Assembly: GCF_023276355.1 (NCBI RefSeq)
Contig: NZ_JALLPL010000001.1
Location: 1 to 64,000, forward strand
Origin: Haloplanus sp. XH21
GTDB taxonomy: Archaea > Halobacteriota > Halobacteria > Halobacteriales > Haloferacaceae
Direction of reading: 5' to 3'
DNA: 64,000 nt
The position numbers and the translations under genes are program-made. Within the stretch, counting starts at the first letter, position 1. Each line of letters opens with the position of its first letter. Of this stretch, positions 1-64,000 are shown piece after piece. The notes beneath the pieces were generated by a model. It searched no databases. It was not told the origin of the DNA and worked only from the letters and a program-made list of their open reading frames with translations.

Positions 1-606
1 CAGTGGGGCGACCTCCACGGCACGGAGTGGGAGGATATTCTGTACGTCGCGCGCGAAGAAGGACTCACGCCGGCGTTCGAGATCCCCGGCATCCGCGCGG
101 AACCCGAGTTCATGGAGTTCTTGGACGAGGGCGCGGCCGACTTCTGTAACATCAACGAGTTCGAGATGTCCGACGGGAACTACCGCCGGATGCAGGAGCG
201 CGGGTTCGAACTCAAGGAGGACCACATGAGCGCCGTCGAATCGCCCACCGAGGAGATCCTGGACGTGATGGGCGACCACGACAAGGTCTACTTCTGTACC
301 TCCGTCTTCAAGGACGCGGCCCAGCACCGGCGGCGGCTGAAGCGGATGGCCCGGAAGATCCAGCGGGAGTTCGACGAGGTGACCGACGACGGCACCCTCG
401 TCTACGGCAAGACGTGGGTGACCGAGGAGCGCCTGCGCAACCTCGGTATCCCCGAGGAGTATTACACCGTCAAATCCGACCACGTGGAACTCGCGTGGTG
501 GCTCCTCGAGGAGATGGTCGACGAGGGCGACGTGCCGGAGGGCGAAATCGTCGAGCAGTACCCCACCGTCGACGGCACCGTTGTCGAGCGGACGCCGCTG
601 GCGTAG
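1..606 (+). CDS. C-terminal part of a radical-SAM-like protein (5' end outside window)
   Basis: The reading frame is open from base 1 and runs to a TAG at 604-606, so the first visible ATG (112) is almost certainly internal. The visible 201 residues are acidic and cysteine-poor. They include a Phe-Cys-Asn-Ile-Asn stretch followed by Glu-Phe-Glu-Met-Ser, and a basic helix rich in Arg and Lys. This resembles the C-terminal half of haloarchaeal proteins related to pyruvate formate-lyase activating enzyme (COG2108-like). The N-terminal CxxxCxxC cluster that would prove radical SAM chemistry lies outside the window, so the family call is by recall. The gene reads toward the ATP synthase region but is separated from it by an antisense gene that starts 2 bases after its stop. 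Confidence 0.55.
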   Translation, partial: QWGDLHGTEWEDILYVAREEGLTPAFEIPGIRAEPEFMEFLDEGAADFCNINEFEMSDGNYRRMQERGFELKEDHMSAVESPTEEILDVMGDHDKVYFCTSVFKDAAQHRRRLKRMARKIQREFDEVTDDGTLVYGKTWVTEERLRNLGIPEEYYTVKSDHVELAWWLLEEMVDEGDVPEGEIVEQYPTVDGTVVERTPLA

Positions 607-608
607 GT

Positions 609-860
609 TTATTCGGCGTGACGCCGCCGGAGAGACGCCAGTTTCGGACGGAACTTGTCGGTCGCCATGAGGTAGGCGAAGTAAAACGCCATCGCGCCCA
701 GCAGGGCGATCCACGCCCCGAGTTTGGCGTTGCCGCTTTCGAACACGGCGATCGCGAACCGTTCGATGTAGAGGCCGGCGACGGAGAGGCCGAGGCTCCC
801 GACACCGAACGCGAGGAGTTCGAAGAGTTCGGGCAGGAGTGCGAGCAGTTCCGAGGTCAT
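609..860 (-). CDS. Small membrane protein, unknown function (83 aa)
   Basis: The 83-residue protein has two hydrophobic segments, about residues 6-32 and 46-66, and a basic C-terminus with Arg-Arg-Arg. It looks like a two-helix inner-membrane protein. It starts with ATG at 860 and converges with the preceding gene, leaving only two bases between the stop codons. The region 861-949 separates it from another small membrane protein on the opposite strand, so the two probably share a divergent promoter region. I recognise no characterised family. Codon use and acidic/hydrophobic composition match the rest of the window. Confidence 0.6.
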   Translation of the reverse strand: MTSELLALLPELFELLAFGVGSLGLSVAGLYIERFAIAVFESGNAKLGAWIALLGAMAFYFAYLMATDKFRPKLASLRRRHAE

Positions 861-949
861 GGTCGGCCGGAGGTCGCTTCGCGTTGTGGCTCTTTCGGTC
901 GAGCGAAGCGGAATTCTCTTGGCGCGTCCCGCCGGACAGAGCTGTATTC

Positions 950-1180
950 ATGACGGGACGATACGGCGACATCGACTACTCGAATTGGACGAAACGAGGA
1001 ACGCTGCTCGGCCTGGGTCTGTTCGCCGTCGGTGCCCTCGGAGAGCTCACGGTCCACGCCGCGGGGCTGCAACTCCCGGCCTGGGAAGCCGCGCTCCTGT
1101 TCAACGCGGAGCTCATCGGCGTGTTGCTGTTTCTTGTCACGCCGCTCGTGTTCGGCGTGTTGCTCCCGCTGACGGAATAA
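950..1180 (+). CDS. Conserved haloarchaeal two-helix membrane protein (DUF7860-like)
   Basis: The start is the ATG at 950; an upstream extension of the frame to 839 is basic and not protein-like. The 76-residue product begins with a short polar segment (Gly-Asp-Ile-Asp-Tyr), followed by two hydrophobic helices, about residues 16-34 and 47-70, and ends in Leu-Pro-Leu-Thr-Glu. I recall this form from small haloarchaeal proteins encoded just upstream of atpH and named only by a DUF (7860). It ends 75 bp before atpH and points the same way, but a clear TATA element lies in the gap, so it is probably a separate transcript. Function is unknown. Confidence 0.65.
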   Translation: MTGRYGDIDYSNWTKRGTLLGLGLFAVGALGELTVHAAGLQLPAWEAALLFNAELIGVLLFLVTPLVFGVLLPLTE

Positions 1181-1216
1181 CACCGAGCGTTCGTCGCGGA
1201 ACCGTTCCGCAAACAC

Positions 1217-1224
1217 CTTATATG
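1217..1224 (+). promoter_or_regulatory. TATA element of the ATP synthase operon
   Basis: The sequence CTTATATG is centred about 36 nt before the atpH ATG. The usual archaeal TATA-to-start distance of about 26 nt puts initiation near 1246 and leaves a 5' leader of about 10 nt. It is the only strong TATA-like sequence in the gap. Confidence 0.6.
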
Positions 1225-1255
1225 CCCATTACGCAACTTTCGACCGATCAGTAGT

Positions 1256-1588
1256 ATGCCGAGACCAGAGGTTCTCGAACGGATCAAAGCGGCCGAGGAA
1301 GAGGCCGAAGAGATCGTCGAGGAAGCCAAGGCCGACCGGGAGGAACGGATCGCCGAGGCGCGGGAACGGGCCGACGAAATCCGCGCCGAAGCAGAGACCG
1401 AAGCCGACGAGATGGCCGAGCAGCGTCTCGACGAGGCCGAATCCGAGATCGAGGCCCGGGCGACCGAGATCCGCGAGGAGGGGCAGGCGTCCCGCGAGGA
1501 ACTCATCGCCCAGGCCGAGGCCCAGATGGACGAGGCCGTCGAATACGCCATCGATCAGTTCGAGGAGGCGGTGCATGCTCAGACCTGA
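1256..1588 (+). CDS. atpH: A-type ATP synthase subunit H (peripheral stalk)
   Basis: The 110-residue protein is an almost continuous charged helix rich in Glu, Ala, Arg and Asp with heptad-like spacing, as expected for the H subunit, which forms a coiled coil with subunit E in the peripheral stalk linking the membrane and catalytic sectors. Its length fits the family. It is the first gene of the ATP synthase cluster, and its end overlaps the start of atpI by 14 nt, which suggests coupled translation. The coiled-coil composition alone would not identify it; the position directly before atpI does. Confidence 0.9.
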   Translation: MPRPEVLERIKAAEEEAEEIVEEAKADREERIAEARERADEIRAEAETEADEMAEQRLDEAESEIEARATEIREEGQASREELIAQAEAQMDEAVEYAIDQFEEAVHAQT

Positions 1589-3803
1589 ACGGATGAGCAA
1601 AGTGTCGGTGACGGGATCGAAGTCAGTCATGGACGACGTCATCGAGGCGGTCCACGACTGCAACCTCCTGCACGTCACCGAGTACGACGGGTCCTGGGAA
1701 GGGTTCGAACCGGGTAACCCGATCGACGGCGCCGAAGACGCCTCCGAGAAGCTCGTGACCGTCCGCTCCATCGAGAGCATCCTCGACGTCGAAGGGGAGG
1801 ACGCCGGTCCGACGCGGATCGTCACGGACGAGGCCCTCGAGGAGGAACTCGAGGAGATCCGCACGCAGGTCAACGACCTCGAAGACCAGCACGACGAGAT
1901 CCGGAGCGAACTCGGGACCGTCGAAGAGAAGATTTCGCCCGTCGAACCGTTCGCGACGCTCGGCATCGACCTCGACCTCCTGTCGGGGTACGACACGCTC
2001 GACGTGACGGTCGGCGAGGGCAAGGCCGACGCCGTCGAACGCGCGGTCGCGGACGCCGACGGTATCGACGCGTTCGAGGTGCTCGCTGAGGACGACGTGG
2101 TCGCCGTGTTCGCGCGGCCGGCGGAGGGCGCCGACGACCCGCTCGGCGACGCGCTGGTCGGTGTCGACTTCGCGGCCCTCGAGGTGCCCGACGCCGAGGG
2201 CTCGCCCGAAGAGTACGTCGCGGAACTCGAACAGCGCAAACAGCAACTCGAAGCGGAACTCCAGAGCGTCGAGGACGAACTCGAAGCGACGAAACTCGAC
2301 GCCGCGGGCTTCCTGCTGGCCGCCGAGGAGAAGCTCTCTATCGACGTCCAGAAGCGCGAAGCACCGCTTTCCTTCGCGACGACGGCGAACGCGTTCGTCG
2401 CGGAAGGCTGGATTCCGACCGAGAAGTATTCGACGCTCGCCGAGACCGTCACGGACGCCGTCGGCGACCACGCCGAGGTCGAAGAGCTCGAGCAGGCGTC
2501 GTTCAAGTCCGACGGCACCGAACACCGAGAGGAGGTGCCCGCCGAGGCGACGGCGGCAGACGGCGGCGACGAGGCGGTGCGGGCCGACGGCGGCGACAAC
2601 GTCGTCATGCGCGATGACTCCCCGCCCGTCGTCCAGGACAACCCCGGCCTCGTCAAACCGTTCGAAGTGCTCACCGAGGCCGTGAGCCGGCCCAAGTACG
2701 ACGAGTTCGACCCGACGGTCGTCGTCTTCCTCACCTTCCCGGCCTTCTTCGGGTTCATGATCGGTGACCTGGGCTACGGCGCGCTCTACACCCTCATCGG
2801 CTACTTCCTCTACACCAACTTCGACAGTGAGGCGTTCAAGAGTATGGGCGGGGTCACCATCTTCGCCGGCCTGTTCACGATGCTCTTTGGCATCCTCTAC
2901 GGCGAGATATTCGGGCTCCACCTCATCTCGACGTATCTCTGGGAAGGCCTTGTCGGCCTCGCGCACGCGCCGATGGAGAAGGGCCTCTCGCCGTCGGGGC
3001 AGTCCTACGCCCTGACGTGGCTCGTCGTGAGCATCCTGGTCGGCATCCTGCATCTCAACGTCGGCTACATCTTCGACTTCGTCGAGAACCTAGAACACCA
3101 CGACCTCAAGCACGCGGTCACGGAGAGCGGCTCCTGGCTCCTCATGCTCAACGGCCTGTGGGTCGGCATCCTCTCGCCGGACGTCGTCAGCGTCACCCCC
3201 GAGTTCCTGTTCACCATCTTCGACGGCACGGGAGCCGCGCCGGAGGCGGGCGAGGCGATCCACGCCACCTACGCGCTCGGCTTCAACGGGTTCCCCGAAG
3301 CCCTCGGACTGCTCGGCATCGCCGCGTTCGCCGTCGGCCTGCTCCTGCTGGTCGTCGGCGAACCGGTCGAAGCCATCGAGTTCCTGAACGTGCTGGTGAA
3401 CGCGCTGTCGTACACCCGGATCGCAGCGGTCCTGCTCGCGAAGGCAGGGATGGCCTTCACGGTCAACCTGCTCTTCTTCGGCGTGTACGTCACCGGCGAC
3501 GGCTCGGACGCGGCCTATCACTTCGGTCTCGGCCACATGCCCGAAGTGGGGACGATGTACCACGGTTACGAGGTGACAGAGATCATGTTCGGCGGGCTGG
3601 TTCACTTCGGCCCGGCGATGCTGATCGTCGGCCTCCTCGTGCTCGTGCTCGGCCACGCGCTCGTCCTCGCGCTCGGCGTGACGAGCGCCGGTCTGCAGGC
3701 GGTGCGTCTCGAGTACGTCGAGTTCTTCGGCAAGTTCTACGGCGGCGGCGGGAAGGCGTACGAACCGTTCGGCTACGAACGGACGTACACCACCGACGAG
3801 TAA
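1575..3803 (+). CDS. atpI: A-type ATP synthase subunit I (subunit a, ion channel)
   Basis: The 742-residue protein has the standard two-part form. The hydrophilic N-terminal half is rich in coiled coil (about residues 90-120 and 210-240). The C-terminal half, from about residue 380, has a series of membrane helices that form the ion path against the c-ring. The conserved arginine of the channel probably lies in the helix around Leu-Ser-Tyr-Thr-Arg (about residue 616). A low-complexity acidic stretch with two Ala-Asp-Gly-Gly-Asp units sits between the halves. The start at 1575 overlaps atpH; an internal Met seven codons in is an alternative. A gap of 233 bp follows before atpK. Confidence 0.93.
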   Translation: MLRPERMSKVSVTGSKSVMDDVIEAVHDCNLLHVTEYDGSWEGFEPGNPIDGAEDASEKLVTVRSIESILDVEGEDAGPTRIVTDEALEEELEEIRTQVNDLEDQHDEIRSELGTVEEKISPVEPFATLGIDLDLLSGYDTLDVTVGEGKADAVERAVADADGIDAFEVLAEDDVVAVFARPAEGADDPLGDALVGVDFAALEVPDAEGSPEEYVAELEQRKQQLEAELQSVEDELEATKLDAAGFLLAAEEKLSIDVQKREAPLSFATTANAFVAEGWIPTEKYSTLAETVTDAVGDHAEVEELEQASFKSDGTEHREEVPAEATAADGGDEAVRADGGDNVVMRDDSPPVVQDNPGLVKPFEVLTEAVSRPKYDEFDPTVVVFLTFPAFFGFMIGDLGYGALYTLIGYFLYTNFDSEAFKSMGGVTIFAGLFTMLFGILYGEIFGLHLISTYLWEGLVGLAHAPMEKGLSPSGQSYALTWLVVSILVGILHLNVGYIFDFVENLEHHDLKHAVTESGSWLLMLNGLWVGILSPDVVSVTPEFLFTIFDGTGAAPEAGEAIHATYALGFNGFPEALGLLGIAAFAVGLLLLVVGEPVEAIEFLNVLVNALSYTRIAAVLLAKAGMAFTVNLLFFGVYVTGDGSDAAYHFGLGHMPEVGTMYHGYEVTEIMFGGLVHFGPAMLIVGLLVLVLGHALVLALGVTSAGLQAVRLEYVEFFGKFYGGGGKAYEPFGYERTYTTDE

Positions 3804-3817
3804 CCCGCCGCAGCGGT

Positions 3818-3890
3818 TACGGACCGTTGTACGTCAGTTCCGGCGGTCGCGCCCCGGGTGACCGCCGAAAAACAGTTCCAGCGATCCGTC
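3818..3890. repeat. Palindromic repeat, family copy 1 (about 73 bp)
   Basis: The outer arms begin TACGGA and end with its counterpart TCCGTC. The inner arms around 3840-3850 and 3860-3868 pair GGCGGTC with GACCGCC. The layout matches five other copies in the window (9446, 14411, 24164, 31622, 37961). This copy differs in starting 15 nt after the atpI stop codon instead of on it. Confidence 0.6.
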
Positions 3891-3966
3891 TCAGCGTTCA
3901 CAGTCCATCCCGGTGAGCCGCCGCTATCGTGGCGATTCGGCAATTCTCACGACTCTTTTTGGGAAG

Positions 3967-4015
3967 GTTTATGATGGTCGTAGAGGCAACTACGCATTGT
4001 TCGGAGACATAAACG
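3967..4015 (+). promoter_or_regulatory. Candidate promoter region of atpK
   Basis: Two TATA-like elements are visible: GTTTATGA at 3967-3974, predicting a 5' leader of about 40 nt, and an ATAAAC element near 4009-4014 whose centre is about 26 nt before the ATG. Which is used cannot be decided from sequence. An internal promoter here would allow extra expression of the c-ring subunit. Confidence 0.45.
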
Positions 4016-4036
4016 GACTCCACACCACTACACACA

Positions 4037-4297
4037 ATGTACGAAATTGCAATGCAGCTGGCATCCGTTGTACTGCAGGGAGAAGGGGCAGCCGCACCGG
4101 CCATTCCGGCCTCGGCCGCCGCGGCACTCGCCGTCGGGCTCGCAGCGCTCGGCGCGGGCTACGCCGAGCGCGGGATCGGTGCGGCCGCCGTCGGCGCCGT
4201 CACCGAGGACGAGGACCTCTTCGTGCAGGGCCTGATTTTCACCGTCCTGCCGGAGACCCTGGTGATCCTCGCCCTGGTCGTCGTGTTCCTGGTCTGA
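4037..4297 (+). CDS. atpK: A-type ATP synthase subunit K (c-ring proteolipid)
   Basis: The 86-residue protein consists of two hydrophobic hairpin helices, about residues 22-46 and 62-86, joined by a polar Glu-Asp-Glu-Asp loop. The second helix contains Leu-Pro-Glu-Thr, and this glutamate (about residue 74) is the expected ion-carrying carboxylate. The rest of the helix is almost purely Leu, Val, Ile and Ala. The length matches a single-hairpin archaeal c subunit. It lies between atpI and atpE, as in other haloarchaeal clusters, but is set apart from atpI by a 233-bp gap holding a repeat and a candidate promoter. Confidence 0.93.
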   Translation: MYEIAMQLASVVLQGEGAAAPAIPASAAAALAVGLAALGAGYAERGIGAAAVGAVTEDEDLFVQGLIFTVLPETLVILALVVVFLV

Positions 4298-4318
4298 ACA
4301 CCTCCTTCCCCTCTCATC

Positions 4319-4900
4319 ATGAGTTTAGAAACAGTCGCCGAGGACATTCGAGACGAGGCCCGCGCGCGTGCGGAGGAAATCCGCGAAGAGGGCGAGAAGC
4401 GCGCCGCCGAGATAATCGAGGACGCCGAGGCCGACGCGGAAGAGATCCGCGAGGAGCGTGAGGCCGAGGTCGAGCGCGAAATCGAACAGCGGCGCGAGCA
4501 GACGATCTCGAGCGCGAAACTCGAGGCCAAGCAGGCCCGTCTGGAAGCCCGACGCGACGCACTCGAGAACGTGCGAGAGGAAGTCGAGACCGCGCTGACG
4601 GAGATCGACGGTGAGCGTCGTCGCTCGCTGACGAAGGCGCTGCTCGACGCCGCCGCCGAGGAGTTCGACGAGGGCGAATCGGTCTCGGTCCACGGACGGG
4701 CCGACGACCAGGAGCTGCTCGAAGACCTGCTCGAGGAGTACGACGGCTTCAGCGTCGCCGGGGAGTACGACTGCCTGGGCGGCGTCGTCGTCGAGAGCGA
4801 GGAGTCTCGCGTTCGCGTGAACAACACCTTCGACTCGCTTCTCGAGACGGTCTGGGAGAACAACTTGAAAGAACTGAGTAACCGACTGTTCGAGCAATGA
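4319..4900 (+). CDS. atpE: A-type ATP synthase subunit E (peripheral stalk)
   Basis: The 193-residue protein has an N-terminal charged helix to about residue 95, rich in Glu-Ala-Arg heptads, and a mixed alpha/beta C-terminal domain containing Gly-Gly-Val-Val-Val-Glu, the usual order in subunit E, which binds subunit H along its helix and caps the catalytic head. It starts 21 bp after atpK and its end overlaps atpC by 4 bases (ATGA). Family length is normal. Confidence 0.93.
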   Translation: MSLETVAEDIRDEARARAEEIREEGEKRAAEIIEDAEADAEEIREEREAEVEREIEQRREQTISSAKLEAKQARLEARRDALENVREEVETALTEIDGERRRSLTKALLDAAAEEFDEGESVSVHGRADDQELLEDLLEEYDGFSVAGEYDCLGGVVVESEESRVRVNNTFDSLLETVWENNLKELSNRLFEQ

Positions 4901-5946
4901 GCGCAAGCCCCGGCAGTTCGAACCCGGAGTACGTCACGGCTCGCGTTCGGTCGCGCCGCGCGGCCCTGTTCAGCGACGACGACTACCGGAAACTGATCCG
5001 CATGGGGCCGTCGGAGATCGCTCGGTTCATGGAAGAGTCGGAGTACGAGCGCGAGATCAACGCGCTCGGCGCGCGATACTCGGGGGTCGACCTCATCGAG
5101 TACGCGCTCAACCGGAACCTCGCGAAACACTTCAACGACCTGCTGGACTGGGCCGACGGTCGGCTCTACGATCTGATCGCGCGCTACCTCCGGAAGTTCG
5201 ACGCGTGGAACGTCAAGACGATCCTGCGTGGGATCTACTCCGACGCCCAGCGCGACGACGTCGAAACGGATCTCATCCGAGCCGGCGAGCTCTCCGATCG
5301 GTTGCTCGACCGGCTGCTCGACGCCGACACGATGGAGGAGGCCATCGACCTGCTCGACGGGACGATGTTCGCCGATCCGCTCCGTGATGCGCTCGAAGCG
5401 TTCGAGGAGGGCGGCGTGCTCGTGCCGCTGGAGAACGCGATCGATCGGGTCTTCTACGAGCAGTTGCTCGAAGACCTGGTCGTCAACGAGGCAACCGAAA
5501 CCTACCACGAGTTCCTGCAGGCGGAGATCGACTTCCGGAACGCCCGGAACGCGCTCCGTCTGGCCCGGAGCGGCGCCGACGTCGACCCCTCGGAGTATTA
5601 CATCGAGGGCGGCACGCTGTTCACGGCGAGTGAACTGAACGCGCTGGCGTCGAACCTCGACGAACTCGTCGCGACGATCCGCGACAGTCGCTACGGCGAC
5701 AAACTCGACAGCGCGCTCGACGAGTTCGAACAGGCCGAGAGCCTCATCGCGTTCGAACGGGCGCTCGACGCCGCGCTGCTCGAGTATTCGGAGCGACTCG
5801 GCGTCGTCCACCCGTTGTCGGTGGCGCCGGTCATCTCCTATGTCCTCGCCAAGGAGCGCGAGGTCGACAACATCCGTGCCATCGCTCGGGGACGCGAGGC
5901 GGGGCTGAGCGAAGCGGAGATCGAAAGCGAACTGGTGATCCTATGA
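4897..5946 (+). CDS. atpC: A-type ATP synthase subunit C (central stalk adaptor)
   Basis: The 349-residue, all-helical acidic protein is of the length and style of subunit C (V-type subunit d), the funnel-like piece connecting the rotor shaft (D/F) to the c-ring. It contains motifs typical of the family, such as Ile-Ser-Tyr-Val-Leu-Ala-Lys-Glu near the end (about residue 311), followed by Glu-Val-Asp-Asn-Ile-Arg. It overlaps atpE by 4 bases at its start and atpF by 4 bases at its end, so the three are likely translated in a coupled manner. Confidence 0.93.
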   Translation: MSASPGSSNPEYVTARVRSRRAALFSDDDYRKLIRMGPSEIARFMEESEYEREINALGARYSGVDLIEYALNRNLAKHFNDLLDWADGRLYDLIARYLRKFDAWNVKTILRGIYSDAQRDDVETDLIRAGELSDRLLDRLLDADTMEEAIDLLDGTMFADPLRDALEAFEEGGVLVPLENAIDRVFYEQLLEDLVVNEATETYHEFLQAEIDFRNARNALRLARSGADVDPSEYYIEGGTLFTASELNALASNLDELVATIRDSRYGDKLDSALDEFEQAESLIAFERALDAALLEYSERLGVVHPLSVAPVISYVLAKEREVDNIRAIARGREAGLSEAEIESELVIL

Positions 5947-6266
5947 GCCAGGAAATCGCCGTCATCGGGAGCCCGGATTTCACGACGGGCTTTCGACTCG
6001 CTGGCGTGCGAAAGTTCGAGAACGTACCGGACGACGAAAAAGACGAGGACCTCGACGACGCCGTCATGCGGACGCTCGACGACGACAATGTCGGCATCGT
6101 CGTGATGCACGACGACGACATGTCGCATCTCTCCCGGGAGGCCCGGGAGGCCGTCGAGGGCAGCATCGAACCGGTGCTCGTCACCCTCGGTGGCGGTGCC
6201 GGCAGTGGCGGCCTGCGAGAGCAGATCAAGCGAGCCATCGGTATCGACCTGATGGAGGAAGACTAA
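5943..6266 (+). CDS. atpF: A-type ATP synthase subunit F (rotor)
   Basis: The 107-residue protein has the alpha/beta fold pattern of subunit F: an N-terminal Ile-Ala-Val-Ile-Gly-Ser strand, Thr-Thr-Gly-Phe-Arg-Leu-Ala-Gly-Val, and a basic C-terminal helix Arg-Glu-Gln-Ile-Lys-Arg-Ala-Ile-Gly. Subunit F pairs with D in the central shaft. It begins inside the atpC stop region (4-base overlap) and ends one base before the atpA start. Confidence 0.93.
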
Positions 6267-6267
6267 C

Positions 6268-8037
<1,770 letters not shown>

Positions 8038-8039
8038 TC

Positions 8040-9446
8040 ATGAAAGAGTACAAAACCATCACCGAGATCAGCGGCCCGCTGGTGTTCGCCGAGGTCGACA
8101 AACCCATCGGCTACGACGAGATGGTCGAAATCGAGACCGCCGACGGCGAAATCCGCCGTGGGCAGGTGCTCGAATCCGAGGACGGCCTAGTCGCCATCCA
8201 GGTGTTCGAAGGCACCTCGGGCATCGACAAGAACGCGTTCGTCCGCTTCCAGGGCGAGACGCTGAAGATGAAGCTCACCGAGGACCTCCTCGGACGCGTG
8301 CTGTCGGGGTCGGGCGAACCCATCGACGGTGGCCCGGCCATCGAACCCGAGGAACGGCGCGACATCGTCGGCGAGGCGATCAACCCCTACGCCCGCGAGT
8401 ACCCCGAGGAGTTCATCCAGACCGGCGTCTCCGCCATCGACGGCATGAACACCCTCGTTCGGGGGCAGAAGCTCCCCATCTTCTCCGGCTCGGGGCTGCC
8501 CCACAGCGAGCTCGCACTGCAGATCGCGCGACAGGCGAGCGTGCCCGAAGAGGAAGAGGGCGGCGACGGCTCCGAGTTCGCCGTCGTCTTCGGGGCGATG
8601 GGCATCACCGCCGAAGAGGCCAACGAGTTCATGGACGACTTCGAGCGCACCGGCGCGCTCGAACGCTCGGTCGTCTTCATGAACCTCGCGGACGACCCCG
8701 CCGTCGAGCGGACGGTCACGCCGCGGATGGCGCTCACCACCGCCGAATACCTCGCCTTCGACAAGGATTACCACGTGCTGGTGATCCTGACGGACATGAC
8801 CAACTACTGCGAGGCGCTCCGAGAGATCGGTGCCGCCCGCGAAGAGGTGCCGGGGCGCCGTGGCTACCCCGGGTACATGTACACTGACTTGGCCCAGCTC
8901 TACGAGCGCGCCGGCCGGATCCAGGGCCGTGACGGATCGGTCACGCAGATTCCGATCCTCACGATGCCCGGCGACGACGACACGCATCCGATCCCCGACC
9001 TGACGGGGTACATCACGGAGGGGCAGATCTACGTCGACCGCGACCTCAACAGTCAGGGCGTCCAGCCCCCGGTCAACGTGCTGCCCTCCCTCTCGCGGCT
9101 CATGGACGACGGCATCGGCGAAGGCCTCACCCGCGAGGACCACGCCGACGTCTCCGACCAGATGTACGCCGCGTACGCGGAGGGTGAGGACCTGCGCGAC
9201 CTGGTGAACATCGTCGGTCGCGAGGCGCTGTCGGACCGTGACAACAAGTATCTCGACTTCGCGGACGACTTCGAGTCCGAGTTCGTCGATCAGGGCTTCG
9301 ACACCAACCGCGACATCGACGAGACCCTCGACATCGGCTGGGACCTCCTCTCACAGCTGCCGAAAGAGGAGCTCAACCGGATCGACGAGGAGCTCATCGA
9401 GAAGTACTACCGCGAAGACGTCGCCGAAGAAGTCACCGCGGACTGA
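8040..9446 (+). CDS. atpB: A-type ATP synthase subunit B (regulatory nucleotide-binding)
   Basis: The 468-residue protein is the non-catalytic partner of AtpA. It shares the fold ([10 protein letters not shown] and Thr-Asp-Met-Thr-Asn-Tyr motifs), but its P-loop position reads Phe-Ser-Gly-Ser-Gly-Leu-Pro-His, lacking the lysine, as expected for subunit B. It is the last gene of the uninterrupted part of the cluster. Its stop codon TGA supplies the first base of a palindromic repeat that follows directly. Confidence 0.97.
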
Positions 9447-9524
9447 TAGGGTTATCGTAACTGTCCCGAGATTCTCGCCGGGACGGTCCGGCGAGAATCT
9501 CTGCTGACTTCCGATAGTTCCTAT
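9446..9524. repeat. Palindromic repeat, family copy 2 (79 bp)
   Basis: The element runs from ATAGGG to CCTAT. It contains two perfectly complementary 14-base arms, GAGATTCTCGCCGG at 9468-9481 and its reverse complement at 9488-9501, with a 6-base loop. Its first base is the last base of the atpB stop codon. The copy at 31622-31700 is a close relative of the same 79-bp length. Confidence 0.85.
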
Positions 9525-9642
9525 GATGTCCGCACTCTCTTCCGCGGGGGAATCCCGCCTCTCTTTCCGCGCTGTCAACGGACTAGCGCCCGCACTGCGC
9601 ACCTTCCAGCCGTCACCCACCGAGACCGGCCTGCGCGAACAG

Positions 9643-9653
9643 TAAAAGGTTAA
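9643..9653 (+). promoter_or_regulatory. TATA-like element of atpD
   Basis: An AT-rich run (TAAAAGGTTAA) is centred about 31 nt before the atpD ATG in an otherwise GC-rich gap. It indicates that atpD can be transcribed separately from atpHIKECFAB and would give a leader of only a few bases. Confidence 0.5.
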
Positions 9654-9679
9654 CAGGCTCGGTACACAACCGTCCGGTA

Positions 9680-10357
9680 ATGGCCGAGGACGTCAAACCC
9701 ACTCGCAAGAACCTCATGGCGATCGAGGACCGGATCGAACTCTCCGAGCGGGGGCACGACACGCTCGAACAGAAGCGAGACGGGCTCATCATGGAGTTCA
9801 TGGACATCCTGGACCAGGCCCAGGACATCCGTGCGGATCTCGACGAGAACTACCAGACCGCCCAGCGCAAGATCAACATGGCGCGGGCGATGGAAGGCGA
9901 CGTGGCCGTCCGCGGGGCGGCGGCGGCACTCAAAGAACATCCGGAGATCACGACCCAGTCGAAAAACATCATGGGCGTGGTCGTCCCCCAGATCGAGTCC
10001 TCGCGCGTGCGAAAGAGCCTCGATCAGCGGGGCTACGGCCTCCTCGGCTCGTCGGCCCGCATCGACGAGGCGGCCGACGCCTACGAGGAACTCCTCGAAA
10101 CCATCATCCTCGCCGCCGAGGTGGAGACGGCGATGAAGAAGATGCTGAGCGAGATCGAGACCACCAAGCGCCGAGTCAACGCCCTGGAGTTCAAACTGCT
10201 GCCCGACCTCCACGAGAACAAGGAGTACATCGAGCAGAAACTCGAGGAGCAGGAGCGCGAGGAGATCTTCCGCCTGAAGAAGATCAAGGCCAAGAAGGAA
10301 GAAGAGGAGAAAGAAGAGGCCGAAGGGGAAGTGGAAACCGCCACGGCAGACGACTAG
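9680..10357 (+). CDS. atpD: A-type ATP synthase subunit D (central shaft)
   Basis: The 225-residue helical protein has the family N-terminus Lys-Pro-Thr-Arg-Lys-Asn-Leu-Met and a long C-terminal helix containing Thr-Lys-Arg-Arg-Val-Asn-Ala-Leu-Glu, the signature of subunit D, the rotating shaft within the A3B3 head. The last 30 residues are a Lys/Glu-rich tail. It is separated from atpB by 233 bp with a repeat and a promoter-like element, and is followed directly by a small zinc-ribbon gene. Confidence 0.95.
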
Positions 10358-10744
10358 ATGTCGTGTCCGGTCTGTGGTGGGCGCACCGTCTCTTTTGCCG
10401 TGCCGGCAGCGCTCCGATCGCACGCCCCCGAATCGGGGGCGGACGCCGCGCTCTGTACCACCTGTCTTCGAACGGTCCCAGCCGACGGCAGCGACGACGC
10501 GTCGCTCGACGCCGTCGCGCCGGCGTTTCCGACGGGGGAGGCAGGGGCGGCGCTCGCGCTTGCGCTCGGCCACCTCGACTCGCTCGCCCTGGAGCGTGAC
10601 GCCATCGACGACTGCTGTTCGTACGCGGAGCGGGCGGGCACGGACGCGCTCTTGACGCTCGATCGGCTCGCGGACGAGCCGGATGTCGACCCACACTTCG
10701 ATATCGACCGCCGGCGGCCGCAACTGGCCGAGATGCTGGAGTGA
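10358..10744 (+). CDS. Zinc-ribbon protein of unknown function (DUF6276-like)
   Basis: The 128-residue protein begins with Cys-Pro-Val-Cys and has a second pair, Cys-Thr-Thr-Cys, about 30 residues later, forming a likely zinc ribbon. The rest is helical and contains Cys-Cys near residue 86. Its ATG follows the atpD TAG with no spacing, so it is probably cotranscribed with atpD. I recall such a protein (DUF6276) downstream of atpD in haloarchaea; no function is known to me. It faces the GT87-like gene on the other strand, 3 bp away. Confidence 0.7.
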   Translation: MSCPVCGGRTVSFAVPAALRSHAPESGADAALCTTCLRTVPADGSDDASLDAVAPAFPTGEAGAALALALGHLDSLALERDAIDDCCSYAERAGTDALLTLDRLADEPDVDPHFDIDRRRPQLAEMLE

Positions 10745-10747
10745 CGC

Positions 10748-11968
10748 CTATCGCTCCCCGACCGAGGGGAGCGCCCGAAGCGAGAGCGGGCCACCGACGG
10801 CGACGACGCGGACGAACGCGAGGCCGACGAGGAGGAGGTTCCCCCAGAGACCGGGCTGGAGGATCAGGGCCGGCATCCACGCGGGCACAGTCTCGACGAG
10901 CGTCCGGAGGCCGTAGGAGTGGACCTGTAACAGGAGCAGGCCGACGAGCGGGAGCGCCGGTCGGCCGTCGACGCGGTCGAGTTCCGCCGCCACCAGCAGG
11001 ACCACCGCGGGCAGAGCGGCGACGAAGTAGTAGGCGTACGTCAGCGGCGCGAGCAGGGGCACCGCGGCGAAGCCGAGCGCGGTGATCTCGCGGGTGATAC
11101 GCGGGGCGGCGCGCAGGACGGCGCCGATGATCGCGAGACACGCGAGCAGCCGGATCGGGAGGCTGTACGGCACGCTGTACAGGGGGCGGTAGTACGGCGG
11201 GAGCCAGATTCGGGGCGACCGGGCGTTGCTCCCCTCCTCGATACCCCACGCGAGGACATCGAGATAGGCCAGATGCGGATCGGGGCCGAAGGCGAGCACC
11301 GAGAGTGCGAGGAGGGTGACACCCCCGGCGACGGCGCCGACGAACCGATCCCGGTTCGCGAGCAGATGGGCGCCGGCGGGGGCGTAGGGGAGTTTGATCA
11401 GGCCACAGCACGCGGTGAGCGCGCCGCTGGCGTACGCTCGCCCGCGAAACGAGGTCGACGCGGCGAAGGTGAGCAGCGCCCCGAGCGCAGCCGCAGTCTG
11501 CCCGAGTTTGACCGAGAGGAGGAGCGGCTGAAAACCGACGACGGCGGGGAGGAAGGCGAGGCGTTCGAGGGGGTGCACGGAGAGACCGAGTGCGGTCGCG
11601 AGGCGCTGGAGAGCGATCCAGAGGAGGACGACCGTACAGATCTGCCACGCGAGCGCGGCGTCGGCGAAGGGCAACGCGCGGGCGAACGGCGCGAACGCAA
11701 GGAGGACGATCGGCGGGTAGAGATAGCCGCCGTGGTAGCCGCCGCCCTCCTCGGCCTCGACGTAGATCGCGCCGTCGCCGAGCCAGCGGTCGACGGCGTT
11801 GGTGTACACGCCCCAGTCCCAGAAGCGGAAGGGCGGGGCGACATCGATGGCGCGGAGATACCAGTCGACGGCGGGGTAGGTGGCGAGCGCCGCGAACGTG
11901 AGGAGGGCAACGGCGACGAACGCGGGGCGGTCGTCACGGAGAGCGACCAGTCGGCGGAGGGCGGACAT
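10748..11968 (-). CDS. GT87/DUF2029-type polytopic membrane protein (putative glycosyltransferase)
   Basis: The roughly 406-residue protein has about ten hydrophobic helices and a first periplasmic-side loop with Trp-Asp-Trp-Gly-Val-Tyr and Tyr-Leu-Tyr-Pro-Pro, the pattern of GT-C fold mannosyltransferase-like enzymes (GT87/DUF2029) that use lipid-linked sugar donors. The Asp within the first loop would be the candidate catalytic residue. I chose the ATG at 11968 over a GTG at 11983 because a T-rich element (CACTTTTTC) lies about 30 nt upstream. The gene follows prf1 by about 40 bp on the same strand. The donor and acceptor cannot be inferred. Confidence 0.75.
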   Translation of the reverse strand: MSALRRLVALRDDRPAFVAVALLTFAALATYPAVDWYLRAIDVAPPFRFWDWGVYTNAVDRWLGDGAIYVEAEEGGGYHGGYLYPPIVLLAFAPFARALPFADAALAWQICTVVLLWIALQRLATALGLSVHPLERLAFLPAVVGFQPLLLSVKLGQTAAALGALLTFAASTSFRGRAYASGALTACCGLIKLPYAPAGAHLLANRDRFVGAVAGGVTLLALSVLAFGPDPHLAYLDVLAWGIEEGSNARSPRIWLPPYYRPLYSVPYSLPIRLLACLAIIGAVLRAAPRITREITALGFAAVPLLAPLTYAYYFVAALPAVVLLVAAELDRVDGRPALPLVGLLLLQVHSYGLRTLVETVPAWMPALILQPGLWGNLLLVGLAFVRVVAVGGPLSLRALPSVGER

Positions 11969-12007
11969 AGACGGTGATCGCACGCCGGCGGGTGAAAAAG
12001 TGTCCGG

Positions 12008-13252
12008 TTAGATTCCGGTGGAGTACCGCAGGATGCCGGCGACGCCGCCGAAGGCGTCGTAGAGCTGCTCGCCTTTCTCGAAGTCGGTGCTGATGAACTT
12101 CGTTTCGGTGCCGCGCTGTTCGGCGATGGCCATCAGGTGTTCGATGACGTCTTCGCGGTCTTTCACCTCGGCCTCGCTCCCGTCGGAACACTGGTGGTCG
12201 GGCGTGTCGCTCCGGCGGTCGACGACCTCGAACTCTTCGGTGCCGTCACAGTCGTAGATCACCACGTCCTCGCGGAGGTCCTCGCTGATGAGCAGGCGAT
12301 CGACCGAGCCCATGACGAGGTTGCGCCGCGTCTGCTCGAAGCCGTAGGTGGCGAGGTCGCCGGAGTGCAGATTCTCGAAGAACTCCTCCATCTGCACCTT
12401 GTCCTTCATGATCTCCTGATCGGCGAGGACCTCCTGTGCCGCGTCGACCAGGTCGTAGAGACCCGACTCGTCGGTGTAGGACACGTCGAACTTACCGACG
12501 ACGTGGTCCTGGAGTTCGTGGTGCAGGTAGTCGCCGTCGAGGAACTCGTCCTTGGTGGGCGAGGGGCCACCGACGAGGATACCGTCGAGCTCGTGGCGTT
12601 GGGCGACGAACAGATCATTGGCCATCTCCGCGACCTCCTGGTAGAAGTTGTCGATTGCTTCGAGACGGAGGCGGGCGAATCGCTGGGCGGACTGGCCACC
12701 TTTGCGCTGTTTGCCCGGGACGAGCGAGGAGGCGCTCTTGACCGGTTCGACGCGCTTGCCCTTGAGCCAGCCGACGTTGGCCTCGCGTCGGTCGAGGACG
12801 ATGAGGCCGAACAGGCCCTTATCGGAGAGCATCTCCTCTAGCGGCTCGGTGAGGAAATCGGAGTCACAGTGGTAGCGGAAGGACTGGATGGGGTCGGGCG
12901 GGCTCTCCAGGACCTTCGTCACCATGTCGGTCTGGCCGCCGCCGGCGTCGACGGCGCCGCTGAAGATCACCAGGCCGTTATCGGGCGGATAGGTGTCGTA
13001 GTAGCGCAGGCGGTCCTTGATGCTGGTGAGTGCGTCCTGAACGTTCGTCCGGGTCTGCTTGGACTTGATATTACTCGCTTCAGAGTGTTCCTGCGTGACG
13101 TGGGCGACGACGGAAGAGATCTGCTTGTCCGGCGGGATGTAGATGGTAACGAGTTGGGTGCCGGAGCCCTCGTACTCCTTCAGATCCTCGATGACCTTCC
13201 GGAACTCGTACTTCCGACGGTCATCGTCGGCGTCCTGCGTGTCGGTACTCAT
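12008..13252 (-). CDS. prf1: Peptide chain release factor aRF1
   Basis: The 414-residue protein carries Asn-Ile-Lys-Ser at residues 61-64, which reads stop codons, and Gly-Gly-Gln at residues 185-187, which triggers peptide release in the ribosomal peptidyl transferase centre. The C-terminal third corresponds to the eRF3/ABCE1-binding domain of the aRF1/eRF1 family. The ATG at 13252 is preferred over one three codons upstream because an AT-rich element (near 13278-13287) lies about 28 nt before it. The gene is divergent from the MinD-family gene. Confidence 0.96.
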   Translation of the reverse strand: MSTDTQDADDDRRKYEFRKVIEDLKEYEGSGTQLVTIYIPPDKQISSVVAHVTQEHSEASNIKSKQTRTNVQDALTSIKDRLRYYDTYPPDNGLVIFSGAVDAGGGQTDMVTKVLESPPDPIQSFRYHCDSDFLTEPLEEMLSDKGLFGLIVLDRREANVGWLKGKRVEPVKSASSLVPGKQRKGGQSAQRFARLRLEAIDNFYQEVAEMANDLFVAQRHELDGILVGGPSPTKDEFLDGDYLHHELQDHVVGKFDVSYTDESGLYDLVDAAQEVLADQEIMKDKVQMEEFFENLHSGDLATYGFEQTRRNLVMGSVDRLLISEDLREDVVIYDCDGTEEFEVVDRRSDTPDHQCSDGSEAEVKDREDVIEHLMAIAEQRGTETKFISTDFEKGEQLYDAFGGVAGILRYSTGI

Positions 13253-13312
13253 TAGCGCCACTAGTTCCGTCGGCGCTAAGTAATCTTTGACTGGTGGTGT
13301 CTCAGGGGTAAA

Positions 13313-13320
13313 GTTATATG
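13313..13320 (+). promoter_or_regulatory. TATA element of the MinD-family gene
   Basis: GTTATATG is centred about 31 nt before the ATG at 13348, giving a predicted leader of about 6 nt. It lies in the 95-bp divergent region shared with prf1. Confidence 0.55.
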
Positions 13321-13347
13321 CGCGTCCCCGGACGTTTCTGACGACTT

Positions 13348-14244
13348 ATGGGACGGGTGTACGCGGTCGCTAGCGGGAAAGGCGGCGTCGGGAAGACGAC
13401 GACGGTCGCCAATCTCGGCGCCGTGCTCGCCGCAGGCGGTCACGAGACGGTCGTCGTGGACGCCGATCTCGGGATGGGGAACCTGAGCGGTGCTCTCGGT
13501 GTCGACCCCGAGGCGGGCCCGACCGTCAACGACGTCCTCGCGGGCGAGACGACGGTCGAGGCGGCCATGCGGGAGGGCCCAGCCGGCCTGTCGGTGCTCC
13601 CCGCGTCGAACGACCTGGACGACTTCGGACCGGCCGCTCCGGCGAATCTGGAGGCCCTGCTCGAATCGATAGACGCGACAGTCGTCCTGCTGGACACGTC
13701 GGCGGGGTTGAGCCACGACAGTGTCGAACCGCTCCGCGTCGCCGACGAGGTGCTGCTGGTGTCGACCCCCGAACAGGGGGCGATCGGTGATACGGTGAAG
13801 ACCCGAGAGGTGGCCGAACGCATCGAGACGCCGGTGGCGGGCGCGGTGGTGACGCGAGCGACGGTCGACGTCGATCCGGACGCCCTCGCCGACCGACTCG
13901 GCGTCCCGGTCCGGGGGACGATCCCGGAGGACCCGTCGGTGGGCGTCGCCGCCGAGGCGGGCGAACCGCTGCTCACCAGCGCCCCCAACGCACCGGCGAC
14001 GGCGGCCTACCGTCGCCTCGCGGCCGAACTGACTGGAGACGAGTCGCTCGAACCAGCAGAGAGTGACGAACCCGCAGGCGACGAAGAAGGTGGCGAATCC
14101 ACGGAAGCCGATTCCGAGGCCGAGAGCACTGACGACACGGCAGAAGCCAGCGACGGGGATGATACCGACGGCGAAAGCGACCCCGAGGCCGAGAGTGACG
14201 ACGAAGACGGGGGCGGTGGCTTCCTCCGCTGGCTGCTGCCCTGA
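13348..14244 (+). CDS. minD4: MinD/ParA-family ATPase with acidic C-terminal tail (probable MinD4)
   Basis: The 298-residue protein has the deviant Walker A loop SGKGGVGKTT at residues 9-18, with the signature lysine K11 and P-loop K16, and Asp-Ala-Asp-Leu-Gly-Met-Gly-Asn at about residue 38. The ATPase domain ends near residue 228. About 60 acidic, disordered residues (Asp, Glu, Ser, Thr) follow, ending in Gly-Gly-Gly-Phe-Leu-Arg-Trp-Leu-Leu-Pro, a possible membrane- or partner-binding tip. Haloferax MinD4, which places the motility and chemosensory machinery at cell poles, has such a tail and, as I recall, lies next to prf1. That context supports the specific name, which remains an inference. 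Confidence 0.8.
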   Translation: MGRVYAVASGKGGVGKTTTVANLGAVLAAGGHETVVVDADLGMGNLSGALGVDPEAGPTVNDVLAGETTVEAAMREGPAGLSVLPASNDLDDFGPAAPANLEALLESIDATVVLLDTSAGLSHDSVEPLRVADEVLLVSTPEQGAIGDTVKTREVAERIETPVAGAVVTRATVDVDPDALADRLGVPVRGTIPEDPSVGVAAEAGEPLLTSAPNAPATAAYRRLAAELTGDESLEPAESDEPAGDEEGGESTEADSEAESTDDTAEASDGDDTDGESDPEAESDDEDGGGGFLRWLLP

Positions 14245-14282
14245 ACGGGAAGTTCTTTGAAGGAGCCACGACACGATCCACT

Positions 14283-14411
14283 ATGGCAGAGTCGAACGCG
14301 ATCCCGCGCTGGTGGATACTGCTGTTCCTACTGCTCGCGCTCGGCCTGGGCGCGTTCGCGGTGTCGGCCATCGGCGGGTCGCTGATCGCCAGTGTCGTCC
14401 TCCCGGTCTGA
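14283..14411 (+). CDS. 42-residue single-helix membrane microprotein
   Basis: An ATG at 14283 opens 42 codons: a short polar start (Ala-Glu-Ser-Asn), Pro-Arg-Trp-Trp at residues 8-11, then one long hydrophobic helix (residues 12-42) dominated by Leu, Ala, Gly, Val and Ile and ending in Pro-Val. The charge order suggests the N-terminus stays in the cytoplasm. It lies 38 bp after the MinD-family gene on the same strand. The stop codon TGA contributes the first base of a palindromic repeat. The clean microprotein composition and the position support a real gene; no homologue is known to me. Confidence 0.7.
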   Translation: MAESNAIPRWWILLFLLLALGLGAFAVSAIGGSLIASVVLPV

Positions 14412-14490
14412 TACGGAGCGCTGTAGCTGTTCGCCACGTCGACTGTCCGACTGGGCGGTCGTCGTGGAACCGACTTACAGTACTTCGTCT
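14411..14490. repeat. Palindromic repeat, family copy 3 (about 80 bp)
   Basis: It begins ATACGGAGCG on the last base of the microprotein stop codon and ends TTCGTCT. The arms are imperfect (CTGTAGCTGTTCGCCACG against the reverse complement of the 3' half), but the conserved blocks GTA(A/G)CTGT near the left end and GACTTACAG near the right end match the other copies. Confidence 0.65.
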
Positions 14491-14555
14491 GAGACTCCAC
14501 TGGCGTCACCGGTCGGATCCCATCACAATTTCGTTATGTATCTCATATTCGGTGT

Positions 14556-14564
14556 GCTTTTACG
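14556..14564 (+). promoter_or_regulatory. TATA element of ribK
   Basis: GCTTTTACG is centred 26 nt before the ribK ATG, predicting a leaderless transcript. Additional AT-rich sequence lies just upstream (14531-14550). Confidence 0.55.
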
Positions 14565-14585
14565 CCCGGACGACGAGGGATAGGT

Positions 14586-15296
14586 ATGGCAGAGACCGTA
14601 GCGGCGTCGACCGTCGGCCACGACGAACTCGCCGCCCTGAAGCGGATCGCGCTGGACGGCGGGCTCACGGGCCGGCCGAAACTCTCGTGTTCCGGGTTGG
14701 CCGAGCGCCTGGACACGTCGGCCCAGACGGCCTCACGACGCCTCCAACGACTGGAAGACGGCGGCTTGCTCGACCGAGAGGTGCTGGCCGACGGGCAACG
14801 CGTCAGCGTCACGCAGGCCGGTGAGGCGGCCCTCCGCCGCGAATACGCCAGCTATCGACGCCTGTTCGAAGACGGCGACACCCTCTCGCTCGACGGGACG
14901 GTCACGAGCGGGATGGGGGAAGGAAAACATTACATCTCGCTGTCGGGGTATATGTCGCAGTTCCGGGAGCGGTTGGGCTACGAGCCCTACCCCGGCACGC
15001 TCAACGTCGAACTCACGGCCGAGAGCGTCCGGGAGCGAGGCGCCCTGGAGACGGCCGACATCGACGCGACGCCCATCGACGGCTGGGAGGACGACGACCG
15101 GACGTTCGGATCGGCGACGTGTTACGCCGCCCGCGTGGAGGCGGGCAGCGAGTCCTACGACGGCGCCCACATCATCGTCCCCGACCGCACCCACCACGAC
15201 GCCACGCAACTCGAACTCATCGCCCCGGTGAAACTCCGAGGGGAACTCGGCCTTTCGGACGGCGACACGTTGACCGTTCACCTGGAGGCGCGGTGA
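14586..15296 (+). CDS. ribK: CTP-dependent riboflavin kinase with N-terminal winged helix
   Basis: Riboflavin kinase makes FMN; the archaeal enzyme uses CTP. The 236-residue protein has an N-terminal winged-helix domain (about residues 10-85, recognition helix near Thr-Ala-Ser-Arg-Arg-Leu-Gln) and a C-terminal RibK barrel with Gly-Met-Gly-Glu-Gly-Lys-His-Tyr at about residues 109-116 and Tyr-Glu-Pro-Tyr-Pro-Gly-Thr-Leu-Asn at 132-140, both family signatures. The helix-turn-helix domain makes a dual role as enzyme and regulator of riboflavin genes likely, as discussed for such fusions. The stop overlaps the region of the ribB start. Confidence 0.93.
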
Positions 15297-15298
15297 CG

Positions 15299-15964
15299 AT
15301 GCAGGGGGAATCGACGGGGGCGCTGGACCGGGCCGTCGCCGCCTTCCGCGCCGGCGACCCGGTGCTGGTCCACGACGCCGCCGATCGGGAGGGCGAGACC
15401 GACCTCCTCTACCCCGCGGGTGCGGTGACAGCCGAGGCCGTGACGCGCCTGCGCAACGACGGCGGCGGCCTGATCTTCGTCGCCCTGACCGCCGCGGTGG
15501 CCGACCGGTTCGACCTCCCCTTCCTCCACGAGGCGATCGATCACCCGGCGAACGACCACACGGATCTCGGCTACGACGCCCACCCCTCGTTCTCGCTGAC
15601 GGTCAACCACCGCGACGGCTTCACCGGCGTCACCGACGACGACCGCGCGCTGACCATCCGTCGGCTGGGCGAAGTGAGCGACGACGACACCTACGGCGTC
15701 GACGACTTCGCCGCCGAGTTCCGGACGCCCGGCCACGTCCACCTCCTGCGAGCGGCCGCGGGACTGCTCGACGAGCGTCACGGGCACACGGAACTCGGTC
15801 TCGCGCTCGCCCGCGAAGCGGGGGTCGCCCCCGCGGTCGCTGGCTGTGAGATGCTCGACGACGAAACGGGCGGCGCGCTCTCGACGGCCGACGCACGGGC
15901 CTACGCCGAGCGCCGCGACCTGCCCTTCGTCGAGGGCGCAGCGCTCGTCCGCGCGCTCTCCTAA
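15299..15964 (+). CDS. ribB: 3,4-dihydroxy-2-butanone 4-phosphate synthase
   Basis: RibB converts ribulose 5-phosphate to the four-carbon precursor of riboflavin. The roughly 221-residue protein has Asp-Arg-Glu-Gly-Glu-Thr-Asp near residue 29, a variant of the acidic metal-binding loop, and the C-terminal Gly-His-Thr-Glu-Leu-Gly-Leu-Ala pattern. The start may be ATG 15299 or a GTG at 15293 that overlaps the ribK stop (GTGA); both give coupled translation with ribK. The gene ends 4 bases inside the convergent pterin dehydratase gene. Pairing with ribK makes a riboflavin-FMN unit. Confidence 0.9.
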
Positions 15965-16314
15965 TCCTCCGGTTCGTACCCCGCGTAGATGCGGTCCATC
16001 CGCGCCGCCATCACGAAGTCCGTCTTGTGGAGGCCGTCGATTTTGTGCGTCCACATCTCCACCTCGACTTCGCCCCACGCGAGGGCGATGTCAGGGTGGT
16101 GCCACTCCTCCTCGGCGAGTTCGCCGATTTCGTAGGTGAACTCCAGCGCGTCGCGGAAGTCGTCGAAGTCGTACTCGCCGTGGAGGTGGTGATCGTCGAC
16201 GACCGACCACACGTCGCCGCGGAGGTCGTCGAGATACGACGCGTACTCGCCGTTCGTGAGCGGTTCGTCGTCGCTGGTGCAGGCTTCGCATGGGTCGTCG
16301 GCAAGGGATGACAT
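15961..16314 (-). CDS. Pterin-4a-carbinolamine dehydratase family protein
   Basis: The 117-residue protein contains the family signature Glu-Trp-His-His-Pro-Asp followed by Trp-Gly-Glu-Val-Glu-Val and Trp-Thr-His (about residues 70-92), the active-site histidines and tryptophan of the 4a-hydroxytetrahydrobiopterin dehydratase (DCoH) fold. The N-terminus adds a Cys-Glu-Ala-Cys pair that is unusual for the fold. In archaea the substrate is uncertain, since phenylalanine hydroxylase is often absent; a role in molybdopterin or pterin metabolism is possible. It is the last gene of a minus-strand run beginning with thiDN. Confidence 0.85.
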
Positions 16315-16339
16315 ACGCGACGCTACGGCCGACGGCGTA

Positions 16340-16924
16340 TTAGTCCTCGGCCATCGAGCCGAACACGTCGGCGGCGTCGGCGGGCACGTCGAAGTCGTGG
16401 TAATGCTCGCCTTTCTCCTTGCTCAGAATGTTGAGCGCGGCGGCCGCGCCGTCGCCGGCGGCGATGACGGCCTGCCACTCCTCGGCCCGACCCATCGCCC
16501 CCGTGGCGTAGGCGTCCTCGACGCTCGTCTCCATCTCGACGCTCACGTCCACGGTGCCGTCGTCGGTCATCTCACAGCCCAGATCCTCGGCGAGGCTCCG
16601 GTCGGCGCCCGTCGCCAGCACCAGGTAGTCGGCTTCGTGCTCGCCGTCCGCGGTCGTTACGGTGAACCCGTCGCCGTCGGCCGCGACGGCGGTCGCTTCC
16701 TCGCCCTGCCGGCGGTCGACGTCGAAGTCGTCCACCTGCTGACGAAGCACTCCCATGAACTCGCTGCCTCCGATGGAGCCGAGGCCGGGGTAGTTGAACA
16801 GGTGTGCCTTGTGCATCCACGTCTCGTCGGTGTCGAACACCGTGGCGTCGAGACCGTTCTTGGCTGCAAACAGTGCGGCACTCAGTCCGGCGGGACCGCC
16901 GCCGACGATAGCTACGGACGTCAT
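16340..16924 (-). CDS. Short FAD-dependent oxidoreductase, thioredoxin-reductase-like
   Basis: The N-terminus has the dinucleotide-binding motif [10 protein letters not shown] (residues 8-17). Later come Tyr-Leu-Val-Leu-Ala-Thr-Gly-Ala-Asp (about residue 103) and a C-terminal Ala-Tyr-Ala-Thr-Gly-Ala-Met-Gly motif that closes over FAD in thioredoxin reductases. At 194 residues it is about two thirds of the usual TrxB length. It lacks a CxxC redox pair and a separate NAD(P)H-binding domain, so it is not an ordinary thioredoxin reductase. It is 25 bp upstream of the pterin dehydratase gene on the same strand and follows mutS by 31 bp. Confidence 0.75.
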
Positions 16925-16955
16925 ACCTCACGTATCGGCACGGCGGCGGATAGGT

Positions 16956-19622
16956 CTACTGCTCCCCCGGATGCTCTTCCGCATCTGCGCCGTCGAGGCG
17001 CTCCTGCCACTCCCGAACCTGCGCCATGAGGTCGACCGGCGACGTCTCGGCGACGCTCGCGCGTTGCAGTTCCTCGAGCACCGACTCGGCGGCCGGGTCG
17101 AGCGCGGCGGCGGCCGACTCCCCGGCGTCCGTGTCGTCGGCGTCGGCCCCGTCACTCGCCCGGAACTCGCCGTCGTGCAGGTCGAAGACGGCCTGTTTCG
17201 TTTCGCCATCACCGGACCCGCGCGCCTCGATGGCGCGGTCCTCGCGAAGTCGGTCGAGGACGTCCCGGGACCGGTCGACGACGGGCGCGGGAACGCCGGC
17301 CAGGTCGGCGACGTGGACGCCGTAACTCCGGTCGGTCGGCCCCTCCTCGATGGTCCGGAGGAACGTGATGTCGCCGTCGTCACCGTCGTCGCCAGCGACG
17401 GCGACGTGGACGTTTTCGACCCGCGGGAGGTGGTCGGCCAGCGCCGTGAGTTCGTGGTAGTGGGTAGCGAACAGACACTTACAGCCGAGTTCGTTGTGGA
17501 TGTACTCCGTCGTCGCCCACGCGATGGAGATGCCGTCGTAGGTCGCCGTCCCCCGCCCCACCTCGTCGAGGACGACCAGCGAGTCCTCGGTGGCCGAGTG
17601 GAGGATGTTGCTCAACTCCTGCATCTCGACCATGAACGTCGACCGCCCGCCCGCGAGTTCGTCGAGGGCGCCGACGCGGGTGTAGATACCGTCGACGATA
17701 CCGACCGTCGCCGACCGCGCGGGGACGAAACTCCCCGCCTGCGCCAGCAGGACGATGAGCGCCGCCTGGCGCATGTACGTCGACTTCCCCGACATGTTGG
17801 GGCCGGTGACGAGCAGGAAGCCCCGGTCGTCGCCCAGTTCCACGTCGTTGGGCACGAAGTCCGTCGTCGTCTCCACGACGGGATGCCGACCGGCCTCGAC
17901 GACGAGCGGCCCGGGGTCGACGACGGCCGGCCGCGTCCAGTCGTTGCTCGTAGCGTGGGTCGAAAGCGACGCCAGCGCGTCGACCGTCGCCAGCGTCCGC
18001 CCCACGTCCTGCAGGAGTTCGGCGTGGGCCGCCACGCGGTCACGCAGGTCACGGAAGAGGTCGTACTCCAGGTCGCCGCGGGCCTCCTCCAGTCGCAGGA
18101 TTTCGCGTTCCCGTTCGTCAAGTTCGTCGGTGGTGTACCGGCGGGAGTTTTTCAGCGTCTTGATCTCGCGGTAGTCGTCCGGAACGGCGTCGGTTTCGGA
18201 CTTCCCCACCTGGATGTAGTAGCCGTCGGTCTTGTTGCGGTCGACCTGCAGGTGGGTGATTCCCGTCCGCTCCTTCTCGCGGTCGGCGAGGCCGCCGAGC
18301 CACTCCCGGGCCTCCTCGTACTGGTCGAGCAGGCCGTCGAGTTCGTCGTCGTAGCCGCGGCGAAAGAGGCCGCCCTCCGTGACCGTCCCCGGCGGGTCCT
18401 CGGCGAGGGCGGCGTCGAGTTCCGCGCGCAAGTCGGCCGCCCGTTCTCGGTCGGGGCGGTCGACGATGGCCGAGAGCGGCGAGTCGGCGAGTCGAGAGTC
18501 GGTCACCGCGTCGACCAGCGCCGGCACCAGGCCGAGCGTCTCCCGGACCGCGATCAGGTCGTCGGCGTCGGCGCTCCCGCTCGTCGCTCGTGCCGCGAGG
18601 CGTTCGAGGTCGTAGGCGTCGTCGAGTATCTCCCGCACTCGGTCGCGGGCGAGGGCGGCGTCGGCGAAGGCCGCCACGCTGTCGAGGCGTCGGTCGATGA
18701 CGGTCCGGTCGCGTCGAGGGCGGAGCAACCACTCGCGGAGGCGGCGGCGGCCGGCGCTGGTGACGGTGTGATCGACCGTCGCCAGGAGCGAGCCGTCCCG
18801 CTCGCCGTGCATCGTTTCCGTGAGTTCGAGGTTGCGCTGCGTGGTGGCGTCGAGATTCAGGTGGTCGCCGCCGTCGTAGGACTGGAGGCGCGTCATAGCT
18901 TCGAGGACGCCCGCACCCGTCTCCTCGACGTACGCAAGGACCGCGCCGGCCGCGGCGATACCTGCCCGGTCGTCGAGGCCGACGCTGTCGAGGGCGGCGT
19001 CGCCGAACTGATCACGGAGGGTGCGCTCGGCCCGGCCGGGGCCGAAGGCAGTGTCGTCGTGGTCGGTCACCGCCGCATCCGTGCGCTCCCGGATCCGGTC
19101 GCGGAAGTCGTCATCGAGGGTCGGCCCGGGAAGTATCTCGACGGGGTCGAACCGGTGGAGTTCGGCGCTCGCGTCGGTGGCCGAATCGGCCGTCGTCACG
19201 AGGAACTCGCCGGTCGTCACGTCGGCGAAGGCCAGGCCGTAGCGGTCGTCGACGACGGTGACGGCGGCCAGGAACTGCGCCGTCGGGTCGGTGGTCTCGA
19301 GCAGCGTCCCCGGCGTGACGACGCGCGTGATTTCGCGGGCGTGGCCGTCCGCGGTTTCGTACTGGTCGGCGACGGCGACGCGGTAGCCGCGTTCGACAAG
19401 CGCCTTCAGATACGGCGTCAGGTCGTCGACCGGTACCCCGGCCATCGGATACGTCGACCCGTGCGAGGATTTCTCCGAGACTTTCAGGTCGAGTTCGTCG
19501 CCGACGAACTCGGCGTCCTCTGCGAAGAATTCGTAGAAATCGCCGCACTGCATCGCCAGCAGATCGGCATCCGTCTCCGACTTCAGGGCGAGGAACTCCT
19601 CGACGATCCCATCGGCGGTCAT
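16956..19622 (-). CDS. mutS: DNA mismatch repair protein MutS
   Basis: The 888-residue protein is a full-length MutS. The N-terminal mismatch-binding domain contains Gly-Asp-Phe-Tyr-Glu (residues 27-31), with the Phe-x-Glu pair that stacks on mispaired bases. The connector, lever and clamp follow. The ABC-type ATPase has the P-loop GPNMSGKST at about residues 607-615 and a Val-Leu-Asp-Glu-Val-Gly-Arg-Gly-Thr Walker B/signature region. No mutL lies next to it; it is preceded 39 bp upstream by thiDN and followed by the FAD protein. The acidic stretch near residue 830 is typical of halophilic versions. Confidence 0.96.
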   Translation of the reverse strand: MTADGIVEEFLALKSETDADLLAMQCGDFYEFFAEDAEFVGDELDLKVSEKSSHGSTYPMAGVPVDDLTPYLKALVERGYRVAVADQYETADGHAREITRVVTPGTLLETTDPTAQFLAAVTVVDDRYGLAFADVTTGEFLVTTADSATDASAELHRFDPVEILPGPTLDDDFRDRIRERTDAAVTDHDDTAFGPGRAERTLRDQFGDAALDSVGLDDRAGIAAAGAVLAYVEETGAGVLEAMTRLQSYDGGDHLNLDATTQRNLELTETMHGERDGSLLATVDHTVTSAGRRRLREWLLRPRRDRTVIDRRLDSVAAFADAALARDRVREILDDAYDLERLAARATSGSADADDLIAVRETLGLVPALVDAVTDSRLADSPLSAIVDRPDRERAADLRAELDAALAEDPPGTVTEGGLFRRGYDDELDGLLDQYEEAREWLGGLADREKERTGITHLQVDRNKTDGYYIQVGKSETDAVPDDYREIKTLKNSRRYTTDELDEREREILRLEEARGDLEYDLFRDLRDRVAAHAELLQDVGRTLATVDALASLSTHATSNDWTRPAVVDPGPLVVEAGRHPVVETTTDFVPNDVELGDDRGFLLVTGPNMSGKSTYMRQAALIVLLAQAGSFVPARSATVGIVDGIYTRVGALDELAGGRSTFMVEMQELSNILHSATEDSLVVLDEVGRGTATYDGISIAWATTEYIHNELGCKCLFATHYHELTALADHLPRVENVHVAVAGDDGDDGDITFLRTIEEGPTDRSYGVHVADLAGVPAPVVDRSRDVLDRLREDRAIEARGSGDGETKQAVFDLHDGEFRASDGADADDTDAGESAAAALDPAAESVLEELQRASVAETSPVDLMAQVREWQERLDGADAEEHPGEQ

Positions 19623-19661
19623 ACCCGGAGTCCGGCCGTCGGTGGCTAAAACGCTGTGGGT

Positions 19662-21053
19662 CTATATCTCTACTTCGTCCAGCAGCGTGAACACGCGGTC
19701 GCCGAGTTGCTCGGGCGTCTCGGCGACCACCTTCACGATGGCCTCCTTCCCGACATCGCCGCGGTCGAGCACGGCGACGGGGGTCTCTCCCGTCTCGTCG
19801 ACGGCGCTTCCGAACGCGCGGCGGGCGCCCCATCCCATCGTGCCGCCCGCGGCGTCCTCGGGTTCGGCCGCGCGGTCGTACTCCGTGACGGGGCCGTCGA
19901 GGGCGGCCGTCGCGGCCTCCGTCTCGTCGTCGAACCGGCAGTTGACGGCAAACCGGAGGTCGGGGTCGAACTCACGGGCCGCGAGCAGGAAGCGGGCGAC
20001 GTGACTCGACGCGCCGAGTCTGACGCCGCCGTTGGGAGCGACGCCAGAGAGCGTCCGGGTGATGCGCCCCTCGACGGCGGCCGTCTCGCCGACCGCCTCG
20101 GCGTAGGCCGTCGCGCCGACGACGTTCATCCCGACCTCGGGAACGAGTCGGGAGACGTCGCGGTCGACGAAGGCCTCGACGACCGTCGCCACGTCGGTCA
20201 TCGTCCGGTGGCGGTCGGCGGCCTCGCGCAGGGCGGCGAGATGGTGGACCGATCCCGGCCCCGCGCCGACATCGAGACTGTACCGCACCGCCCGCTCCAT
20301 GAACGCCGTGCCCGCCTCGACGGCGTAGCCGAGGGTTTCGCCGTGGGCCAGATGGCTCGCGATAGCGCTCGAAAGGGTACAGCCGGAGCCGTGGGTCGCG
20401 TCGGTGTCGATGCGCGCGTGTTCGAAGGTGCGAACGCGGGTGTCGACGCCAGCCTCGTCGTCCGTCTCGCTCACCAGCGTGTCCGTGACGGTGTCGCTAC
20501 CGACGTGACCGCCTGTGACGAGGGCGGCGTCGGCGCCCATCTCCACCAGGGCTTCCCCGGCCGCGCGGGCGCGCTCTGGGTCGTCGGGGTCGATGCCCGT
20601 CAACACCGCCGCCTCGTCGGCGTTGGGCGTGACGAGTGTCGACGCCTCGATCAGCGAGGCGTAGGCGTCCTCGGCCGCCGGATCGAGCAGGCGGTCGCCG
20701 CTCGCGGCCACCATCACTGGATCGACGACGACCGGCGCGTCGACAGCGGCGAGACGGTCAGTGACGAGGTCGATAACAGGCTCGGTCGCGAGCATGCCCG
20801 TTTTCACCGCGCCGAGGTCGAAATCCGACGCGACGGCGTCGTACTGGGCACCGATCTCTTCGATCGGCAAGACGTGTGATCGGTCGACACCGAGGGTGTT
20901 CTGAGCCGTGACGGCCGTGACGACGGACGTGCCGAAGACGCCGTGGGCCCCCATCGTCTTGAGGTCGGCCTGGATCCCCGCCCCGCCCCCGGAGTCGCTG
21001 CCGGCGACGGTGAGCGCGACGGGCGGGGAGACGGGCGCACGACGGCGGCTCAC
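19662..21053 (-). CDS. thiD: HMP/HMP-P kinase fused to ThiN-type thiamine phosphate synthase
   Basis: Residues 12-260 form the ribokinase-fold ThiD domain ([10 protein letters not shown], Pro-Val-Met-Val-Ala, Gly-Ser-Gly-Cys-Thr-Leu), which phosphorylates hydroxymethylpyrimidine twice. Residues of about 285-463 match the archaeal ThiN domain (Gly-Val-Arg-Leu-Gly-Ala-Ser-Ser-His, Ala-Val-Asn-Cys-Arg), which joins pyrimidine and thiazole phosphates. The fusion therefore covers the end of thiamine phosphate synthesis. The start is a GTG that overlaps the stop of a 17-codon upstream ORF. Gene length is normal for the fused form. Confidence 0.93.
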
Positions 21054-21103
21054 AGGGTGTCCTCCTCGATCGGGTGCTGGCTCGGCGTCACTGACGAGTC
21101 CAT
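21050..21103 (-). CDS. 17-residue leaderless upstream ORF coupled to thiD
   Basis: An ATG at 21103 opens 17 codons (starting Met-Asp-Ser-Ser-Val, ending Asp-Thr-Leu), and its TGA overlaps the thiD GTG start as GTGA. A TATA element sits about 25 nt before this ATG, so the transcript most likely begins at or next to it. thiD has no other obvious start nearer the promoter, so it would be translated by termination-reinitiation. Whether the peptide itself matters is unknown. Confidence 0.5.
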
Positions 21104-21123
21104 GCGTACGCGTATTACGACCT

Positions 21124-21133
21124 GATATTTATC
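21124..21133 (-). promoter_or_regulatory. TATA element of the thiD transcript
   Basis: GATAAATATC read on the minus strand is the clearest TATA box in this gap. Its centre is about 25 nt from the ATG of the 17-codon upstream ORF, so it predicts a leaderless transcript. Confidence 0.65.
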
Positions 21134-21200
21134 GGTGATGGACGGAGGGTGGGAGCGGTCGATCCAAGCGGCAAGACCTATCTACGACGGGAGGGAAACA

Positions 21201-22349
21201 ATGGCCACGCAGATGTGGGAGCGCTCGTCCGGCCGCTTCGTCGCCATCGTCGCCGCCGTGTTGATCCTGTCGGCGGTCGTTCCGGGAGCTGGTGCCGTGC
21301 TGTCGACACCGGCGTCGTCGCCGGCACAGCTCGCGTCGGGACCGGTCCACCAGCAGGGGGTCGAAACCGACTCGGTTCGGCTCATCGTCTCGGTGCAGCC
21401 CGACGGCAGTTCGAACTGGACGGTCCAGTACTGGACGCGACTCGACGACGAGAACACCACCGACGCGTTCGAGTCGTTGCAGAGCGACATCGAGGCGAAC
21501 CCGTCGAACTACTCCGACCGGTTCGCCACGCGGATGCGCTCGACGGTCAGTTCGGCCGAGAACGCGACGGGCCGGGAGATGAGCGCCAGCGAGTTCGACG
21601 TCCAGGCCGAGACGCGTACCCCGCCGCAGTACGGCGTCGTCACCTACACCTTCCAGTGGGATGGCTTCGCCGCAGTCCAGGACGACACCCTCCGGATCGG
21701 CGACGCCATCGAGGGCATCTTCCTCGATGACCGCACGCGCCTCGTCATCGAGTGGCCGAGCGGGTATACGCCGACCGAGGTACGGCCCGAACCCGACGAG
21801 CGGCGGTCCGAAGCCGTGGTCTGGCGTGGCGCCGAGACGAGTTTCGTCTCCGGTGAGCCGAGCGTCGTCCTCCAGCCGAGCGCTGCGGGCACGACGGTCG
21901 CCGGCGGCAACGGGGGCGGCGACACTACGACCCCGCCGTCCGACGACAGCGGGTCGGCACTCCCCCTGCTCGGGGCAGGACTCGCCATTGCGCTGCTCGT
22001 CACCGCGGCCTGGACCTATCGCGACCGCTTCCGCGGCGAGCGGAAGCAGGGAACTGCGGCTCCCTCGGCCGAGGGTCAGACGACCGCCACCGGGGGTGAG
22101 ACCGCGGCCGAGGGTCAGACGACCGCCACCCGGGAGGACCTCCTGAGCAACGAGGAACGGGTCGTCCAGTTCGTCCGGGATCAGGGTGGTCGGGTGAAAC
22201 AACAGGAGATCGTCGAGGCGTTCGACTGGACGGAGGCACGAACGAGTCAGATCGTCCGCGACCTGCGTGATGAGGGGAAACTCGAAGGGTTCCGTCTCGG
22301 CCGCGAGAACGTGCTGAAACTCCCCGACGAGGACGAGACGACCGACTGA
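21201..22349 (+). CDS. Membrane-anchored protein with extracellular domain and C-terminal winged helix
   Basis: The chosen ATG (21201) gives a signal-like N-terminus (hydrophobic residues 12-32); an in-frame ATG at 21135 adds 22 polar residues. An extracellular-type domain follows (residues of about 50-210, with four N-x-S/T sequons including Asn-Trp-Thr and Asn-Tyr-Ser), then a transmembrane helix (about 253-275), a short repeated linker, and a C-terminal winged-helix domain (Gln-Gln-Glu-Ile-Val-Glu-Ala-Phe-Asp-Trp, Ile-Val-Arg-Asp-Leu). The layout suggests a one-component sensor that reads the outside and binds DNA inside. Similar haloarchaeal proteins are named only by DUFs. Targets may include the next two genes. 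Confidence 0.75.
   Translation: MATQMWERSSGRFVAIVAAVLILSAVVPGAGAVLSTPASSPAQLASGPVHQQGVETDSVRLIVSVQPDGSSNWTVQYWTRLDDENTTDAFESLQSDIEANPSNYSDRFATRMRSTVSSAENATGREMSASEFDVQAETRTPPQYGVVTYTFQWDGFAAVQDDTLRIGDAIEGIFLDDRTRLVIEWPSGYTPTEVRPEPDERRSEAVVWRGAETSFVSGEPSVVLQPSAAGTTVAGGNGGGDTTTPPSDDSGSALPLLGAGLAIALLVTAAWTYRDRFRGERKQGTAAPSAEGQTTATGGETAAEGQTTATREDLLSNEERVVQFVRDQGGRVKQQEIVEAFDWTEARTSQIVRDLRDEGKLEGFRLGRENVLKLPDEDETTD
22066..22130 (+). repeat. In-frame 39-bp tandem duplication in the linker of the winged-helix protein
   Basis: A 26-base sequence beginning CGGCCGAGGGTCAGACGACC occurs exactly at 22066-22091 and 22105-22130. The period is 39 bp (13 codons), so the frame is kept. It encodes Ala-Glu-Gly-Gln-Thr-Thr-Ala-Thr twice in the flexible linker between membrane helix and winged helix. 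Confidence 0.9.
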
Positions 22350-22404
22350 CCGTTCCGGCACCAAATCAGCGGGCGGTAGCCGGTCGCACCGGACCAAACC
22401 CCGT

Positions 22405-22418
22405 TTAATCCGGATTAA
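22405..22418. promoter_or_regulatory. Perfect 14-bp AT-rich palindrome upstream of the secreted-protein gene
   Basis: TTAATCCGGATTAA is a perfect palindrome in the 124-bp gap between the winged-helix gene and the secreted-protein gene. A TATA-like TTTATTG lies about 25 bp further on (22437-22446). It is a candidate operator for a dimeric regulator, perhaps the neighbouring winged-helix protein. Confidence 0.45.
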
Positions 22419-22473
22419 TCGACCTTCAGGTTCGTCGTAGTTTATTGGGCTCACTCTCATAGCGAAAATCGAG

Positions 22474-23574
22474 ATGAATCGAGAGGTTCCGGACGTCGTC
22501 GTGTTCGCGCTCGTCGTCGCCGTTGCGGTCGGGATGGTAGCGGCGCCGGTGTCGGCCCTGACGACGGATCGGGCGGGCGTGGCGCCGCAGACCACGGCGA
22601 CAGCCGAAGCGGGAGGCAACGAGTCGGCCAGTAACGAGTCGCTCGCACCCGGTCAACGGCTGGCCGGCGTCGTCGGTGTGCAGGGCGCCGAAATCGACGG
22701 CGAACTCGAAGAACGGACGTTCGAGGCCCGCGTCTCGCGAGCGCGGTCGAACGCGTCGAAGGCGGCCGTCGTCGCGACGGAAGTCAACGACATCCGGGAT
22801 CGGTTACAGACGCTCCGAGAGCGTCAGGAACGGCTCCGCGAGGCGTATCAGTCCGGGAATATTTCCACGGGAGAGTATCACGCCCGAATGGCGGTCACGA
22901 GCGCCGAACTCCGCACGGTTCGGAATCAGATCGATTCCAACGAACGGGTCGCCCGTGACCTCCCCGAGGCGGCGCTCGAAGCGCGAGGCGTGAACCGCAC
23001 CGAACTCGATCGGTTGCGGAACGAAACGAACGAACTGCAGGGCCCAGAGGTCGCAGCGCTCGCCCGACAGATCGCCGGCCCGCCCGCCAATCGCGGCCCG
23101 CGAAACGCATCGGCGACGGCCGGCCAGTCCGAACGTCCTGCTGACATCCCGGTGAACGCCGGCCCGCCCGCGACTGCGCGCAACCAGTCGACCGACCGGT
23201 CTGCAAACGCGAGCAATCGATCAACACGTGGTCCACCCGCCGACGCGGGGACCCAGTCGGCCAACCGATCAACACGCGGGCCACCATCTGACGCCGGAGC
23301 CAACGAGACGGACGACACCCCAGGAAACGGCGCCGACGGCGACGGTGAGTCCGGCGACCGAGGAGCGAGCGACGGTGCCGACAGCGGGTCCGACGGTGCT
23401 GGTTCGGGAAATGGGAATAGCCCGGACGATCGAGGGAACGCCGACGACAGCGGCAACGCGGGCGGCGGTGGCTCGAATGACGGCGATAACGCCGGCAGTA
23501 GCGGCGATCCCAACGGCAACGGCAACGGCAACTCCGACAACGGCGACAGGTCGAACCGCGGTGGTGGACGCTAG
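22474..23574 (+). CDS. Secreted sequon-rich protein with coiled coil and Gly/Asn/Asp-rich tail
   Basis: The N-terminus is a signal peptide-like helix (residues 9-29). A helical region (about 70-205), with a strongly charged coiled-coil section around residues 105-130, follows. The last 150 residues are low-complexity Gly, Asn, Asp, Ser and Pro, with two near-identical Asn-Arg-Ser-Thr-Arg-Gly-Pro-Pro units. About a dozen N-x-S/T sequons are present, indicating heavy N-glycosylation at the cell surface. There is no membrane anchor at the C-terminus. The stop TAG overlaps the GTG start of the response regulator (TAGTG). Function is unknown. Confidence 0.7.
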   Translation: MNREVPDVVVFALVVAVAVGMVAAPVSALTTDRAGVAPQTTATAEAGGNESASNESLAPGQRLAGVVGVQGAEIDGELEERTFEARVSRARSNASKAAVVATEVNDIRDRLQTLRERQERLREAYQSGNISTGEYHARMAVTSAELRTVRNQIDSNERVARDLPEAALEARGVNRTELDRLRNETNELQGPEVAALARQIAGPPANRGPRNASATAGQSERPADIPVNAGPPATARNQSTDRSANASNRSTRGPPADAGTQSANRSTRGPPSDAGANETDDTPGNGADGDGESGDRGASDGADSGSDGAGSGNGNSPDDRGNADDSGNAGGGGSNDGDNAGSSGDPNGNGNGNSDNGDRSNRGGGR

Positions 23575-24164
23575 TGGACTCGCCGCCACGGGTGTTGCTC
23601 GCGGACGACGAACCGGGGCTGCTCGACCTCTACAGCGCGTGGCTCGAGGGGATGGATGTCGAACTCGTCCGAGCCAGCTGCGGCGCGGAGGCGTTGTCGC
23701 ACTGTGAGGACGGCGCCGTCGACGTGGCGATACTCGACCGGCATATGCCCCGGCTCTCGGGCGACGAAGTCCTCGAGACGCTGTGTGACCGGCAGACGCG
23801 TCCGCGGGTTGCCTTCGTGACGGCGGCGGAACCGGACGTTCGAATCGTCGAGCTGGAGATCGACGCCTACCTCACCAAACCGGTCGAATGCGAGGAGTTC
23901 GTCGGCCTCATTCGGGCACTCCTGCAGCGCGAGACGCTCTGTGAGGCGGTCGAGGGGTACGTCGTGAACCTCTCGAAGCGTGCCGCGTTGCTGGAGTCGA
24001 AGTCGTGCAGCATGCTGCGGAACGATCCGACGTACACGGCGTTCGAGGAAGAGCTCTCGCGGATGGCGAGCCAGCTCGACGGGCACCACGTCGACGACCC
24101 GTATCTCCGCCGACTCCGTCCCGACGGGAGCGATCCGAACCCCGCGGCCGATGCGCCGCCCTGA
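23574..24164 (+). CDS. Response regulator with HalX domain
   Basis: The 196-residue protein has a receiver domain (residues 5-115) with the acidic pair D11/D12, phospho-acceptor D55 in Ala-Ile-Leu-Asp-Arg-His-Met-Pro, T83 and K102 (Leu-Thr-Lys-Pro), followed by a helical HalX domain (about 120-180), a haloarchaeal output module of unknown action. No DNA-binding domain is visible. It starts with GTG overlapping the stop of the secreted-protein gene. No histidine kinase lies in the window. A palindromic repeat begins on its stop codon. Confidence 0.88.
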   Translation: MDSPPRVLLADDEPGLLDLYSAWLEGMDVELVRASCGAEALSHCEDGAVDVAILDRHMPRLSGDEVLETLCDRQTRPRVAFVTAAEPDVRIVELEIDAYLTKPVECEEFVGLIRALLQRETLCEAVEGYVVNLSKRAALLESKSCSMLRNDPTYTAFEEELSRMASQLDGHHVDDPYLRRLRPDGSDPNPAADAPP

Positions 24165-24227
24165 TACGGCGTCGGAGTTACTCCGGTGGTCGCCGCCGCG
24201 GGCCGGGCCGGAGTCGCTGGTGAGTAT
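24164..24227. repeat. Palindromic repeat, family copy 4 (about 64 bp, degenerate)
   Basis: It begins ATACGGC on the last base of the response regulator stop codon. It retains the blocks CCGGTGG and TCGCC seen in the copy at 37961 and ends in GTAT. The region between the outer block and the inner arm is shortened, so this looks like a decayed or deleted copy. Confidence 0.5.
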
Positions 24228-24231
24228 CGTA

Positions 24232-24239
24232 CATTTTTG
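24232..24239 (+). promoter_or_regulatory. TATA-like element of the beta-decarboxylating dehydrogenase gene
   Basis: CATTTTTG is centred about 28 nt before the ATG at 24264, consistent with a nearly leaderless transcript. It lies directly after the degenerate palindromic repeat. Confidence 0.5.
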
Positions 24240-24263
24240 TATGCGCCTCTCGATCCACCGAGC

Positions 24264-25319
24264 ATGTCGTACGACATCTCGCTCATCCCGGGCGACGGGA
24301 TCGGACCGGCGGTCGTAGAGGCCACCCTGCCCGTACTGGAAGACGCCGCGGTAGCCCACGGCTTCGACATCGAAACCACCCGCTACGACTGGGGCACCGA
24401 CCGCTATCTCGCCGACGGAGCGATGATGCCCGAGGACGGCCTGGACGAACTGCGGCGTGCCGATGCCATTCTGCTCGGCGCAGTGGGGCACCCCGACGTG
24501 CCGGACCACGTCACGCTCAACGGGCTCCTCTTGCCGATCCGCAAGGGCTTCGATCAGTCGGTCTGTAAGCGACCGGCCGTGCTGTTCGAGGGTGTCGAGA
24601 GCCCCCTTCAGGACTACTCCGGCGGCGACATCGACATCCTGGTGTTCCGAGAGAACACCGAGGGCGAGTACGCCAACGTGGGCGGGCGCGAGCACAAAGG
24701 ATTCGACAACGAGGTGGCGGTTCAGAGCGCGGTGTTCACCCGCCGCGGCACCGAGCGCGTCGTCCGGGCGGCGTTCGAGGCCGCGAGCGAACGCGACGGG
24801 CACCTCACGAACATCACCAAGTCCAACGCGCAAGCCCACAGCATGGTCTTCTGGGACGACATCGTGCGGGAGGTGAGCGTGGAGTACCCCGACGTAGAGG
24901 TGGAACGCCTGCTGGTCGACGCCGCGAGCATGGACTTCATCCGCCGGCCCGACGAGTTCGACGTCGTCGTCTGTTCGAACCTCTTCGGCGACATCCTCAC
25001 CGACATCGGCGCCATCGTCACGGGGAGCATGGGGCTTGCGCCGTCGGCGAACATCGATCCCGGCGGCGACCACCCGGCGCTGTTCGAACCTGTCCACGGC
25101 AGCGCCTTCGACATCACGGGCGAGGGCGTCGCCAACCCGCTGGCGACGGTGCTCTCTGGGTCGCTCATGTTCGACGAACTGGGTGAACCCGCGGCCGCGG
25201 AGGCGCTGTGGGACGCCGTTGCCGAACAGCTGGCCGACGGCGACGCGCCCCGAACGCCGGATCTGGGCGGCGAGTCGACGACAGAAGCCGTCGCGGCTGA
25301 CCTCCGTACGCGACTCTAA
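24264..25319 (+). CDS. Isopropylmalate/isocitrate dehydrogenase family enzyme, D-malate/tartrate dehydrogenase-like
   Basis: The start is the ATG at 24264. The 351-residue protein has the family's Ile-Pro-Gly-Asp-Gly-Ile-Gly N-terminus, Arg-Glu-Asn-Thr-Glu-Gly-Glu-Tyr (about residue 131), Phe-Thr-Arg-Arg-Gly and Ser-Asn-Leu-Phe-Gly-Asp-Ile-Leu. Its substrate region (Phe-Asp-Gln-Ser-Val-Cys-Lys-Arg-Pro and Leu-Phe-Glu-Gly-Val) resembles D-malate/tartrate dehydrogenases (DmlA, TtuC) more than LeuB. The enzyme should oxidise and decarboxylate a 2-hydroxy acid with NAD and a divalent metal. No leucine genes are nearby, which also argues against LeuB. It abuts a convergent CoA-transferase gene. 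Confidence 0.82.
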   Translation: MSYDISLIPGDGIGPAVVEATLPVLEDAAVAHGFDIETTRYDWGTDRYLADGAMMPEDGLDELRRADAILLGAVGHPDVPDHVTLNGLLLPIRKGFDQSVCKRPAVLFEGVESPLQDYSGGDIDILVFRENTEGEYANVGGREHKGFDNEVAVQSAVFTRRGTERVVRAAFEAASERDGHLTNITKSNAQAHSMVFWDDIVREVSVEYPDVEVERLLVDAASMDFIRRPDEFDVVVCSNLFGDILTDIGAIVTGSMGLAPSANIDPGGDHPALFEPVHGSAFDITGEGVANPLATVLSGSLMFDELGEPAAAEALWDAVAEQLADGDAPRTPDLGGESTTEAVAADLRTRL

Positions 25320-26588
25320 CTACCGCTCGCCCGGAATCGCGCCGTCGGCGCGCATCGCCGCAATCTCGTCCTCGCTGTAGCCGAGTTCGCCGAGGATCGC
25401 CTCCGTATCTTCGCCGAGCAGCGGCGGCGCGCCCGAGAAGCCCGCCTCGGCGTGTTCGTAGTTGAGCGGATGCTCGATGACGGGGACGGTGCCGAGCGCG
25501 GGGTGTTCGATCTCGCGGATCACGTCGCGGGCCGCCGTCTGCTCGTTGTCGAGGGCGGTCGGCACGTCATAGAGCGGCGCGACGGGCAGGCCGTGTTCCT
25601 CCGCGAGCAGGTCGACCCACTCCTCGGTCGGCCGGTCGCGGAACACGGCTTCGAGTTCCGCTTCGAGTTCGTCCATGTGCTCCACCCGGTCGGGGTTGGA
25701 CTCGAAGCGGTCGTCCTCGAGGAGGTCCTCGCGGTCGATCGCCACGCAGAGTTCTTCCCAGAGTTTCTGGTTGCCACAGCCGACGTTGAGGTAGCCGTCG
25801 GCCGTCGAGAACGACTGATACGGCGCGAGCACGGGGTCTTTGGTTCCCATGCGCTCGGGCTCTTCGCCGACGAACGCCTTGCCGGCCTGTTTGGTGAGCC
25901 ACGGGAGCGAGGCGTCGTGCATCCCGATCTCGATTCGGTCGCCCTCGCCGGTGAGTTCTCGCCGAAACAGCGATCCGACGATGCCGAAGGCCGCCCACAT
26001 CGCCGTAATGAGGTCGGTCTGGGGAAGCCCGACTTTCACGGGGTCGCCGTCCTCCGGTCCCGTGACCGACATGATGCCGCTCGTTCCCTGCACGAGCAGG
26101 TCGTAGCCGGGGCGGTCACTCCAGGGACCCGTCTCGCCGAACGCCGAGATGGAGCAGTAGACGATGTCCTCGTTCACCTCGCGGAGGTCGCCGTAGCCGA
26201 CATCGAGGCGCTCTGCCGTGCCGGGGCGGAAGTTCTCGACGACCACGTCGGCCTCCGCGACCAGGTCGTACAGCGCCTCCAATCCGGCCTCGGTCTTGAG
26301 GTTGAACTCCACGCTCAGCTTGTCGTAGTTGATCGTCCAGAAGTAGGGCGACTCGCCGTTCTCGGCGGCCGTCTTTCCCGGGCCGTCGTAGTCGGGGTTC
26401 GGTTCGACGAAGGGCGGTCCAGAGTGGCGGTTGTCGTCGCCGACGTTCGGGCGCTCGACCTTGATGACCTCCGCGCCCTGGTTGGCGAGCATCAGCGTCG
26501 CGAACCCGCCGGTGACGAACGTCGTCAGATCGACAACTGTGATATCTTCGAGAATGCGGTCGGCAACGTCGTCGTCAGTCTCGTCCAT
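25320..26588 (-). CDS. Family III (CaiB/BaiF) CoA-transferase
   Basis: The 422-residue protein has the family order: an N-terminal Val-Val-Asp-Leu-Thr, Gln-Gly-Ala-Glu-Val-Ile-Lys-Val-Glu-Arg-Pro (residues 37-47), Gly-Tyr-Asp-Leu-Leu-Val-Gln-Gly with D163 as the likely CoA-ester-forming aspartate, and a C-terminal Asp-Val-Pro-Thr-Ala region. It transfers CoA between carboxylic acids. In haloarchaea relatives act on mesaconate/succinyl-CoA, but this gene is not beside methylaspartate-cycle genes, so the substrate is open. Its stop codon touches that of the D-malate dehydrogenase-like gene. Confidence 0.88.
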   Translation of the reverse strand: MDETDDDVADRILEDITVVDLTTFVTGGFATLMLANQGAEVIKVERPNVGDDNRHSGPPFVEPNPDYDGPGKTAAENGESPYFWTINYDKLSVEFNLKTEAGLEALYDLVAEADVVVENFRPGTAERLDVGYGDLREVNEDIVYCSISAFGETGPWSDRPGYDLLVQGTSGIMSVTGPEDGDPVKVGLPQTDLITAMWAAFGIVGSLFRRELTGEGDRIEIGMHDASLPWLTKQAGKAFVGEEPERMGTKDPVLAPYQSFSTADGYLNVGCGNQKLWEELCVAIDREDLLEDDRFESNPDRVEHMDELEAELEAVFRDRPTEEWVDLLAEEHGLPVAPLYDVPTALDNEQTAARDVIREIEHPALGTVPVIEHPLNYEHAEAGFSGAPPLLGEDTEAILGELGYSEDEIAAMRADGAIPGER

Positions 26589-26651
26589 ACACCGCCACTG
26601 GTTAGCCCCCGCTAAAATCCTTCGGCGTGGGGCGAGACCGAAATCGGCGCG

Positions 26652-27395
26652 TCAGCCGCCGTCAGCGGCCGTACCGTCGGCTTCCGGCACCGCGTAGGTG
26701 GAACGGAGGTGGTCGAGCAGGTCGTCGACCGTCCCGGGGTCGTAGGTCCAGAACCCGTAAAACGAGCCTTCCTGGCGCTCCTCGGCCAGCAGGGCACATT
26801 TCGCGGCGTCGAGGCCGTCGCCGTCGTAGGCGACGAACCACGAGTCGCGGATCTCCGTGGCCGTCGAGAGGTGAAACGTGGGTTCGGGCGACGGGGAGAG
26901 GGCGTCGCGACCCTCCGGACGGGCGTAGACGTGGACGTCGAGCTCGCCGCGGTCGGCGAGGTGATCGTAGACATCGGCCTGGGAGGCGAACCGCGCACAG
27001 GTCTGGAAGCCGGCGTGGAGTTCGCCGGCCGCACTCCGCCAGGCGCGGTCCTCGATCTCCTTCGAGGCGGCGATCATCCGCTCGGTGTCGTAGGAGGTGA
27101 ACATCGTCTCGTCGAGCTCGTCGAGCACCGCCTCGTACGTCTCGGGGGTGAATCCTGGCTCGACACCGCGGGCGGGCGCGAGGACATCGCTCACGTCGAT
27201 GGCGGCGAGAAACTCGTCGTCGCGGCTCAACACCGCGTAGTTGCTGGGACCGGCCGCGGCGTCTGCCCGTTCGATGCGGAGATTGCGGTCGGCGAAATGG
27301 TCGCGGAGCGCGGCCGGAACGCCCGCTTCGGGGTTGAACACCGTCAGCGTCTTCTCCGCCGCGTCGACCGCGGCGATGAGTTCGAACAGCCCCAT
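26652..27395 (-). CDS. DICT sensory domain protein
   Basis: The 247-residue protein has Phe-Thr-Ser-Tyr-Asp-Thr-Glu-Arg-Met followed by Ser-Lys-Glu-Ile-Glu-Asp-Arg-Ala (about residues 99-118) and Gly-Phe-Gln, the core of the DICT domain, a sensory module first seen with diguanylate cyclases and two-component proteins. No kinase, cyclase or DNA-binding domain is attached, which is common in haloarchaea. It is divergent from nucS across a 92-bp gap and follows no gene closely. The signal sensed is unknown. Confidence 0.8.
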   Translation of the reverse strand: MGLFELIAAVDAAEKTLTVFNPEAGVPAALRDHFADRNLRIERADAAAGPSNYAVLSRDDEFLAAIDVSDVLAPARGVEPGFTPETYEAVLDELDETMFTSYDTERMIAASKEIEDRAWRSAAGELHAGFQTCARFASQADVYDHLADRGELDVHVYARPEGRDALSPSPEPTFHLSTATEIRDSWFVAYDGDGLDAAKCALLAEERQEGSFYGFWTYDPGTVDDLLDHLRSTYAVPEADGTAADGG

Positions 27396-27487
27396 TCGGC
27401 CGGGTAGACGGGCGGCCGCTATTTGTGCTTTTGGCCCGCGTGACGCGTGCCTTTTGTACGCCGACGGCCTACGGTCGACGACGACCG

Positions 27488-28231
27488 ATGACGGTCACCA
27501 CGCTCCATCGCCCCGCCCATCGGGACGCCCTCGCGCAGCTCGAAACCGCCTTCCAGCGAGGCGACCTCATCACTGTCTTCGGACGGTGTACCGTCGAATA
27601 CGACGGTCGGGCGTCGAGCAGCCTCGGCCCCGGCGACCGACTGCTCGTGCTCAAACCCGACGGTTCGGCGCTGGTCCATACGGACGAGAAACGCACCCCG
27701 GTCAACTGGCAGCCGCCGGGGTGTGACCACTTCGCCAGCGTCCGCGACGGTCGCCTGCGGGTGCGGAGCGTGCGACGCTCGCCCGACGAACTCCTCGACG
27801 TGCGGTTCGATCGTGTCCACCACCTCGCGGCGTACGACGTGACCGACCCCGACGAACTCGACCTCCAGGGAAGCGAGGCCGACCTCAAAGACCACGTCGT
27901 CGACCACCCGGAGCGGATCGAACCCGGCTTCGAACCGCTGGCGACCGAACGCGAGACGGCGGCCGGGCCGATGGACATCTTCGGCGAGGACAGCGAGGGA
28001 ACGCCCGTCGTCGTGGAGTTGAAGCGGCGGCGCGTCGGCCCCGACGCCGTGGGGCAACTCCGGCGCTACGTCGACGCGCTGGGACGGGAACTCGGCGACG
28101 GACAGCCCATCCGGGGCATCCTCGTCGCCCCCTCGGTCACCGACCGGGCGGCGACGCTGCTCGACCGCGAGGACCTGGAGTTCGTCGCGCTCGATCCGAC
28201 GACGGGACGGCCGCCGGACGGCGACCAGTAA
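27488..28231 (+). CDS. nucS: Endonuclease NucS (EndoMS), mismatch/flap nuclease
   Basis: The 247-residue protein has the two-domain NucS layout: an N-terminal beta-rich DNA-binding domain (to about residue 115) and a C-terminal RecB-like nuclease with the catalytic residues D163 in Pro-Met-Asp-Ile-Phe and E177/K179 in Val-Glu-Leu-Lys-Arg. NucS/EndoMS cuts mismatched double-stranded DNA or flaps and works with PCNA. The ATG at 27488 is chosen over an upstream in-frame start at 27425, whose extra residues are not family-like. Its presence within 8 kb of mutS gives the organism two mismatch-related systems. Confidence 0.93.
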   Translation: MTVTTLHRPAHRDALAQLETAFQRGDLITVFGRCTVEYDGRASSSLGPGDRLLVLKPDGSALVHTDEKRTPVNWQPPGCDHFASVRDGRLRVRSVRRSPDELLDVRFDRVHHLAAYDVTDPDELDLQGSEADLKDHVVDHPERIEPGFEPLATERETAAGPMDIFGEDSEGTPVVVELKRRRVGPDAVGQLRRYVDALGRELGDGQPIRGILVAPSVTDRAATLLDREDLEFVALDPTTGRPPDGDQ

Positions 28232-28301
28232 TTCCGACCGGCCGTCGCCAACTCTGCACCATCCGGACGTTTGATGTACGCCGTGGCAGTACACCGAGGA
28301 A

Positions 28302-30995
28302 ATGGATCTACACCAACGGACGATCCGCCAGGACGTCCGCGAACTCGGGGAACTCCTCGGGGACGTACTGGAGGCACAGTCGTCGACGGCGGCGTTCGAC
28401 GCGGTCGAAGCACTCCGCACGGCAGCGATCGATTACCGCGAGGGGGAGGCGCCGTCTCGCGACTCGCTCCGGACGGCGCTCGACTCGCTCGACTCCGACC
28501 TCGAGGGAGCGACCGCTCGCGCGTTCACCGTCTATTTCGAACTCATCAACCTCGCGGAGGAGCGCGAGCGGGTGCGCGCCATCCGCCGGCGGTCACAGGA
28601 AGGGACGCTCGAAGACAGCCAGACCGAGACGGTCGCGTCGCTCGTCGAGGAGGACGCCGACGCCGAAACGGTCCAGCGCGTCCTCGACGACGTCCACATT
28701 CAGCCGACGTTCACCGCCCACCCGACGGAGGCCCACCGCAAGACCATCAAGGCGAAATTGCGGACGATCACCACGCTCCTGGAATCGCTCGACGAGCGCC
28801 GGTTGACCGACCGCGAGCGCCGGAAGTCGTGGGACCAACTGGAAGCCGAAGTCACGAGCCTCTGGCAGACGCCACAGGTCCGCGACCGCCCGCCGGAGCC
28901 CGAAGACGAGGCACGGAACGTCCAGTGGTATCTGGAGAACACGCTCTTCGACGTCGTCGGCGACGTGTACGCCGATTTAGAGGAGACGCTCGGGCAGGAG
29001 TACCCCGACGTCGACGTGCCCAAGCTGTTCGAGTTCCGGTCGTGGGCAGGGAGTGACCGGGACGGCAACCCCGCCGTCACGGTCGACGTGACGACCGACA
29101 CGCTCGAACGCCAGCGGTCGGTCGTCCTCTCGAAATACCGGGACGAATGCAAGCGCCTGTCGGGCATCCTCAGCCAGGACGCCGCCTGGATCGATCCCGG
29201 GGAGCGGTTCGAGGAGTCGCTGCTCGCCGACCGGGACCGCTTCCCCGACGTGGCCGCCGAGGCCGAAGAGCGGTACCCACACGAACTCTACCGGCAGAAA
29301 CTGCGGCTGATGCGCGAGCGTCTGGAACGGATTGGCGACGTCCGTCCCGGTGGCTACGACGACGCCGACGAACTCGTCGCCGATCTCGAAGCCATCGACG
29401 AGAGTCTCCGCCGCAACGACGCCGAATCCGTCGCGGACGCCTACGTCGCACCCCTGATTCGCACGGTGGACACGTTCGGCTTCGCGCTGGCGAGCCTCGA
29501 CCTGCGGGACCACCAGCAGAACCACACCGAGGCAGTCGGCGAACTGCTCGAAGCACAGGGCGTCGCGTACCGCGACCTCGACGAAGACGAACGAATCGAC
29601 GTGCTCACCGATGCGATCATGCAGGACGCGCCGGTGGCCGACCTCGAGGCCCCTGGTGACGTGAGCGACACCGCCGAGCGCGTCTGCGAGCGGTTCGCGG
29701 CGCTTCGCGACTGGCAGCGGGAGTTCGGCGCCGACGCCATCGACACGTACTGCATCAGCATGACCGAGGAGCCGAGTCACGTCCTCGAAGTGCTGTTTCT
29801 GGCCGACCAGGCGGGCGTCGTCTCCCTGCCCGAATACAGCGGCCTCGACGTGGTCCCCCTGCTGGAGACCGAACGCGCCCTCGACGGCGCCCGGCGCATC
29901 ATGGGCACGCTGTTCGAGAACGAGGCGTACGCGGCGGCGCTCGACTGCCGCGAGGACACCCAGGAGATCATGCTGGGTTACTCCGACTCGAACAAGGAGA
30001 ACGGGTTCTTGGCGGCCAACTGGGACCTCTACCGGAACCAGCGCCGTCTCGCCCGCATCACCGACGAGTTCGGCGTGCAGATGCGCCTGTTCCACGGCCG
30101 CGGCGGGTCCATCTCGCGGGGTGGCGGGCCGATGCACGAGGCGATGCTGGCCCTGCCCATCGAGACGGTGACGGGCGAGATCAAGTTCACCGAACAGGGC
30201 GAGGCCATCGCCGAGAAATACGGCAACCCGCGCATCGCCGAGCGCCACCTGGAACGGATGCTCGACGCGCAGACACGCGCCCGCTACCAGTCGATGGTCG
30301 GGCCGGTCAGACCGACGCCCGACACCTGGACGGGCGCGATGGAGACGATGGCGGCGGCCGCCCGAACCGAGTATCGGGACCTGCTCGACACCGAGGGCTT
30401 CATCCCCTACTTCGAGACGGCGACGCCGATCACGGTCATCGAGGACCTCAACCTCGGATCGCGGCCCGCGTCGCGGTCGGGCGAGCGCACCGTGGAGGAC
30501 CTTCGGGCGATTCCGTGGGTGTTCTCGTGGACGCAGTCGCGGTGTATCATCCCGGGGTGGTACGGCCTGGCGACCGGCATCGACGCCTACCTCGACGACG
30601 GCGGATCGATGGAGACGCTCCGAATGATGTACGAGCGGTGGCCCTTCTTCAAGACCACCCTCGACAACGCGGCGCAGTCGATCGCGCGGACGGATATGGA
30701 GATCGCGGCCCAGTACGCCGACCTCGCCCCCGCGGAGGCCCGCGAGCGGTTCTTCCCGCGCATCCGTGGCGAGTACGAGCGGGCGCGCGAACTCGTGTTG
30801 ACGATCACCGATCGCGAGGACCTGCTCCGACGGGAGTGGTTACAGGAGAGCCTCGACCGTCGCAACCCCTACATCGACCCGCTGAACCACCTGCAGACGC
30901 GGTTGCTCGCCCGCGACGACCGGACGCCGTCCGAAGAGCGAACGCTCCGGCTGACGGTCAAAGGCATCGCGGCGGGGATGAAAAGCACGGGATAG
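28302..30995 (+). CDS. ppc: Phosphoenolpyruvate carboxylase (bacterial type)
   Basis: The 897-residue protein makes oxaloacetate from PEP and bicarbonate. It carries the catalytic Thr-Ala-His-Pro-Thr-Glu (about residue 138), Gly-Arg-Gly-Gly-Ser-Ile-Ser-Arg-Gly-Gly loop (about 602) and the C-terminal end Gly-Met-Lys-Ser-Thr-Gly close to the usual Asn-Thr-Gly terminus. Residues expected to bind allosteric effectors cannot be judged by eye. Its length is that of the bacterial enzyme, not the short archaeal PpcA. Bicarbonate use links it in principle to the DAB genes 10 kb away. A GC hairpin (31006-31026) follows the stop. Confidence 0.96.
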   Translation: MDLHQRTIRQDVRELGELLGDVLEAQSSTAAFDAVEALRTAAIDYREGEAPSRDSLRTALDSLDSDLEGATARAFTVYFELINLAEERERVRAIRRRSQEGTLEDSQTETVASLVEEDADAETVQRVLDDVHIQPTFTAHPTEAHRKTIKAKLRTITTLLESLDERRLTDRERRKSWDQLEAEVTSLWQTPQVRDRPPEPEDEARNVQWYLENTLFDVVGDVYADLEETLGQEYPDVDVPKLFEFRSWAGSDRDGNPAVTVDVTTDTLERQRSVVLSKYRDECKRLSGILSQDAAWIDPGERFEESLLADRDRFPDVAAEAEERYPHELYRQKLRLMRERLERIGDVRPGGYDDADELVADLEAIDESLRRNDAESVADAYVAPLIRTVDTFGFALASLDLRDHQQNHTEAVGELLEAQGVAYRDLDEDERIDVLTDAIMQDAPVADLEAPGDVSDTAERVCERFAALRDWQREFGADAIDTYCISMTEEPSHVLEVLFLADQAGVVSLPEYSGLDVVPLLETERALDGARRIMGTLFENEAYAAALDCREDTQEIMLGYSDSNKENGFLAANWDLYRNQRRLARITDEFGVQMRLFHGRGGSISRGGGPMHEAMLALPIETVTGEIKFTEQGEAIAEKYGNPRIAERHLERMLDAQTRARYQSMVGPVRPTPDTWTGAMETMAAAARTEYRDLLDTEGFIPYFETATPITVIEDLNLGSRPASRSGERTVEDLRAIPWVFSWTQSRCIIPGWYGLATGIDAYLDDGGSMETLRMMYERWPFFKTTLDNAAQSIARTDMEIAAQYADLAPAEARERFFPRIRGEYERARELVLTITDREDLLRREWLQESLDRRNPYIDPLNHLQTRLLARDDRTPSEERTLRLTVKGIAAGMKSTG

Positions 30996-31005
30996 GTTCG
31001 CAGGC

Positions 31006-31026
31006 TGCACCCCGTCGAGACGGGTG
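31006..31026 (+). terminator. GC hairpin after ppc
   Basis: GCACCC at the 5' side pairs with GGGTGC at the 3' side, and GTC with GAC inside, leaving one bulged C. It lies 10 bp after the ppc stop. No long T-run follows, so a terminator role is only plausible. Confidence 0.35.
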
Positions 31027-31091
31027 CTGACGGGGCCGTACGGCATCGAAGGCTTTATTCGCCGCCTCGGCGTCGGCTTTGACAAGTAACC

Positions 31092-31622
31092 ATGACAGAT
31101 AAACCCGCCTCCATGTACCGGGAGATCGACAAGCCGTCGTACACCCGGCGTGAGTACATCACGGGCGTTCCCGGCTCGAAGATCGCACAGCACAACATGG
31201 GCAACCTGCAGACTGGCCCCCAGGACTACCCGGTCCACATCAGCCTCGAAGTCGAGGAAGAGTGTCAGATTCGTCACGGCGCCCTCGAAGCCTCGCGCCT
31301 GTCGGCCAACCGCCGTCTCCTGAAGGAGATCGGTGAGGAGAACTACAAGATGGTGCTCCGGAAGTTCCCCCACCAGGTCATCCGGGAGAACAAGCAGGCG
31401 ACCGGCGCGGGTGCGGACCGCGTCTCCGACGGCATGCGTCAGGCGTTCGGCAAGCCGGTCGGCACCGCCGCCCGCATCAACACCAACGAGACCGTCTTCA
31501 CCTGCTACTGCAACCCCGAGGACGCCGACACGGTGAAAGACGCCTTCCGCCGCTCGTACAACAAGATCTCGCCGCCGTGCCGCATCGTCGTCGAGAAAGG
31601 CGAGCAGTTGCTGGTCGCGTAA
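31092..31622 (+). CDS. rpl10e: 50S ribosomal protein L10e (L16)
   Basis: The 176-residue protein has the archaeal L10e N-terminus (Met-Tyr-Arg-Glu-Ile) and core ([11 protein letters not shown], Gly-Ala-Gly-Ala-Asp-Arg), corresponding to the loop near the peptidyl transferase centre. Length is normal. A TATA-like GCTTTATT lies about 40 nt upstream. Its TAA stop supplies the first base of a 79-bp palindromic repeat. It stands alone, not in a ribosomal protein operon. Confidence 0.96.
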
Positions 31623-31700
31623 TAGGGGTTCTCGGAAGTCGTCGGAGATTCTCGCCGGGACGACCCACCGGGATCTCTGGACGGTTACGATACGCCCTAT
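31622..31700. repeat. Palindromic repeat, family copy 5 (79 bp)
   Basis: It begins ATAGGGG on the last base of the L10e stop codon and ends GCCCTAT. Read as the reverse complement it aligns along its full length with the copy at 9446-9524, sharing ATCGTAAC, GTC, GAGAT, CGGCGAGAATCTC and GACTTCCGA blocks and the same 79-bp length. The inner arm on one side has changed (GATCCCGGTGGG), so the central stem is less perfect. Confidence 0.8.
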
Positions 31701-31769
31701 AAGTCAGCTCCCAGCCTTCGGCGGGCGACGTACCCACGCATTTTTCCCCGATCCACCCCCAGCGAGCGT

Positions 31770-32639
31770 ATGCTCCGTCTCGCCGTGACGACCCAGGCCG
31801 AGACGTTCGACCGCCTGCGTGAACCGCTCGGCGAGCGCGGCATCGAGGTCGGTCACCTCGCAACCGAGGGGCGAACGATCGACCTCACGACGCCGCCCGC
31901 CGAGCGCTTCGACGTCGGCTACGTCTTCCCGTCGCGCACCCCCGAGGGAACCGCGCTGTCGGCGCGGCACGATCTGGACTGGGTGAACGGCCGGGACGCC
32001 GTTCGGACCTCGCGCAACAAGGGGGGCGTCATCGCGACGCTCGCGGCCGCCGGGCTGCCGGTGCCGAAGACGACGATGGTGTCGAGCCCCGTCGACGAGG
32101 CCGACCTCGTCGCCGCCGTCGAGGAGTTCGCCTGGCCCGTCGTCGTCAAGCCGAACGCGACGACGCGGGGCGTCGGCGTGGCGAAAGCGTCCGATATCGA
32201 CTCCCTGCTCGGAGTCGCGGACTACCTCGATCTGATCCACGACTACCGCGCGACGGGCGACAAGACCTTTCTCCTCCAGGAGTACCTGCCCGACGCTCGC
32301 GACTACCGGGTGATGGTCGTCGACGGCGACTACGCCGGCGCGGTCGAGCGCCGCCTCTCGGACGAGGACCGGGCAGCGGGGCGCTGGAAACACAACGTCC
32401 ACCGCGGCGCCGACGCCCGAGGGATCAGCCTCCCATCGGAGCTCCGGGAACTCGCAGAACAAGCTGCATCGGCGCTCGACGTGGCGTATCTGGGCGTCGA
32501 CCTCCTCGTGACCGAGGACCGCACGGTCGTCGCGGAGACGAACGCTCGCCCGACGGTCGACACGGAGACGAAGTACGTCTCCGATTTTTACGATCGACTC
32601 GCGGCGCTGATTCGGGAGACGGCGGAGAAACGCGTGTGA
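31770..32639 (+). CDS. RimK/LysX-like ATP-grasp ligase
   Basis: The 289-residue protein has an ATP-grasp fold of the RimK type: Pro-Val-Val-Val-Lys-Pro-Asn (about residue 127), Leu-Leu-Gln-Glu-Tyr-Leu-Pro (167), Asp-Tyr-Arg-Val-Met-Val-Val, and a C-terminal Val-Ala-Glu-Thr-Asn-Ala-Arg metal site (265). Members add amino acids to a carboxylate, for example glutamate to ribosomal S6 or cofactor F420. The substrate cannot be read from the sequence. It follows L10e by 147 bp including a repeat and has its own T-rich promoter-like element near 31740. Confidence 0.85.
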   Translation: MLRLAVTTQAETFDRLREPLGERGIEVGHLATEGRTIDLTTPPAERFDVGYVFPSRTPEGTALSARHDLDWVNGRDAVRTSRNKGGVIATLAAAGLPVPKTTMVSSPVDEADLVAAVEEFAWPVVVKPNATTRGVGVAKASDIDSLLGVADYLDLIHDYRATGDKTFLLQEYLPDARDYRVMVVDGDYAGAVERRLSDEDRAAGRWKHNVHRGADARGISLPSELRELAEQAASALDVAYLGVDLLVTEDRTVVAETNARPTVDTETKYVSDFYDRLAALIRETAEKRV

Positions 32640-32645
32640 GCGGCG

Positions 32646-33035
32646 TTATTCGACGTCGATGGCGGCGGAGTCGTCGATCTTGTCCATCGTGACCTCGAGG
32701 ATGCCGTTGTTGAAACTCGCCGATGCGGAGTGTTCGTCGACGCGCGTGGGGAGGCGGACGCGCTCGTCGTACTCGCGGTGGGGCGAAGACGCGCTGATCG
32801 TGAGGGTCTTGCCGTCGCATTTCAGCTCGATGGCGTCTTTCTCCACGCCCGGAAGGTCGGCGACGAGACGCACCTGCTCGTCGTGTTCGTAGACATCGAC
32901 GTGGGTCTCGGTGGTGAACCCGGAGCCGTCGCCGACGGGGCCGGTGCCGGCGCCGGGACCGGTCATCTCGTTCATCATCCGTTCGATCTCGTCGAAGATG
33001 TCGCCGAACGGGTCGTCGCGGTCGTCGCCTCTCAT
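32646..33035 (-). CDS. Hsp20 family small heat-shock protein
   Basis: With the ATG at 33035 the protein has 129 residues. It has a short acidic N-terminal arm, an alpha-crystallin domain (from about residue 42, Val-Arg-Leu-Val-Ala-Asp-Leu-Pro-Gly-Val, ending with Gly-Ile-Leu-Glu-Val-Thr at about 112), and a short tail. An Ile-x-Ile/Val end motif is replaced by Ala-Ile-Asp-Val. The alternative longer frame to 33314 reads through pgk and is rejected. A promoter-like AAGCTTTTG lies about 26 nt upstream. The gene is divergent from pgk. Confidence 0.9.
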   Translation of the reverse strand: MRGDDRDDPFGDIFDEIERMMNEMTGPGAGTGPVGDGSGFTTETHVDVYEHDEQVRLVADLPGVEKDAIELKCDGKTLTISASSPHREYDERVRLPTRVDEHSASASFNNGILEVTMDKIDDSAAIDVE

Positions 33036-33150
33036 ACGCGGCCGTACGCCGCTCCCGGGCAAAAGCTTTCTGACCGCGCCACACACCCTCACGACCGGTG
33101 GGGAATCGCCCGTTTGAAATACTCGACTCGCTATCGGGGAGACGAGGCAT

Positions 33151-34341
33151 ATGTTCAAGACGCTCGACGACATCGGGTCCGGGAAACGCGTCCTCGTCCG
33201 GGTGGATCTGAACTCCCCGGTCGAGGACGGCATCGTCAAGGACAACCGGCGGTTCTCTCGCCACGCTCGGACCATCCGCGAACTGGTCGACGCCGGGCAC
33301 CGTGTCGTCGTCATGGCCCATCAGGGCCGACCGGGGCGGGACTCCTTCGTCTCGCTCGAGCAACACGCCGATATTCTCGCGGAACACGTCGGCACCCCCG
33401 TCGAGTTCGTCGACGACGTGTACGGATCGGCGGCCATCGACGCCATCCGATCGGTCGACACCAGCGAGGTGCTCCTTCTGGAGAACGTCCGCATGACCGA
33501 CGACGAACTGCCCGAAAAGCCGCCGGAGGAACACGCCGAAAGCGAGTTCGTCCGGGCGCTCGCCCCGGAGTTCGACTGCTACGTCAACGACGCCTACTCG
33601 GCGGCCCACCGTTCGCACGCGTCGCTCGTCGGCTTCCCGCTCGTGCTCCCCTCCTACGCCGGGCGCGTCATGGAAGCGGAGTACGAGGCCAACACCAGCA
33701 TCGCCAGCCGGGAGTTTGACGGCCCGGTGACGATGGTACTCGGCGGCGCGAAGGCGACGGACGTCATCGACGTCATGACCGCGCTCGACGAGGCCATCGA
33801 CACCTACCTGCTCGGGGGGATCGTCGGCGAACTCTTCTTGCGCGCGGCGGGCTACGACGTCGGCTACGACGTCGGCGGGACCGAACTGTACGATCACCAG
33901 TGGGAGCGAAACGAGGAACGCATTCGAGAACTGCTCGAAGAGCGTGGTGACCGCATCCGTCTGCCCTCGGATCTGGCCGGCGAACGCGACGGGGAGCGCG
34001 TGGAGTTCCCCGTCGAAGACGTCGAAAAAGAACAGCCGTTTCTCGACGTTGGCTCGCTCACCGTCGACCGGTACGGGAGCGTCATCGAGGAGTCGGCGGC
34101 CGTGTTCGTGAAAGGTGCGCTCGGCGTCTTCGAAGACGAGCGCTTCGCCGACGGCACGGTCGGCGTCCTAGAAACCATCGCAACCACGGACTGCTTCTCG
34201 GTCGTCGGCGGGGGCGACACCTCTCGTGCCATCGAACTGTACGGCCTCGACGAGGACTACTTCTCACACGTCTCCATCGCGGGCGGCGCCTACGTCCGCG
34301 CGCTCACCGGGCAGTCGCTGCCGGCGATCGAAGTGCTTTGA
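33151..34341 (+). CDS. pgk: Phosphoglycerate kinase
   Basis: The 396-residue protein has the family N-terminus Val-Leu-Val-Arg-Val-Asp-Leu-Asn-Ser-Pro (about residues 14-23), the substrate-binding His-Gln-Gly-Arg-Pro, Phe-Val-Asn/Tyr-Val-Asn-Asp-Ala-Tyr-Ser-Ala-Ala-His-Arg, Leu-Gly-Gly-Ala-Lys and the nucleotide loop Val-Gly-Gly-Gly-Asp-Thr (about 352). It links 1,3-bisphosphoglycerate and ATP. It faces gapII across a 79-bp gap that carries two hairpins and an IS-end-like sequence that starts with the pgk stop codon. Confidence 0.97.
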   Translation: MFKTLDDIGSGKRVLVRVDLNSPVEDGIVKDNRRFSRHARTIRELVDAGHRVVVMAHQGRPGRDSFVSLEQHADILAEHVGTPVEFVDDVYGSAAIDAIRSVDTSEVLLLENVRMTDDELPEKPPEEHAESEFVRALAPEFDCYVNDAYSAAHRSHASLVGFPLVLPSYAGRVMEAEYEANTSIASREFDGPVTMVLGGAKATDVIDVMTALDEAIDTYLLGGIVGELFLRAAGYDVGYDVGGTELYDHQWERNEERIRELLEERGDRIRLPSDLAGERDGERVEFPVEDVEKEQPFLDVGSLTVDRYGSVIEESAAVFVKGALGVFEDERFADGTVGVLETIATTDCFSVVGGGDTSRAIELYGLDEDYFSHVSIAGGAYVRALTGQSLPAIEVL

Positions 34342-34410
34342 CATCCTCCCCGCGCTAAAGCACGGGGCTGTTCCCTTGCAGTTCCGGTAAGGCGGCGCGT
34401 CGCCGGAACG
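34340..34410 (+). mobile_element. Hairpin pair resembling the right end of an IS200/IS605-type element
   Basis: The sequence TTGACATCCTCCCCGCGCTA starts at the pgk stop and forms a stem with GCACGGGG (one mismatch, TAAA loop). A second stem pairs GTTCCGG at 34381 with CCGGAAC ending at 34409. The GACATCCTCCCCGC...GGGG pattern is what commonly follows TnpB genes of IS200/IS605-type elements in haloarchaea. No tnpA or tnpB is present here, so this is at most a relic or MITE. It may also act as a bidirectional terminator between the convergent genes. Confidence 0.45.
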
Positions 34411-34420
34411 GGGCTCCCGC

Positions 34421-35440
34421 TTAGTAGTCCAGGCCGACGCCGAGCGCGTCGTTGGTGGTCGCGACGCTCTCGGCCCCGTCGGCGTCGCCGCGAAGCGCTC
34501 GGACGGCGTCGACGTTCTCCGGCACCACGTCGCTCTCCTGGTGGATGGCCTGGAAGAGATAGAGGTCGCGTCCCTCGACGGTGACCGACTCGGCCCAGAT
34601 GCAGTTCTCCCAGAGGTCACCGCGCGGGCGGCCGACGTCGTCGGCGAACTCCTTGAGTTTCCCGGCGCCGTCGATGTCGGCGTCGGATGGTATACAGAAG
34701 AGGCGGCTCTCGTCGGCGAAGCGGTCGAGGACCTCCGCGGCGTCCGCCTCGGATTCGAGGGTCACGTTGACGCTGTGGGTGTGCATCAGCGTCGCCGGCA
34801 CCTTCATCCCGAGCGTGTCGATGTCGAGATCTGGGAAGACGGTGTTGACATCGGGGCCGTGATGGGAGGGGATGGTCACCGGGTCGGGGAGGATGTCGTC
34901 GATGGGGCCGCGGCCGGTCTGGCCGGGGTCGCCGCCGCGTCGAACCAGCGTGACGCGCGCTTTCTCGACGCCGTAGGCCTCCCCCAGGGGCGCGAGGATG
35001 CGTGAGAGGCCGGTGGTGTTACACGAGACGACGCGGGCGGAGTCGGCGCCGACGGCCTCGTCGTAGTTGGCGCGGGCGTTGAAACTCACGTCCGCCACGT
35101 CGGCGTCCTCGCCGCCCTGGAAGATGGCGGGCGTGTCGTGTTCGGCGTAGAGGGCGCTGTTTTCGGCGCCGATGCCGGAGGGCGTACAGTCGACGACGAT
35201 GTCGGATGCGGCGACCAGGTCCGCGACGTCGCCGGCGACATCGATACCCGCTTCGGCGAACTGGTCGGCGCGCTCCGGGATGGCCGCATAGAGCGGATAG
35301 CCCTTCCGGACGGCCGTCTCGGCCTCGAAGTTCGGCCGAGTCTTGGCGACGCCGACGAGGTCCATGTCCGGCTGGGCCTCGACCGCGTCCGCGACGCGTT
35401 TGCCGATGGTTCCGTACCCGTTGACGCCGACCTGTGTCAT
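34421..35440 (-). CDS. gapII: Type II glyceraldehyde-3-phosphate dehydrogenase (archaeal)
   Basis: The 339-residue protein is the archaeal GAPDH class that accepts NAD(P). It has the N-terminal [10 protein letters not shown] motif (residues 6-15), catalytic C140 in Ser-Cys-Asn-Thr-Thr-Gly, and His-Thr-His-Ser-Val-Asn later. The ATG at 35440 is chosen because the frame upstream to 35617 reads through the next gene's leader. The pairing with pgk in a convergent arrangement makes this a small central-carbon locus. Confidence 0.96.
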
Positions 35441-35531
35441 ATCGCGGAGTCGACGGTGGACGGGCATAATCGTTTCGAGCGAGGCGCCACGGAGGGGAAG
35501 GGCTAACCCAAACGGGGCCCTCTCCCCACCC

Positions 35532-36485
35532 ATGTCAGACGCGCTTCGCGAGGCCGCCGAGACGGCGGTCCACCAGTGCATGGCGCTCGAATCCGGGGAG
35601 TCCTGTGCGGTCGTCACCGACGACGAGCGCCTCCCGATCGGCGAGACGCTCTACGACGTGGCGAGCGACGTGACCGACGACGCCGTCCTCCTGCGCTATC
35701 CGCCGGGCGAACAGCACGGGACGGAGCCGCCCGCGCCCGTCGCGGCGGCGATGGCCGAGGCCGACGTCGTGCTCGCCCCGACGACCAAGAGTTTGAGTCA
35801 TACGCGTGCCCGCAAGCGTGCGACCGACGCCGGCGCCCGCGCCGCGACCCTCCCCGGCATCACCGAGGACGTGATGATCGCGGGGCTCGACGCGGACTAC
35901 GCAGCCATCGAGCGCCACTGTCAGGATGTCCTCGGACAGGTCGCTGGTGCGGAGACGATTCGGGTGACGACCCCCGCCGGAACCGATCTCACCGTCGAAC
36001 CCGGGGACCGAGAGTGGCACACCGACACCGGCATGGTCCACGACGCCGGCGACTTCTCGAACCTGCCCGCGGGCGAGGTGTTCGTCAGCCCCGAGACAGC
36101 CGACGGGACGTACGTCGTCGACGGGACGATGATGCCCCACGGCCTGCTTGACGACCCGATTCGGTTCGAGGTCGAAGACGGCTACGTGACCGACATCTCC
36201 GACGACGGCGTTCGGGAACAGGTCGAGGCGGGCCGAGAACAGGTGGGACGCGACGCCGCCAACCTCGCCGAACTCGGCATTGGGACGAACGTCGGCGTGA
36301 CCGAACTCGTCGGCTCCGTCCTCTTGGACGAGAAGGCGGCGGGAACCGTCCACGTCGCCATCGGCGACGACGCGAGCATCGGCGGCGACACCGAAGCACC
36401 GCTGCACCTCGACGGGATCATTCGAGAGCCGACTGTCCACGCGGATGGGGAGATCGTCAATCTCCCAACAGTCGAGCGGACGTAA
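35532..36485 (+). CDS. M29-like aminopeptidase
   Basis: The ATG at 35532 gives 317 residues. The C-terminal two thirds match the thermophilic metalloprotease (M29) pattern: Gly-Glu-Val-Phe-Val-Ser-Pro-Glu (about residue 179), [10 protein letters not shown] (244), [10 protein letters not shown] (266) and a final Leu-His-Leu-Asp-Gly-Ile. These supply Glu, His and Asp metal ligands. The N-terminal third is of the nucleotide-free alpha/beta type. The last 14 codons have a diverged duplicate just past the stop codon. Confidence 0.85.
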
Positions 36486-36493
36486 GGCCGCGA

Positions 36494-36535
36494 GACGGGA
36501 AGGTCGTAGACCTCCCGACGGTCGACCGAGACTGA
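36494..36535 (+). pseudogene. Duplicated relic of the aminopeptidase C-terminal tail
   Basis: These 14 codons (Asp-Gly-Lys-Val-Val-Asp-Leu-Pro-Thr-Val-Asp-Arg-Asp-stop) mirror the last 14 codons of the aminopeptidase gene at 36444-36485 ([13 protein letters not shown]-stop); 28 of 42 bases agree. The copy is shifted by 50 bp, so it is out of frame with the gene and not read through. It appears to be the remnant of a partial tandem duplication or of a second paralogous gene. Confidence 0.65.
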
Positions 36536-36631
36536 GTGGCCATCGGCCGTCGGACGGCCGCGTGCCACCCTCACACACCGCTCGACGCGTCGAAACACGG
36601 GTTTTTATCGCCTGACCGGTTAGAGGCGGAC

Positions 36632-37294
36632 ATGACTCATTCCGGACCCGACGCGGGCGACCGCGTCGCACTCGCCTGTCCCTCGTGTTCGGACGCGGGG
36701 ACGACCGTCCACGAAGTACTGAAACCCGGCGGACAGCTCACCGTCCGCTGTACGGAGTGTGACCACGTCCACAAGGAACGGTACGACCCGCCGCGCGAAA
36801 CGACCGTCGATGTCATCGTCTCGCAGGGCGACGAATCGCTGGCCGCGACTGTCGACGCTCCCGTCGAGGAGACGATCGAAACGGGCGACGAGTTCGTCGT
36901 CGACACCGCCGACGCCCTCATGCAGGTGCGGGTCACGTCTATCGAACTCGACGGGGACCGTCGCGTCGACGAGGCGACCATCGAGGACATCGAAACCATC
37001 TGGACGCGCGCCGTGGATAACGTTCGCGTCAACGTGACCGTGCACCCGAACGACGGGACGAAAGACGCCTCCCGGAGCATCGCGGTGTCGGTCCCGGGCG
37101 ACTACGAGTTCACGGTGGGCGAGACGGCCGAGTTCGCCGACGAGGAGTTCGAGATCACCGGCGTGCAGATCCGTAGCGACGTCGACAGCTACCGATTCGA
37201 CAAGTTCGACAAGGACGGCGACATGGTGTTCGCGAAAGACACCAAGCGGGTGTACGCCCGGGACGTCACCTCGACCGCGTGGTCGGCGTGGTGA
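36632..37294 (+). CDS. HVO_0476-type zinc finger protein
   Basis: The start at 36632 gives 220 residues. Cys-Pro-Ser-Cys (about residues 16-19) and Cys-Thr-Glu-Cys (about 40-43) form a four-cysteine zinc site. The rest is acidic beta-rich sequence with a repeated Val-Asp-Val-Ile-Val and Val-Arg-Val-Asn-Val-Thr-Val layout, ending in Ala-Trp-Ser-Ala-Trp. I recall this as a conserved haloarchaeal family named after HVO_0476, of unknown role. It lies 7 bp before pcm and is likely cotranscribed with it. Confidence 0.8.
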   Translation: MTHSGPDAGDRVALACPSCSDAGTTVHEVLKPGGQLTVRCTECDHVHKERYDPPRETTVDVIVSQGDESLAATVDAPVEETIETGDEFVVDTADALMQVRVTSIELDGDRRVDEATIEDIETIWTRAVDNVRVNVTVHPNDGTKDASRSIAVSVPGDYEFTVGETAEFADEEFEITGVQIRSDVDSYRFDKFDKDGDMVFAKDTKRVYARDVTSTAWSAW

Positions 37295-37301
37295 GCAGGG
37301 A

Positions 37302-37961
37302 ATGGCCTCCGATCCGAACACGGGGTTCGACGACGCCCGCGCGGCGCTCGTCGACCGTCTGATCGAGCGCGGCTACATCGACCGCCCGGCGACCGAACGC
37401 GCCATGCGCGCCGTGCCGCGCCACGCGTTCGTCCCGGACCCGCGCCGCGAGGCCGCGTACCGCGACCGGCCGCTGCCGATCGGTGCGGGACAGACCATCA
37501 GCGCGCCGCATATGGTGGCAGTGATGACCGACCTGCTCGCACCGGCTCCCGACGACGATATTCTAGAGATCGGAACGGGGTGTGGCTACCACGCCGCCGT
37601 GACGAGCGAACCGCTCGACGAGGGGACGGTGTTCAGCGTCGAGGCGGAACCCGAACTGGCGCGCGCCGCCCGGGCGCGGTTCGCGCGACTCGGCTACGAC
37701 GTGCGCGTCTGCGTCGGCGACGGCCACGAGGGATGGGCCGCGCACGCGCCGTACGACGGCGCGTATCTGACCTGCGCTCCCGAGACGGTTCCGGAAGCGA
37801 TTACCGAACAGGTGCGGCCGGGCGGGACCGTCGTCGCTCCCGTCGGCCGCGGCCAGCAGGAACTACTGCGCCTGACGCGGCGGGCCGACGGCAGCGTCGA
37901 ACGGGAGAGGCACGGGAGCGTCCGGTTCGTCCCGATGCGGGCGACGGGCGTGGACGACTGA
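37302..37961 (+). CDS. pcm1: Protein-L-isoaspartate O-methyltransferase, copy 1
   Basis: The 219-residue protein repairs isoaspartyl damage using S-adenosylmethionine. It has Val-Pro-Arg-His-Ala-Phe-Val (about residue 37), the substrate-binding Ile-Gly-Ala-Gly-Gln-Thr-Ile-Ser-Ala-Pro-His-Met loop (64), and the SAM loop Leu-Glu-Ile-Gly-Thr-Gly-Cys-Gly-Tyr (88). Both hallmarks are intact, so it should be active. Its stop codon supplies the first base of a palindromic repeat, and a second Pcm-like gene follows. Confidence 0.93.
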   Translation: MASDPNTGFDDARAALVDRLIERGYIDRPATERAMRAVPRHAFVPDPRREAAYRDRPLPIGAGQTISAPHMVAVMTDLLAPAPDDDILEIGTGCGYHAAVTSEPLDEGTVFSVEAEPELARAARARFARLGYDVRVCVGDGHEGWAAHAPYDGAYLTCAPETVPEAITEQVRPGGTVVAPVGRGQQELLRLTRRADGSVERERHGSVRFVPMRATGVDD

Positions 37962-38042
37962 TACGGATTGTTGTAACTGTCTACCGGTGGGTCGCCAAGA
38001 CGGGGCAGCGACCCACCGGTACTGACTTAGAATAAACCGTAT
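37961..38042. repeat. Palindromic repeat, family copy 6 (82 bp, best preserved outer arms)
   Basis: It begins ATACGGATTGTTGTAACTGT on the last base of the pcm1 stop codon and ends AATAAACCGTAT. The inner arms TACCGGTGGGTCGC and GCGACCCACCGGTA are exact reverse complements, and the outer 20 bases pair with few mismatches, so the unit is nearly one large palindrome. This copy has the clearest outer consensus of the family. Confidence 0.85.
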
Positions 38043-38074
38043 GAAACGGTCGGCCGTTCGGCATGCGCGCATCA

Positions 38075-38081
38075 TTTATAC
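38075..38081 (+). promoter_or_regulatory. TATA element of pcm2
   Basis: TTTATAC is centred 26 nt before the ATG at 38104, predicting a leaderless transcript starting at the ATG. Confidence 0.65.
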
Positions 38082-38103
38082 GTATCAGCGCCAAGCCCCG
38101 GCT

Positions 38104-38844
38104 ATGGATCCCGCGGTACTGCGCGAGGACATGGTCGATGGCCTCGAACACGCCCTCGGCAGCCTCGACGAGTCGCTGGGCACGGCGATGCGGTCGGTCC
38201 CACGACACGCCTTCGTCGAGGACCGGCCCTACGACAACCGGTCGAGCGAACACGCCGGGACCGTGGTGCTCGCCCCCCGAACCGTGGCTCGCCTGCTCGA
38301 AGCCCTCGCCGTCGAGGAGGACGACACCGTGCTCGTGATCGGCGCGGGCGTCGGCTATACGGCCGCGCTCCTGGCCGAACTCGTCGGGGAGCGCCGCGTC
38401 CACGCCGTCGACATCTCGCGCCGCGTGGTTCTCGACGCCCGTCGGAATCTGGGGACCGCAGGATACGAAGGGGTACTCGTCGACCGACGCGACGGCGCGG
38501 AGGGGCTGCCGGAGTACGCCCCCTTCGACCGCATCCTCGTCGAGGCGGCGGCGGTCGAGCCACCGGCCGCGCTCGTCGACCAGCTCGTGCCCGATGGCCG
38601 CCTCGTGTTGCCGATGGGGACGCCCGAGCAGACGCTCGTCGCCGTGGAACCGGACGGCCGAGGGTATACGATCGTCGACGAGTTCGGGACGACGACGCTC
38701 GCGCCGTTGCTCGTCGAGGGCGAACAGGCCGGCGGGGTCACGCGCAACCGCACCGAGCGCGAGGACCGCGAGTTCGCCCAGCAGGGCTATTTCGCCCCGA
38801 CCGGGTGGGAGCAAGACTGGATCGACTGGGACCGGCAGCGCTAG
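38104..38844 (+). CDS. pcm2: Protein-L-isoaspartate O-methyltransferase-like protein, copy 2
   Basis: The ATG at 38104 gives 246 residues. The SAM loop (Val-Ile-Gly-Ala-Gly-Val-Gly-Tyr, about residue 80) and Val-Pro-Arg-His-Ala-Phe-Val-Glu (about 31) are kept, but the substrate loop differs: the Gly-Gln-Thr-Ile-Ser motif of copy 1 is replaced by Ser-Glu-His-Ala-Gly-Thr-Val-Val-Leu. This suggests a changed substrate or activity. A C-terminal extension of about 40 residues ends in Trp-Ile-Asp-Trp-Asp. Its own promoter separates it from copy 1. Its stop overlaps the convergent next gene by 4 bases. Confidence 0.88.
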   Translation: MDPAVLREDMVDGLEHALGSLDESLGTAMRSVPRHAFVEDRPYDNRSSEHAGTVVLAPRTVARLLEALAVEEDDTVLVIGAGVGYTAALLAELVGERRVHAVDISRRVVLDARRNLGTAGYEGVLVDRRDGAEGLPEYAPFDRILVEAAAVEPPAALVDQLVPDGRLVLPMGTPEQTLVAVEPDGRGYTIVDEFGTTTLAPLLVEGEQAGGVTRNRTEREDREFAQQGYFAPTGWEQDWIDWDRQR

Positions 38845-39287
38845 CCCCCGCGGACGACCAGCACCTTGGCGTTGCCGCGGCGGTCGACGTATCCGCTCCC
38901 AGCGGGCGGCTTGACGGTTATCAACAGCGTTCCTTCGTCCTGATTCGGCCGTAACGCCGGCGAGAGCGAGACGGTGACCGTCCCGTCCTCATCGGTCGTC
39001 GCGGAGCGAACGCCGTCGAGGTCGGCACTCCCGGCTTTCACGAGTACCGTTGCGTCCGCGACCGACGACCCGTCGGCGCCGACGACGGTCAGCTCGATGG
39101 ACTGCTCGCCGGGGCCGATCACTTCGGGTTCCGGACGAACGTCGAGTTCCGTCGTCGATAGGCCCTGAATACCGGTCAGCATGTTCATCATCACGCTCAG
39201 GCTGGCGACGCCGATGACGAGCGCGATGACCAACCTGATCGGCAGTCCTTCGATGGCGCGGGTGTCGGATCGGAACGCATCGAACAT
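38841..39287 (-). CDS. N-terminally anchored protein with Ig-like domain (DUF7382-like)
   Basis: The ATG at 39287 gives 148 residues; a longer frame to 39518 runs into the HerA gene. One hydrophobic helix (about residues 17-40) anchors a beta-rich domain with Gly-Glu-Gln-Ser-Ile-Glu-Leu-Thr-Val, Thr-Val-Leu-Val-Lys-Ala and Asp-Gly-Thr-Val-Thr-Val, a pattern of Ig-like or carboxypeptidase-regulatory-like domains. It is probably exposed on the outer face. It is divergent from the HerA-like gene across 75 bp. I recall a haloarchaeal DUF (7382) of this form; no function is known. Confidence 0.65.
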   Translation of the reverse strand: MFDAFRSDTRAIEGLPIRLVIALVIGVASLSVMMNMLTGIQGLSTTELDVRPEPEVIGPGEQSIELTVVGADGSSVADATVLVKAGSADLDGVRSATTDEDGTVTVSLSPALRPNQDEGTLLITVKPPAGSGYVDRRGNAKVLVVRGG

Positions 39288-39332
39288 GGGCCGGCCTGGC
39301 GCCGTGTCCGTACTTGAACCTCCGGATCCAGG

Positions 39333-39340
39333 TTTATATC
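39333..39340 (+). promoter_or_regulatory. TATA element of the HerA-like gene
   Basis: TTTATATC is centred about 26 nt before the GTG at 39363, supporting that GTG as the start of a leaderless mRNA. Confidence 0.65.
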
Positions 39341-39362
39341 GCAAGCCGCGGCCAGCCCCGCC

Positions 39363-40466
39363 GTGCACGTACTCGGACGCACCGACGAGACAGGACCGGC
39401 CGTCCACCTCGGCGCATATCGCGCCGCCGACGGGAGCGACGGAGCGGCGGTCGGACTCGATCTCGAACACCCCCACGCAGCGGTCGTCGTCGGAAAGCGC
39501 GGCTACGGCAAATCCCACACGCTCGGCGTCCTCGCGGAGGATGCCGCCCGCACTGCCGGCGTCGCCCCCGTGATCGTCGACCCAATGGGCGAGTTCGGTG
39601 GTCTTGCCGCGACGGACGGGGCGGTCCCCGCTACCGTCGTCGAGGCGCCGACGGTTCCCGCCGACACCCTGCCGCCAGCGTCGTGGCCGGAACTGTTCGA
39701 TCTCTCGTCGACGGACCCCGTCGGCGCCTTGCTATGGGAGGCAGCAAGCCACGCGTCGTCCCTCGGCGCGATGACGACGTACGTCCACGATTCCGGTGCG
39801 GACGCCGACGTGCGTCGCGCCGCGCGGAACCACCTTCATCTCGCGGATTCGTGGGGCGTGTTCGACGCCGCCGGACTCGACGCTGACGCGTTACTGTCCA
39901 CCCAAGCGACCGTTCTCGACTGCGCGGGACTCGACGACCGGGCGACTGCCGTGCTGGTTCGGGCCGTCGCGGCGGGGCTGTACGAAACCTGTGTGGAGGA
40001 GGATCCGCCCCGGTTGCCGTGGCTCCTGATCGACGAGGCACACGCGTTCGTCGGCGGCGTCGCGGAACCGGCCCTCGAGACGGTGGTGACACGAGGACGG
40101 TCGCCCGGCGTCTCGCTCGTCGTCGCCACGCAGCGCCCGCGTGCGCTCCCGCCGGTGACAGTTTCTCAAGCCGATCTGTTGCTCGCCCACCGGTTGACCG
40201 CCGACGAGGATATCGAAGGACTGGCCGCAGCGACGCCCACGTATCTCTCCGGGTCGCTCAGAGAACGACTGCCGAGCGATCCCGGTGCGGCCGTCGTCGT
40301 CGACGACGTGACGGAGTCGGTACACGGTATACAGGTGCGGGAACGGGAGACGCCGGATCACGGAGCCGACCCACGGGTGAGCGCCCGTCAGTCGTCCAGC
40401 GACGTGCCACAGTCGGGGCACTCGCCGTCGACCACGGGGACCGGGGCCGCACACTCGGGACAGTAG
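39363..40466 (+). CDS. HerA/FtsK-superfamily ATPase (DUF87-like)
   Basis: The 367-residue protein starts with GTG, supported by the TATA spacing. It has the P-loop GKRGYGKS at residues 44-51, a Walker B Leu-Leu-Ile-Asp-Glu-Ala-His-Ala-Phe (about 221), an arginine-containing Arg-Gly-Arg-Ser-Pro-Gly-Val-Ser (242) and Ala-Thr-Gln-Arg-Pro sensor (255). This is the HerA class that pumps DNA, but no NurA nuclease gene is nearby. At 367 residues it is short and lacks the HAS barrel. Its last 27 or so codons overlap, on the opposite strand, a small zinc-ribbon gene, and their composition (Ser, Gly, His, Gln) looks unconstrained. Confidence 0.8.
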   Translation: MHVLGRTDETGPAVHLGAYRAADGSDGAAVGLDLEHPHAAVVVGKRGYGKSHTLGVLAEDAARTAGVAPVIVDPMGEFGGLAATDGAVPATVVEAPTVPADTLPPASWPELFDLSSTDPVGALLWEAASHASSLGAMTTYVHDSGADADVRRAARNHLHLADSWGVFDAAGLDADALLSTQATVLDCAGLDDRATAVLVRAVAAGLYETCVEEDPPRLPWLLIDEAHAFVGGVAEPALETVVTRGRSPGVSLVVATQRPRALPPVTVSQADLLLAHRLTADEDIEGLAAATPTYLSGSLRERLPSDPGAAVVVDDVTESVHGIQVRERETPDHGADPRVSARQSSSDVPQSGHSPSTTGTGAAHSGQ

Positions 40467-40492
40467 TCGAGGTAGCAGGCGGGATCGCCCAT
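40388..40492 (-). CDS. 34-residue zinc-ribbon microprotein, antisense to the HerA gene end
   Basis: An ATG at 40492 opens 34 codons ending with TGA at 40388. The product has Cys-Pro-Glu-Cys at residues 10-13 and Cys-Pro-Asp-Cys at 24-27, joined by Ala-Ala-Pro-Val-Pro-Val-Val-Asp-Gly-Glu, a compact zinc ribbon. It is acidic, as haloarchaeal microproteins are. It starts 24 bp after dabA on the same strand and overlaps the 3' end of the HerA-like gene by 79 bp in antisense. It resembles the zinc-finger microproteins described in Haloferax. No function can be assigned. Confidence 0.7.
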   Translation of the reverse strand: MGDPACYLDYCPECAAPVPVVDGECPDCGTSLDD

Positions 40493-40516
40493 ACGCGACC
40501 GTTGGCCGCCGAGAGT

Positions 40517-42958
40517 CTAAACGTTCCCGGGCGACGAGACGGAGCGCTCTCCGCCCGTAGTCGGAGTAGACGACTCGTCGGACGGTACCGGCGTCGGCGC
40601 CCAGTCGAGATCTTCCTGGTACTGGAACGCTCGCCCCTGTTGCTCCGGGTCGAGCACCGTCAGCGCCAGCCAATCGTTGTCGAACAGGCCGGCGAGTCGT
40701 TCGTCGTCGGCCAGGATCGCCGTGACTCGCTGGATCGGCGCGTGAATCACCACGGAGAGGCGGAGCGGGGCGTGATACGGGGTGGCGTCGTCGTCGTACA
40801 GCGATTGGAAGGGGAGTCCCATCAGCAGGTCGCCGCCGTTGCCCTGCACCACGCCGAGGTTGCCGACCGCGTTGTGCGTGGTCTTGGAGCCACTGCCGTA
40901 GACCTCGTTGTCGACCGTCGAGAAGTAGTACTGCGCGCTGATCATCTGACAGACGATCATCGGCCCCGACATGATGTTTTCGAGGGCGTCACCGTCCGGA
41001 TCGGTGGTCCAGTCGTACGAGTGCAGGAAACAGCGTCCGTCGAGGTCGACGGCGTCCGTGAGTCGGCGGGGGCCGATGACGAAGCCGGCGTTACCCGAGA
41101 GGCCGATTTCGGGGCGGGGTTGAGCCCAATCGGCCGTCCGTGTCTCCGCCGCGCGGACGCTGTCAGCCACGTCGTCGACGCCCATCGTCCGGAGTCGTTC
41201 CTCGGTCGCTGCGGCCTGGGCGCTGTCGAGGTTGTCACGCAGACGCCGGATCACGGCTCGGTGGGTCTCGGAAAGGTCCACGCCGTCGGTGAAGAGAGTG
41301 ACATCGTCGGACGTAGTGTTGTGTTCGGCGGGGATGAACACCGTTTCCGACGGGATGTCGATGCCGGACTCGCGGAGGCGAGCGCGCACCTCGGAGTCGT
41401 TACAGATCGATGCGAGCGTCCGGGCGTTGGGTGTCCCGGGACTACCCGCACAGGCCCCGCAGTCGATGCTCGACTCGTAGGGATTGTTGGCAGTCTGACT
41501 CTGATGCCCCGTGATGACGACGACGGGAGCGAACTCCGTCCAGCCCATCAGATCGAACGCTGCCTCCGCGTAGAAGACCTTCCGGTCGGTCGACATGCCG
41601 TCCCGGTCGGTGTCCGCCGCGTCGGCGGTCGGCGTACAGAACGACGCCGGTCGCGGCGGCGTGAGTCGCTCCCGGAGCGTGCGAACACCGGCCGGAAGCA
41701 GCGTCCGAGAGGCAAGTGCCGCGCCGAACAGGCCGCCGGACGCCTCGACGAATCCGAACGCCGCCGCCACGTCGTTTTTGAGCGACTTCAGGAGTTTCGT
41801 CCCCGAGCGCGAGAGGCGGGACCATCGGTCGTAGGCCGTCGCGTCGTCACGCCGGTCGGTCCGCGGTCGCTCGGTGATGCGGTGGGTCGGGTCGACCATC
41901 ACCGGACAGGATTCGGTGCGGGTCTTCGAGTCGTACGGCTGGTACTCCATGGGAATACCGAAGAACCCGCCGTAGCCGTACGTCTCGTACGGCCCCGTAC
42001 GCTCGAGATGACGGCGGATGATCTCCGAACGCGTGTCGATACAGAAGACGAGTTGGGCGTCCGGATCGGGCGTCTCGTCCGCCGACACCGGCATCGCCTG
42101 CTGTATCTCGTCTACCAGGGTCTGTCGATAGCTTCGTTCCCACGCGGTCAACCAGAGTTCCGCCAGAACGGGGTCGTCCGTCCGGGTGTCGACCGCCATC
42201 GCGTCGGGCTTGATCGGCGTGTCCAGATGTTTCGCCAGAACCAGCCGAACGGCGACGTAATCGAGCAGCGTCACGGGGTGCTGCTCCTGCCAGAGGTTGA
42301 CCTCGTCGTCCATGCGCTGCTTGATGAATCCGACCCATCCGGGCAGCGCGGCCAGATGATACTCGAAGATGGCGTCCCACTCCGCTTCGGAGTAGTCGCT
42401 CAGAACGGCGTACACCGCCTCCGACGCCGTCTCGGGGAGGTCGTCCAACCGTTCGTGGTAGCGTGACGCGACCGGCGTCACCGACGCCGGAACCTCCGTG
42501 TCGTACGGTGCCACCGCCCGCCACGATTCGTAGAAACCACGCTCACGGTTCGGCATCGGCCACGTCGCCTGTCCCTGATCGAGAAACGCCGCCAACCACT
42601 TCGCGAGCAGTCGGTTGAGCGTCTCGTCGTACTCGCGGCCTCGTGATTCGGTCGTCGACGCCATCCGGTCGAGGAGGGTCTGCGGATCGTCAGTGATCCC
42701 GTGGGCGTCGAGCACCGCCCGCAGTATCTCCGGGTCGATCCGCCCGTCCTCCCAGGCAGTCCGAAACTGTTCCGGCGTCGGATAGCCGCGACCGTCGAAC
42801 AGCGCCTCGGCTTCCGTGACCGCGCGGTGGAACGGGCGGTCTTCGAATCCGGAGAGCGGATTCGCGCCGACATCGGAGTACAGCGGCCACACCCGGCCGA
42901 TGCGTTCGGCCGCACTGTCGATCTTGGCTCGAACCGTCACCGAATCGAATGCACCCAT
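40517..42958 (-). CDS. dabA: DabA, inorganic carbon accumulation complex subunit (DUF2309)
   Basis: The 813-residue protein is of the DUF2309/UPF0753 family, now DabA. It has the beta-carbonic-anhydrase-like zinc site: Phe-Cys-Ile-Asp-Thr-Arg-Ser-Glu with C306 and D308, then Gly-His-Gln-Ser-Gln with H485 and Cys-Gly-Ala-Cys with C500/C503. Conserved Gly-Tyr-Gly-Gly-Phe-Phe-Gly follows the first motif. In bacteria DabA pairs with the membrane subunit DabB and traps CO2 as bicarbonate, driven by an ion gradient. All zinc ligands are present, so it should be active. dabB lies divergently 254 bp away instead of in the same operon. Confidence 0.92.
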   Translation of the reverse strand: MGAFDSVTVRAKIDSAAERIGRVWPLYSDVGANPLSGFEDRPFHRAVTEAEALFDGRGYPTPEQFRTAWEDGRIDPEILRAVLDAHGITDDPQTLLDRMASTTESRGREYDETLNRLLAKWLAAFLDQGQATWPMPNRERGFYESWRAVAPYDTEVPASVTPVASRYHERLDDLPETASEAVYAVLSDYSEAEWDAIFEYHLAALPGWVGFIKQRMDDEVNLWQEQHPVTLLDYVAVRLVLAKHLDTPIKPDAMAVDTRTDDPVLAELWLTAWERSYRQTLVDEIQQAMPVSADETPDPDAQLVFCIDTRSEIIRRHLERTGPYETYGYGGFFGIPMEYQPYDSKTRTESCPVMVDPTHRITERPRTDRRDDATAYDRWSRLSRSGTKLLKSLKNDVAAAFGFVEASGGLFGAALASRTLLPAGVRTLRERLTPPRPASFCTPTADAADTDRDGMSTDRKVFYAEAAFDLMGWTEFAPVVVITGHQSQTANNPYESSIDCGACAGSPGTPNARTLASICNDSEVRARLRESGIDIPSETVFIPAEHNTTSDDVTLFTDGVDLSETHRAVIRRLRDNLDSAQAAATEERLRTMGVDDVADSVRAAETRTADWAQPRPEIGLSGNAGFVIGPRRLTDAVDLDGRCFLHSYDWTTDPDGDALENIMSGPMIVCQMISAQYYFSTVDNEVYGSGSKTTHNAVGNLGVVQGNGGDLLMGLPFQSLYDDDATPYHAPLRLSVVIHAPIQRVTAILADDERLAGLFDNDWLALTVLDPEQQGRAFQYQEDLDWAPTPVPSDESSTPTTGGERSVSSPGNV

Positions 42959-43212
42959 AGTCGTTTTCTCCGCAGATGCGTGGACTTCTCTCGACTCTAT
43001 TCTTAATTCTTCCCTACATATGTACTGAAGTATGGCGTATTCCTAAAACAAAGTGAATACAGAGAGGAGCGGCGAGTGGTGGAGAGACATCGGCGAAGCC
43101 GCGTTACATACTCGGTTCGATAAAAATAGACGTTTTAGGTATTATATCACTACTCTTCGGATGTATACAGAATACTTATCCCAAATAGACAATATTCGTC
43201 CTCCAAAATCGC
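42959..43212. promoter_or_regulatory. AT-rich divergent control region between dabA and dabB
   Basis: This 254-bp gap is much richer in A and T than the surrounding DNA. It contains a perfect palindrome TACATATGTA (43015-43024), an inverted repeat GTATTC-N12-GAATAC (43037-43060), a further GAATAC-N16-ATATTC pair (43170-43197), and several TATA-like runs (GAATTAAG near 43003 for dabA; ATTATAT near 43141 for dabB). Two facing promoters with shared operator sites are plausible. I see no coding sequence in it; an overlapping frame from 43053 is a shadow of dabB. Confidence 0.55.
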
Positions 43213-44670
43213 ATGGTAGAACACAGATCTTGGATAGATGTCGTCCCCGCTGTGTCGACGTACCTGACGTGGACGCTGTTCATCCTCGTCGTCGCCGGTG
43301 TCGGGTTGGGCGACTTCGGACCGACCGAGGGAGGCGTGCTCCACGTCGACGGACTGGCACAGGTCATGTGGATCGCCGTGACGTTTTTCAGCGGTATCGT
43401 TCAGAGCTTCTCCCGTCGATATATGGCAGCAGACCGGCACCAGGCTCGGTTTTTCGGCCGGATCCTCCTGTTCACCGTCGCCGTGCTAGTGATGACGGCC
43501 GCGAACCACGTCGCGCTCTTTCTCGGGGCGTGGACGGCGATGGGACTCGTCATGGCCAGGCTGATCGGGCACGTCGAGCGGTGGGAGCAAGCCACTGAAG
43601 CAGGGCGGATCGCACGGCGGTATTTCCTCGCCGGGAGCGTGCTGCTGTCCGTCGGCGTGTCACTCCTCGTCGTCGAAACGAACGCGACGACGATCACGGG
43701 CGTGGTCGAGGGGCTCGACGCGGTCTCCGCGGCGCCATCGGTACTCGCCACGGGGTTCGTCCTCGCCGCGGCGTTCGTCCAGTCGGCGCTCCTGCCCTTC
43801 CATCGGTGGCTCCTCTCCTCGATGACCGCGCCGACGCCGTCGTCAGCGCTGATGCACGCCGGGTTCGTCAACGCGGGCGGCGTCCTCCTGAGTCGGTTCG
43901 CCCCCCTCTTCGCGGGCGAGACGAATCTCATGCTCCTGATCGTCGTCGCCGGCGTGAGTAGCTCGCTCGTCGCGCAGGCGATGATGCTGGTCCAGCCGAC
44001 CTACAAGGGCCGGCTCGGCTGCTCCACGATCGCGCAGATGGGATTCATGATCCTCCAGTGCGGCCTCGGCTTTTTCGCCGCCGCCGTTACGCATCTGATC
44101 GTCCACGGCTTCTACAAGGCGTACCTGTTCCTGTCGACCGGGTCGCAGGTCGAGGCGACGGTGCCAACGACCACGAACCACGACGGCATCGACCTCGGTC
44201 CACGGGCGGTCGCGCTCGTGACGGCCATCGCCGGCGGCGCCGTTTTCGCCATCCTCTCCGGTAAAGGGCTCGATCCCACGAGTACGGGCATCTTCCTGAC
44301 CGTCGTCGTCGTCATCGCCCTGTTCCAGGGCGCGTCGCAGGTGCTCGCCGACCGGTCGCTCTCGCCGCTGGTCCGCCTGTTCGGGTTGCCGGTGGTCGCG
44401 CTCCCCGCGATCGCGCTCTACGCGCTGTGTTACAACGCGGTGTCGGGGCTGATGCATGACGTTCCGCTGGTCCACGCACCGATGGAAATGTCGGCCGCTC
44501 ACTGGGCGTTGCTCGGCCTGTTCGTCGTCGGCCACGTCGCGGTCGAACTGGGGTGGCTCCAGCGGAGCCAACGGCTGTACGTGGCGCTCCTGAACGCGAC
44601 TCAGCCGGATTCGCGGACGATCCCCGCGAGACATCGGGATATGGATGCGGGGGACTCCTCGTCATCTTGA
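43213..44670 (+). CDS. dabB: DabB, proton/ion-conducting membrane subunit (Nuo5/MrpA-like)
   Basis: The 485-residue protein has about twelve membrane helices and the antiporter-family core: Ser-Arg-Arg-Tyr-Met (about residue 67), Pro-Phe-His-Arg-Trp-Leu (196), Pro-Thr-Pro-Ser-Ser-Ala-Leu-Met-His-Ala-Gly (206), and His-Gly-Phe-Tyr-Lys-Ala-Tyr-Leu-Phe-Leu (297). These are shared with NuoL and MrpA and, given the adjacent dabA, identify DabB. It would supply ion-gradient energy for CO2 hydration by DabA. Without the neighbour, it could be mistaken for a NADH dehydrogenase subunit. The short Ser-rich tail is not conserved-looking. Confidence 0.9.
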   Translation: MVEHRSWIDVVPAVSTYLTWTLFILVVAGVGLGDFGPTEGGVLHVDGLAQVMWIAVTFFSGIVQSFSRRYMAADRHQARFFGRILLFTVAVLVMTAANHVALFLGAWTAMGLVMARLIGHVERWEQATEAGRIARRYFLAGSVLLSVGVSLLVVETNATTITGVVEGLDAVSAAPSVLATGFVLAAAFVQSALLPFHRWLLSSMTAPTPSSALMHAGFVNAGGVLLSRFAPLFAGETNLMLLIVVAGVSSSLVAQAMMLVQPTYKGRLGCSTIAQMGFMILQCGLGFFAAAVTHLIVHGFYKAYLFLSTGSQVEATVPTTTNHDGIDLGPRAVALVTAIAGGAVFAILSGKGLDPTSTGIFLTVVVVIALFQGASQVLADRSLSPLVRLFGLPVVALPAIALYALCYNAVSGLMHDVPLVHAPMEMSAAHWALLGLFVVGHVAVELGWLQRSQRLYVALLNATQPDSRTIPARHRDMDAGDSSSS

Positions 44671-44742
44671 AACAGGCGAGGCCGACGGAACGAGTCAGTG
44701 GAGCAGGGAGTCCCCGCAGGTGCGTTACGAGAGGACGGACTT

Positions 44743-44802
44743 GCGGGATGTGAACCACGGTCGTTCCGCGACGCGTCACTCCCGGGTTCGAACTCCCGTG
44801 CG
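44743..44802. repeat. tRNA T-arm-like palindromic sequence behind tRNA-Asp
   Basis: The left arm GCGGGATGTGAACC is roughly complementary to the right arm GGGTTCGAACTCCCGTGC, with about 28 bases of GC-rich sequence between. The right arm copies the T-stem-loop of a tRNA. It lies about 68 bp past the 3' end of tRNA-Asp and cannot fold as a full tRNA. A similar structure follows tRNA-Ala at the end of the window. Confidence 0.55.
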
Positions 44803-44869
44803 ACGATCGCCGTCTTCGATCACTCGCTCGTCGCTATGCTCCCCGCTCGTGGCGTAGAAGACGGAAGAA

Positions 44870-44942
44870 CGCCCGGAGCGGGATTTGAACCCGCGTCACG
44901 ACCGTGACAGGGTCGTATGATGGGCCACTACACCATCCGGGC
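44870..44942 (-). tRNA. tRNA-Asp (anticodon GTC)
   Basis: The 73-nt cloverleaf has acceptor arms GCCCGGA and TCCGGGC, discriminator G, anticodon stem CGACC/GGTCG with loop CTGTCAC (anticodon GTC), and T-arm CGGGTTCAAATCCCG. G73 and the GTC anticodon fit tRNA-Asp. No CCA is encoded. A TATA-like GTCTTATTC lies about 30 nt upstream on the minus strand. It stands between dabB and rpoH. Confidence 0.96.
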
Positions 44943-45195
44943 CAACGCATCTACACAAACCGGGGTCATGGGAATAAGACTTACCATATGGCGGCGCCGT
45001 GGGTGGGTGTAGCGTGGTGGGGTCGCCGAAACGGCTTTGTACTGGGAGAGCGTGTGGCAACCCGTACCGATCCGCTCCCGCCGGCGGTTTTGGCGGGTCG
45101 ATTAGCGTCGCGTCGCGGCTCTTTGGCAAGCGTTAAATGGATGGGTCGACAAGGGCGCCGTAGTATCTCGTGATAACTTCTCCACCCGAACATCC
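44943..45195. other. Non-coding gap between tRNA-Asp and rpoH (253 bp)
   Basis: It holds the tRNA-Asp promoter on the minus strand, a hairpin CCCGCC (45077-45082) with GGCGGG (45092-45097), and a TATA-like GTTAAATG at 45132-45139 about 60 nt before the rpoH start, which would leave an rpoH leader of about 35 nt. I see no gene in it. Confidence 0.5.
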
Positions 45196-45426
45196 ATGGT
45201 AGACGTAAGCCAACACGAACTGGTTCCGGAGCATACAGTCCTCGACGACCCGGAGCGCGTCGATGAGGTACTGGCGGAGTACAACGTCAGCAAAACGAAT
45301 CTGCCGAAGATCAAGGTGAGCGATCCGGCGCTCCCCGACGAGGCCGAACGGGGCGACGTCGTCGAGATCGTCCGCGACTCGCGCACCACGGATCAAGCAA
45401 CCGTATACCGACTGGTGGTCGAATGA
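45196..45426 (+). CDS. rpoH: DNA-directed RNA polymerase subunit H
   Basis: The 76-residue protein matches the archaeal Rpo5 (C-terminal Rpb5) domain: His-Glu-Leu-Val-Pro-Glu-His at the N-terminus, Leu-Pro-Lys-Ile-Lys-Val-Ser-Asp-Pro in the middle and Ala-Thr-Val-Tyr-Arg-Leu-Val-Val-Glu at the end. It opens the RNA polymerase operon and overlaps rpoB2 by 4 bases (ATGA), so translation is coupled. Confidence 0.97.
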
Positions 45427-46982
45427 ACCGAGAGAGCCGACGCACCATTTCACGGGAGTATTTCTCGCAGGAACGACTCGCAGAGCACCACTTCCGCTCG
45501 TTCAACGCCTTCCTCGACCGGGGGATGCAGGAAGTCGTCGACGAGAAAGAGCGGATCGAGACGGACATCGGTGACAAAGAGGGGCAGGAACCGGTCTTCG
45601 TCGAACTCGGCGACGTGCGCGTCGAGACGCCGCGCGTCCGCGAGGCCGACGGGAGCGAGGAGCTCCTCTACCCGCAGGAAGCACGCCTACGCAACATCAC
45701 GTACGCCGCGCCGGTGTTCATGGAGATGGCCATCGTCCGCGGCGGCGAAGAGGAAGAGGAAGTCGTCGTCGACTCCACCGAGACGAAGGTGGGTCGGATG
45801 CCGATCATGGTCGGATCGCACAAGTGTAACATCGGCGATCTGACCCGCGAGGAGCTTATCGACATCGGCGAGGACCCCGTCGACCCCGGTGGCTACTTCA
45901 TCGTCAACGGCTCCGAGCGGGTGCTGATGACGAGCGAGGACCTCGCGCCGAACAAGATCCTCGCGGAGTACGACACCAAATACGGCGACGAGATCCAGGT
46001 CGCCAAGACGTTCTCGCAGCGTCGTGGGTACCGCGCGCTCGTCCTCTGTGAGCGCAACCGCGAGGGGATCCTCGAAGTTTCGTTCCCCTCGGTGTCGGGC
46101 AGCGTCGACTTCGTGACGCTGGTCCGCGCACTGGGGCTCGAATCCGACGAGGAGATCGTCCACCGGGTCAGTGACGACCCCGAGATCGTGAAGTTCATGC
46201 TGGAGAACCTGGAGATGGCCGAGGTCCAGACGGAGGAAGAGGCCATCGAGACGCTCGGCAAACGCGTCGCCGGCGGCCAGGGGAAGAACTACCAGCTCAA
46301 ACGCGCCAACTACGTCATCGATCGCTATCTCCTGCCGCATCTCCACGAGGAAGGCGTCGAGGAAGAGGAAGTCCGCATCAACAAGGCCTACTATCTCTGC
46401 CGGATGGCCGAGGCGTGTTTCGAACTCGCCCTCGAACGCCGCGAAGCCGACGACAAGGACCACTACGCGAACAAGCGCCTGAAGGTCAGCGGCGACCTGA
46501 TGCGTGACCTGTTCCGGACGGCGCTCAACAAGCTGGCCCGCGACGTGAAATACCAGCTCGAACGCGCGAACATGCGCAACCGTCAGCTGACGGTCAACAC
46601 GGTGGTTCGCTCCGACGTGCTGACCGAGCGGCTCGAACACCCCATCGCGACGGGGAACTGGGTGGGCGGCCGGTCCGGCGTCTCCCAGTTGGTCGACCGG
46701 ACGGACTACATGGGCGTGCTCTCGCACCTGCGACGGCTGCGAAGCCCGCTCTCCCGCTCCCAGCCCCACTTCGAGGCGCGGGACCTCCACGCGACCCAGT
46801 GGGGTCGCATCTGTCCCTCCGAAACGCCGGAGGGGCCGAACTGTGGCCTGGTGAAGAACTTCGCGCAGGCGATGGAGCTCTCCCAGAACGTGGAGGACGA
46901 ACAGGGACTCAAACGCGAACTGGCGTCGATGGGGGTCGAGGGGATCCCCGGAATCGAAGGCGTCGACTCGATGGCGGATTAA
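45423..46982 (+). CDS. rpoB2: DNA-directed RNA polymerase subunit B''
   Basis: The 519-residue protein is the N-terminal half of the beta-like subunit, which is split in haloarchaea. Features include [11 protein letters not shown] (about residue 157) and, near the C-terminus, [15 protein letters not shown] (about 461), the conserved block before the split. It ends one base before rpoB1. No insertion or intein is seen. Confidence 0.97.
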
Positions 46983-46983
46983 C

Positions 46984-48810
46984 ATGGCTCAGGCACGCGA
47001 GGCGAAAGTATACGTCAACGGCAGTCTGGTCGGTACCCACCCCGACCCCGAACAGCTCGCAGAACAGATCCGCGAAGCGCGGCGTCGCGGCGACGTCAGC
47101 GACATGGTGAACGTCTCCATCAAGGAGCGCACGCGAGAGGTTATCATCAACGCGGACGCGGGGCGCGCTCGCCGCCCGCTGATCGTCGTCGAGGACGGCG
47201 AACCACTCGTCTCCGACGAGGAGATCGAGGCGGTCGAGGATGACGAACTCAGCTTCGAACAGCTCGTCGACCGCGGCTACATCGAGTTCATCGACGCCGA
47301 GGAGGAGGAGGACATCTACGTCGCCGTCGACGAGGACGAACTCAACGAGCGCCACACCCACCTCGAAATCGACCCGCAGCTCATCTTCGGCATCGGCGCC
47401 GGGATGATTCCGTACCCCGAACACAACGCGTCGCCCCGGATTACGATGGGCGCGGGGATGATGAAGCAGTCGCTCGGGCTGCCGGCGGCGAACTACCGCA
47501 TCCGCCCCGACACGCGCCAGCACCTGATGCATTACCCCCAGCTCGCGATGGTCAAGACCCAGACCACCGAGCAGATCGGCTTCGACGAGCGACCCGCCGC
47601 ACAGAACTTCGTCGTCGCCGTCATGAGCTACGAGGGGTTCAACATCGAGGACGCCTTGGTGATGAACAAGGGGTCGGTCGACCGCGCGCTCGCCCGCTCT
47701 CACTTCTTTCGGACCTACGAGGGCGAGGAACGCCGATATCCGGGCGGTCAGGAGGACCGCTTCGAGGTGCCGAGTCAGGACGTGCGCGGCGCCCGCGGTG
47801 AGGACGCCTACACCCATCTGGACGAGGACGGCCTCGTCAACCCGGAGACGAAAGTCGACGAGAACTCGGTGCTGCTGGGCAAGACCAGCCCGCCCCGGTT
47901 CCTCGAAGAGCAGGACGATATGGGCGGCCTGTCGCCCCAGAAGCGCCGCGAGACGAGCGTCACGATGCGGTCCGGCGAGGACGGCGTCGTCGACACGGTC
48001 ACGCTGATGGAAGGCGAGGACGGCTCGAAGCTCTCGAAAGTGAGCGTGCGCGACGAGCGAATCCCCGAACTCGGGGACAAGTTCGCGTCCCGCCACGGCC
48101 AGAAGGGTGTCATCGGTCACCTGGCGCCCCAGGAAGATATGCCGTTCACGCAGGAAGGCGTCGTGCCGGACCTGGTGCTCAACCCACACGCCCTCCCGTC
48201 GCGGATGACGGTGGGCCACGTGCTGGAGATGCTGGGCGGCAAGGTCGGCTCCATCGAGGGCCGGCGCGTCGACGGGACGGCCTTCCAGGGCGAAGACGAA
48301 GACGAACTCCGGGGCGCACTCGAAGAGAACGGCTTCGAGTCCTCCGGCAAGGAAGTGATGTACTCCGGCGTGACCGGGGAGAAGATCGAGGCCGAAATCT
48401 TCGTCGGCACCATCTTCTATCACAAACTCTACCACATGGTGAGCAACAAACTGCACGCCCGCTCCCGCGGGCCGGTGCAGGTGCTCACCCGCCAGCCCAC
48501 CGAGGGGCGCGCCCGTGAGGGTGGCCTCCGCGTGGGCGAGATGGAGCGTGAGGTGCTGATCGGTCACGGGGCGGCGATGGCGCTGAAAGAGCGCCTGCTC
48601 GACTCCTCGGACCGCGAGAACGTCTACATCAGTGCCGAAACGGGCATGGTCGCCGTCGAAGACGTCGACCAGCGCCGGGTGTACGACCCCGTCACCGGCG
48701 ACGAGGACGACATCCACGAACTCGAGGTGAGTTACGCGTTCAAACTCCTCCTCGACGAGATGATCGCGCTCGGCATCCGACCGCGACTGGAACTCGAGGA
48801 CGCAGTATAA
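46984..48810 (+). CDS. rpoB1: DNA-directed RNA polymerase subunit B'
   Basis: The 608-residue protein is the C-terminal half of the split beta-like subunit and includes [10 protein letters not shown] (about residue 217), Arg-His-Gly-Gln-Lys-Gly (about 373, nucleotide contact), and the zinc-free C-terminal [12 protein letters not shown]. It begins one base after rpoB2 and ends two bases before rpoA1. Length is normal. Confidence 0.97.
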
Positions 48811-48812
48811 CC

Positions 48813-51749
48813 ATGTCAATGCAGACACCAAAGGAGATCGGCGGCATTCAGTTCGGGTTGATGGACCCGGAGACGTATCGCGACATGTCCGCGACGAAGG
48901 TCATCACTGCGGACACCTACGACGACGACGGCTACCCGATCGACATGGGGTTGATGGACCCGCGTCTGGGCGTCATCGACCCCGGGCTGGAGTGTCGGAC
49001 CTGCGGTCAGCACTCCGGATCGTGTAACGGCCACTTCGGCCACATCGAACTCGCGGCGCCCGTCATCCACGTCGGCTTCACGAAGCTCATCCGGCGGCTA
49101 CTCCGCTCGACGTGTCGGGAGTGCGGACGGCTCGCACTCACCGAAGAGGAACGCGATGAGTACCAGGAGAACCTGGTTCGCGCGGAGGAACTCGGCGAGG
49201 ACCCCAACGACGTGCTGAAGGCCGCGGTCCGGCAGGCGCGCAAGCAGAACTACTGCCCGCATCCGGACTGCGACGGCGTGATGCACGACATCAAACACGA
49301 GAAACCGACCACCTACTACGAGGTGCAGGACGTGCTCTCGGGCGAGTACTCGGAGCTCATCGCGGAAGCGATGCAGCCCGATCCCGACGAGGACGACGAG
49401 GGGACCAGTCCCCAGGAACTCGCCGAAGCCGTCGGCGTCGACCTCGACCGCATCAACGACATCATGGCGGGCGAGTTCCGGCCGAAAAGCGAGACGCGGA
49501 AGAAGATCGAGAAGGTCCTCGGCATCGACCTGACCGAGGAGGACATGAACAAGCTGATGCCCTCGGACATCCGCGACTGGTTCGAGGACATCCCCGACGA
49601 GGACATCGAAGTCCTCGGTATCGACCCCTCGCGCTCGCGGCCCGAGTGGATGATCCTGACCGTGCTGCCGGTGCCGCCGGTGACCGCACGGCCCTCTATC
49701 ACGCTCGACAACGGCCAGCGGTCCGAGGACGACCTGACCCACAAGCTGGTCGACATCATCCGCATCAACCAGCGGTTCATGGAGAACCGCGAAGCCGGTG
49801 CGCCCCAGCTCATCATCGAGGACCTCTGGGAACTGCTACAGTACCACGTCACCACGTTCATCGACAACGAGATTTCGGGGACGCCGCCGGCGCGACACCG
49901 CTCCGGCCGCCCGCTGAAGACGCTCTCCCAGCGACTGAAAGGCAAGGAAGGACGCTTCCGTGGCTCCCTGTCCGGGAAGCGCGTCAACTTCTCGGCACGG
50001 ACGGTCATCAGTCCCGACCCGACCCTCTCGCTGAACGAGGTCGGTGTCCCCGACCGGGTCGCCAAGGAGATGACCCAGACGCTGAACGTCACCGAGCGCA
50101 ACGTCGACGAGGCGCGACAGTACGTCGCGAACGGTCCCGAGGGCCATCCGGGCGCGAACTACGTGCGCCGGCCGGACGGGCGTCGCCTGAAGGTGACCGA
50201 GAAGAACTGCGAGGAGCTCGCGACGAAAGTCGAGGAGGGGTGGGAGGTCAACCGCCACCTCGTCGACGGCGACATCGTCATCTTCAATCGCCAGCCGTCC
50301 CTCCACCGGATGTCCATCATGGCCCACGAAGTGGTTGTGATGCCGTATAAGACGTTCCGGCTGAACACGACGGTCTGTCCGCCGTACAACGCTGACTTCG
50401 ACGGCGACGAGATGAACATGCACGCCCTCCAGAACGAGGAGGCCCGTGCCGAAGCGCGCGTCCTGATGCGCGTGCAAGAACAGATGCTCAGCCCCCGGTT
50501 CGGGGAGAACATCATCGGCGCCATCCAGGACCACATCAGCGGAACCTACCTGCTGACCCACGAGAACCCGCAGTTCACCGAGACGCAGGCGCTCGACCTG
50601 CTTCGCGCGACGAGCGTCGACGAACTGCCCGAACCCGACGGGGAGGAGGACGGCGAACCCTACTGGACCGGCCGGACGGTCTTCTCCGAACTCCTGCCCG
50701 ACGACCTCAACCTGGAGTTCACGTCCTCGGCGGGCGACACCGTCGTCATCGAGGACGGCCAGCTCATCTCGGGCACCGTCGACGAGGACGCGGTCGGCGC
50801 GTTCGGCGGCGAAATCGTCGACACGCTGACCAAGGTGTACTCCAAGACGCGCGCTCGCGTGTTCGTCAACGAAGTGGCGGCGCTGGCGATGCGCGCCATC
50901 ATGCACTTCGGCTTCTCGCTCGGTATCGACGACGAGTCGATCCCGGACGAGGCAAACGAGATGGTCGACGAGGCCATCGACGGCGCCTACGAGCGCATCG
51001 ACGACCTCATCGAGACCTACGAGGCGGGCGAACTCGAATCCCTGCCGGGTCGGACCGTCGACGAGACGCTGGAGATGAAGATCATGCAGACGCTCGGCAA
51101 AGCGCGTGACAGCGCGGGTGAGATCGCTGAGGATCACTTCAGCGAGGACAACCCGGCGGTCATCATGGCCCGCTCCGGCGCCCGTGGGTCGATGCTCAAT
51201 CTGACCCAGATGGCCGGCTGTGTCGGGCAGCAGGCAGTCCGCGGCGAGCGGATCAACCGCGGCTACGAGGATCGCACCCTGAGCCACTACGAGCCGAACG
51301 ACCTCTCCGCGGAGGCACACGGCTTCGTCGAGAACTCCTACCGTGGCGGGCTCACGCCCCGGGAGTTCTTCTTCCACGCGATGGGTGGCCGCGAGGGCCT
51401 GGTCGACACGGCCGTCCGAACCTCGAAGTCCGGCTACCTGCAGCGCCGGCTCATCAACGCCCTCTCCGAACTCGAAGCGCAGTACGACGGCACTGTCCGC
51501 GACACGTCGGACACCATCGTCCAGTTCGAGTACGGCGAGGACGGCACCAGTCCGGTGAAGGTGTCCTCGAACGACGAGAGTCCCATCGACGTCGAAGGGA
51601 TCGCGGACCGCGTCATCGAGGCCGAGTTCGACTCGGAGATCGACAAAGAGCGGTTCCTCGGGCGCGAAGAGCCGCCGACCAACCTCTCGGAGTACGCCGG
51701 GCCCGGCCTGAACAAGGCCCAGGGCATGGAGGTGGAATCCGATGACTGA
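48813..51749 (+). CDS. rpoA1: DNA-directed RNA polymerase subunit A'
   Basis: The 978-residue subunit contains the N-terminal zinc site (Cys-Arg-Thr-Cys-Gly-Gln-His and Cys-Asn-Gly-His-Phe-Gly-His, about residues 64-82), a second zinc pair (Cys-Arg-Glu-Cys), and the catalytic Asn-Ala-Asp-Phe-Asp-Gly-Asp loop starting at residue 526 that holds the active-site magnesium. A helix-turn-helix-like insertion of about residues 185-235 (Leu-Ala-Glu-Ala-Val-Gly-Val-Asp-Leu) is a haloarchaeal feature. Its end overlaps rpoA2 by 8 bases. Confidence 0.97.
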
Positions 51750-52968
51750 CGCCGACTACGAACACGTCACGGAGGACATCGAAGCCGTCGTCGAGGATAC
51801 GGAACTCCCCAAGCGGCTGAAGACCGACATCTACGAGACCATCGAGGAGCGGGGTCCGGTGACGGTCGAGCAGGCGGACGACATCGCTCAGGCGACGGAG
51901 TCGCAGTATATCGACACGCGCGTCGACCCCCTCGACCCCGTCGGCACGGTGTCGGCACAGTCCATCGGCGAACCCGGAACGCAGATGACGATGAACACGT
52001 TCCACTACGCCGGTGTCGCCGAGATCGACGTGACCCAGGGACTACCGCGCCTGATCGAACTGGTCGACGCGCGGAAGACCCCCGATACGCCGATGATGAC
52101 GGTGTATCTCGACGAGGAGCACGCGACCGACCGCGACCGCGCACACGAGGTCGTATGGTCGATCGAGTCGACGAAGATCCTCTCGCTGGGTGACGTCTCG
52201 ACGAACGTCGCGGACATGCTGGTGCAGGTCGACCTCAACGAGGAGACGCTGCTGGAGCGGTGGCCGACGGTCGGCAACGTCGGCGACATCGCGAGCCAGA
52301 TCGCGGAGACCATCGAGGACGCTCTCGGCGTCCAGACCCGCCGCGACGGCACGCTGATCGAGTTCGGCCCCTCGGAGCCGAGCTACCGCGAACTGCTCCA
52401 GCTCGTGGAGGAGCTTCGCGAAGTCGTCTTCAAGGGGATCGAAGAGGTCTCCCGCGTCGTCATCCGCAAGGAGACGCTGGACGACGGCGAGGAGGAGTTC
52501 GTCCTCTACACCGAGGGATCGGCCTTCGGCGACGTGATCGAAATCGAGGGCGTCGACGCCTCGCGAACCACGTGTAACAACATCCACGAGATCTACCGCA
52601 ACCTCGGCGTCGAGGCGGCCCGCGAGGCCATCATCAACGAGACGATGGACACCCTCGAAGAACAGGGCCTCGACGACGTGAACGTCCGCCACCTGATGCT
52701 GGTTGCGGACATCATGACGAACCGCGGCACCATCGAATCCATCGGCCGCCACGGCATCTCGGGGTCGAAGGAGTCGGTGCTCGCCCGCGCCGCGTTCGAG
52801 GTGACGGTGAACCACCTGCTCGACGCCGCCATCCACGGCGAGCGTGACCGTCTGGACGGCGTCATCGAGAACGTCATCGTCGGCAAGCCGGTCGCGCTCG
52901 GCACCGGCGACGTCGACCTCCGGATGGGGTCGTTCAGCCCCGACGTGGGCCAGGCTTCGGACGACTAG
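51742..52968 (+). CDS. rpoA2: DNA-directed RNA polymerase subunit A''
   Basis: The 408-residue protein is the C-terminal part of the split beta'-like subunit. It has [13 protein letters not shown] (about residue 75; bridge helix/trigger loop region) and Gly-Ile-Ser-Gly-Ser-Lys and [11 protein letters not shown] near the end. It starts inside rpoA1 and its TAG is followed with no gap by the nusA ATG. Confidence 0.97.
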
Positions 52969-53394
52969 ATGCGTGTCACCCTGTCGGATCGTGACCGCCG
53001 ATACATCGCCCGATTCGAGGACGAGACGGGCGCGACGGCCCGCGACTGTCTGGTCTTCGAGGACGACGACCGGGTCGTCTTCCTGGTCGCGGCCGGCGAG
53101 ATGGGACAGGCGGTCGGCCCGGACGGCCGCCGCGTTCAGGCGGTCGAGGAGTCGCTCAGTCGGACGGTCGAACTCGTCGAGGACGCGGACACGCCGGAGG
53201 CGTTCGTCGCGAACGCGCTCGCGCCGGCCGCGGTCCAACACGTCACGATCAGCGACCAGGGCGACCGGATCGCCTACGCCGAAGTGCCCGAGGCGGACCG
53301 CGGGGCCGCCATCGGCCGCGACGGCCGAAATATCGAGACGGCGCGCCGCCTCGCGGAGCGGCATTACGACGTCGACGACGTGCAGTTGACCTGA
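52969..53394 (+). CDS. nusA: NusA-like KH-domain transcription/translation factor
   Basis: The 141-residue protein has two KH-type folds: Gly-Gln-Ala-Val-Gly-Pro-Asp-Gly-Arg-Arg-Val (about residue 46) and Gly-Ala-Ala-Ile-Gly-Arg-Asp-Gly-Arg-Asn-Ile (about 112), each with the GxxG RNA-binding loop. Archaeal NusA is this short form, without the S1 and N-terminal domains of bacterial NusA, and its exact role is unclear. It is the last gene of the rpo operon and converges with the PQQ-repeat gene with no spacing. Confidence 0.95.
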   Translation: MRVTLSDRDRRYIARFEDETGATARDCLVFEDDDRVVFLVAAGEMGQAVGPDGRRVQAVEESLSRTVELVEDADTPEAFVANALAPAAVQHVTISDQGDRIAYAEVPEADRGAAIGRDGRNIETARRLAERHYDVDDVQLT

Positions 53395-54603
53395 TTACGC
53401 GTCGTCGAGCGCGTAGACATCGCCGGCCTGCGTCGCGACGATGACGGCCCCGTCGACGGCGACCGGCGATCCCGTCACTCCTTGCAGAACGACATCCGTG
53501 TCGGTGCGCTCGCGCGTCGTCACGCGCCAGCGCTCGCTCCCACCGTCGCGGGCGAGCGCGACCACATCGCGCCCGGCTCCGACGAGGAGTGCGTCCGCGG
53601 TCAGGACCGGCGCAGTCGGCGTGCCGTCGAGCGCCGTCGACCACCGCTCGTCCCCTGCCGGCGTGAGCGCCGTGACGCCGCCGTCATGAGCAACGGCGAC
53701 ATCACCGGCGTCTGCCGCATCGACGGCAACTGAGTGGCGGACACGGCCGTCGACCGTAGCGTCCCACTGCACGTCGCCGGTCGCGGGGTCGAGCGCACGG
53801 ACGGTTCCCGTGGCGTCGGCAACGATGACGCGATCCTCGACCACGGTCGGGGCGGCGAGGGTTCGGTCGTCGACCGACCGTTCCCAGACGGTCTCGCCGG
53901 TGTCGGTGTCGCAGGCGACGACCGACGCCGACTCGCCCGTGGCGTAAATCGCGCGGCCGTCGGCGACGGCCGGCGCGGCCGCGTACTCGCCGAGAGTGCG
54001 TCGCCATCTGACGGTGCCGTCGTGGTTGACCGCGGCGACCTCCTCGTTCTCGTAGCCGCCACCGACGAAGACGGCGTCGTCGGTGGGCGTGGGGGCGGCG
54101 TTCACGTCGTTGTCGGTCAGGGCGCGCCAGCGCACGTCGCCGGTGTCGGCATCGACGGCGATCAGGCCGCGGGGGACGGAGTCGCCGCCGTTCCAGACCG
54201 TCGCGTAGACGACGCCGTCGTGGACGGCCGGTGCGGACTCGGAGGCGTGGCCGGCGTCGACCGTCCACCTCGTGTCGCCGTCGGCGAGGGCGAGGTTCAC
54301 CAGGTCGCCGTCGAAGGCGACGTAGGCCGTCCCGTCGTCGATGACGGGTTGGGCGGCGTCGTAGCGGGCGGGCGTCCGGCGCCAGGCGACGGAGGGATCG
54401 GACGGCGCCGACCCGGCGAGGCGGCCGGCGTTGGCGGCGTCGACCTGATACTGGGGGATCGACCCCGTGGCGTCGACGGGGCGGTTCGAGACGGTCGGCG
54501 GCGAGTCGGATGTGTCGGATCCGGAGCCACCGAACAGACAGCCGGTCAGAGCGGCGGGCAGCGCGCTACCGAGGAGGACGAGAGCGCGGCGGCGGGAGAC
54601 CAT
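53395..54603 (-). CDS. Tat-exported lipoprotein with PQQ-type beta-propeller repeats
   Basis: The ATG at 54603 gives 402 residues. The N-terminus has Ser-Arg-Arg-Arg followed by a hydrophobic stretch and a lipobox Leu-Thr-Gly-Cys (C at about residue 22), a twin-arginine lipoprotein signal. The rest consists of about seven blades with recurring Thr-Gly-Asp-Val-Arg/Gln-Trp and Asp-Thr-Gly-Glu-Thr-Val-Trp-Glu motifs, as in PQQ-binding-like (YfgL/BamB-like) propellers. No dehydrogenase active-site pattern is evident, so it is probably a binding or scaffold protein. It lies inverted inside the rpo-rps12 block. Confidence 0.88.
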   Translation of the reverse strand: MVSRRRALVLLGSALPAALTGCLFGGSGSDTSDSPPTVSNRPVDATGSIPQYQVDAANAGRLAGSAPSDPSVAWRRTPARYDAAQPVIDDGTAYVAFDGDLVNLALADGDTRWTVDAGHASESAPAVHDGVVYATVWNGGDSVPRGLIAVDADTGDVRWRALTDNDVNAAPTPTDDAVFVGGGYENEEVAAVNHDGTVRWRRTLGEYAAAPAVADGRAIYATGESASVVACDTDTGETVWERSVDDRTLAAPTVVEDRVIVADATGTVRALDPATGDVQWDATVDGRVRHSVAVDAADAGDVAVAHDGGVTALTPAGDERWSTALDGTPTAPVLTADALLVGAGRDVVALARDGGSERWRVTTRERTDTDVVLQGVTGSPVAVDGAVIVATQAGDVYALDDA

Positions 54604-54790
54604 AGCCAGCGGTCCCGGCGGCGACGGAATAAGCCTTCTGCAGAGGGAACCGCCTCTCACGCGCTCTCGGCGGTCCTTCGGGGCTCAGCGCCATTCTCCG
54701 GGCGCCGCTCAGTGGGGGAAAGTCGCTCAGATCGGATTAGCGGGGGCCCTAACGCGTTCTGAGACGGTCTCGTCGAGTCCGAAGAGGGAG

Positions 54791-54799
54791 GCTTAAGTA
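54791..54799 (+). promoter_or_regulatory. TATA element of rps12-rps7
   Basis: GCTTAAGTA is centred about 30 nt before the rps12 ATG, predicting a leader of only a few bases. Confidence 0.55.
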
Positions 54800-54824
54800 G
54801 CTCCGCCGGGAACGAAGTTGCACT

Positions 54825-55253
54825 ATGGCGAACGGCAAGTATGCGGCCCGCAAACTCAAGAAGGACCGCCAGACCCGACGGTGGTCCGACTCGGAGTACG
54901 CGCGACGCGAGCGCGGTCTCCGGAAGAAGTCGGACCCGCTCGAGGGCGCGCCCCAGGCTCGGGGCATCGTCCTGGAGAAGGTCGGTATCGAAGCGAAACA
55001 GCCCAACTCCGCGATCCGGAAGTGCGTCCGGGTCCAGCTCATCAAGAACGGCAAGCAGGTGACGGCGTTCTGTCCCGGTGACGGTGCGATTTCCTTCATC
55101 GACGAGCACGACGAGGTCACCATCGCCGGCATCGGTGGCGCGAAGGGTCGTGCGATGGGCGACCTCTCCGGTGTGAACTACAAGGTCGAGAAGGTCAACG
55201 GCGTGTCGCTCATCGAACTCGTGCGCGGTAACGCGGAGAAACCCGTCCGATAA
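54825..55253 (+). CDS. rps12: 30S ribosomal protein S12
   Basis: The 142-residue protein has the S12 decoding-centre loop [10 protein letters not shown] (about residues 63-72) and the C-terminal [10 protein letters not shown]. It starts the S12-S7 pair and its stop shares a base with the rps7 ATG (TAATG). A PQQ-repeat gene on the other strand separates it from nusA. Confidence 0.97.
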
Positions 55254-55867
55254 TGTCCGAGAGTGACACCCCCGAACCCGACGCCCCCGCCGGGAGCGAA
55301 GAGCAGGAGACCGACGCGCTCCTCTTCGGCGTCTGGGAGACCGACGACATCGCGTATTCGGACCCGAGCACCAAGCGCTACATCAACGTGACGCCCATCG
55401 CGAACACGATGGGTCGCCACGCATCGAAGCAGTTCCAGAAGAGCGAAATCTCGATCGTCGAGCGGCTCATCAACCGCCTGATGCAGACGGACGAGAACAC
55501 GGGCAAGAAACAGCAGACGACGCGCATCGTGCGCGAGGCCTTCGAGCTCGTCCACGAGCAGACCGACGAGAACCCGGTGCAGGTGCTCGTCACGGCCGTC
55601 GAGAACGCCGCCCCGCGTGAAGAGACCGTCCGCCTGAAATACGGCGGTATCTCCGTCCCGCAGGCCGTCGACGTGGCGCCCCAGCGCCGCGTCGACCAGG
55701 CGCTGAAGTTCCTCGCCGAGGGGACCCAGCGTGGCTCCTACAAGACGCCGAACAGCGCCGCCGAGGCGCTCGCGACGCAGCTGACCGGCGCCGCCGACTA
55801 CGATGTCGGCGCGTACGCCATCAACCAGAAAGAGGAAGCCGAGCGGGTCGCCGCCGCCGCGCGGTAA
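55253..55867 (+). CDS. rps7: 30S ribosomal protein S7
   Basis: The 204-residue protein has the archaeal S7 core: Lys-Phe-Leu-Ala-Glu-Gly (about residue 156), Arg-Leu-Lys-Tyr-Gly-Gly-Ile-Ser-Val-Pro-Gln-Ala-Val-Asp-Val-Ala-Pro-Gln-Arg-Arg and a C-terminal Asn-Gln-Lys-Glu-Glu-Ala-Glu-Arg helix. An acidic N-terminal arm of about 25 residues is a halophilic extension. It is the S12 partner and follows it with a one-base overlap. Confidence 0.97.
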   Translation: MSESDTPEPDAPAGSEEQETDALLFGVWETDDIAYSDPSTKRYINVTPIANTMGRHASKQFQKSEISIVERLINRLMQTDENTGKKQQTTRIVREAFELVHEQTDENPVQVLVTAVENAAPREETVRLKYGGISVPQAVDVAPQRRVDQALKFLAEGTQRGSYKTPNSAAEALATQLTGAADYDVGAYAINQKEEAERVAAAAR

Positions 55868-55916
55868 CGTCCTTTTTCCCCAAACACCTACGTCGGTGCC
55901 GGGCGAGCGGGGGACT

Positions 55917-57116
55917 ATGTCTGCTCCCGGTTCGCTCGCCGACACGCATACAGTTCGGAGCCCCGGCCACGTCGAATACGGCACGGGCGCCGTCGCAGCC
56001 CTCGAATCCTTCGCGACGGATCACGCTGCCGACACCGCACTGCTCGTCACGGACGACCATCTGTCGTCGAGTGGCGTCATCGACGCGCCACGCGCCCGCC
56101 TCGAAGCGGCGGGGCTGGACGTGGCGGTGTACGACGGCGTCGTGCCGGAACCGAAGCTCTCGATGGTCGAGTCCGCAGCGGCGCGAATCCGCGACGCGGG
56201 CGACGTCCTCGTCGTCGGCGTCGGCGGCGGGAGTTCGATGGATACGGCCAAGCTCGCGGCCACCGCCGCGACGGCCGACGAGTCGCCGCGCGAACTGCTC
56301 GGGCGGGACAACGTCTCCGGCCGGAGCGTCCCATTAGCTCTCGTGCCGACGACGGCGGGGACGGGGAGCGAAGTCACCGATGTCGGCGTGTTCGCCGACG
56401 ATCGCGACGGCGGGGCGAAAAAGGTCGCGTTCTCGCCGCACCTGTTCGCGGACCTGGCGGCGGTCGATCCCGACCTGACGAAGACGATGCCACCGAGCGT
56501 CGCGGCGGCGACGGGACTGGACGCACTGACACACGCCGTGGAGAGCTACGTGAGTCTCGACCGCACGCCGTACACGGACACGCTGGCTCGGCGGGCGGTC
56601 GAACTCGTCGCCGAGAACCTCCGGCCGGCCGTCGCACAGGGGGAGCACAACGACGCGGCCCGCGCCCGGATGAGTCTCGCGGCCACGCTCGCCGGCCAGG
56701 CGTTCATCAACTCGGGGCTGGGGGCGGTTCACGCGCTCACTTATCCGCTGGGGATGGAGTGTGACCTGGGTCACGGGCTGGCGAACGGCGTGTTGCTCCC
56801 GCACGTGATGGCGTACAACGTGCCCGCCGAAATCGAGCGGTTCGCCGGCGTCGCGTCCCTGCTGGGCGCCGAGCGTCGCCCCGGCGAGTCGACGCGGGCG
56901 TTCGCGTCGCGGAGCGTCGACGCCGTCTTCGACCTGTTGTCCGACGTCGACGTGCCGACGAGCATCGCGGCCTACGGCGAGTTCGATCGGGCGACGTTCG
57001 AGCGGTTCGCGGACATCGCGTTCGAACACTCCGCGCACAACATCGCGGCGAACCCGCGGCGGATGGACCGCGGGGACGTGGTGAGCGTGTTCGAATCGGC
57101 AGCGGCGGGTCGCTAG
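55917..57116 (+). CDS. Iron-containing (group III) alcohol dehydrogenase
   Basis: The ATG at 55917 gives 399 residues. The NAD loop Gly-Val-Gly-Gly-Gly-Ser-Ser-Met-Asp-Thr-Ala-Lys (about residue 100) and the metal-ligand region Thr-Gly-Leu-Asp-Ala-Leu-Thr-His-Ala-Val-Glu (about 197), with further His residues in Gly-Ala-Val-His-Ala-Leu and Leu-Gly-His-Gly-Leu-Ala-Asn, mark the family. The substrate is unknown; alcohols, aldehydes or lactate-type compounds are possible. The gene is inserted between rps7 and the fusA region, which is unusual for a translation locus. Confidence 0.92.
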   Translation: MSAPGSLADTHTVRSPGHVEYGTGAVAALESFATDHAADTALLVTDDHLSSSGVIDAPRARLEAAGLDVAVYDGVVPEPKLSMVESAAARIRDAGDVLVVGVGGGSSMDTAKLAATAATADESPRELLGRDNVSGRSVPLALVPTTAGTGSEVTDVGVFADDRDGGAKKVAFSPHLFADLAAVDPDLTKTMPPSVAAATGLDALTHAVESYVSLDRTPYTDTLARRAVELVAENLRPAVAQGEHNDAARARMSLAATLAGQAFINSGLGAVHALTYPLGMECDLGHGLANGVLLPHVMAYNVPAEIERFAGVASLLGAERRPGESTRAFASRSVDAVFDLLSDVDVPTSIAAYGEFDRATFERFADIAFEHSAHNIAANPRRMDRGDVVSVFESAAAGR

Positions 57117-57877
57117 TCGGCCGCCTGCCGATCGTCGATGGCGTAGGCCCGCGTCACGGCGACGAGGTCACGCCGGAAGTCGCTCTCAGTTGGCTCCTCG
57201 GCCAGCGAGCGGAACTGGCGTTTGAACGTGTCGAGACCGACATCGGGCGCGTCGGCCGCGGCGGCTCGCCCCAGATCGTACAGGCGGTGGTCGGCGTCGA
57301 TGAGACCGTGCCGTTCAGCGAGGCCGAGGGCGAAGGCGGCGTTGACGGCGGTGATGTCGGGGTCGGCACCGACCGAGACTCGGCGGGAGTTGGGGTCGGT
57401 TGGGCGGGTGTCCGCGTCGGGCGTGTCGGCGACGGCGGCCGCGAGTTGGGATTCGAGAAACTGGACGAGTTTCGCGGCCGGCGCGACCGAGAGCGTGATG
57501 TCGTCGGCGTAGATGTCGCGCATGTGGTTGGCGATCTGATAGCAATGAGTGAGTTTGCGGCGTTCGACGCTCTGGCCGGAGAGCGCGAGAAAGAGCGCCT
57601 CGTCGGTCGACTGGGTGTGAGAGGCGTGGCCCTCCTCGTAGCGGGCCATGTGCGCGAGTTCGTGGAGGGCGAGTTCGCGGGCCATCGCGCTCGTCGCAGC
57701 CTGGCGGGAGATGTTGAGGACGTGGTGGTCGTCGTAGTGAGCGACCCAGGTCCGTTCGTCGGGGTCGTCCCGAACCTGAACGCGGACCGGACGGTCGAGG
57801 TCGTGTTCCGTCGACAGCAGATCGGCGGCGCTGAGAAACGGATCCGGTGGGGCACCGCCCTGTACGCGAACATCCAT
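57113..57877 (-). CDS. HELAH-motif metalloprotease-like protein (DUF5781-like)
   Basis: I chose the ATG at 57877 because a TTACG element is centred about 28 nt upstream; ATG 57886 and GTG 57892 are alternatives. The roughly 254-residue protein has Leu-His-Glu-Leu-Ala-His-Met (about residue 72), an HExxH zinc motif, followed about 15 residues later by further histidines. The remainder is helical and acidic, with no signal peptide or membrane helix, so it is cytoplasmic. I recall haloarchaeal DUF5781 of this type near fusA. Its 3' end overlaps the end of the alcohol dehydrogenase gene by 4 bases. Confidence 0.7.
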   Translation of the reverse strand: MDVRVQGGAPPDPFLSAADLLSTEHDLDRPVRVQVRDDPDERTWVAHYDDHHVLNISRQAATSAMARELALHELAHMARYEEGHASHTQSTDEALFLALSGQSVERRKLTHCYQIANHMRDIYADDITLSVAPAAKLVQFLESQLAAAVADTPDADTRPTDPNSRRVSVGADPDITAVNAAFALGLAERHGLIDADHRLYDLGRAAAADAPDVGLDTFKRQFRSLAEEPTESDFRRDLVAVTRAYAIDDRQAAD

Positions 57878-57942
57878 GCTTATCATTACCACGGTGCAAG
57901 CGCGTAAGACGGTTGTGGTCCGTCAGGATCGACGCCACAGTC

Positions 57943-57986
57943 GTGGTATCGCGTACCACACGGCACCAGCCGCCGGAAATCGGCGG
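57943..57986. other. Two inverted repeats upstream of fusA
   Basis: GTGGTA-TCGCG-TACCAC (57943-57959) and CCGCCG-GAAAT-CGGCGG (57970-57986) each form a 6-bp perfect stem. They sit 55-100 bp before the fusA ATG and 65-110 bp before the protease start, in the gap between divergent genes. They may be operators or transcript hairpins; no evidence decides. Confidence 0.4.
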
Positions 57987-58010
57987 TTTCGCCTCCGGCA
58001 AAACACTACC

Positions 58011-58017
58011 CTTTTGA
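58011..58017 (+). promoter_or_regulatory. TATA-like element of fusA
   Basis: CTTTTGA is centred about 27 nt before the fusA ATG, predicting a leaderless or nearly leaderless mRNA. Confidence 0.45.
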
Positions 58018-58041
58018 CCCTCCTGGCGGTACACGTCAGTA

Positions 58042-60231
58042 ATGGGCCGACGAAAGAAGATCGTACAAGAATGTGAGCGATTGATGGACAAACCGGAGAA
58101 CATCCGGAACATCGCCATCGCCGCTCACGTCGATCACGGCAAGACGACGCTGACGGACAACCTGCTGGCCGGGGCAGGGATGATCTCGCAGGACACCGCG
58201 GGCGAACAGCTCGCGATGGACACGGAACAGGACGAGCAGGAACGCGGCATCACCATCGACGCCGCGAACGTCTCGATGACGCACGAGTACGAGGGCGACA
58301 ACCACCTCATCAACCTCATCGACACGCCGGGCCACGTCGACTTCGGTGGCGACGTGACCCGAGCGATGCGCGCCGTCGACGGCGCGCTGGTGGTCGTCGA
58401 CGCCGTCGAGGGCGCGATGCCCCAGACGGAGACGGTGCTCCGGCAGGCGCTCCGCGAGGGCGTCAAGCCGACGCTGTTCATCAACAAGGTCGACCGCCTC
58501 ATCTCGGAACTGCAGGAAGGCCCCGAGGAGATGCAGGAGCGACTCCTCTCGGTCATCCACGACGTGAACGAACTCATCCGTGGCATGACCGAGGAGATGG
58601 AGGACATCGACGAGGACTGGACGGTTTCCGTCGAAGGCGGCACCGTCGGGTTCGGATCCGCGCTGTACAAGTGGGGCGTCTCGATGCCCTCGATGCAGCG
58701 GACGGGCATGGACTTCGGCGACATCATCGACCTCGAGCGCGCGGACAAGCGCCAGGAACTCCACGAGCGGACGCCGCTCTCGGACGTCGTGCTCGACATG
58801 GTCTGTGAGCACTTCCCGAACCCCGTCGACGCCCAGCCCCGCCGTGTCCCGCGCATCTGGCGTGGCGACGCGGACTCCGACATCGCCGACACGATGCGAC
58901 TGGTCGACGAGGACGGCGAAGTCGTCATGATGGTTACCGACATCGGCGTCGACCCCCACGCGGGCGAAATCGCCGCTGGACGTGTCTTCTCCGGCACCAT
59001 CGAGAAGGGCCAGGAACTCTACGTCTCCGGGACGGCCGGCAAGAATCGCATCCAGAGCGTCGGCATCTACATGGGTGGCGAGCGCGAGGAAGTGGACCGC
59101 GTGCCCGCCGGCAACATCGCCGCCGTCACCGGTCTCAAGGACGCCATCGCCGGCTCCACCGTGTCGAGCGTCGAGATGACGCCGTTCGAGTCCATCGAGC
59201 ACATCTCGGAGCCCGTCATCACGAAAAGCGTCGAGGCGAAGAACATGGACGACCTGCCGAAACTCATCGAGACGCTCCAGCAGGTCGCCAAGGAAGACCC
59301 GACCATCCAGATCGAGATCAACGAGGAGACGGGCGAGCACCTCATCTCCGGGCAGGGTGAACTCCACCTCGAAGTCATCGGGCAGCGCATCGAGCGCAAT
59401 CAGGGCATCCCGATCAACACCGGCGAACCCATCGTCGTCTACCGCGAGGCCCCGCAGCAATCCTCACAGGAAGTCGAGGGTGTCTCGCCGAACCGCCACA
59501 ACAAGTTCTACATCACGGTCGATCCCCTCGACGAGGACATCGTCGACGAGATCCAGATGGGGAACGTCTCGATGGACATGCCCGAACTGGAGCGCCGTGA
59601 GGCGCTGCAGGAGGCCGGCATGGACAAGGACACCTCCCAGAACGTCGAGCAGATCCACGGGACCAACATCCTCATCGACGACACGAAGGGGATTCAGCAC
59701 CTGAACGAGACGATGGAACTCGTCGTCGAAGGGCTGGAAGAGGCGCTCGACGACGGCCCGCTGGCGGCCGAACCCGTCCAGGGCGCACTCATCCGCCTGC
59801 ACGACGCGCGTCTGCACGAAGACACCATCCACCGTGGCCCGGCACAGGTCATCCCCGCCGTCCGAGAGGCCGTCCACCGCGCGCTGATCGACGGCGAGAT
59901 CCGCCTGCTCGAACCCGTCCAGAACGTCCGCATCGACGTTCCCTCGGAACACATGGGTGCGGCGTCTGGCGAGATCCAGGGCCGCCGTGGCCGCGTCGAC
60001 GACATGTACCAGGAGGGCGACCTCATGGTCATCGAGGGCATCGCGCCCGTCGAAGAGATGATCGGCTTCTCCTCGGACATCCGGAGCGCCACGGAAGGCC
60101 GTGCCTCCTGGAACACCGAGAACGCCGGCTTCCGCGTGCTCGCTGACAACCTCCAGCCGGAGAAGATCAAAGAGATCCGCGAGCGCAAGGGCATGAAGCT
60201 GGAACTGCCGCCGTCGGTCGACTACATCTAA
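58042..60231 (+). CDS. fusA: Translation elongation factor aEF-2
   Basis: The 729-residue GTPase moves tRNAs and mRNA through the ribosome. It has G1 Ala-His-Val-Asp-His-Gly-Lys-Thr-Thr (about residue 29), G3 Asp-Thr-Pro-Gly-His-Val-Asp-Phe (94) and G4 Asn-Lys-Val-Asp (151). The diphthamide histidine lies in Asp-Thr-Ile-His-Arg-Gly-Pro-Ala-Gln (about 596). Length is normal and no intein is present. About 125 bp of gap and a leader ORF separate it from the ACT/hom operon. Confidence 0.97.
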
Positions 60232-60328
60232 CCCGGCGCGGCTCCGTTTCCGCAGACGTTCTCCCGCACGCCGTGATGGACATCCGCGAAGTGACCGAGC
60301 GTTCGGTGCGAGCGACGACCGATGCAAT

Positions 60329-60336
60329 CATATACC
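60329..60336 (+). promoter_or_regulatory. TATA element of the leader-ACT-hom transcript
   Basis: CATATACC is centred about 25 nt before the ATG at 60357, so transcription is predicted to begin at that ATG (leaderless). The 60352 ATG is only 20 nt away and is less likely. Confidence 0.65.
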
Positions 60337-60356
60337 TTCTTTCCACAGTGTATGGT

Positions 60357-60473
60357 ATGCCTCGCGGCACGACTACCGACAGTCGACGTGTCGGCACGGA
60401 GCTACCCCGCGGCCCCTCCCCGTCGCCGATCACAATTATTCCGACGGGTCGTGCCGCGGGGGTGACGGCCTGA
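60357..60473 (+). CDS. 38-residue Thr/Ile-rich leader ORF before the ACT-hom operon
   Basis: The leaderless ATG opens 38 codons; the TGA is followed directly by the ACT-gene ATG (TGAATG). Seven of the 38 residues are Thr (T5, T6, T7, T14, T26, T30, T37) and three are Ile (25, 27, 28), including Thr-Thr-Thr and Ile-Thr-Ile-Ile. The Ile-Thr-Ile-Ile codons include ACA and two ATT, uncommon in this GC-rich DNA. Thr and Ile are end products of the pathway controlled by hom. Product function is inferred as a regulatory leader peptide; it has no recognisable domain. Confidence 0.55.
   Translation: MPRGTTTDSRRVGTELPRGPSPSPITIIPTGRAAGVTA
60360..60461 (+). promoter_or_regulatory. Candidate attenuator: mutually exclusive stems in the hom leader
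   Basis: Segment A (60360-60373, CCTCGCGGCACGAC) pairs with segment D (60448-60461, GTCGTGCCGCGGGG) over 14 bases with one G-U. Segment C (60405-60412, CCCCGCGG) pairs perfectly with the right part of D (60454-60461). A small stem (CCGACA 60376-60381 with TGTCGG 60389-60394) lies between. D overlaps a Shine-Dalgarno-like GGGGGTGA (60458-60465) 8 nt before the ACT-gene ATG. The stems therefore compete and could hide that site. Confidence 0.5.
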
Positions 60474-61046
60474 ATGGCTGACGACGCCGTCACCACCGAC
60501 GAACTCGAGGAGGAGCGCACCGACGGCGGTGAGCGCCCCCAGACCCACACTATACGGCTTGAGCTACAGGACAAGCCGGGCGAACTGCTGTCGGCGCTGC
60601 GTCCCATCGCCGACAACGGCGGCAACCTGCTCTCGATATTCCACGAGCGGGGGAACCTCACGCCACGTGGTCACATCCCGGTCGAGGTGGACGTGGAGTG
60701 TCCGCCGGACCGCTTTGACACCATCGTGGAGGCGCTCCGCGACGAGGGCGTGAACGTCATCCAAGCCGGTGCCGAGCGATTCGGTGAGGAGATGGCGCTC
60801 CTACTGGTCGGCGACATCGTCGATACCGACTTGTCGGATACGCTCCGACGCATCGAATCGAGTACCGACGCGACGCTCGCGGACCTGTCGCTGTCGGCGC
60901 CGGAAGGACGCGACGGCGCGTCGAGCGCCCGCCTGCGACTGGCGACGCGAACCGGGCGCACCGACGAGGTGTTCGCCCACGTCCGCGACATCGCCGAGGA
61001 GAAAGACCTCGACGTGATCGAACCCCTCCTGGAGGTGGCGGAATGA
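60474..61046 (+). CDS. ACT-domain amino-acid-sensing protein
   Basis: The 190-residue protein has an acidic N-terminal tail and two ACT-type folds (about residues 26-95 and 105-185; Leu-Gln-Asp-Lys-Pro-Gly-Glu-Leu-Leu, Gly-Gly-Asn-Leu-Leu-Ser-Ile). ACT domains bind amino acids and regulate enzymes. It lies 4 bases overlapping before hom, so it probably provides in trans the regulatory domain that many homoserine dehydrogenases carry on the same chain. The likely ligand is threonine or a related product. Translation is expected to couple to the leader ORF. Confidence 0.85.
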   Translation: MADDAVTTDELEEERTDGGERPQTHTIRLELQDKPGELLSALRPIADNGGNLLSIFHERGNLTPRGHIPVEVDVECPPDRFDTIVEALRDEGVNVIQAGAERFGEEMALLLVGDIVDTDLSDTLRRIESSTDATLADLSLSAPEGRDGASSARLRLATRTGRTDEVFAHVRDIAEEKDLDVIEPLLEVAE

Positions 61047-61996
61047 GCCTTCGACTCGCCGTCATCGGCGTCGGCGCAGTTGGTCGTTCCGTCGTCGAAC
61101 TCGCGCCGGAGTACGGGCATCGCGTGACGGCAGTCGCCGACTCCAGTTCGGCGGCCGTCGATCCGAACGGCCTCGACGCCGACGCGGTGTTCGAGCGCAA
61201 GGACCGGGAGGGCGTCGTCGGCGACGGCGACCCGGCGGACGCCCTCGCGGCCGACTACGACGTCCTCGTGGAGGCGACGCCGACGACGCTCGGCGACGCC
61301 GAACCCGGGTTCTCACACGTCAAGGCGGCGCTGGAGCGGGACCGCCACGTCGTCCTGGCGAACAAGGGGCCGGTCGCCGAGCGGTACGCCGACCTGATGG
61401 CACTCGAACGCGAGAGCGAGGGGGCAGTGCAGTTCGAGGCGGCTGTCGGCGGCGCTATCCCCATCCTCTCGACCATCAGCGACTTCGGGCCGAATCAGAT
61501 CACGGCGGCCCGCGGCGTCCTCAACGGCACGGCGAACTTCATCCTCTCGCGGATGGCTGCGGAGGGGCTGGGGTACGAACACGTCCTCGCCGAGGCCCAG
61601 GACCTGGGCGTCGCCGAGGCGGACCCCGCCTTCGACGTCGAGGGGACCGACGCGGCGCTGAAGTTCGTCATCCTGGCGAACGTGCTCAGCGACGGAGACC
61701 AAGTGTACAGCCTCGACGATGCGCGAGTCGAGGGCATCCGCGACATCCCCGCGAGCGCGCTGGATCTGGCGGCCGAAGACGGCCGGACGGTTCGCCTGAT
61801 CGGCGAGGCGACCGCCGACGGCGTCCGGGTCGGCCCGCGGCTCGTCCCGAAGCACGACGCCCTCTCGGTCACGGGCACGCGAAACATCGTCCAGTTCGAG
61901 ACGGTCAACGCCGGACAGTTGCACCTCAGCGGACGGGGGGCCGGCGGCCCCGAGACCGCGACGGCCATCCTCTCGGACGTCGGGCGCCTAGAGTAG
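61043..61996 (+). CDS. hom: Homoserine dehydrogenase
   Basis: The 317-residue protein reduces aspartate semialdehyde to homoserine, the branch to threonine, isoleucine and methionine. It has Gly-Val-Gly-Ala-Val-Gly-Arg-Ser-Val (residues 8-16), Ala-Asn-Lys-Gly-Pro-Val-Ala (about 109), Ala-Ala-Val-Gly-Gly-Ala-Ile-Pro-Ile (133) and Gly-Val-Leu-Asn-Gly-Thr (155). It lacks a C-terminal ACT domain, which is encoded separately just upstream. It overlaps the ACT gene by 4 bases. Confidence 0.95.
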   Translation: MSLRLAVIGVGAVGRSVVELAPEYGHRVTAVADSSSAAVDPNGLDADAVFERKDREGVVGDGDPADALAADYDVLVEATPTTLGDAEPGFSHVKAALERDRHVVLANKGPVAERYADLMALERESEGAVQFEAAVGGAIPILSTISDFGPNQITAARGVLNGTANFILSRMAAEGLGYEHVLAEAQDLGVAEADPAFDVEGTDAALKFVILANVLSDGDQVYSLDDARVEGIRDIPASALDLAAEDGRTVRLIGEATADGVRVGPRLVPKHDALSVTGTRNIVQFETVNAGQLHLSGRGAGGPETATAILSDVGRLE

Positions 61997-62083
61997 CGGC
62001 CGCCCGCTCGACGGGGGTGACCGTGCGGTGACCTCTCACAAACCCCCGGACGGCGCGGGGATGCTCTGTAACGCGTATCGAAA

Positions 62084-62096
62084 TGGTTTTAGGTGA
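62084..62096 (+). promoter_or_regulatory. TATA-like element of tuf
   Basis: TGGTTTTAGGTG is centred about 55 nt before the tuf ATG, implying a leader of about 28 nt. A small hairpin GCGC-CTTA-GCGC (62121-62132) lies in that leader. Alternative AT-rich elements at 62105 cannot be excluded. Confidence 0.45.
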
Positions 62097-62143
62097 ATCA
62101 AGCGAATTATTCCTCACCAAGCGCCTTAGCGCGTGATTCCACC

Positions 62144-63409
62144 ATGAGTGACAAACCGCACCAGAATCTGGCCATTATCGGCCACGTCGACCACGGCAAG
62201 AGCACGCTCGTCGGGCGACTCCTGTTCGAAACGGGGTCCGTACCGGAGCACGTCATCGAACAGTACCGCGAAGAAGCAGAGGAGAAGGGCAAGGGCGGCT
62301 TCGAGTTCGCCTACGTGATGGACAACCTCGCCGAGGAGCGAGAGCGTGGTGTCACCATCGACATCGCCCACCAAGAGTTCGACACGGACGAATACTACTT
62401 CACCATCGTCGACTGTCCGGGTCACCGTGACTTCGTGAAGAACATGATCACGGGGGCCTCCCAGGCCGACAACGCGGTGCTCGTCGTCGCGGCCGACGAC
62501 GGCGTCGCGCCCCAGACGCGAGAGCACGTCTTCCTCGCGCGGACGCTCGGGATCAACGAACTGATCATCGGCGTCAACAAGATGGACATCGTCGACTACA
62601 GCGAGGACACCTACGAGGAAGTCGTCGGTGAAGTCAAGAAGCTCCTCAAGCAGGTCCAGTTCGGAACGGAGGACGCGTCCTTCATCCCGATTTCGGCCTT
62701 CGAGGGCGACAACGTCGCCGAGAAGTCCGGCAACATGGACTGGTTCGACGGGCCGACGCTGCTCGAATCCCTGAACGACCTGCCGGCGACGGAGCCGCCG
62801 ACGGACGCGCCGCTCCGCCTGCCGATTCAGGACGTGTACACCATCTCCGGCATCGGGACGGTCCCGGTCGGCCGTCTCGAAACCGGGACGATGCACGCCG
62901 GCGACAACGTCAGCTTCCAGCCGTCTGATGTCGGTGGCGAGGTCAAGACCATCGAGATGCACCACGAGGAAGTCGACTCCGCGGGCCCCGGCGACAACGT
63001 CGGGTTCAACGTCCGTGGCGTCGGCAAGGACGACATCCGCCGTGGCGACGTCTGTGGCCCGGCCGACGACCCGCCGTCGGTCGCCGAGACGTTCCAGGCA
63101 CAGGTCGTCGTCATGCAGCACCCGAGCGTCATCACGGCGGGCTACACGCCGGTCTTCCACGCCCACACGGCGCAGGTCGCGTGTACCATCGAGTCCATCG
63201 ACCAGAAGCTCGACCCCGCCAGCGGGGAAGTCGCCGAGGAGAATCCGGACTTCATCAAGTCCGGCGACGCGGCTGTCGTGACGGTGCGACCGCAGAAGCC
63301 GCTCAGCATCGAGCCGTCCTCGGAGATTCCGGAACTCGGGAGCTTCGCCATCCGTGACATGGGTCAGACCATCGCGGCCGGCAAAGTGCTCTCGGTCAAC
63401 GAGCGATAG
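62144..63409 (+). CDS. tuf: Translation elongation factor aEF-1A
   Basis: The 421-residue GTPase delivers aminoacyl-tRNA. It has Gly-His-Val-Asp-His-Gly-Lys-Ser-Thr (about residue 13), Asp-Cys-Pro-Gly-His-Arg-Asp-Phe (88), Asn-Lys-Met-Asp (145) and the C-terminal barrels. The ATG at 62144 gives the normal family N-terminus; an upstream start at 62093 is rejected as non-conserved. It is followed with no gap by rps10. Confidence 0.97.
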
Positions 63410-63718
63410 ATGCAGCAAGCACGCGTCCGCCTGGCGGGTACGAGCCCCGAGGACCTCGACGACATCTGCGACGAAGTCCGCGACATCGCGGGCAAGACGG
63501 GGGTCAACCTCAGTGGGCCGATCCCGCTGCCGACCAAGACCCTAGAAGTCCCGTCCCGGAAGTCCCCCGACGGTGAGGGGACCGCGACCTGGGAGCACTG
63601 GGAGATGCGCGTCCACAAGCGTCTGATCGACATCGACGCCGACGAACGCGCGCTTCGCCAGCTCATGCGCATCCAGGTGCCGAACGACGTCAGTATCGAG
63701 ATCGTCCTCGAAGACTGA
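63410..63718 (+). CDS. rps10: 30S ribosomal protein S10
   Basis: The 102-residue protein has the S10 pattern: Ala-Arg-Val-Arg-Leu-Ala-Gly at the start, Gly-Pro-Ile-Pro-Leu-Pro-Thr-Lys (about residues 43-50) in the middle, [11 protein letters not shown] (about 66) and Leu-Met-Arg-Ile-Gln-Val-Pro near the end. Its ATG follows the tuf TAG directly. It closes the elongation factor unit, and tRNA-Ala lies about 100 bp on. Confidence 0.96.
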
Positions 63719-63816
63719 CGGGCATCGTCCGGCCTTCGACACGGCGCTAAGGCGTTCCACGCTTTTCCGTCGCGAACAGAAGGGTACAAGTGTGCCCGTC
63801 GGCTGTATCTAACTGC

Positions 63817-63888
63817 GGGCTCGTAGATCAGCGGTAGATCGCTTCCTTCGCAAGGAAGAGGCCCGGGGTTCAAATCCCCGCGAGTCCA
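63817..63888 (+). tRNA. tRNA-Ala (anticodon CGC)
   Basis: The 72-nt cloverleaf has acceptor arms GGGCTCG and CGAGTCC with discriminator A, anticodon stem CTTCC/GGAAG with loop TTCGCAA (anticodon CGC), and T-arm GGGGTTCAAATCCCC. The G3-U70 wobble pair, the identity element of tRNA-Ala, is present. No CCA is encoded. A TATA-like GGGTACAAG lies about 31 nt upstream. Confidence 0.96.
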
Positions 63889-63902
63889 TCGGAGCGACCG
63901 AG

Positions 63903-63907
63903 TTTTT
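63903..63907 (+). terminator. T-run behind tRNA-Ala
   Basis: A TTTTT run 15 bp after the tRNA 3' end matches the usual oligo-T signal of archaeal termination. Confidence 0.5.
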
Positions 63908-63927
63908 CGAGGGAGCGAGAATGGCGA

Positions 63928-64000
63928 GCGGGATTGAAGTAGACGAGTCGCAGCCCGCGCAGCGAAGCGAGCAGGACCGTCTCGGCGTGGTTCAAATCCC
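63928..64000. repeat. tRNA T-arm-like palindromic sequence behind tRNA-Ala (cut by window end)
   Basis: The left arm GCGGGATTGAAG is roughly complementary to the right arm GTGGTTCAAATCCC, which copies a tRNA T-stem-loop. Between them lies repetitive AGCGAAGCGAGC-type sequence. It begins 40 bp past the tRNA-Ala 3' end and resembles the structure behind tRNA-Asp. The window stops before its end. Confidence 0.5.

Follow-up and report, generated by a model that had tools for sequence, protein, structure and literature searches.

A short open reading frame (ORF) in front of the operon for an ACT-domain protein and homoserine dehydrogenase is described here as a leader that probably, if far from certainly, senses threonine and isoleucine and acts mainly on the translation of that operon. 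The DNA analysed was a single haloarchaeal stretch of 64,000 nucleotides, referred to here as the window, with a GC content of 65%. Comparison with related haloarchaea supports the promoter geometry, the keeping of the reading frame, the in-frame enrichment of Thr and Ile codons and a constraint at the RNA level; what we infer is that amino-acid supply is sensed, which way expression responds, and that the RNA acts as a switch.

The leader ORF (60357-60473; all leader and operon features given here are on the forward strand) lies between fusA (58042-60231), its 5' neighbour, and the ACT gene, and consists of 38 codons followed by a TGA. Reading from ATG 60357 gives the peptide MPRGTTTDSRRVGTELPRGPSPSPITIIPTGRAAGVTA, with seven Thr and three Ile codons. 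The TATA box of the leader promoter, CATATA (60329-60334), was found 28 nt upstream of this ATG. Codons 5-7 are all Thr (ACG ACT ACC, 60369-60377), and codons 25-28 form an Ile-Thr-Ile-Ile block (ATC ACA ATT ATT, 60429-60440) holding the proposed regulatory codons. The TGA (60471-60473) directly abuts the ATG of the ACT gene (60474-61046; Pfam PF01842, E 2.5e-6), the first gene of the operon, which shares an ATGA overlap with the homoserine dehydrogenase gene, hom (61043-61996; Pfam PF00742, E 1e-48). An SD-like run, GGGGGTGA (60458-60465), lies within the leader ORF with its 3' end 8 nt from the ACT start. A preliminary description of this DNA had proposed the TATA box, the ORF with its Thr and Ile codons, the contact of stop and start and an SD-like run overlapped by a pairing segment, D (60448-60461), and all were found as placed. 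It had also called ACA and ATT uncommon; over 1.26 Mb of the genome they make up 4.2% of Thr codons and 8.9% of Ile codons, respectively. The leader frame stays open in the 5' direction as far as GTG 60273 (66 codons), and this extension (60273-60356) starts before the TATA box.

We found the ACT gene in 79 named haloarchaeal contigs, in 12 genomes of the window genus and in 170 family genomes drawn from 28 genera, and read the upstream DNA at 169 loci, covering approximately 25 of the 28 family genera and several other families. At 140 loci a TATA-like box was present 28-31 nt 5' of an upstream ATG; in the relatives the box reads TTATA(A/C/T) and lies mostly at 28-30 nt. The ORF from that ATG ends at the start codon of the ACT-hom operon in 139 of the 140 (the loci come from related genomes and do not count as independent events), and at the one exceptional locus the leader frame continues into the ACT gene. 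Each of the two alternative frames, read from the same point, ends at the ACT start far less often, in 29 and 28 of the 140 loci (about 20%). Offsets between stop and start among the 139 were -1 (97 loci), -5 (29), +3 (11) and +4 (2), and the leader ORFs were of 36 different lengths, from 24 to 210 nt, with the frame kept through all of them. Because a frame kept over so many lengths is hard to explain otherwise, the leader is likely translated up to the ACT start, and the conservation of its frame across loci is strong. The same comparison supports the promoter geometry of the leaderless start that had been proposed, and leaderless mRNAs account for 72% of protein transcripts in Haloferax (PMC4983044). 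Natrialbaceae loci (L008, L010, L014, L019 and others) carry a short leader of 13-15 codons, MTTCGRPQAGGDGDG-like, that overlaps ACT with an offset of -5; many of these short leaders have Thr at codons 2-3.

Substitutions in the leader and in the ACT gene were compared over the same 37 disjoint pairs. The pN/pS ratio was 0.95 for the leader and 0.08 for the ACT gene, and changes at the first, second and third codon positions numbered 185, 192 and 177 in the leader (an even distribution) and 98, 54 and 832 in ACT. A functional small protein was rejected on these two measures. Third-position identity within the genus was 0.90 in the leader versus 0.66 in ACT. As judged from these substitutions, the leader peptide is not kept as a protein and its RNA is constrained at all positions, a pattern that a leader ORF coupled to an RNA switch should show, but that other RNA elements should show equally. 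One such element would be a structured RNA binding a metabolite or a protein (for example, the ACT protein), in which case the ORF would be there by chance. Third-position conservation far above that of the ACT gene and the conservation of the GGCACGGAG and ACAACA motifs are in keeping with an element of this kind, which is nevertheless considered very unlikely: the frame survives 36 lengths, no fold is common to the clades, and Rfam models gave no riboswitch or T-box match at the leader, only the flanking tRNAs and one chance match. The leader-ORF reading was favoured because the frame is kept and the Thr excess is in-frame.

Threonine and isoleucine are the end products of the homoserine dehydrogenase branch. 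In the window ORF alone the Thr excess is modest and only suggestive (P = 0.0065 for at least seven Thr, P = 0.003 for at least ten Thr plus Ile), and significance comes from the relatives. Codon statistics were compiled from 46 representatives of low mutual similarity. Thr accounted for 14.4% of their leader codons versus 6.6% in nucleotide shuffles (sd 0.6; highest of 2000, 8.8%), with 5.8% and 8.0% in the other two frames and 6.1% in the genes of this genome. Thr-Thr was present in 33 of the 46 representatives, versus 6.5 expected. In an alignment of 94 leaders, codon 5 is Thr in 69. The preliminary description had made its reading depend on a Thr/Ile codon bias in relatives, and this bias was found; an adjacent leader ORF enriched in end-product codons, as in the attenuator class, is thereby present at the locus.

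The leaders of the family follow the pattern M-x-T-G-T ... R-R-I-G-T-E ... P/S-T-T-(T) ... E-V-x-R-stop. In the Thr block ACA supplies 126 of 136 Thr codons, versus 4.2% genome-wide. The Thr/Ile block is located 8-14 codons 5' of the stop in most clades, and 17 and 26 codons in two. Its place reads ACA ACA (ACA) in most other genera and Ile-Thr-Ile-Ile in the window genus, in XH8 and in genus g6, while in genera g2 and g20 the blocks of related species vary, some being Thr-rich and others Ile-rich. Examples of a Thr-Ile swap are ACA GCC ATC versus ACA ATT ATC (L118 and L119) and ACA ACA ACT GTC versus ACA GGG ATT ATC (L173 and L174). Extra Thr codons occur in genus g14 and in L176 at places that hold no Thr in other clades. 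Several observations weigh against sensing. Few or no Thr codons were found in the leaders of Halosimplex, Natronomonas and Haloarcula, short Thr-less leaders occur in several families, and the Thr block of Halorubrum is far from the SD. Part of the Thr pattern may also reflect RNA constraint, since the identity of the Thr codons is nearly fixed (ACG or ACA).

The leader could also be a uORF that delivers ribosomes without sensing anything, feeding the SD-assisted ACT start by termination-reinitiation, with Thr as a by-product of conserved RNA. An SD-like run lies within the last 22 nt of the leader in 140 of 146 leader loci, and this, the stop-start overlap at nearly all loci and the short leaders devoid of Thr would suit such an arrangement; delivery mediated by uORFs is discussed in PMC12548453. 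It leaves unexplained the in-frame Thr enrichment, the swaps between Thr and Ile at one place and the lineage-specific extra Thr codons, and a direct leaderless start is easily evolved, as at the Halorussus and Haladaptatus loci, where the leader is missing and the TATA box stands immediately 5' of the ACT ATG. Delivery without sensing is accordingly rated as unlikely. The overlap or contact of stop and start together with an SD, as in translational coupling by termination-reinitiation, is present at the locus. Overlapping genes of Haloferax are coupled in this manner (13 of the 14 pairs tested were strictly coupled), and the SD serves haloarchaea for reinitiation at overlaps and not for first initiation (PMC6728339); this counts in favour of the preferred reading, that of a sensing leader acting on translation, as well.

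Other genes of amino-acid synthesis were screened for a comparable leader ORF, which was counted in 0/18 cases at thrC, 0/18 at ilvB, 2/18 at lysC and 2/30 at trpC; the lysC uORFs have 15 codons, with one Thr in one of the two. A general feature of amino-acid genes was rejected for lack of comparable leaders at these four. A scan of 1.26 Mb of this genome gave five further TATA-led uORFs in contact with a gene start, where shifting the position of the box gave 0-3, and none of the five is evidently related to amino acids; the scan excludes leaders in the gene's own frame, and the ACT leader is therefore unlisted. TATA-led uORFs of 15 codons, MFGYPSDSVEDPRCV and MLGHPSDTVEGPRCA, end beside the start of lysC (aspartate kinase) in L341 and L342, two genomes of the window genus.

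The pairings that had been pointed out within the leader are present in the window. Segment A (60360-60373), which contains Thr codon 5, pairs with segment D over 14 bases with one G-U, and segment C (CCCCGCGG, 60405-60412) pairs perfectly with 60454-60461, the right part of D. A third possible partner of D is segment B (GGCACG, 60393-60398), within the conserved GGCACGGAG motif, so that in the window genus all three segments would compete for D. Folding of 60357-60490 in silico gives a structure that includes the A-D stem (-61 kcal/mol, z -1.8, equalled by 7 of 200 shuffles), so that the window leader appears only somewhat stable in this model; a further hairpin, 60420-60425/60442-60447, is predicted with the Ile/Thr codons in its loop.

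Stems were compared in the 12 genomes of the genus and the outgroup XH8 (13 sequences). Of the 14 A-D pairs, two sequences keep all, nine keep 13, one keeps 12 and XH8 keeps 11. One two-sided change was seen (L086, GGCATGAC/GTCATGCC), with G-U intermediates in L083, L090 and L091, and C-D retains 8/8 pairs in all 13 sequences, two of them with a G-U. Among the representatives A matches D from the same species better than D taken from another (z -6.1, as against -3.0 when A is reversed and 0.0 for B), and a version with longer segments agrees. Across the same representatives the A-D and A-SD pairings are no stronger than in dinucleotide shuffles, and the structural part of the reading was downgraded because of this. 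Pairing segments beyond the genus differ by clade (GGGCACG/CGTGCC in Halorubrum, CGGACACGG/CCGTGTCCG in g14, TCCCGAC/GTCGGGA in Haloferax), as do the folds, and one common consensus fold for all clades was not obtained. On these alignments the stems are plausible, not proven, with no single universal fold; the pairings of the switch proposed among A, C and D are kept in the genus and XH8, and beyond the genus become dependent on clade, at no more than shuffle strength. B-D as a conserved stem was rejected, having neither within-species fit nor co-variation. Conservation of the GGCACGGAG motif reaches from the window genus as far as Halobacterium and Halobium, and the motif does not co-vary with D.

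In the preferred reading, that of a Thr/Ile-sensing leader, the mRNA of the ACT-homoserine dehydrogenase operon would begin at the leader AUG or within a few bases of it, and ribosomes would translate the Thr/Ile-rich leader, whose stop codon meets or overlaps the start of ACT. A shortage of charged tRNA-Thr or tRNA-Ile would slow ribosomes on the Thr/Ile block, and the resulting change in the fold of the leader RNA would change translation of ACT-hom. The likeliest direction would be upward, as the SD and start region would no longer be paired with 5' leader sequence, and an increase upon stalling would be the sensible direction for a biosynthetic operon. Strict coupling by itself predicts less, not more, expression upon ribosome stalling, and this is a point against the preferred reading.

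Alternatively, stalling on the leader or its untranslated state might decide whether the polymerase stops before or within ACT, either through a fold or through polarity of the FttA type. This has its precedent in bacterial thr/ilv leaders, and FttA is credited with archaeal polarity (PMC12548453), but no intrinsic terminator (stem plus T-run) was found in 60230-60700 and it is the SD, and no terminator, at which the stems end; attenuation at the level of transcription is regarded as quite unlikely. With the SD inside the leader, the Thr/Ile block close before it and no terminator in the scan, control of translation is the better fit. The attenuator reading put forward in the preliminary description found support from comparative genomics in its leaderless geometry, its frame and its codon enrichment, together with the absence of such leaders at the other amino-acid genes examined, and only partial support in its A/C/D switch.

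Like the bacterial thrL/ilvL attenuators, the haloarchaeal leader is a short ORF with Thr and Ile codons before a homoserine dehydrogenase operon, with a peptide poorly conserved outside these codons and with RNA segments that may compete. Unlike them it is archaeal, has a leaderless 5' end, overlaps the start of the first gene with its stop, and carries an SD inside the ORF and no terminator stem with T-run; by analogy it resembles the bacterial thr/ilv leader in logic and falls outside that class for want of the terminator. In bacterial translational attenuators of the erm/cat type a leader ORF is combined with a stem, and stalling frees the hidden SD of the next gene. The haloarchaeal leader ORF and stem could hide the next SD in the same way, but it would respond to amino-acid supply where those leaders respond to an antibiotic, and its stop overlaps the start. 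The coupled overlapping genes of Haloferax volcanii (PMC6728339) likewise have an ATGA overlap and an SD at the downstream start; their upstream ORF is a functional protein, unlike the fast-evolving, short, Thr/Ile-biased leader. Table 2 of PMC4983044 likewise lists uORFs, small ORFs ahead of genes in Haloferax volcanii that lie within long 5' UTRs; it gives them no function, describes no cognate codons and does not include hom. The uORFs listed there for HVO_A0127 and HVO_2948 precede a tryptophan-tRNA ligase and pheS.

A literature search, which covered few subscription papers and is weak evidence, found no archaeal amino-acid leader peptide. The chances are about even that the leader is a leaderless Thr/Ile-sensing switch that would be the first archaeal amino-acid attenuator described, evolved apart from the bacterial thr leader, working on translation via the overlap with the first gene and swapping codons between end products. 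A response to Thr or Ile would mean that control by ribosomes sensing amino acids also arose in archaea, on leaderless mRNAs. The leader is carried by Haloferax species, for example as MRTGTSPDSCRVDAEPRLSHASPTTSSGRPTEVGR (L114, assigned to genus g9 together with the named Haloferax larsenii L004), which provides a ready test system.
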